From a virus: 22,709 nucleotides of DNA. The stretch spans positions 1 to 22,709 of the IMG/VR virus record IMGVR_UViG_3300008259_002435; one strand, given 5' to 3'. A program made the position numbers and the translations under genes. Shown here piece by piece: positions 1-22,709 of this stretch. Each line of letters opens with the position of its first letter. Position 1 is the stretch's first letter. The notes under the pieces are model-generated. The model ran no database searches. It had not been told where the DNA came from and saw only the letters and a program-made list of their open reading frames with translations.

Positions 1-1597
1 ACTTAACTTCAGGGGCTTTCCAAACACCATCCCAACCAAATGCAGCCGAGTCAGCTCCTTTTGTTGGGAGGCCGCCGCTAAATGCTTTATTATCTTTTCT
101 ATTCTGTTTTACTGAGGCAGCAAGTTCATCACGTTGAGCTTGGTTATAAGGTCTTCCTAACTGATCGGTAGGATCACCATATGCACCCTGTTGTGGTGTG
201 TGCTTCCAATCTGGTGTTACGAACCCAGCACGAACAGCTTCATCCATGCCCCCACCACCCAATGAACGTTCTATTTGTTTGATCCAACCACTTACATCAC
301 TTGAACCAATTTCTTCAGCATCACCTGCGAAATCTGCAACGTCATCTATAGCTTGCATGACTGCAACAGGTCCATATTTCTTTAATAAGTCTTGGCGTTG
401 CATTAAAATTCTACGAGTAATAGCACCGGCTACTGGATTGTGTTCTTCATTTTCTTCTAAATCAAATGCTCTCATGTTTTTGGCATCTGTTCTTACATTG
501 TGTGCCAATGTCTCTGCACCAGGAGCCTCTGTTAACTCTGATTCAGCGTTATCTATTGCATCAGATGCTTCGTTATCTTCAATATCTTCATCGCCCTCAA
601 TTAACTTATCTGCCCATTCACTCAACTCATTGACTTCTGACATTTCACTAATCTTCTTCTGTAGTTTAGATAAGATTGGCATTACATTTTCAATGCGTGG
701 ATCAACTGTTTCTTGTACAAACAATTCGTTGATATTGCTCATGTCACTTTCATCTTCCATTAATGGAGGAGTCCAACTTTCAAAGTATGCATTGTAACCA
801 CGATGACCGGCTAGTCTACCTAAACTCTCACGCAATGCTTGATAATGATTAATACCTTCAGCAATCAATTTCTGTGTTGACTCTGTAAATTGGCCATTGC
901 GAGTAGCACGAACGAATCCTGCCATCTTTGAATATTCTTCGCACAAGCTACCAATGTGATTCCAACGATCATCATGTGGCATACCACCTTCTGCAATGTG
1001 TCTAGCATATACACGTGCAATGCCAGGACGAATTGTAGGTGCTAGGAATCTTTCACCTTGTTCATTTTCTAGGAAGATTCGTTCAACATTACGATAACGT
1101 TGTTCGCCTTCTTCAATTTGACGACTATGTTGTAACACAATCTTTACGCTAGGTACAGCATCACTGTAACTTGCTTTTTTACCCATTGGGTAGTAACCTT
1201 CTGCGATTGATTCTTTTTTCTTCATATATTCCCTCTTTGCCATGTCGTGCTTTAAGTTGCTTACATTACGTAATTCAAAACTCAATTGATATTTTTGTGA
1301 AAATCTTTTCAATTGATTTAATAATTGGTACCAAGATACATCATCTGATTCTGATTCTTCTTTTTCACTATTAGCAACCTCATCACTAAAGTAAACAGTT
1401 AATTTATGTAAACCGTCAATAGAAATAGTGACTGTTCCATAGTCTTCTCCGTCTTTGACAAAGTTGAATTGGAACACTTCTGCTTCCTCAGGGGTAGGAA
1501 TTTCCTTACCTGAAGTACTTAACATAGTAGGATCTAGACCTTTGCTATGCAATAGTTCAAATAATGTGCGGTTTAATGATTCTGTGTTTTTTGGCAT
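1..1597 (-). CDS. Large conserved phage protein, partial (C-terminus beyond left edge)
   Basis: An open frame runs from an ATG at 1597 to the left edge without a stop, giving at least 532 residues. I recognise the sequence style from T4-like phages of marine and fresh waters, where this large protein lies near the terminase, but I know of no assigned function. Visible parts are an N-terminal region to about residue 170, a section containing DGERF-like NEQGERF and a RHIAEGG motif, an acidic linker near residues 330-365, and a segment near residues 385-450 with VAGAITRRI and EIGSSDVSGW that recurs in such phage proteins. There is no signal peptide or membrane segment. It follows the terminase gene by 22 bases. 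A late-promoter-like GATAAATA ends 5 bases before the ATG and no ribosome binding site is visible. A virion or head-associated role is inference from position only. Confidence 0.8.
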   Translation of the reverse strand, partial: MPKNTESLNRTLFELLHSKGLDPTMLSTSGKEIPTPEEAEVFQFNFVKDGEDYGTVTISIDGLHKLTVYFSDEVANSEKEESESDDVSWYQLLNQLKRFSQKYQLSFELRNVSNLKHDMAKREYMKKKESIAEGYYPMGKKASYSDAVPSVKIVLQHSRQIEEGEQRYRNVERIFLENEQGERFLAPTIRPGIARVYARHIAEGGMPHDDRWNHIGSLCEEYSKMAGFVRATRNGQFTESTQKLIAEGINHYQALRESLGRLAGHRGYNAYFESWTPPLMEDESDMSNINELFVQETVDPRIENVMPILSKLQKKISEMSEVNELSEWADKLIEGDEDIEDNEASDAIDNAESELTEAPGAETLAHNVRTDAKNMRAFDLEENEEHNPVAGAITRRILMQRQDLLKKYGPVAVMQAIDDVADFAGDAEEIGSSDVSGWIKQIERSLGGGGMDEAVRAGFVTPDWKHTPQQGAYGDPTDQLGRPYNQAQRDELAASVKQNRKDNKAFSGGLPTKGADSAAFGWDGVWKAPEVK

Positions 1598-1602
1598 AAT
1601 AG

Positions 1603-1610
1603 TATTTATC
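1603..1610 (-). promoter_or_regulatory. T4-type late promoter (GATAAATA)
   Basis: On the minus strand GATAAATA differs by one base from the T4 late consensus TATAAATA. It lies between the terminase stop and the ATG at 1597, with only CTATT between motif and start codon. With the T4 geometry the transcript would begin at about the A of the ATG. Confidence 0.6.
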
Positions 1611-1619
1611 TTTTTTGTC

Positions 1620-3167
1620 TTAGCTCATCACCGCAAAGAACGGTAAAGGAGCGACAAATTCATCGTGGTCACGTATCCGATTTTCTAAATCAAAATGATA
1701 ATCACTTAATTGCTGTAACATACGTGTTACCAATAAACTTGCCATAATCAAATCGTCTGTATCACCAATTTTAGCCGCATAACTACCACCGTGTGCTACA
1801 AATGCTTTTAATTCACTGATAAGACTACGACTATTTATGGTCATTTTCTTACTTTCAACTAGTGTTTTGAACTTAGCACAGCTTGCCAATTTGCTCTTGT
1901 TAGTTGTATTAAACCCTCTACGACCTTTGCCTGTTTCACTGATAAAGATACCCGGGATACCTGATTCACCATATTCATTTAATGAGACAATGGCGGCTTC
2001 TCCGATACCATTACATTCAATGCTGTAATAGATGTTGTTAGGTTCTCCGGTGCATTCTGCTATGTACTTGTTAATCTGAGACAATAATTTGATTTGACTT
2101 GGAATGTCGGTTTTATTGTGCTTCCATTCACCGATCTGTTTAGTAGTATTTGCTTCAAAGATTTGAATAGCAGCCGGGTCACCACCTGTACCCAAACTTG
2201 GATCTAACCCTACACAATAAATATTACCTTTGGTAGGAGTGTCATACCAACGAACTTGTCCAATACGACTAACAGGTTCGATGCCCTCCATAGCTATCAA
2301 TGTATTTGGATTAATAAGTGTTTCGTCTGCAATAATAAATTCGCAACCAATCTCTCGGTTAAAACGATCCTCACCAAGCTGTGATTTCATTTCGGCTGCC
2401 CACTTATCATCTCTGCCGGGTTGTTCGCTCCAATGCGCTCTGTATGCTCTGAATCCATTAATTCCTACTTCAGTAGTGTTGCCAAAATCATCTTCTGTTT
2501 TGTTAGCACCTTTCCAAATGAAGGCAAACTGATCCTCATCACTATTTGGAGTACTTGTAATAATTGCTTTACCACCAGTTGATAGTGTTGGGGTGATAGC
2601 TGTCCAAAATTCTTTAGCGATGCTTGGTCTAACGAATGCAAACTCGTCCAAGTATAATAGTGTAATAGACATACCACGACCTGTATTTTCAGTTGTAGTA
2701 GCTGAAACTATACGAGATCCGTTCTCAAAGTCTAATGAACCTTTGTTGTATGTTGTTACACCTGCTTTAATGTGATCGGGACAGTTCTCATATGCATAGC
2801 GTATTCGTTGCATAATCTCCTGAGCACCTGTATACTTGTGTGCCGCAACTAAGATAGTACTGTCTGGAACAAACATGGCATACCAGAGTAAGTATCCTGC
2901 GGCTGAAGTTGATTTACCTGACTGCCGAGGCATTAAGCTAATAGAGTAACGATAGTTGTGATATGTTTCAATCAATCGTTTTTGATAAGCCCAAGGATGA
3001 TAGACCATACTCCCTTTAGTAGGGTGTTGTATCATAAAGAAGTTATCCATAAAATATAGATAACCTGTATCTGGGTCACAGCATTTAATAAAATCCTGTA
3101 GTTCTTTATCAGTTTTGAAAACTGTTTTAGTATAGGGATTCTTTACTAGTGATGGTGCATTACTCAT
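1620..3167 (-). CDS. Terminase large subunit (T4 gp17-like)
   Basis: This is the DNA packaging motor: an ATPase that drives DNA into the prohead, joined to a nuclease that cuts concatemers. The 515 residues show a Walker A motif PRQSGKST at 80-87, a Walker B segment LLYLDEF at about 170-176, an ATPase coupling region ITSTPNS near 203-209, and the RNase H-like nuclease starting at GLDPSLGTGGD (320-330), with further acidic residues in SIECNG and the C-terminal GDTDDLIMAS. T4 gp17 is about 610 residues, so this version is somewhat shorter but carries both domains. It has no visible ribosome binding site; an ACTAAATA late-promoter-like motif lies 6 bases before the ATG. No small terminase subunit is recognised in the window. 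Confidence 0.96.
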   Translation of the reverse strand: MSNAPSLVKNPYTKTVFKTDKELQDFIKCCDPDTGYLYFMDNFFMIQHPTKGSMVYHPWAYQKRLIETYHNYRYSISLMPRQSGKSTSAAGYLLWYAMFVPDSTILVAAHKYTGAQEIMQRIRYAYENCPDHIKAGVTTYNKGSLDFENGSRIVSATTTENTGRGMSITLLYLDEFAFVRPSIAKEFWTAITPTLSTGGKAIITSTPNSDEDQFAFIWKGANKTEDDFGNTTEVGINGFRAYRAHWSEQPGRDDKWAAEMKSQLGEDRFNREIGCEFIIADETLINPNTLIAMEGIEPVSRIGQVRWYDTPTKGNIYCVGLDPSLGTGGDPAAIQIFEANTTKQIGEWKHNKTDIPSQIKLLSQINKYIAECTGEPNNIYYSIECNGIGEAAIVSLNEYGESGIPGIFISETGKGRRGFNTTNKSKLASCAKFKTLVESKKMTINSRSLISELKAFVAHGGSYAAKIGDTDDLIMASLLVTRMLQQLSDYHFDLENRIRDHDEFVAPLPFFAVMS

Positions 3168-3173
3168 AAAGAG

Positions 3174-3181
3174 TATTTAGT
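3174..3181 (-). promoter_or_regulatory. T4-type late promoter (ACTAAATA)
   Basis: ACTAAATA begins directly after the TAA stop of the upstream gene (3182-3184) and is separated by CTCTTT from the terminase ATG at 3167. It keeps the AAATA core of the T4 late consensus but differs from it in the first two bases, so this is weaker than the other sites. Confidence 0.45.
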
Positions 3182-3862
3182 TTAAAACAAAGTATGTATT
3201 ATAGAAAGTTTATCTTTGAACATAGGATAAAACTCTGATTTACTAAGTCTATACTGCATTTCAATATTCTTCTCTATTGCTTTACTACGTGCATAATCCA
3301 TATCCCTACCATTAATTTTTTTATACAAATCTTTGATGTATTCAACGTCAAATAGGTCTTTGAATTTTATAATATAATCATATTCGTGTTGAACATCTTT
3401 GTCAAGTTCTTGTACTGATGCAACTTCAAAAAACGCACTACCTATAATATTATCCATATTTTCATATATGTATTCTACAGTAGGTGTGGGAATTTCATTT
3501 GGAGATAATTTAACACTGAATCTATTATTGTTTAAAAGAGTTTTGCTATATGCAAACCACACAGTATCTATGCATTCTTCTATAGAGGTAGCTACTATTT
3601 TAAGTTTTATTAAATTAAATGAATTAGCTGTGACAAAAAAATCTTCCCAAGAACCAAAATTTTTAGGAAAATCTTCAATGGTAGTGAAGACCGGATCTTC
3701 GATAATTCCGTGAGTTTTTACGCAGTACGATAATGGTGGAGGCATTTTGGGAGTATTTTCTAAATCGACTAATAACTCCCAATCATATTCTACATCACGT
3801 AAGCAATTAGTTAAAAAATCACCCCTACTACCAACGCAGTAATTAATAAAAAAACGATTCAT
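3182..3862 (-). CDS. Unknown phage protein, possible sulfotransferase-like P-loop fold
   Basis: The protein has 226 residues from the ATG at 3862; the preceding in-frame TTG is a less likely start. I do not recognise a defined family. The N-terminus reads FFINYCVGSRGDFLTN, a glycine-rich turn after a beta strand that resembles the phosphate-binding loop of sulfotransferase-type P-loop proteins. A later strand-plus-helix, LKIVATSIEECIDTVW (about residues 87-102), would fit the second nucleotide-binding segment of that fold. The same SYNGGSAGDLF-type start occurs in the fusion protein at 18872-21013, so the two are probably related. It starts 6 bases after the stop of a methyltransferase gene, without a clear ribosome binding site, suggesting translational coupling. 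Sulfotransferase activity is only a hypothesis. Confidence 0.75.
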   Translation of the reverse strand: MNRFFINYCVGSRGDFLTNCLRDVEYDWELLVDLENTPKMPPPLSYCVKTHGIIEDPVFTTIEDFPKNFGSWEDFFVTANSFNLIKLKIVATSIEECIDTVWFAYSKTLLNNNRFSVKLSPNEIPTPTVEYIYENMDNIIGSAFFEVASVQELDKDVQHEYDYIIKFKDLFDVEYIKDLYKKINGRDMDYARSKAIEKNIEMQYRLSKSEFYPMFKDKLSIIHTLF

Positions 3863-3868
3863 CAAACA

Positions 3869-4558
3869 TTATTTAATGTCTAACGGTCTTGCTTTGGTGA
3901 CCATAATACAGTAGAACTTCTCTTTTGCTGTATATTCCTCACCTTGCTCATTTTTACCTTGAATATCAAAAGCTAAGTTATTGAACACATCAATATTAAA
4001 GCCACAACGTGTGATTAATGCGGCTAATTGTTGCTCGCCAAAAATACTATAGTGATTCAAATTCCATTCGTGTTTACGGTCACAGTCGGGAGCAGGAACT
4101 TCAATGTAAAGTTTGCCGCCTTGTTTCAATAGACGATTGTATTCCATCAAACTAAAGATAGGATATGGGCTATGTTCTAATGCGTGACGTAAGAAAATGA
4201 AGTCTACGCTTTCATCAAAATATCCGTCTTGTTGTGGAATAAAACTCAAATCATATTTTGCAATTTTATGACCCTTACTTTCACAGATTTGAATGTCGCC
4301 AGGACTTAATGTAACTCCGGTAACATTCGTGTATTCACGCTCTTTCATTCCATCTAGGAAGTAACCAGGGCCACAACCTAAATCTAAGATTTTAGCATCT
4401 TTGGGTAAATTTAGCGGGTCTATGTATTTTGTAATAACCTCTTTGGTGAGATTTTCATGCATCGGACTAACGCCCTCATCATAGATATGTGCTGTGTACA
4501 ACCATTCGTTGTAGAATTTTAACTTGAGTAAGTCGAGGGTGTTGTTAATGTCAATCAT
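3869..4558 (-). CDS. Class I SAM-dependent methyltransferase
   Basis: The 229-residue protein has the SAM-binding motif ILDLGCGPG at 57-65, a following acidic/hydrophobic strand TGVTLSP, and FIFLRHALEHSPYP at about 119-132, the pattern of the Methyltransf_11 type. The LKQGGKLYIEVP segment near 145-156 is the usual post-motif of this fold. Substrate is not shown; EHS-type enzymes of this kind often act on small molecules, lipids or glycans. The N-terminal 50 residues, with LYTAHIYDEGVSPMHENLT, look like a substrate lid. An AGGAA ribosome binding site lies 5 bases before the ATG. The next gene, the P-loop-like protein, follows after 6 bases, so the two are probably made together. Confidence 0.9.
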   Translation of the reverse strand: MIDINNTLDLLKLKFYNEWLYTAHIYDEGVSPMHENLTKEVITKYIDPLNLPKDAKILDLGCGPGYFLDGMKEREYTNVTGVTLSPGDIQICESKGHKIAKYDLSFIPQQDGYFDESVDFIFLRHALEHSPYPIFSLMEYNRLLKQGGKLYIEVPAPDCDRKHEWNLNHYSIFGEQQLAALITRCGFNIDVFNNLAFDIQGKNEQGEEYTAKEKFYCIMVTKARPLDIK

Positions 4559-4582
4559 TGAGATTCCTGTAATTTGATATAA

Positions 4583-4846
4583 TTACTTATTCTCAAAAAG
4601 CATATCTTGTTCTTCTTTAGTGTAAGGATGTGCAGTGTTGTGTTTACCTACCCAACTTTCAGCAGGCATGTTGATTGGATTTATTCCATCACTACTTGCT
4701 ACAGCCATCATTAAACGATTTAAATCATATTGTCTATCATAGCTGTCTATTTTCTTTGAAAAAATATTTAAACCGCGGGTAGATTGTTGTTGATGTTTAG
4801 TTATTTTGCCAACTTTGGATTCGGATATAAATTCATTTGCTCTCAT
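4583..4846 (-). CDS. Small phage protein with T4-like capsid-targeting N-terminus
   Basis: The 87-residue protein starts MRANEFISES, which closely matches the capsid-targeting peptide of T4 internal proteins (MKTYQEFIAEA). The T4 prohead protease cuts after (L/I)-x-E; here that would be after ISE, residue 9. The remainder is hydrophilic, with YDLNRLMMAVASSDG (about 40-54) and AESWVGKHNTAHPYTKEEQDML (split here as AESWVGKHNT and AHPYTKEEQDML, about 62-83), a pattern I recall from other freshwater T4-like phage proteins. It overlaps the upstream gene by four bases (ATGA), and AAGGGA, lying inside that gene, could serve as ribosome binding site. A role as a protein packaged in the head and possibly injected is inference. 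Confidence 0.82.
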   Translation of the reverse strand: MRANEFISESKVGKITKHQQQSTRGLNIFSKKIDSYDRQYDLNRLMMAVASSDGINPINMPAESWVGKHNTAHPYTKEEQDMLFENK

Positions 4847-5247
4847 CGTTTATATCCCTTAAAGCCTTTTATTGGTGATTGTGTTAATGTGTCATCCATC
4901 TCATCACTTCCAGGGGTACTGACTGATTTTTTACCAGACTTACCTATCTTAGCCAATGCTTTATCAATTAATTCACCTACACCAGAATCCATTGAACTAA
5001 CAATTTGATGTTCACCCCAAGTACTAGCCGCTCTGAACTCAGGTTCATTGCCGTTATGAACCCCATCTTTTATCCCACTCTCACCTCTTACGGCTGCAAT
5101 TGCTACACCAAATCTATACAACTCATAAAAGTCTTGATTTTGTAATGAAGGTATAATATAAGTATTAGGAAGTGACTTATCTACTACATCTAATCCATCA
5201 TGCACGTCCTGTAGCTTTTGCTCGGTTATAAATTCTTTAGCTCTCAT
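4843..5247 (-). CDS. Small phage protein with T4-like capsid-targeting N-terminus
   Basis: The 134-residue protein starts MRAKEFITEQ, nearly the same leader as the next gene and again with an I-T-E site suited to a T4-type prohead protease. The central YELYRFGVAIAAVRGESG resembles YDLNRLMMAVASSDG of the downstream protein, so the two may be distant paralogues beyond the leader. The C-terminus SPIKGFKGYKR is a conserved ending I recall from related phage proteins. No transmembrane segment is visible. The gene starts one base after the stop of the upstream gene and overlaps the downstream one by ATGA, so all three are probably translated from the same message. Function unknown; internal head protein is the favoured idea. 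Confidence 0.82.
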   Translation of the reverse strand: MRAKEFITEQKLQDVHDGLDVVDKSLPNTYIIPSLQNQDFYELYRFGVAIAAVRGESGIKDGVHNGNEPEFRAASTWGEHQIVSSMDSGVGELIDKALAKIGKSGKKSVSTPGSDEMDDTLTQSPIKGFKGYKR

Positions 5248-5248
5248 G

Positions 5249-5827
5249 TTAACTTGCTTCAGTGGTTATTTCAAATTCATCTTCGGTATCCATTACTGAA
5301 TCAGTATATCCATCTAATGCAATATTTAATCCGTTTTCGGTATCACCAATGAAAGTTATCTGTGCTGAAATAAAGTGTAGTAACACTTGGTCTACAATAG
5401 GATTAACCATTAGACGAACATTACCATTACTGAAGTTATTATTAATCTTCTCAAATGCAGTGCGTAGTGGGTCACCGGTCCCGTCATTCGGTGTAGCACC
5501 TACATTGATATATTCTTGGTTGTAATAAGGTCCAATTGGTTGCGTAAATGTTAACATTAACGCAGTAGGATCTTCTTGTATTGCAGGAACTGATGACCCT
5601 AAGTAGATATTGTTGGCATTAATAGTAATATTGCCAGAGAAATTTGAATTACTAGAGTTTGAACTATCATCAGGGAATTGACTAGGATCAACTAACTCAA
5701 TACTGGCTGCGGGAGCTAATGCAAACAAGTTTGCAAAATTATTATTAATTTTGTCAAAGGCTAAGCGAAGAGGATCACCTGATCCGTCATTTGGCACTTC
5801 GCCTGTATCAATGATTTGCTGTGTCAT
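5249..5827 (-). CDS. Phage protein with two NDGTGD repeat modules (structural candidate)
   Basis: The 192 residues contain two copies of a module of about 29 residues, at 5-34 and 106-134, each with the pattern (I)xxGxxPNDGxGDPLRxAFxKINNNF. This module is common in tail-fibre, neck and related virion proteins of T4-like phages of aquatic bacteria. Between the copies lies a low-complexity Ser/Asn stretch (55-66) and a beta-rich region. The C-terminus is beta-rich and acidic. A GATAAATA late promoter lies upstream, and AGGGA before the ATG is a plausible ribosome binding site, so this gene has a normal short leader. A virion role is inferred from the module; the exact structure is not shown. 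Confidence 0.85.
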   Translation of the reverse strand: MTQQIIDTGEVPNDGSGDPLRLAFDKINNNFANLFALAPAASIELVDPSQFPDDSSNSSNSNFSGNITINANNIYLGSSVPAIQEDPTALMLTFTQPIGPYYNQEYINVGATPNDGTGDPLRTAFEKINNNFSNGNVRLMVNPIVDQVLLHFISAQITFIGDTENGLNIALDGYTDSVMDTEDEFEITTEAS

Positions 5828-5845
5828 AAAAATCCCTAGATATAG

Positions 5846-5853
5846 TATTTATC
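5846..5853 (-). promoter_or_regulatory. T4-type late promoter (GATAAATA)
   Basis: GATAAATA lies 18 bases before the ATG at 5827, leaving room for a short leader that carries CTAGGGA as ribosome binding site. The TAA stop codon of the upstream lipoprotein gene (5849-5851) is part of the motif. Confidence 0.6.
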
Positions 5854-6172
5854 TATTATCAAGCCAACTGTTAGGTTGCTGTATGATAATAGTGCGTCTA
5901 CTATCAAGCCAACTCTTAGGTTGCTGTATGATAATAGGACGCTTACTACGCTGGATTTCTTGTAAAGCTCTGATAGCTTGTATCTTTACTTCATTGTCTG
6001 AACTCTTAACCATTTCAGTTAAGGCTGCTATACGTGCGGCTTCTGCTACTGTAGCATCTCTACTTAATGACTTTTGTGCTTCTACGTATGTAGGATAGTG
6101 ATTATCTGTAGCACATCCTGTCAATAATAAACACAGTGCTAATAATATGCTACTATTTTGCGATGCCATCAT
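5849..6172 (-). CDS. Lipoprotein with C-terminal tandem repeat
   Basis: From the ATG at 6172 the protein has 107 residues; an ATG directly after it (6169) and one further upstream (6211, in a frame extension of 13 residues) are alternatives. I chose the start that puts a hydrophobic signal (SSILLALCLLLTGC) at the N-terminus with lipobox LTGC, Cys 20. The mature part has a helical region with EAARIAALTEMV and EVKIQAIRALQEIQ, then two tandem 15-residue units containing IIIQQPxSWLD. The gene overlaps the Rz1-like gene by 20 bases and is the third gene of the lysis-type cassette. Similar small lipoproteins occur in other T4-like phages of aquatic bacteria. Its role, for example in outer-membrane disruption or in exclusion, is not known. 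Confidence 0.78.
   Translation of the reverse strand: MMASQNSSILLALCLLLTGCATDNHYPTYVEAQKSLSRDATVAEAARIAALTEMVKSSDNEVKIQAIRALQEIQRSKRPIIIQQPKSWLDSRRTIIIQQPNSWLDNR
5853..5942 (-). repeat. Tandem 45-base repeat, two copies, in frame
   Basis: Two adjacent 45-base units (5853-5897 and 5898-5942) differ at only about five positions. Each encodes 15 residues ending the lipoprotein, with IIIQQP followed by SWLD. The high nucleotide identity points to a recent duplication. Confidence 0.9.
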
Positions 6173-6419
6173 AAATTTTCTTTTGTGCATTATACCAATC
6201 TTGCCATCCATCTACCTTTGCACTACATTCCCAATACAATGAATAGTTATGTACAACTACTTTTAACATCTCAGTAATTGCCACTGAGTCACCCTCAATC
6301 TTTTTGAGGTCTTCGCATTTCTTCATTAATTCAGGGGTAGCATTGGGGAACTTTTGAGTGACAGGAACTGTAGTAGAACATCCTGCAATAAACAATAATG
6401 AAATTAATAGATATTTCAT
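6153..6419 (-). CDS. Rz1-like outer-membrane lipoprotein (o-spanin candidate)
   Basis: The 88-residue protein begins with a short signal MKYLLISLLFIAGCS ending in the lipobox IAGC (Cys 14). The mature part has PxLMKKCEDL, then a helix with NYSLYWECSAKVDGWQDWY, a spacing of Cys, Tyr and Trp residues seen in Rz1-like phage proteins that pair with Rz. It overlaps the upstream membrane coiled-coil gene by four bases (ATGA), the arrangement expected of an i-spanin/o-spanin pair. A strong GGAGG ribosome binding site lies 7 bases before the ATG. Spanins join inner and outer membranes in the last step of lysis of Gram-negative hosts. The assignment rests on architecture and position, not on a proven homologue. 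Confidence 0.75.
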   Translation of the reverse strand: MKYLLISLLFIAGCSTTVPVTQKFPNATPELMKKCEDLKKIEGDSVAITEMLKVVVHNYSLYWECSAKVDGWQDWYNAQKKIYDGIAK

Positions 6420-6919
6420 TTCTTTGCCTCCGCAGCCTTGTTTAATTCTGTTGCCTGATTATGAATGTTAATCATTTCTTTAGGTACAGGGCAGTTTTCA
6501 ATATACTTGATTACTTCTTCTCTCCTAATTCTTTCAGGACCTTCTACTTCTTTGATTACTTCTTTTGTATTCCATCTATCAACATACTTGATAATGTCAC
6601 GGCCTTTTTCACGGATTACTTTAGTCTTTTCAACAACTTTTTCTTGGATCTCTACATTAGTATTAGCTGATTTTGCTTCGGCTTGGGCTACTTTAGCTTC
6701 CATCTCTTTGACTCTGAGTTCCCACTCTTTATAGTCAGCTAGACCGCCCTCAAGATAGACACCCAAGACTAATACTAACAGACTTATGACCTGAATAGCT
6801 AGTTTATAGGTTTTAACAAAAGGAATGAATCCTAGGACGAATCCTGCGATTGTGCCCAAAATACCTAATCCAAAGATTATATGTATTGCGGCTTCTGGTA
6901 GTATTGATAGTATCCACAT
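6416..6919 (-). CDS. Membrane-anchored coiled-coil protein (i-spanin / Rz-like candidate)
   Basis: The 167-residue protein has two hydrophobic segments, about 9-33 and 38-58, followed by a long charged helix (about 63-130) rich in Lys, Glu and Ala, and a C-terminal part with a single Cys in ENCPVP. An i-spanin such as lambda Rz has an N-terminal membrane anchor and a periplasmic coiled coil, which fits, although Rz has one membrane segment and this protein seems to have two. The next gene encodes a small lipoprotein and overlaps by ATGA. No ribosome binding site is visible; the CATAAATA late-promoter-like motif ends 5 bases before the ATG. No endolysin is recognised beside it. Confidence 0.72.
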   Translation of the reverse strand: MWILSILPEAAIHIIFGLGILGTIAGFVLGFIPFVKTYKLAIQVISLLVLVLGVYLEGGLADYKEWELRVKEMEAKVAQAEAKSANTNVEIQEKVVEKTKVIREKGRDIIKYVDRWNTKEVIKEVEGPERIRREEVIKYIENCPVPKEMINIHNQATELNKAAEAKK

Positions 6920-6923
6920 AAAG

Positions 6924-7966
6924 TTATTTATGCAAAATTTTATACAACTCAGGGATAGTATCTGCCAAACTAGTACGTTGTATTTTGTCTAACATTTCAT
7001 TAAATTCAAAAAAAGTATCAATTTCTTCCGGATGTTCAGTAACAGCAAAGCATATATTTTTTAATGTTTCTAATTGGCTATGAAATAACTCAGATTGATA
7101 TTGACACTTATCATTTACCCAAGTTTCGATTCTATTCCAGCATTCAATCTTATATTCATTTGGTAAATGCAGTATATTAAGATAGCTTGGATTTTCTAGC
7201 ACATTCAAAAAAACATCTACTACTAGTTTATCAGCTTGACGATTGAATTTTTCTGCGTATTCAAATAAATCTGTTATACTTCCTAAGTTGACTATTTGTA
7301 TTACCGGTGCGAGTTTTAATTCAATATTATCTGCCCGTCGTTCTACTAGCTTTTGTATATTCTTGTCAATTTGAGTTTTTTTAATAGTTCAAAATTCTTC
7401 TTAATAAGAGAAGGCTCACCTCCAGTAATATATAATAATTTTATATGACTCAAATTAGAAAATAGATTGCTGTCAAAAATTTCTGTTTCATACCAGTCAT
7501 TAATATTGTAATTACTATTGTGATAAAACTTTTTTAATTTAGGATGTTCAATTACTTGTTTATCTAACTGACTGCTGTTCAGTGGTATACAACTTCTGCA
7601 TTTTAAATTACAAAGATTACCAAATCTTAAATCAAAATATTCTATGTCTGATTTTACTGTAGTTTCTGTTTGATTCAATTGATCGGCAAATCTACGATTA
7701 GTTATTATTCTTTTACTTTCTTTACCATAGCTTTCTATTTGTGTACATTGACTACACCCCGGTACTGTTTCTCCTGATAACATTTTCTGACGTATTTCTA
7801 TGTAGTCAGGACTATTGTAAAAATCTTCTATCTTATCATGACCTAAATTAAATTTAGTACCGTCGGACTTTTTGATATAATCTCTGGATATACAGCATGG
7901 CTTTACACTGCCATCTGGATCAACTGAAACATTGTTCCATGGCATTATACAAAAACTTTTACTCAT
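6924..7966 (-). pseudogene. Broken radical SAM protein (twitch type), deletion plus frameshift
   Basis: From the ATG at 7966 the first frame gives 206 residues: an N-terminal CIMPWNNVSVDPDGSVKPCC section, a CxxxCxxC cluster in CNLKCRSC that would hold a 4Fe-4S cluster, and TGGEPSL, the usual GGE motif of radical SAM enzymes. It stops at 7346-7348. The frame shifted by one base continues from the run of seven A (7377-7383 on the minus strand) through QIDKNIQKLVERR and ends at 6924, including VFLNVLENPSYLNILHLP. Joined, the two parts make about 347 residues. Between LLKK and IDKNIQ the strands I would expect after the GGE motif are missing, perhaps 50-60 residues, so a deletion is likely as well as the shift. 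An A_AAA_AAA slippery site is present, but slippage alone would not restore the missing part. The gene overlaps the aminotransferase by 8 bases. Confidence 0.8.
6925..6932 (-). promoter_or_regulatory. T4-type late promoter (CATAAATA)
   Basis: CATAAATA differs from the T4 late consensus by one base, contains the TAA stop of the upstream radical SAM remnant (6924-6926), and is separated by ACTTT from the ATG at 6919. It could start a leaderless message for the lysis cassette. Confidence 0.5.
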
Positions 7967-9023
7967 AAAACTTTACAACCTTCTCTACTATATAGTCCAC
8001 TTCCTCATCAGTTAATTCTGGATACATCGGTAAGCTTAATACTCCCCTGCTTAACATTACACTAGTAGAAAGTAAATCTGGCTTTGATAAATTCTTTGTA
8101 GTTGGTAAATCACCTAGTACATAATTATAATGAATCTTGCTATCAATACCATCAGTTAGTAAATGCGTATGTAAACTGTTTCGATCAGGTAAATACATTA
8201 CAAACTTTTGATGTGCATGAGGGTTTACTGTATCTGACAAACAACGTAAAGGTAGTTCTTTAAACTTACCACACCAATACTTTGCTATCTCACCTCTACG
8301 CTTTTGCCATTCATCTATGTACTTTGCTCTAACAAGAATCTGAGCACAATCTTGTTCGCTCATCTTGCTATTAGTTCCTACATCATGGAACGCAGGCTTG
8401 TTGTTGTCTCTATGCGTTGCGGCAAACAAATATAATTGTTCATCATTGGTAACAATAGCACCACCGTTTCCTGAACTAGGTAAGTTCTTTGTAGGGTCAA
8501 AGCTGATAGACATACCGCTACCTACGTCACCGTCACATACCAACCAATGTTGTGCTCCGTCTACTATAACAGCATTTGCACTAGCATATCCTGCAATAGG
8601 CCAGGGCTTGCGACCACCATAACCCATCACACAAGTATATCCCTTAAGACTATTCTCTACATCAATGATACCGTTCTTATCTGTGTCAACTAAATCTACA
8701 TCCCATCCTGCAGTCAGTAATGAGTTTAGTGTTGCTGGATAAGTTAAATTAGGAATACGAATCTTAGGATTATTTTTAAATGTCTCTAAGTGTTTCTTTT
8801 TCTTATATCTTGCAATAATCTCAAGTGCTTGTGTGCCACTATGCACGGTGACAGCATACTTTGTTTTAGTACGATGCTTTAACCATTCTTCAAACGAGCG
8901 AGTATAATGTCCACCTACAAGCTGACCATCTTTAAGGGCACGGTGAGTTGCATCAAGCAACTCTTCACCTATGTTCTTATACTGTCTTTTGAGACCAAAA
9001 TGGGGAATTACTAAGCCACTCAT
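7959..9023 (-). CDS. DegT/DnrJ/EryC1/StrS-type PLP aminotransferase
   Basis: These enzymes transfer an amino group onto keto-sugars bound to nucleotides, using pyridoxal phosphate, in the synthesis of amino sugars for surface glycans. I start at the ATG at 9023 (354 residues); an in-frame TTG 12 bases upstream is possible. Key residues visible are TVHSGTQALE near 60-69, VDGAQH with the Asp that contacts the cofactor (about residue 155), and SFDPTKNLP with the Lys that would form the Schiff base (about residue 179), followed by GNGGAIVTN. The C-terminal SRGVLSLPMYPELTDEEVDYIV is typical of the family. Length is normal and no break is seen, in contrast with the broken epimerase upstream and radical SAM gene downstream. 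It overlaps the epimerase remnant by 47 bases. Confidence 0.92.
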   Translation of the reverse strand: MSGLVIPHFGLKRQYKNIGEELLDATHRALKDGQLVGGHYTRSFEEWLKHRTKTKYAVTVHSGTQALEIIARYKKKKHLETFKNNPKIRIPNLTYPATLNSLLTAGWDVDLVDTDKNGIIDVENSLKGYTCVMGYGGRKPWPIAGYASANAVIVDGAQHWLVCDGDVGSGMSISFDPTKNLPSSGNGGAIVTNDEQLYLFAATHRDNNKPAFHDVGTNSKMSEQDCAQILVRAKYIDEWQKRRGEIAKYWCGKFKELPLRCLSDTVNPHAHQKFVMYLPDRNSLHTHLLTDGIDSKIHYNYVLGDLPTTKNLSKPDLLSTSVMLSRGVLSLPMYPELTDEEVDYIVEKVVKFYE

Positions 9024-9734
9024 AATATCTTTCAAAGCCTTCTTCTACATCTACTTTAGGATCGTATCCAAAATCTTTACGTGCCGCATCAATGTTTAAT
9101 GCACCTATTTTCTGTGTTGTCGCTTAGTGCGGCGCCGACGATACCATCTGCGGCATCTTCAACATATGTAAAATCTAATGTCTCATTTGCACCATTGACG
9201 TTCAATGTTCCATCTCTCATAGCAGTAAGCATAAACTTAGCAATAACTCTATCTTCTACATCTAGTTCACCGTATACAGCACTAGGACGAATGATAGTAT
9301 GAGTGAAGCAACCACGACGGCTATAGTCTTTAACAAGGTGTTCCCCTGCTAATTTCATAATTCCATATTAACCTTGAGGTTTCCAATCATAATCCTCAGT
9401 CACATCATTAGTAAAATCTCCGTATACCATACTTGAACTAATGTAGATGAACTTCAACTTTTTGTCTAGGGAAGCTTGCCATATGTATTACCATATCAAA
9501 CTTATATCTACCAAATAACCAATCAATACTGTCACTGGCAATATCTATAGCGTGTATTTGCCCCGGCTGAATCTTTTTTAGTCGTTCAGTCATTAGATAA
9601 TCAATTTCATCTTGCGGGATGATACCATAAGTTGTGCGAGTATCAGTAATGACAACACTGTGTCCTTGTTTTTGTAGTTTAGCTACTACGTTGTGTCCGA
9701 TAAGGCCGAGACCACCTGTTACTAATATTTTCAT
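8977..9734 (-). pseudogene. Broken NAD-dependent sugar epimerase/dehydratase, two deletions and a stop
   Basis: The start ATG at 9734 gives MKILVTGGLGLIGHNVV, a Rossmann GGxGxxG motif, up to VIHMASFPRQK. There the frame is lost; the next frame reads KFIYISSSMVYGDF and, after an in-frame TAA at 9368-9370, YGIMKLAGEHL, the YxxxK catalytic motif. It continues with IIRPSAVYGELD and FTYVEDAADGI to DNTEN, where the frame is lost again and a third frame reads GALNIDAARKDFGYDP to a stop at 8977. Normal members have about 290-330 residues; about 250 remain. Both frame breaks also lack expected sequence, so each is probably an internal deletion. The TAA stands where Gln (CAA) would fit in QYGIMK. The start overlaps the upstream gene by ATGA. 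Confidence 0.85.
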
Positions 9735-10060
9735 TTGAATTTCAATTCGTAATATGTTATTTGTTTTGATGTAAGATATGCTCTAATCTGATATGTGTAG
9801 CCATAATTGTATATGTCATGGTTGCGATGCCAACTAGGAGCAGGCAGAGAATTTTCCATTATCCATTTACCTGCTTCTGTTTGTTGCCATTCATATATAG
9901 GTTGTGCTACCATTAAATCAGGATCTTCTACATCGCCCATTCTAATAGTATGAACTACTTGAGTGATAGATACTGATTCTTCACCTGTATCAGATATTTG
10001 TACCTGATACTTAGGTCTAAGGTCAATATCAGACTGCCATTGTTGCTTTGATAGGGCCAT
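9731..10060 (-). CDS. Small conserved phage protein, unknown function
   Basis: The 109-residue protein has no recognised domain. It is hydrophilic with many aromatic residues (WQQTEAGKWIMEN, SWHRNHDIYNYGYTYQIRAYL), no signal peptide and no membrane segment. The C-terminus is a beta-like run ITYYELKF. The protein style, with EDPDLMVAQPIYEWQQTEAG, recurs in T4-like phages of aquatic bacteria, often near nucleotide-metabolism genes. It overlaps the end of the thymidylate synthase gene by 32 bases, and its own end overlaps the epimerase start by ATGA. No other start codon lies downstream in its first half that would shorten it sensibly. Confidence 0.75.
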   Translation of the reverse strand: MALSKQQWQSDIDLRPKYQVQISDTGEESVSITQVVHTIRMGDVEDPDLMVAQPIYEWQQTEAGKWIMENSLPAPSWHRNHDIYNYGYTYQIRAYLTSKQITYYELKFK

Positions 10061-10928
10061 GACTTTGATAGTTCTCTAAATGTATATCTTGCATTGTCAT
10101 TTCAAAGATGTTATTCTTTTGTGTATTTAACATCAATGTAGGCAATGGATATGGTTCACGTGTTAATTGTTCTTTGACTTGTTCAACATGGTCTTTATAT
10201 ATATGAGTGTCGCCTGTACTGATAATCAACTCACCTACTTTTAGACCACAGTGATGTGCCAATAGATGTGTAAGTAATGCATAAGAAGCAATGTTAAAAG
10301 GTAAACCCAAGAACACATCAACACTACGCTGATACATATGGCAAGAAAGTTCTTTATTTTTGTTGACATAGAATTGACTCATAACGTGACAAGGGGGCAA
10401 GGCCATTTCGTCTAACTCGCTCACGTTCCAGGCACTTAAAATATGCCTGCGCCCATTAGGATCTTCAATTAATCCTTTAATGAGATTTGCCAATTGGTCG
10501 ACTTCAATCTTGTCAACTGCGAGGCGTGTGCCACCTTTGTGCGCTTGGCCCATATCTTTTTCTGTACGGTACTTGTTCCAATGACGCCATTGTACCCCGT
10601 ATACACGTCCGAGATCACCTTCGAATTGCGCTTTGTGTTTCCAATACGACGCCTCTGCATTCGGGGTCCAGATAGTAACCTTTCCTTCACTTGTACCGTG
10701 GGTAAGTTCTGCCAGTCTACGCTCATCACTTGAGCCTTCAATAAACCAGAGAAGCTCGCCGACGCAAGCTTTCCAAGCAAGTTTCTTAGTAGTGACTGCG
10801 GGAAAGCCCCTACGCAAATCAAAGCGAATATGACGTCCAAAAACACTATAGGTGCCAACACCAGTTCTGTCATCTTTAACTTCTCCGTTATCTAGTATAT
10901 CTTGTAGTAATTCTTTATATTGTTTCAT
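10029..10928 (-). CDS. thyA: Thymidylate synthase
   Basis: This enzyme methylates dUMP to dTMP with methylene-tetrahydrofolate and so supplies thymidine nucleotides for phage DNA. The 299 residues show the phosphate-binding RTGVGT near 21-26, WxPNA-like WTPNAEA, the active-site segment ALPPCHVMSQFYV with Cys 180, CHMYQRSVDVFLGLPFNIASYALL, and GDTHIYKDHVEQV for the nucleotide. The protein is slightly longer than E. coli ThyA (264) because of insertions around residues 85-140. It is the ThyA type, not the flavin-dependent ThyX. It overlaps the upstream FkbM gene by four bases (ATGA). T4 carries the equivalent td gene with an intron; no intron is seen here. Confidence 0.97.
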   Translation of the reverse strand: MKQYKELLQDILDNGEVKDDRTGVGTYSVFGRHIRFDLRRGFPAVTTKKLAWKACVGELLWFIEGSSDERRLAELTHGTSEGKVTIWTPNAEASYWKHKAQFEGDLGRVYGVQWRHWNKYRTEKDMGQAHKGGTRLAVDKIEVDQLANLIKGLIEDPNGRRHILSAWNVSELDEMALPPCHVMSQFYVNKNKELSCHMYQRSVDVFLGLPFNIASYALLTHLLAHHCGLKVGELIISTGDTHIYKDHVEQVKEQLTREPYPLPTLMLNTQKNNIFEMTMQDIHLENYQSHGPIKATMAV

Positions 10929-11527
10929 TGTACTTTTTCCATTTTCATATCAATGAGTCCTAATTTAGTAGTGACATATCCCAAAGTAGCAAAGTCTTCA
11001 AACCATCTATCTAACTCATCAGTGTTACCTGCATATAGTTGATATTCAACAATGATAGTTTTGATATCGTTGTTTTTTGCAAATTGAAAGACTTCCGGTA
11101 ATATAAAATGGTCATGCCCCTCAGTATCTAATTTTAGTGTGCCAATTGATCCTATGTTAAATTGTGAACATAACTCACTAAAAGTGATGACAGGTACTGT
11201 TCGCCTATCATATATTTCTTTACTTAAATTGTGTTCTTCAAGATAATCATCGACCAATCGGTGAGTTTTACTTACACTATTGCAACCTCGAACAAATTCA
11301 GGTAAATTGTATTTTATAATATTTTCTGCTGTTATATAGAAAATATCAATAGTTCCATTGTGAGACCCTATCGCACAATTACATAGTGATACGTTTTCTA
11401 TATTTGCAAACACATTTAGATAAAAATCTAAAGGCTCAACTAGTAATACCTTATACGCAGGGGCATGTTCTGCACTAGTATCAAAATCACTAGTACCTAT
11501 GTCTACATAATCCCAATGTTGTTTCAT
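10925..11527 (-). CDS. FkbM-type methyltransferase
   Basis: FkbM proteins are SAM-dependent O-methyltransferases, often acting on sugars or polyketides. The 200-residue protein shows the SAM motif YVDIGTSDF at 7-15, VLLVEPLDFYLNVF as the second strand with its acidic residue, and the family hallmark TLKLDTEGHDHF near 129-141. It is shorter than many family members, mostly because the N-terminus begins directly at the SAM fold, so it may be a minimal form. No ribosome binding site is obvious before the ATG at 11527. It overlaps thyA by ATGA. With the nearby aminotransferase and epimerase remnant it suggests a glycan-modifying set. Confidence 0.88.
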   Translation of the reverse strand: MKQHWDYVDIGTSDFDTSAEHAPAYKVLLVEPLDFYLNVFANIENVSLCNCAIGSHNGTIDIFYITAENIIKYNLPEFVRGCNSVSKTHRLVDDYLEEHNLSKEIYDRRTVPVITFSELCSQFNIGSIGTLKLDTEGHDHFILPEVFQFAKNNDIKTIIVEYQLYAGNTDELDRWFEDFATLGYVTTKLGLIDMKMEKVQ

Positions 11528-11558
11528 TTGTAATGACTACATTAAACCATGACAGTTC

Positions 11559-11855
11559 TCATAGTTTACCTAAAAGTCTATCTGTTTCTGGTTGTACGGT
11601 GTCTGCAATATTTTGCACATTGAGAACAAACTCTACACTCACTATCATATCATCTAGTTCATCTAGTTTACGACTGACAGCGTTTTCTATTTCATCTGGG
11701 TCCAATCCTTGTTCTAAAAACTTTGCGATGTTGATAGTCTGTTGCTTTTTACCTTGAAGTTTAATAATTAACTTCTTGATAAATTGAACAGGAATCTTAT
11801 TTTTTTCAACATCTTCAAGGATGTGTTCCCATTTTTCAATAAATTCTGGTGACAT
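11559..11855 (-). CDS. Small conserved phage protein, unknown function
   Basis: The 98-residue protein is predicted mainly helical and charged: it opens MSPEFIEKWEHILEDVEKNKIP, shown here in parts as MSPEFIEKWEHI and LEDVEKNKIP, then has KLIIKLQGKKQQTINIAKFL and ends VQPETDRLLGKL. I recall similar proteins in cyanophages and other aquatic T4-like phages beside the gene found upstream here, but I cannot name a function. The KLxGKKQQTINI stretch (Lys and Gln rich) could contact nucleic acid or another phage protein. Its start overlaps the stop of the upstream gene by one base (TAATG), so translation is probably coupled. There is no cleavable leader. Confidence 0.82.
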   Translation of the reverse strand: MSPEFIEKWEHILEDVEKNKIPVQFIKKLIIKLQGKKQQTINIAKFLEQGLDPDEIENAVSRKLDELDDMIVSVEFVLNVQNIADTVQPETDRLLGKL

Positions 11856-12520
11856 TAGACACTAACTTTAGTTTTCTTTGCTGTAGTTTTCTTTGGTTTA
11901 GTTGTCTCGGCAGTAACGCCTTCTAACTGTGCGGCTTCTTTTTGTAACCGTTGTGCTTCTGCCAACAAGCCCTTAGCTTCTGCATCCATCTTGGCTGCTT
12001 GTTGACGTAGATTTTGTGCAATTGCCGCATCACCCAACGCATCACCTGAAGCTTGTAGACCTTTTGGTGCTGGTGCGGTTTGATTGCCACGCATTCTACG
12101 AACCACATCAGCTGGATCCTGCATTCCGCGGCTATTGTCTAGTTCTTGCAAACGCTTAACTGCACTCTCACCTTGTTTCATTTCATCAAGAATTGTATTC
12201 AACTCATCTAAACGAATAGATTGATTTGGTGAAGGTGTCATTAAAATTTGACTTGTTTGAACTTTCTTTAATTGACCTTCGGCGTGCAACACCTGAAGAA
12301 TGATTCTACCGTCTTTTGTGTGGGTACGATTTAATGCATCTGCTAAGTGTTCGCTGTTTTGCCCAATATCACTTTCGATACATTGAATCAATGGATCGTG
12401 TATGTGTTGGTTTAATAGTTCAGTATGAACAACCAAACACATATGAGCTTCTCCGGGAACTTCCCGAAATACTACTGCAACTTTGCGGTCGCCTTGTTTT
12501 CCTACATGTCGTGTAAACAT
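11855..12520 (-). CDS. Conserved phage protein with coiled coil and Lys-rich tail
   Basis: The 221 residues begin with a compact domain (MFTRHVGKQGDRKVAVVFREVPGE, in parts MFTRHVGKQGDRKVAV and VFREVPGE, to about residue 90) that is well conserved in T4-like phages of aquatic bacteria as I recall it. A linker (about 130-160) is followed by a helix of heptad type (IAQNLRQQAAKMDAEAKGLL and AEAQRLQKEAAQLE) and a basic tail KPKKTTAKKTKVSV. The tail suggests binding to DNA or to an acidic surface. A strong AGGAG ribosome binding site lies 6 bases before the ATG and a GTTAAATA late-promoter-like motif further upstream. Its downstream partner is coupled by TAATG. Function unknown. Confidence 0.85.
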   Translation of the reverse strand: MFTRHVGKQGDRKVAVVFREVPGEAHMCLVVHTELLNQHIHDPLIQCIESDIGQNSEHLADALNRTHTKDGRIILQVLHAEGQLKKVQTSQILMTPSPNQSIRLDELNTILDEMKQGESAVKRLQELDNSRGMQDPADVVRRMRGNQTAPAPKGLQASGDALGDAAIAQNLRQQAAKMDAEAKGLLAEAQRLQKEAAQLEGVTAETTKPKKTTAKKTKVSV

Positions 12521-12548
12521 AATAATCTCCTATCATATATGATAAAGA

Positions 12549-12556
12549 TATTTAAC
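12549..12556 (-). promoter_or_regulatory. Late-promoter-like motif (GTTAAATA)
   Basis: GTTAAATA in the 60-base gap before the gene at 12520 keeps the TAAATA core. The leader of about 23 bases would contain a small palindrome (ATCATATATGAT) and the AGGAG ribosome binding site. Two mismatches to TATAAATA make this a moderate call. Confidence 0.45.
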
Positions 12557-12580
12557 TGATATTCATCAATCAAATATTTT

Positions 12581-13849
12581 TTATTGTAGTGTAGCGTAAC
12601 CCCATGGCTTACTAAAGTAAAAATTTAATGTTTTTTGGGCATCTAAATTATTAGCTAAAGTAGATCCATAAGCATAATAATAGTATACTGGGTTGTTTGG
12701 ACTTGGATTACTAAAGTGTTTATCTTCAAGCCACGGGGAGAATTCATTCAATATAATCCCATCGGTTATGTCTGATAATTTTAGTCCCATCATTTCAAAA
12801 AATGCCTGTATTTTTAATAATTGCATAGTGTTAGTAAATGATACGTTTGTATTAGTAGCTGACAAATTTCCAGTTTCCATCAGCCCATAGAAATCCGGTG
12901 GATCCATACCGACACCGGTATCCGCTATTTTTGGCATAATTTCTAACATTATTTTTTTACCATAAGTTGAGTGTATATTCTTTATTATTGCAACTTGATC
13001 TTGGCCGTGTATATCATTATGATATAAGTTAACAATAGATTTTAAATCTGTCACTGGAGTTTTTGACAATCCACCAAGTAAGATTAAATTGACATAATCA
13101 ACATAATTCCAAATTTTAGTTTGATGCAATAAACATCCAGTGTATCCAAGTTTACCACTGAATACTGTTCTAATACTATCAGCTAGTTGTTTCCAATAAG
13201 GCATGTCAATATCAGATTCCATATTCCAATTACATTCACTAATAAAGATACCATCAACTTTATGTTTTTGTGCAGTAGCGGCTATCGGTTTATCAAATTC
13301 AATAATATTATTAAACATGTACTGACGAGTATAGTTATTATAATTAGGAGTGAACATCATGTCAGTAATACTATCAGATATCTGCAATGATATCCAAACC
13401 TTTAATCCTTGACTTTTAGCATAATCAACAAGTTTCCACAAATCTTTGGGAGGTGTTTTAATGACAGAGTATAATTCAAGTGAGTCGGTTGTACTAATTT
13501 TTCCAGTTACTGAATTAACAGACACTTGCACCGTAAAGATAATTCCATTAAAACCAATAGATTTAATATTATCAATCATGGGTGCCACTACGTTGTATGA
13601 ACTAGTGTGGTGACCTTTATTATTTAAAGAAGAGGTTGGTGTATCAAATCTGTAATCTATTCTTGCTAAACGTAACTTTCCTGCAGGAATTATTGCAGGA
13701 GCATTAAATTGATGTACTGGTTGAGTTACTGATTGGGGTATTATTACCTGAGGACTAATATTTGGCGCATTATTATCGCCACCCCCACCGCAACCTGTTA
13801 ATAGTGCAAGTAAAAGTAATAGACTAACTGAGAGTTTTTTTAAGACCAT
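12581..13849 (-). CDS. Lipoprotein resembling a TIM-barrel glycoside hydrolase
   Basis: The 422 residues start with a signal peptide (VSLLLLLALLTGC) with lipobox LTGC at Cys 20, followed by GGGGD, then a Pro/Gln-rich linker to about residue 55. The rest alternates strands and helices like a (beta/alpha)8 barrel: LRLARIDYRF, IGFNGIIFTVQVS, GLKVWISLQIS, VDGIFISECNWN (Glu 205 as possible acid/base), LGYTGCLLHQ, KIMLEIMPKIAD and DGIILNEFSPWLED (possible second Glu near 377). This resembles GH113-like and related families, but I cannot assign one. Gly/Ser-rich mature N-termini of this kind are usual in betaproteobacteria. It overlaps the upstream gene by 10 bases. It is unusual in a T4-like phage and may be host-derived. 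Confidence 0.8.
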   Translation of the reverse strand: MVLKKLSVSLLLLLALLTGCGGGGDNNAPNISPQVIIPQSVTQPVHQFNAPAIIPAGKLRLARIDYRFDTPTSSLNNKGHHTSSYNVVAPMIDNIKSIGFNGIIFTVQVSVNSVTGKISTTDSLELYSVIKTPPKDLWKLVDYAKSQGLKVWISLQISDSITDMMFTPNYNNYTRQYMFNNIIEFDKPIAATAQKHKVDGIFISECNWNMESDIDMPYWKQLADSIRTVFSGKLGYTGCLLHQTKIWNYVDYVNLILLGGLSKTPVTDLKSIVNLYHNDIHGQDQVAIIKNIHSTYGKKIMLEIMPKIADTGVGMDPPDFYGLMETGNLSATNTNVSFTNTMQLLKIQAFFEMMGLKLSDITDGIILNEFSPWLEDKHFSNPSPNNPVYYYYAYGSTLANNLDAQKTLNFYFSKPWGYATLQ

Positions 13850-14088
13850 TTTAATTCAAAGAGTGTGGCTTCCTTAGGATCTTCAAAGCTGATACATCCT
13901 AATGATTCCAAGTTAAACAAAAAATCGGTTGTGTCTATTGTGACAGCAAACCGACCGCGCAATTTATTCAGTACCCATTGTCTTGATTCTTCATTCAAGG
14001 GAGTTGATACTGTAACAAAATGTACCGGAGGATAATCAAGTTGTCGTTCAGCAAACCATACGACAGGATCAATTTCATAGTCTGTCAT
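13840..14088 (-). CDS. Small conserved phage protein, unknown function
   Basis: The 82-residue protein has the alternating pattern of a small alpha/beta fold: VHFVTVSTPL, then a helix EESRQWVLNKL, then FAVTIDTTDFLF. It ends in FEDPKEATLFELKW, an ending (FEDPKEAxxFxLxW) I recall from other phage proteins of similar size. It lacks signal and membrane segments. The start overlaps the upstream gene by ATGA and the end overlaps the lipoprotein gene by 10 bases, so it belongs to the same transcription unit as the small genes upstream. Function unknown. Confidence 0.8.
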   Translation of the reverse strand: MTDYEIDPVVWFAERQLDYPPVHFVTVSTPLNEESRQWVLNKLRGRFAVTIDTTDFLFNLESLGCISFEDPKEATLFELKWS

Positions 14089-14495
14089 TTGGTTAGTGCA
14101 TCCAACATCTTATACTTTTCATATGCTTCAACAACCATAGGAGTAGTGTTGCGATTTTTAGGAGATACTTCTACCCAAAGATCACTATGTAGATCAGGAT
14201 GAATAAACTGGTCACCCAAAGATACAAAGTTTCTAGGTTGATGAATTTTGCCACTAGTGTACAACCTTGTTGCAAGTGCTTCTACTTCTTCCCAAGGCTT
14301 GGCTGAAAGGTCATAATCCTGCGGTTGTCGTGCTGTATAATTACCTTCATCGTAGTATTGTCTTACCACAACAATAAATTGTTCTAAATCAGAAGTCATA
14401 GTGCGGGTAATAATCAATAAAACGTCATCCTCGGACACTTCGCCTAATAGGATGCTACGCAAACATCTACCTAAACTAGTTCCAATATGCATCAT
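14085..14495 (-). CDS. Conserved phage protein, unknown function
   Basis: The 136-residue protein begins MMHIGTSLGRCLRSILLGEVS followed by DDVLLIITRT; this N-terminus is shared by many T4-like phage proteins I recall, without known function. Two adjacent ATG codons (14495 and 14492) could both be used. The middle contains DLEQFIVVVRQYYDEGNY, probably a helix, and the second half LATRLYTSGKIHQPRNF and LWVEVSPK. No membrane segment or catalytic motif is evident. It overlaps the upstream gene by four bases and the downstream gene by four. Confidence 0.8.
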   Translation of the reverse strand: MMHIGTSLGRCLRSILLGEVSEDDVLLIITRTMTSDLEQFIVVVRQYYDEGNYTARQPQDYDLSAKPWEEVEALATRLYTSGKIHQPRNFVSLGDQFIHPDLHSDLWVEVSPKNRNTTPMVVEAYEKYKMLDALTK

Positions 14496-14722
14496 ACAAT
14501 CATCTTTCTATTTTGTTTAACATAGTCACTGTAAACTTTTTTGCCGTTCTCTCTAATCCATTCATCGGGGGTTCGTTCTTCTTTGAGGATAGCAACAACC
14601 TTTTGCTTTTCCCATTCATTGTACTTACTCATATGCAAGTCAACATCATATAAGCATTCAAGACCTAGCATATCCCACATTGCTAGATAGTGTTTAGTTT
14701 TGTTCTTTCTTAAGTATGACAT
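14492..14722 (-). CDS. Small conserved phage protein, unknown function
   Basis: The 76-residue protein is basic and rich in aromatic residues, starting MSYLRKNKTKHYLAMWDMLGLE, in parts MSYLRKNKTKHYL and AMWDMLGLE, a start I recall from other T4-like phages of aquatic bacteria. The second half is helical and charged (WEKQKVVAILKEERTPDEWI). It overlaps the upstream gene by 29 bases and the downstream by 4. Nothing in the sequence shows a biochemical role. Confidence 0.75.
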   Translation of the reverse strand: MSYLRKNKTKHYLAMWDMLGLECLYDVDLHMSKYNEWEKQKVVAILKEERTPDEWIRENGKKVYSDYVKQNRKMIV

Positions 14723-14942
14723 ATAACATTTCTGCTTGGTTGATAGCGTCTGCTAATGAAGGTTCTGTTTCTGCTAGTTTAAGAATTTCTTTCCACTCGT
14801 ACCATTTAGTAATATAGTTTTGAGTAGTATCTTCTTTAATCATAGTGCGATCCGACGATCCACTCTTGCGTGAGTAGACCGTCTTACCACCATCCGGGCT
14901 TTCGTATATTACAATTTCCTCATGCGATTTAATCTTCAACAT
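14694..14942 (-). CDS. Small phage protein, unknown function
   Basis: The 82-residue protein starts with a beta-hairpin-like part (HEEIVIYESPDGGKTVYSRK, residues 7-26), followed by a helical part (YITKWYEWKEILKLAETEPS, then LADAINQAEMLYVILKKEQ). The YESPDGGKTVY(S/V)R pattern is one I recall from small phage proteins. Its start lies inside the end of the 36-residue membrane protein gene (14-base overlap), and it overlaps the downstream gene by 29 bases. No function can be assigned. Confidence 0.75.
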   Translation of the reverse strand: MLKIKSHEEIVIYESPDGGKTVYSRKSGSSDRTMIKEDTTQNYITKWYEWKEILKLAETEPSLADAINQAEMLYVILKKEQN

Positions 14943-15039
14943 CTTTAATCATCTCTAAAAACTTATTTAGTGCGATGATGAACAAACAAAACAAACCTAG
15001 TGAGATAATTGAAACTACAATATAATCTAGCCAACTCAT
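14929..15039 (-). CDS. 36-residue single-span membrane protein
   Basis: A short frame from ATG at 15039 to TAA at 14929 encodes MSWLDYIVVS followed by IISLGLFCLFIIAL and a charged tail NKFLEMIKDVED. About 20 consecutive hydrophobic residues (7-24) form one membrane segment with the charged end on one side. It fills the space between the VWA gene (stop 15046, six bases before) and the next gene (14-base overlap), exactly what is expected of a real gene in this packed genome. It has no recognised homologue. Small membrane proteins in T4-like phages sometimes affect lysis timing or host membrane functions, but nothing here shows that. Confidence 0.6.
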   Translation of the reverse strand: MSWLDYIVVSIISLGLFCLFIIALNKFLEMIKDVED

Positions 15040-15045
15040 AACGTG

Positions 15046-16332
15046 TTATCTTTCGTCATATATTGCGTAAGTACCGAATGGGGGATTCGGATTCTTATCA
15101 CCATGAATGACCCAAGTTGTGTCGCAGTAATCTGGGTCACCCCAACTACCACAAGGATAACCGTCAGTAAAGCAAATCAGTCGCTTAGGTACATTGCCTA
15201 CTTTCTTCAAGTATTCAAAGATAGCATCAAAGTCTGTACCACCGCCACCTTGGGGTTCGTATGTGTCGATACCATCCATGTTCTCTGAATTAAAGTCTTG
15301 TGGATTATAGATTTCAGTATCAAAACAGAATACGTGAACCTTGTAACCATCAAACGCATCCATCATGCCACCGATCTCACCCAAGAATTGTTGTGCTTGT
15401 TTGTCACTAATAGAACCACTCATGTCAATAGCAACGACAACATCAATTTCTTCTCCGGGAGTCATGCCGGGCATTATAGCATCCATATGCCAACCTCTAC
15501 GTGAGGGACGCATCCAACTATAGTCAGTACGAATTGCACTTGTCAAGTTAGTTTGAATCAATTCACGCCAGGGCATGACTGGGTCAGTAGCTTGACGAAT
15601 CAATCGTTCAACACCTGCGGGCAATGACCCTGCTTCTGCTGTACTTGAAGCATTGATAATAGCTTGCTTAACTTCCTGACGAATACGTTCTTTTTCTTCA
15701 TCAGATAATTGAGGGCGACCTTTACCATTGCCTTTACTATTGCCATCTTCACCGTCACCCTCACCTTCACCATCTTCACTATCAAGGTGCTCGTCAAGCA
15801 ATTGCTCAATCAAATCATCAATGCTGATTTTCTTAACATTCTTCATCAAGTCATCATATACTTCCTCAGCCGATTTACCATCATACTTTTGTTCATACAA
15901 GCAAGGCACTGTAGTAATGAATTGACCAATCTTGTGACGTTTCAAGTCAGCATTGACACAATAGTCATCAGCGATATTCCAGATTTGTGGGTCACGATCA
16001 CCTCTACGACCCATGTGATCGTACACAACGTGAAGGACCTCATGTGCTACCAAGAATTCAACTTCCTTAGGCTTCAACATCATAATGAAGCGGCTATTGT
16101 AATAGAACTTCTGACCATCAGTTGCCGCTGTAGCACACCATTCGTCTGCATTGATAAGTGTCAATCGTGTAGCAAGATTACCGAAAAACGAATGACGCAA
16201 TAACAGACCAATACGTGCTGTTACCAAACGCTCACGTGCTAGGTGATCGACCTTAGAATCAGTAGGTCCTACTAGATTCTCAAGTTTTTTACTACGCTTG
16301 CGCTTTTTAGTGGGATTCAGTACTTCGCTCAT
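15046..16332 (-). CDS. Metallopeptidase-like/VWA protein, partner of MoxR ATPase
   Basis: The 428 residues contain two domains. The N-terminal one (about 25-170) has HEVLH at 97-101, a zinc-binding HExxH, in FLVAHEVLHVVYDH, and matches the putative metallopeptidase part of DUF2201-type proteins. After an acidic, Gly-rich linker (183-205) comes a helical part and a VWA-like domain starting at VVVAIDMSGS, with the metal-site DxSxS at 303-307 and GGGGTDF and FTDGYP further on. The basic start (KKRKRSKKLE) is notable. Such proteins are usually coded beside a MoxR ATPase, as here. The gene has its own sigma70-type promoter and an AAAGGA ribosome binding site. The target of the complex is unknown. 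Confidence 0.9.
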   Translation of the reverse strand: MSEVLNPTKKRKRSKKLENLVGPTDSKVDHLARERLVTARIGLLLRHSFFGNLATRLTLINADEWCATAATDGQKFYYNSRFIMMLKPKEVEFLVAHEVLHVVYDHMGRRGDRDPQIWNIADDYCVNADLKRHKIGQFITTVPCLYEQKYDGKSAEEVYDDLMKNVKKISIDDLIEQLLDEHLDSEDGEGEGDGEDGNSKGNGKGRPQLSDEEKERIRQEVKQAIINASSTAEAGSLPAGVERLIRQATDPVMPWRELIQTNLTSAIRTDYSWMRPSRRGWHMDAIMPGMTPGEEIDVVVAIDMSGSISDKQAQQFLGEIGGMMDAFDGYKVHVFCFDTEIYNPQDFNSENMDGIDTYEPQGGGGTDFDAIFEYLKKVGNVPKRLICFTDGYPCGSWGDPDYCDTTWVIHGDKNPNPPFGTYAIYDER

Positions 16333-16357
16333 ATTAGTCCTTTAGTGTTTATGTGTT

Positions 16358-16386
16358 ATTGTAGCACACTTCTGCTTTATTGTCAA
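16358..16386 (-). promoter_or_regulatory. Sigma70-type promoter of the VWA gene
   Basis: TTGACA (16381-16386), 17-base spacer, TACAAT (16358-16363). The predicted start near 16351 leaves a leader of about 19 bases that contains AAAGGA. The bases after the -35 hexamer, ATAAA, are shared with three other promoters in the window. Confidence 0.85.
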
Positions 16387-16412
16387 GGGTGAGCATATTG
16401 CTACACTCACCC
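16387..16412 (-). repeat. Inverted repeat between MoxR stop and promoter
   Basis: GGGTGAG and its complement CTCACCC form 7-base arms (16387-16393 and 16406-16412) around a 12-base loop, directly upstream of the -35 hexamer and just after the MoxR stop codon. There is no T-run, so it is a weak terminator candidate; it could be an operator or an RNA-processing hairpin. Confidence 0.55.
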
Positions 16413-16418
16413 ATTTTC

Positions 16419-17522
16419 TTACTCACCTGCTTGTACAATGTACTTGCCGTATTTCTTGTGAAACTCATCAAAGTTCTTCAATTGTGAAGGTTCAATCGGC
16501 AACTTGTAAGTCTTAAGTGCAATCTTTGCACCCATCACAACCAACTCAGTCTCAAAGTTTGCCATGATGTAGTTAAAGAAGTTGTCAGCCATTTCGTGGA
16601 ACTTCTTAGAATCCACTTTCTTGTTTTCAAGTGCATCACGCAATTCATAGCACATTGAAATAGTCAATGAGTACATTGCTGAGATTTCCTTGACTGCAAG
16701 GTCCTTAACTTTACCTGACAAGATATCAGATGGTTCGGGCATCTTGCCTGCAATCTTACGGTGTGCCGCAAACTTAACTGCAAGACCTTCACCGACTGCA
16801 CCTGCTACCAAGTTGAACAATGTGTCAGTATCAATACCAGCTTCATCATCAAGCAAGTCACTTACGAAACACCAGCTACGTGGTGTAGCAAATGCACGTG
16901 AAGCCGATTTACTATCAAAGTCATACAAGTCTTGTTTAGCAAAAGACAGATAACCTACAACGTCTTTGTGAATGCCTTTATTCACAGCCCAGTTCTGCCA
17001 TGATGTAAAGTCGGCTCGCATTTCTAAGTGTAAGAAACGATTAGCGAGGGGCATCGGCATACGATATGTAACACCTTTGTCACTATCACGATTACCTGCC
17101 GCTACAATAACAACATTGTCAGGTAACTTATACTTACCAACTCTACGATTCAAAATCAATTGATAACCAGCCGCTTGAACAGCAGGGGGTGCCGAATTCA
17201 TTTCATCTAAGAATAGAACAACGATCGGGAATTGACTTGCAAATTCGTCATCAGGCAAGTCAACTGGTGCCGCCCAGTCCATCTTGTTAATGTCTTTGTT
17301 AAAGAATGGGATACCACGAATGTCAGTAGGCTCCATTTGTGCCATACGTAAGTCAATTACGTGGCCTTTGAGTTCGTCAGCAACTTCCTGAACAACTTCA
17401 GATTTGCCGATGCCGGGAGGTCCCCACAAGAATACGGGACGTTTTGCTTTGAAAGCGGCAAGTATTGCCTTGCGTGTTTGTACAGAGGTAATTGTCAGAT
17501 TGTCAGAAACTTGCGATGCCAT
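16419..17522 (-). CDS. MoxR-type AAA+ ATPase
   Basis: The 367-residue protein has Walker A GPPGIGKS at 34-41, Walker B VVLFLDEMN at 101-109 and sensor 1 VIVAAGNRD near 139-147, followed by the arginine-containing LANRFLHLEM. The segment MEPTDIRGIPFF (63-74) is the MoxR-type insertion region. MoxR ATPases remodel or activate protein complexes together with VWA-domain partners; here the partner is the next gene downstream. The related CobS ATPase of cyanophages has similar appearance, so a CobS-like label is possible. An AGGAG site lies 6 bases before the ATG, and two tandem sigma70-type promoters lie upstream. Not coupled to its partner by overlap: an 86-base gap with another promoter separates them. 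Confidence 0.92.
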   Translation of the reverse strand: MASQVSDNLTITSVQTRKAILAAFKAKRPVFLWGPPGIGKSEVVQEVADELKGHVIDLRMAQMEPTDIRGIPFFNKDINKMDWAAPVDLPDDEFASQFPIVVLFLDEMNSAPPAVQAAGYQLILNRRVGKYKLPDNVVIVAAGNRDSDKGVTYRMPMPLANRFLHLEMRADFTSWQNWAVNKGIHKDVVGYLSFAKQDLYDFDSKSASRAFATPRSWCFVSDLLDDEAGIDTDTLFNLVAGAVGEGLAVKFAAHRKIAGKMPEPSDILSGKVKDLAVKEISAMYSLTISMCYELRDALENKKVDSKKFHEMADNFFNYIMANFETELVVMGAKIALKTYKLPIEPSQLKNFDEFHKKYGKYIVQAGE

Positions 17523-17555
17523 TAAATACTCCTAATAAAAAATTTAAGATGATGA

Positions 17556-17584
17556 ATTGTACACTATTATTGATTTATTGTCAA
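17556..17584 (-). promoter_or_regulatory. Sigma70-type promoter of MoxR gene, proximal
   Basis: TTGACA (17579-17584), 17-base spacer starting ATAAA, TACAAT (17556-17561). The predicted start near 17549 gives a leader of about 27 bases with AGGAG. Confidence 0.85.
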
Positions 17585-17641
17585 ATCAACTGACCCAATG
17601 TATGCTTATATACGCCTTGAGTTAAGTGTAACAATACGTTG

Positions 17642-17670
17642 ATTGTAGCAGACATTGGATTTATTGTCAA
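17642..17670 (-). promoter_or_regulatory. Sigma70-type promoter of MoxR gene, distal
   Basis: TTGACA (17665-17670), 17-base spacer starting ATAAA, TACAAT (17642-17647). It is the same design as the proximal promoter, 86 bases upstream of it; no gene begins between them. The whole 166-base gap (17523-17688) holds these two promoters and nothing else I can identify. Confidence 0.85.
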
Positions 17671-17688
17671 ATTTGTGTTGTTGTATTA

Positions 17689-17943
17689 TTACAACACTTG
17701 GGCTACTGAAAAGTTGTTAATTTTGCAAATACTTGCAATATTTGCATCAATGCTAGACTGCTCTGTAGTCAGGGGTAGTTCTCTGAAATAAAGAGATTTA
17801 CCTAGCATCACTTTACCTTTTTCGTTTGTTTTAGTGTAATCACTTGCACTAATTAGTAAACAAATTTCTTCGTTACTGTAGGGCCTTTTCTTAACTGAAA
17901 CTTTGAAGTATAAAGTACTCACTGCGTTTGCATTGAATTTCAT
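17689..17943 (-). CDS. Small early protein, unknown function
   Basis: I start at the ATG at 17943 (84 residues), because AAAGG lies 5 bases before it; an in-frame GTG six bases upstream would overlap that site. The protein has a beta-rich first half (VSTLYFKVSVKKRPYS) and EEICLLISASDYTKT, then SLYFRELPLTTEQSS and a short helix to the end. No domain is recognised. The strong sigma70-type promoter suggests expression early in infection, when small phage proteins often target host functions, but that is inference. The stop is followed by the two MoxR promoters. Confidence 0.78.
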   Translation of the reverse strand: MKFNANAVSTLYFKVSVKKRPYSNEEICLLISASDYTKTNEKGKVMLGKSLYFRELPLTTEQSSIDANIASICKINNFSVAQVL

Positions 17944-17970
17944 AGACACCTTTCGATTGATTAAGTGTCT

Positions 17971-17999
17971 ATTATACTCCCAAAATCATTTATTGTCAA
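17971..17999 (-). promoter_or_regulatory. Consensus sigma70-type promoter (TTGACA-17-TATAAT)
   Basis: TTGACA (17994-17999) and TATAAT (17971-17976) with a 17-base spacer equal the bacterial consensus exactly. The TGA stop of the upstream methyltransferase gene (17996-17998) is inside the -35 hexamer. Predicted start near 17964, leader of about 21 bases. Confidence 0.93.
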
Positions 18000-18010
18000 A
18001 TTTTGGGGAG
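17977..18010 (-). repeat. Inverted repeat around the -35 box
   Basis: CTCCCAAAAT (17977-17986 on the plus strand) pairs with ATTTTGGGGAG (18000-18010), the arms flanking the -35 hexamer and filling most of the spacer. It could be a repressor operator, or fold as an mRNA hairpin at the end of the methyltransferase message. One extra base in one arm makes it imperfect. Confidence 0.5.
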
Positions 18011-18589
18011 TGTGAAATACCAAATAGAAGTTTTAGGAATAATGGTTACTTTCTGTTTAAGTAATTCTTCCATGTATTCAACGTTCGTATTTACATCAGG
18101 AATTTTACGGTCCTCATACCAATCATGACCTAAGAAAATACCTCCTGGTTTGATTTTTGGTAACCAAAAATCAATGTTGTTCCGGTCACTAGGATTGTGA
18201 TGCGATGCATCTAAGAAAATAAAATCTATGGGCTTTGTCCAATCTTGTACTACTTCAGGACTAGAACCTTGTATTGCAACAATATTTTTTCGATCCTCTG
18301 TATTTTTTAAGAAAGTCTCTTTTATATTATAACTTTCTTTAGGTGGTAATTTATGCTTAGTAATCATTTCATCACTAAATTGTGGATCGTATGAATCTCT
18401 ACCATCCCAAAGATCAATACAATATAGTGTACCCTTATTAATTGCTACAGAGATTGCGTAACTACTTCTACCATGCAGGCATCCTACTTCTACACCAACA
18501 CAACCTGGATAATTGTATTTCCATAATAATTTAATTGTTTCAGTTTGATGCGGGCCGTGAAACCATCCCGGGATATCGTTCATTTTCAT
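17996..18589 (-). CDS. Class I methyltransferase (Methyltransf_24 type)
   Basis: The 197-residue protein has VGVEVGCLHGRSSYAI (about 32-47) as SAM motif, GTLYCIDLWDGRDSY as second strand, FIFLDASHH (about 124-132) and GGIFLGHDWYED, the order of the Methyltransf_24 group that includes sugar and cephalosporin-type O-methyltransferases. The substrate is not shown. Its start overlaps the small upstream gene by ATGA, so both belong to the unit driven by the promoter at 18847-18875. Its stop codon lies in the -35 hexamer of the next promoter. Confidence 0.88.
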   Translation of the reverse strand: MKMNDIPGWFHGPHQTETIKLLWKYNYPGCVGVEVGCLHGRSSYAISVAINKGTLYCIDLWDGRDSYDPQFSDEMITKHKLPPKESYNIKETFLKNTEDRKNIVAIQGSSPEVVQDWTKPIDFIFLDASHHNPSDRNNIDFWLPKIKPGGIFLGHDWYEDRKIPDVNTNVEYMEELLKQKVTIIPKTSIWYFTLPKI

Positions 18590-18840
18590 TTCATTAAATT
18601 TGCCATTAATAGTAGTTTTTCAAAGTGATCGATTGCTTTGTTTATTGCAATAACCTTATCGTCTATCATAGAGTACTTACCAGTCCTACGCATAGTTACT
18701 TCTAGTTTGGACAACTCAGTCACCATTTTACCAATATTCAAATGCATTCGGACTAAATCCGGATTGTAGCCAATACCATTCATTTGACTAGCTAAGTCAA
18801 TGCTAACTTGATTCCAATCGATTGCATGTTGAATTTTCAT
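18586..18840 (-). CDS. Small early protein, unknown function, possible leaderless mRNA
   Basis: The 84-residue protein appears all-helical: DWNQVSIDLASQMN, PDLVRMHLNIGKMVTELSKLE and DKVIAINKAIDHFEKLLLMAN. No domain is recognised. The ATG lies only 6 bases after the -10 hexamer of a sigma70-type promoter, so the predicted transcription start coincides with the A of the ATG and no ribosome binding site is present. Either the message is leaderless or translation begins at a later Met (for example residue 20). It is joined by ATGA to the methyltransferase gene downstream. Confidence 0.75.
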   Translation of the reverse strand: MKIQHAIDWNQVSIDLASQMNGIGYNPDLVRMHLNIGKMVTELSKLEVTMRRTGKYSMIDDKVIAINKAIDHFEKLLLMANLMK

Positions 18841-18846
18841 ATCAGT

Positions 18847-18875
18847 AGTGTATCATATATGGTTATTTTTGTCAA
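18847..18875 (-). promoter_or_regulatory. Sigma70-type promoter
   Basis: TTGACA (18870-18875), 17-base spacer, TACACT (18847-18852). The TGA stop of the upstream fusion gene (18872-18874) lies inside the -35 hexamer. The start site would fall at about 18840, the first base of the next gene. Confidence 0.8.
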
Positions 18876-21013
18876 GCTTGTTTTGAACACAAAAAGGTAG
18901 TGAAGCCCAAATCAGCGTGTATGATATCTACTAAGAACCCTATTTCTCGTAGTGTCTTTAAGTACCAGTCAACTGGTACAGTATGCATCACTCCTACTAG
19001 ATTCTTTTCTTTTTGCCGAATGTATTCTTCACTTACACCTTTACTTCGTTTGAAATCATAGTACCAATCTTTCACAACTTCACTTTGGCTAGTCTTGTCT
19101 GTTAAAATTAAGTACCCATTGTCTAGCTTGTCATATATGTCAATTAGGTATCTATGTTTATCCTGTATAAAATGTAATGTCCAATTCATCATCACTAATT
19201 TGTATTTATAGTCCGGCAACTTATCACTACATACAGTAGAGTATTTGTTTTTCTTGTTCATCGACGGACTGTTGTCTACTCCCAACACGTCAGTAAACCC
19301 GGCAGTAATAAACTTGTCCATAGTATAACCCAATGCACTACCAACGTCAATTATCTTATCCGATTTTTCTAAATGCTTATTAGCAAATTGTAGGCATTTA
19401 TCAACCACTATATTATAACTTGGAATATTAGTTTCTGCTTCATGTTGGAATCTATCGGCAACTGAGTTATCAAATACCCATTGTTTTTGTTCAATGTTAA
19501 CATCAGTATTGATTGCTGACTGAACAGTATGAGTTGCGTTGGTAGTCTCTACAACTCTAACATATCTGGTCATATATCTACTCGGTCCAGAAAAATCTAC
19601 GCCCAACACACGTTTAAAGTATCTAGGATCAGGAGTATTGTATGCATCTATCAATGTATCTGTTATCAGTCCTGGCAAAATTATATTTTCTTTACGTTCA
19701 AAATTTAACGTAGACATAACCATGTCAAGGGCTCGCAAATCAATTGTACTTCCTACACCAGAGTATATATTGTCAGGAGATGACGATGCATGTGATCCCT
19801 TTACCATACCTTGATTGTTAATTAAAATAATTCCGGAATTGGGGTCATCAGTTGTAACGTGAACCGTTAAAGTATCTATCATAATATGTTTATTAGAAAC
19901 TTTTGATATTTTCTCAAGGATACTGACTATGTTTACAAACCCATAAATTATACCGGCGGCAAGTACATAGTCATATTTTCTATTTTCAGCAATGGCAATA
20001 TCTAAAAATTCTTCTACATCTTGTTGTATGATGCTATATTGATGTTCTTGCCAATACTTTGAAAGTAGTTGTATACTAGTATCAAAATAATAGGGTTGTA
20101 ATTCAACACCGGTATAGTGTGATGCTCCATATGATAGTGCATGATGTCCGGCTGCGCCAAGACAACTTCCTAAATCTAAAATAGTTTTATCTTTAATTAA
20201 ATCTGCAGGCAGTTGAACTAAAAGCTTGTTTGTCAAACTCTCTAATGTTGTAGTTTGTTTATGTCGTAATCGTCTATTATCAAGGTCTATAAATTCAGTA
20301 GCTGAATCAAATATGCTATTGGTAGTAAATTCAATCCAGCCCTCTTGTTGATGCCAATTCATAGTAGATAACTTGTATGACATAATGTCAATTGTTTTTT
20401 GATATGAAAAATCTTTATTGACTTTTAACCATTCTTTATGGTTAGATGCAAGCAATGATATATTATGTGTCCATCCTTGATTTTTTAGGTCATCTACAAA
20501 ATCAATTGTATAGAGTTTGTTAAAGTTTAACTGTTTACACTTGTCAAACTTAATTCTATATTCCATTCTATCTAGCCAAATCTTCTTTGCACTTGCAAAC
20601 CAATATTCTGCGGCTAATATAAATTCTTTTTTCAAACAGAATTCTTTTACAGTATTAAACCATATATGATCGGTGTTTATCAAAATACGTAATTTTTGTA
20701 TTTGCATCTGTCTATATATTGTACATAGTTGGATTTCAGGGTCAGTGATGACAACGTTGTATACGTCAAATCCTTTATCAACTACTTCATCTAATAAATG
20801 TGTATTAACAAATGGATGTACTATACCGAGTAGTTCTGTGTCCAAACTAGCGGGTATACCTTTTTGAATTAGTGCTTCATAATTTTTTAATGTTGCAGGC
20901 TGAGACACCCGTGCATTTTTTAATCCTAACAACGGGTTTCCATTACATGACAAAGTAAACAGATCTCCTGCACTTCCACCATTGTACGAAATAATTGATT
21001 TAGAATTTGTCAT
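18872..21013 (-). CDS. Fusion protein: P-loop-like region plus two methyltransferase domains
   Basis: I start at the ATG at 21013 (713 residues), where AAAGAA precedes and overlap with the upstream gene is 14 bases; an upstream in-frame start would overlap it by 68. The N-terminal 200 residues begin SIISYNGGSAGDLF, related to the start of the protein at 3182-3862, and include TIYRQMQIQKLRI and WFASAKKIWLDRMEYR. A first SAM domain has ILDLGSCLG at 278-286 and TGVELQPY. A second has IIDVGSALG at 554-562, TDVLGVDNSPS and LVMMNWTLHFI. The stretch between them (about 380-530) may be a linker or belong to the first domain. The architecture suggests a multi-step modification enzyme; substrates are unknown. 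Confidence 0.85.
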   Translation of the reverse strand: MTNSKSIISYNGGSAGDLFTLSCNGNPLLGLKNARVSQPATLKNYEALIQKGIPASLDTELLGIVHPFVNTHLLDEVVDKGFDVYNVVITDPEIQLCTIYRQMQIQKLRILINTDHIWFNTVKEFCLKKEFILAAEYWFASAKKIWLDRMEYRIKFDKCKQLNFNKLYTIDFVDDLKNQGWTHNISLLASNHKEWLKVNKDFSYQKTIDIMSYKLSTMNWHQQEGWIEFTTNSIFDSATEFIDLDNRRLRHKQTTTLESLTNKLLVQLPADLIKDKTILDLGSCLGAAGHHALSYGASHYTGVELQPYYFDTSIQLLSKYWQEHQYSIIQQDVEEFLDIAIAENRKYDYVLAAGIIYGFVNIVSILEKISKVSNKHIMIDTLTVHVTTDDPNSGIILINNQGMVKGSHASSSPDNIYSGVGSTIDLRALDMVMSTLNFERKENIILPGLITDTLIDAYNTPDPRYFKRVLGVDFSGPSRYMTRYVRVVETTNATHTVQSAINTDVNIEQKQWVFDNSVADRFQHEAETNIPSYNIVVDKCLQFANKHLEKSDKIIDVGSALGYTMDKFITAGFTDVLGVDNSPSMNKKNKYSTVCSDKLPDYKYKLVMMNWTLHFIQDKHRYLIDIYDKLDNGYLILTDKTSQSEVVKDWYYDFKRSKGVSEEYIRQKEKNLVGVMHTVPVDWYLKTLREIGFLVDIIHADLGFTTFLCSKQA

Positions 21014-21986
21014 AGTTGTTCTTTGTGTCGCATAAGTTTTTGACCCATTCTTTATTAAATGAACCAATGATGTTCTTTTGAATTTTACCTGTACCTATTT
21101 GTTCCACCAAATCTTTAAGATTCAGTCTATATATTATCTCAAACAATCTAGGATCACGATATGGGTCTAATATTTGAAAGTTAGGGAACCAATGTCTAAA
21201 GTACGTATGGGTATTTATGTAATAGATGGCGTTGGTTATGTCTTCTCTACTATTAAAAGGTATATAGTCTTTTGATTCTTTAGGATCGTATAATGGTGTA
21301 GTTATCTCAACCAAATGCTTTGATTGATTATACATGTCACCGTTATGTGTTACAGTTAAATCTCCGTAGAATCCTGTGATTAGTTTATCATGTTGATAAA
21401 AACTATCTCTAACGTATTCTCCATAATCAACGTCATCGTTTGGTCTAGGCTGTCTTTCTTCATATATGATGTACTTGAAGGGCAAGTTCTTAAATCTACC
21501 TTCATATGTTTTATCAATTACGCAATCAAACATACGTTGATGATATTGCGTTATGTATGCAAGTGTGCTACTATCTAGTCCTGCAGTGTAGGCAATTTTA
21601 GTTGCACCTAACTTATGACATGCTCTTAAATTCTCTAATAAAAGTTCGTAGACACGTGTAAGTATTGAAGTGTAACTTAATTCATCATTTATATAAGAAA
21701 TATATTGAATTGGCTTTCTGTCAACATAATCAAAGTAAAGAGTGTCACTAGGTATTTCTTCGCCAATTACTATGTTTGTCAATAAGATATTATCAGTCTT
21801 GTATAATTTGAAGTCTTTGTGGAATGAAAATTCAATCCCAGTCTCTGTGAAATTCACATAATTGCCACCACACTCACCCAATTTGTACCCATAACATTTA
21901 GGTTCATGCGAGGTAGACAACCACAAATCATTTATCTTTGTATGAAATGGTAGATGAGATTTAGCATGAGACAGTGTAAAATACAT
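21000..21986 (-). CDS. Asparagine-synthetase-like PP-loop protein without glutaminase domain
   Basis: The 328-residue protein has KIAYTAGLDSSTLAYI (130-145), a variant of the SGGxDS PP-loop that binds ATP in asparagine synthetase and related amide-forming enzymes, with Thr-Ala in place of Ser-Gly. Downstream, GFYGDLTVTH and LDPYRDPRLFEIIYRL (near 270-285) resemble the C-terminal half of that family. The N-terminal 100 residues are beta-rich and lack the N-terminal Cys of a glutaminase domain. It might activate a carboxylate with ATP and couple it to an amine, like some sugar-amidation enzymes, but that is inference. TATAAATA ends 4 bases before its ATG, and no ribosome binding site is seen. 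Confidence 0.78.
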   Translation of the reverse strand: MYFTLSHAKSHLPFHTKINDLWLSTSHEPKCYGYKLGECGGNYVNFTETGIEFSFHKDFKLYKTDNILLTNIVIGEEIPSDTLYFDYVDRKPIQYISYINDELSYTSILTRVYELLLENLRACHKLGATKIAYTAGLDSSTLAYITQYHQRMFDCVIDKTYEGRFKNLPFKYIIYEERQPRPNDDVDYGEYVRDSFYQHDKLITGFYGDLTVTHNGDMYNQSKHLVEITTPLYDPKESKDYIPFNSREDITNAIYYINTHTYFRHWFPNFQILDPYRDPRLFEIIYRLNLKDLVEQIGTGKIQKNIIGSFNKEWVKNLCDTKNNYDKF

Positions 21987-21990
21987 CCAG

Positions 21991-21998
21991 TATTTATA
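21991..21998 (-). promoter_or_regulatory. T4-type late promoter (exact TATAAATA)
   Basis: An exact match to the T4 late consensus lies directly after the porin terminator and 4 bases before the ATG at 21986. With T4 spacing transcription would start inside the ATG, so the real start site needs care. Confidence 0.75.
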
Positions 21999-22002
21999 TG
22001 GT

Positions 22003-22024
22003 AAAAGGCTCCAAAGAGCCTTTT
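22003..22024 (-). terminator. Rho-independent terminator after porin gene
   Basis: AAAAGGCTC and GAGCCTTTT form a 9-base stem with a 4-base loop, 19 bases after the porin stop codon. The GC core of five pairs is flanked by A and T runs; on the minus strand it ends in TTTT. The symmetry allows function in both directions, but no plus-strand gene approaches it. Confidence 0.85.
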
Positions 22025-22042
22025 GGTTTTATCTCATTGAGA

Positions 22043-22708
22043 TTAGAAGCGATGTGTTATACCAACTCCAACTTGTTTAACATCACGTGCTGTACCAGTT
22101 GCATCAACGTTACGATAGTTAACTCCAACAAGAGTACGCTTGCTAAAATTATAATCAGCACCTAAATGTGTGTAAAATACTTGTGTACCACCTAATTTTG
22201 CGCTTGCACCATATACTGTGCTTTTCTCAGCACCTTGTGTATGTTGGGCAACAACAGCATTAACACCTAGTACTTTTGCGCTTGCGCTATAACTAGTTGC
22301 TTCTATGCCCACACCATTTTGTGTGCGGTCATAAGTTGCCGTAACACCTTTGATTGGTGTCAGTGCAAAGAATGTACCATTGCTGATACGTAGACCACGC
22401 AAATTGTGTACGTCACCTGCAACACTACCATACAATGTACCGAATGCATCATTGTTAGTAATTGCTAAGAAGTGACTATGTAGATTGCGACCTAAGTCAA
22501 CACTGCCTAAACTGTTTGCCAAGCCAATCGTAGATTGACGGTTACCCAATTTAGTATCAGCACCACCTGTTGGATCGTTAGCTGCCAAACTAGTATCTAA
22601 TACTACACGTGCCTTCAAACCACTACCAATGTTTTCTGTAGCAGAAAATGTGATGTTGCTTGTTGGATCAGTAGCAAGACTTGTTGCGCTTACAGCACCA
22701 ATTTTGGT
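22043..22708 (-). CDS. Outer-membrane porin, partial (N-terminus beyond right edge)
   Basis: The frame is open to the right edge, giving the last 221 residues. It shows porin traits: FSATENIGSGLKARVVLDTSL, in parts FSATENIGSG and LKARVVLDTSL, like the early strands of betaproteobacterial porins; NRQSTIGLANSLGSVDLGR, a typical strand-turn-strand with Gly-Ser and LGR; alternating strands such as GVTATYDRTQNGVGIEATSY; and a terminal GVGITHRF, ending in the Phe that the Bam machinery recognises. It would form a trimeric channel in the host outer membrane. A porin in a T4-like phage is unusual; lambdoid phages are known to carry porins that alter receptor use. It ends in a strong terminator. Confidence 0.88.
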   Translation of the reverse strand, partial: TKIGAVSATSLATDPTSNITFSATENIGSGLKARVVLDTSLAANDPTGGADTKLGNRQSTIGLANSLGSVDLGRNLHSHFLAITNNDAFGTLYGSVAGDVHNLRGLRISNGTFFALTPIKGVTATYDRTQNGVGIEATSYSASAKVLGVNAVVAQHTQGAEKSTVYGASAKLGGTQVFYTHLGADYNFSKRTLVGVNYRNVDATGTARDVKQVGVGITHRF

Positions 22709-22709
22709 A

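What the first reader, a model, noticed from the sequence alone, without database searches (positions are those of the whole stretch)
4583..5247. Two small proteins with T4-type capsid-targeting leaders
MRANEFISES and MRAKEFITEQ match the MKTYQEFIAEA leader of T4 internal proteins, including the I-x-E site cut by the T4 prohead protease. The bodies differ, as expected when a shared leader addresses different cargo to the head. They could be ejected with the DNA to act on the host. The leader seems to define a cargo class that could be searched for.
Basis: partly seen in the sequence, partly recalled or inferred. Interest (0 to 1): 0.75.

Follow-up and report, generated by a model that had tools for sequence, protein, structure and literature searches.

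The report
Capsid-targeting leader on phage cargo proteins
Two small genes in an uncultivated giant T4-type phage begin with a nine-residue address tag, nearly invariant across its relatives and also found on many unrelated phage proteins, that very probably packs the protein into the virus head and is then cut off; phage T4 uses the same trick, but here it carries a much wider set of cargo.

Summary
ORF A (4843-5247, minus strand) and ORF B (4583-4846, minus strand) begin MRAKEFITE and MRANEFISE. In relatives with a matching terminase, essentially every complete copy starts MRAxEF[I/V/L]xE. Positions 1, 2, 3, 5, 6 and 9 are fixed, 4 and 8 are free, and codons vary synonymously. These positions match residues mapped by mutation in the T4 IPIII capsid-targeting sequence. 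Every leader-bearing relative of at least 150 kb encodes a T4 gp21-type protease (Peptidase_S77), and their capsid and scaffold proteins are rich in the same [IL]xE sites. The leader class is real: the same leader starts many unrelated proteins, including ADP-ribosyltransferase-like, GH19/LysM, ParB-like and DUF6321 proteins. A scrambled leader has only 19 matches in the whole viral collection, against at least 120 for the true one.

A and B are divergent paralogs, not unrelated cargo, and also share a C-terminal FKGYKR tail. B in this window has lost that tail through a ~142-base deletion.

Best reading: CTS-tagged internal head proteins, cut after Glu9, probably injected, fast-evolving and shuffled between lineages. 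Virion presence, cleavage and injection were not tested.

The parts
4843..5247 (-). ORF A, 134 aa, MRAKEFITE|QKLQ...FKGYKR; leader-bearing small protein, paralog of B
5221..5247 (-). Leader of ORF A (MRAKEFITE); predicted cut after Glu9, between bases 5221 and 5220
   Evidence: invariance in relatives; T4 CTS mutagenesis reported in PMC9026906
4846..4863 (-). C-terminal tail FKGYKR of ORF A, shared with full-length B
   Evidence: 133 of 153 family members
4583..4846 (-). ORF B, 87 aa here, a truncated form of a 125-aa family (MRANEFISE|SKVG...); start overlaps stop of A (ATGA)
4820..4846 (-). Leader of ORF B (MRANEFISE); predicted cut after Glu9
4597..4599 (.). Junction of the ~142-base deletion that removes the C-terminal part of B relative to L001
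1620..3167 (-). Large terminase subunit, T4 gp17 type, downstream in the same gene run; the anchor used to find relatives
   Evidence: Terminase_6N E 3e-16, phrog_36964 E 5e-106
5249..5827 (-). Tail gene with T4 gp9/10-like N-terminal repeats, directly upstream of A (late structural context)
   Evidence: PF07880 and phrog_677
3869..4558 (-). Methyltransferase-like gene between B and the terminase; used as conservation control

Best explanation
A and B are internal head proteins of a T4-type jumbo phage. Their first nine residues (MRAxEF[IVL]xE) are a capsid-targeting sequence: the peptide binds the prohead core, the protein is enclosed when the shell forms, and the gp21-type protease cuts after Glu9, leaving mature proteins of about 13 kDa beside the DNA. 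Shown here: the leader, its conservation pattern, its spread over unrelated proteins, the protease and matching [IL]xE sites in the lineage, the paralogy of A and B, and their allelic shuffling. Inferred: packaging, cutting, injection with the DNA, and a role against host defences (most likely restriction, as for T4 IPI-III). The same leader defines a broader cargo class in these phages that includes ADP-ribosyltransferase-like proteins, the enzyme type of the T4 head protein Alt.
For: Leader invariance with free positions 4 and 8, P1 always Glu and P3 always I/V/L/M, and synonymous codon change at the fixed positions. T4 IPIII CTS MKTYQEFIAE: targeting at residues 4 and 7, processing at 8 and 10 (PMC9026906); T4 F7, I8 and E10 line up with F6, I7 and E9 here. 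Start-codon specificity: 16 of 1,263 genes against 0 of 5,687 internal Met; 60 pattern hits against 1 in the reversed control; scrambled pattern 19 in all IMG/VR against at least 120. Peptidase_S77 in G003-G005 and G008 (E 1e-27 to 1e-30) and in five more leader records of 151-353 kb. T4 head module in G005: portal gp20, S77, Gp23. Gp22-like scaffold 6.3-6.9 [ILV]xE per 100 aa against 1.3 in the proteome; capsid propeptide with four [IL]xE sites in 46 residues. Unrelated cargo with the same leader in 25 clusters, with ART-PolyVal E 5e-14, GH19, LysM, ParB_N. A body with its leader exchanged at the predicted cut: MKTNEFLTE|LSN against MSSILKGLQLNE|LSN. A and B evolve and shuffle unlike the terminase: at 92-98% terminase identity, median body identity is 47% (A) and 64% (B).
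Against: No virion proteomics, cleavage or injection data exist for these phages. S77 is also present in jumbo isolates whose genomes gave no convincing leader match (PA5oct, CBB, Atu_ph07, Phosso, Vibrio 2.275), so the protease alone does not predict the leader. A is mildly acidic (pI 5.6), unlike the basic T4 internal proteins; B is basic (9.1). A/B are near-universal in this lineage beside the terminase, which is more core-like than T-even internal protein genes. Some cargo (GH19/LysM hydrolases) is not an obvious head protein.
Confidence: 0.84

Rival explanations
1. The leader targets the prohead and is cut, but A and B are structural or DNA-condensing core components and are not effectors that act in the host.
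For: Nearly every relative has a pair or triplet beside the terminase; both families end in a basic FKGYKR(K) tail; B is basic.
Against: Bodies diverge far faster than the terminase and swap between lineages independently of each other, as expected of arms-race proteins; A is acidic.
Confidence: 0.35
2. The N-terminus is conserved for another reason, such as a shared ribosome-binding or regulatory DNA element, or a signal for another compartment; the EFIxE likeness to T4 is coincidence.
For: No direct biochemical test; some leader proteins are peptidoglycan-hydrolase-like (GH19, LysM).
Against: Codons vary synonymously while residues stay fixed; no hydrophobic signal; the fixed residues match the T4 CTS processing rule; protease and matching sites are present; ART-type cargo as in T4 Alt.
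Confidence: 0.08
3. A and B share the leader only because they are recent duplicates; the leader has no addressing role and marks one protein family.
For: A and B are paralogs.
Against: The same leader begins many families without detectable similarity, and the T4-type dialect MKTxxEFIxE does the same; one body is found with two different leaders joined at the predicted cut.
Confidence: 0.04

Closest known systems
Phage T4 internal proteins IPI, IPII, IPIII and their capsid-targeting sequence (CTS)
   Same: Short N-terminal leader with E-F-I-x-E core, cut rule [L/I]-x-E, gp21-type protease in the genome, several small leader proteins per phage with fast-changing bodies (PMC9026906, PMC3012670, PMC12373910).
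   Different: Leader dialect MRAxEFIxE (9 residues) in place of MKT[FY]xEFIxE (10); bodies unrelated to any T4 protein; A/B are paralogs next to the terminase, whereas T4 Ips share no homology beyond the leader.
T4 Alt, an ADP-ribosyltransferase packaged and injected with the DNA
   Same: Relatives of this phage carry leader-bearing ADP-ribosyltransferase-like proteins (ART-PolyVal).
   Different: Small single-domain proteins of another ART family; not A or B themselves.
Polyvalent proteins (Iyer et al. 2017, PMC5512222)
   Same: Large leader-bearing proteins with ParB-like and zinc-motif segments, and separate leader-bearing ART-PolyVal proteins.
   Different: Here the address tag is a short T4-type leader, and segments are separated by QGVAEG linkers that fit the head protease rule.
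Ejection proteins of SPN3US / phiKZ-type giant phages (PMC5694885)
   Same: Propeptides removed after Glu by a gp21-related protease before injection.
   Different: Their propeptides are mostly over 100 residues with an A-x-E (SPN3US) or S-x-E (phiKZ) motif; here the leader is 9 residues, T4-like.

Membership tests
T4-type CTS-bearing internal head proteins | N-terminal leader of about 10-20 residues with E-F-I-x-E, ending in [IL]xE | tested here: met
   rule and residue mapping from PMC9026906
T4-type CTS-bearing internal head proteins | gp21-type prohead protease (Peptidase_S77) in the same genome | tested here: inconclusive
   Window is a fragment without the head module. Present in all eight leader-bearing relatives of at least 150 kb plus G003 (116 kb); absent from two fragments of 102 and 129 kb
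T4-type CTS-bearing internal head proteins | Other head proteins of the lineage carry the same cut rule | tested here: met
   Capsid propeptide LLE/LLE/ILE/LAE sites, scaffold enriched about fivefold in [ILV]xE, in four relatives
T4-type CTS-bearing internal head proteins | Leader shared by otherwise unrelated bodies | tested here: met
   Met for the class (25 clusters); not for the A/B pair itself, which are paralogs
T4-type CTS-bearing internal head proteins | Protein present in virions, cut after the leader Glu | not testable with these tools
   needs virion proteomics
T4-type CTS-bearing internal head proteins | Injected into the host with the DNA | not testable with these tools
   needs an injection assay
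Homologs of T4 IPI, IPII or IPIII (body homology) | Sequence similarity of the mature body | tested here: not met
   No Pfam, PHROGs, NCBIfam or INPHARED match for A or B; no PDB fold match
Polyvalent proteins | Polyvalent-type domain in the protein | tested here: not met
   No Pfam domain in A or B; other leader proteins in relatives do carry ART-PolyVal

The most novel reading that the evidence does not exclude
In these giant phages the leader addresses whole multi-domain polyproteins as well as single proteins to the head. The head protease would then cut them at repeated QGVAE|G linkers into separate effectors that are injected together, with domains added or exchanged by recombination at the linker.
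Probability: 0.3. Interest if true: 0.75.

Novelty: new variant of a known kind. Interest (0 to 1): 0.6.

Why it matters
A nine-residue tag that can be read from sequence alone gives a way to list head cargo, and so candidate injected effectors, in hundreds of uncultivated phages where almost nothing is annotated. In T-even phages this tag has led to anti-restriction proteins. Here the tagged set is wider (ADP-ribosyltransferase-like, peptidoglycan hydrolase, ParB-like, DUF6321) and the tag is held fixed while the bodies are shuffled. I found no description of this dialect or of the A/B family in the papers and databases searched.

Tried and rejected
Function of A/B by homology: nothing in Pfam, PHROGs, NCBIfam, INPHARED. 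Fold comparison: AlphaFold2 models of only moderate quality (pLDDT 78, pTM 0.46) with no PDB match. Host by prophage or MAG hits: 31 leader-pattern matches in bacterial genomes but no A relative. Direct link to virion mass spectrometry through isolates: PA5oct carries ESI-MS/MS notes, but neither it nor the other jumbo isolates checked gave a convincing leader match. A looser leader pattern in isolates was too permissive to use. Chance resemblance rejected. A DNA-level regulatory signal rejected because codons vary synonymously. 'A and B carry unrelated cargo' rejected. Co-occurrence with S77 was not used as proof, because most T4-terminase phages have it.

Full report
Observation. Both ORFs exist at the stated places on the minus strand, overlapping by ATGA: A 4843-5247 and B 4583-4846. 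They lie in a late-type gene run between a tail gene with T4 gp9/10-like repeats (5249-5827) and a T4-type large terminase (1620-3167). The window is a 22.7-kb virus record. Its nearest isolates by terminase are jumbo phages (Phosso, PA5oct, Atu_ph07, GAP32; about 42-51% identity), but at least 599 uncultivated contigs matched a pattern and encode a relative, the best 80 of them at 82-100% identity.

Is the leader more than chance? Fifty-nine of 81 sequences examined (80 terminase loci plus the window) contain leader-type ORFs, nearly all of them two or three A/B genes in a row upstream of the terminase. To avoid circularity I built HMMs from the bodies alone and looked at what precedes them: of 124 bodies, 116 have the leader, two are cut by contig ends, four have it behind a GTG start, one (L044) was a misplaced search window whose leader is seen, and one (L078) has a variant. 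Among the 113 nine-residue leaders, M1, R2, F6 and E9 never vary, A3 and E5 almost never, position 7 is I/V/L/M, and 4 and 8 are free. Codons at fixed positions vary synonymously, so selection is on the peptide. In four large relatives the strict motif follows the start Met in 16 of 1,263 genes and 0 of 5,687 internal Met. Many loci are close relatives, so these counts are not independent events.

Fit to the T4 capsid-targeting sequence. In T4 the first ten residues of IPIII suffice for packaging; targeting depends mainly on residues 4 and 7, processing on residues 8 and 10, and gp21 cuts after [L/I]-x-E (PMC9026906). T4 F7, I8, E10 correspond to F6, I7, E9 here, while the X of the T4 cut rule corresponds to free position 8. 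The pattern search recovered T4 ipII and ipIII, and also gp61.1; ipI reads MKTFKEFTSTTTPVSTITE|A, which agrees with the 76-residue mature form given in PMC3012670.

Protease and head module. Peptidase_S77 is found in G003 (116 kb), G004 (525 kb), G005 (264 kb), G008 (191 kb) at E 1e-27 to 1e-30 and in five further leader-bearing records of 151-353 kb; two records of 102 and 129 kb lack it and may be fragments. T4 itself was the positive control (E 4e-113). In G005 the protease lies between a gp68-like acidic protein and a gp22-like scaffold, next to a Gp23 capsid protein and a gp20 portal. The gp67/gp68/gp22 labels are by position and composition, not by a database match. The capsid propeptide holds four [IL]xE sites in 46 residues and the scaffold 6.3-6.9 [ILV]xE per 100 aa, against 1.3 in the proteome. 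So the protease of this lineage very likely has T4-like specificity. Jumbo isolates with S77 but no convincing leader match exist, so the protease is necessary for the idea but does not prove it.

The cargo class. Leader-bearing proteins from 80 pattern loci plus four genomes fall into 25 single-linkage clusters after removal of the leader. Domains found: ART-PolyVal (L126:8078-8461, E 5e-14), GH19 chitinase-type hydrolases with or without LysM, a ParB_N segment, DUF6321, and weak GNAT matches. The T4 dialect MKTxxEFIxE likewise begins many different proteins in IMG/VR, several of them ADP-ribosyltransferase-like (L375 ART-PolyVal E 1e-23; L407, L421 weak). One body occurs with two different leaders joined exactly at the predicted cut, MKTNEFLTE|LSN and MSSILKGLQLNE|LSN.

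A and B are paralogs. With leader and tail removed, A and B profiles align with probability 97.2%, E 3e-11, 19% identity over 103 columns, and 133 of 153 members end in an FxGY-type tail, FKGYKR(K) being typical. B in the window lacks this tail because of a ~142-base deletion relative to L001, which is otherwise 99.4-100% identical around it. Whether the deletion is natural or an assembly fault cannot be told.

What A and B may do. Their bodies change much faster than the terminase and are exchanged between lineages independently: at 92-98% terminase identity the medians are 47% for A and 64% for B, while some distant relatives have nearly the same B (L042, L037: about 90% at 85% terminase identity). 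The neighbouring methyltransferase gene keeps a median of 80%. This resembles T-even internal proteins, which are specific inhibitors of type IV restriction enzymes (PMC12373910). I put packaging and cutting at about 0.84, injection with action in the host at about 0.6, and a role against restriction or other defence at about 0.45. Structural models were of moderate confidence and matched nothing.

Polyprotein possibility. In G005 and G004 several large proteins contain in-frame QGVAE[GA] linkers between segments (up to five in 826 aa), and these genes lie next to leader genes (G005 P about 5e-5; G004 P about 0.02). VAE|G fits the protease rule with V in place of L/I. The shared nucleotide core also allows a simpler reading, spread of a recombination linker. 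No cleavage was tested.

Conclusion. This is a new dialect and a large extension, in uncultivated giant phages, of a known T4 mechanism, with a new conserved family (A/B). In the papers and databases searched I found no earlier description of this dialect; subscription journals and preprints are largely outside that library.

Noticed in passing
G003, G004, G005, G008 (L115-L171), upstream of start codons: The T4-type late promoter core TAAATA ends exactly 4-5 nt before the start codon in 68 genes (control TATTTA: 1); 67 of 68 start with ATG and none has a Shine-Dalgarno-like site, against 88 of 138 for genes with TAAATA 16-27 nt away. This suggests late mRNAs that begin at the AUG (leaderless) in T4-type jumbo phages.
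   Followed up: partly
L126:9971-12448 (G005 229968-232448) and L153:15621-19142 (G004 175621-179142): Large proteins with repeated in-frame QGVAE[GA] linkers of nearly identical DNA (CAAGGTGTGGCGGAAGGC) between segments resembling ParB-like and zinc-motif domains.
   Followed up: partly
L313:967-1131 (phage T4 gene 61.1): T4 gp61.1, annotated as hypothetical, begins MKTFKEFIKE, a CTS-like leader; it could be a further T4 internal protein.
   Followed up: no
L323:2155-3519 (marine virus AG-345-E15): A DUF6321-type protein begins MKTFEQFTEG, a T4-like leader; in cyanophage P-TIM68 a related protein lies directly upstream of the terminase but lacks the leader.
   Followed up: no
window 15046-17522: MoxR-type AAA ATPase next to a DUF2201 metallopeptidase/VWA protein; the best PHROGs family of the latter is labelled HNH endonuclease, which its Pfam domains do not support.
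   Followed up: no
window 12581-13849: Lipoprotein-like 422-aa protein with weak glycoside hydrolase GH113 similarity, unusual cargo for a phage.
   Followed up: no
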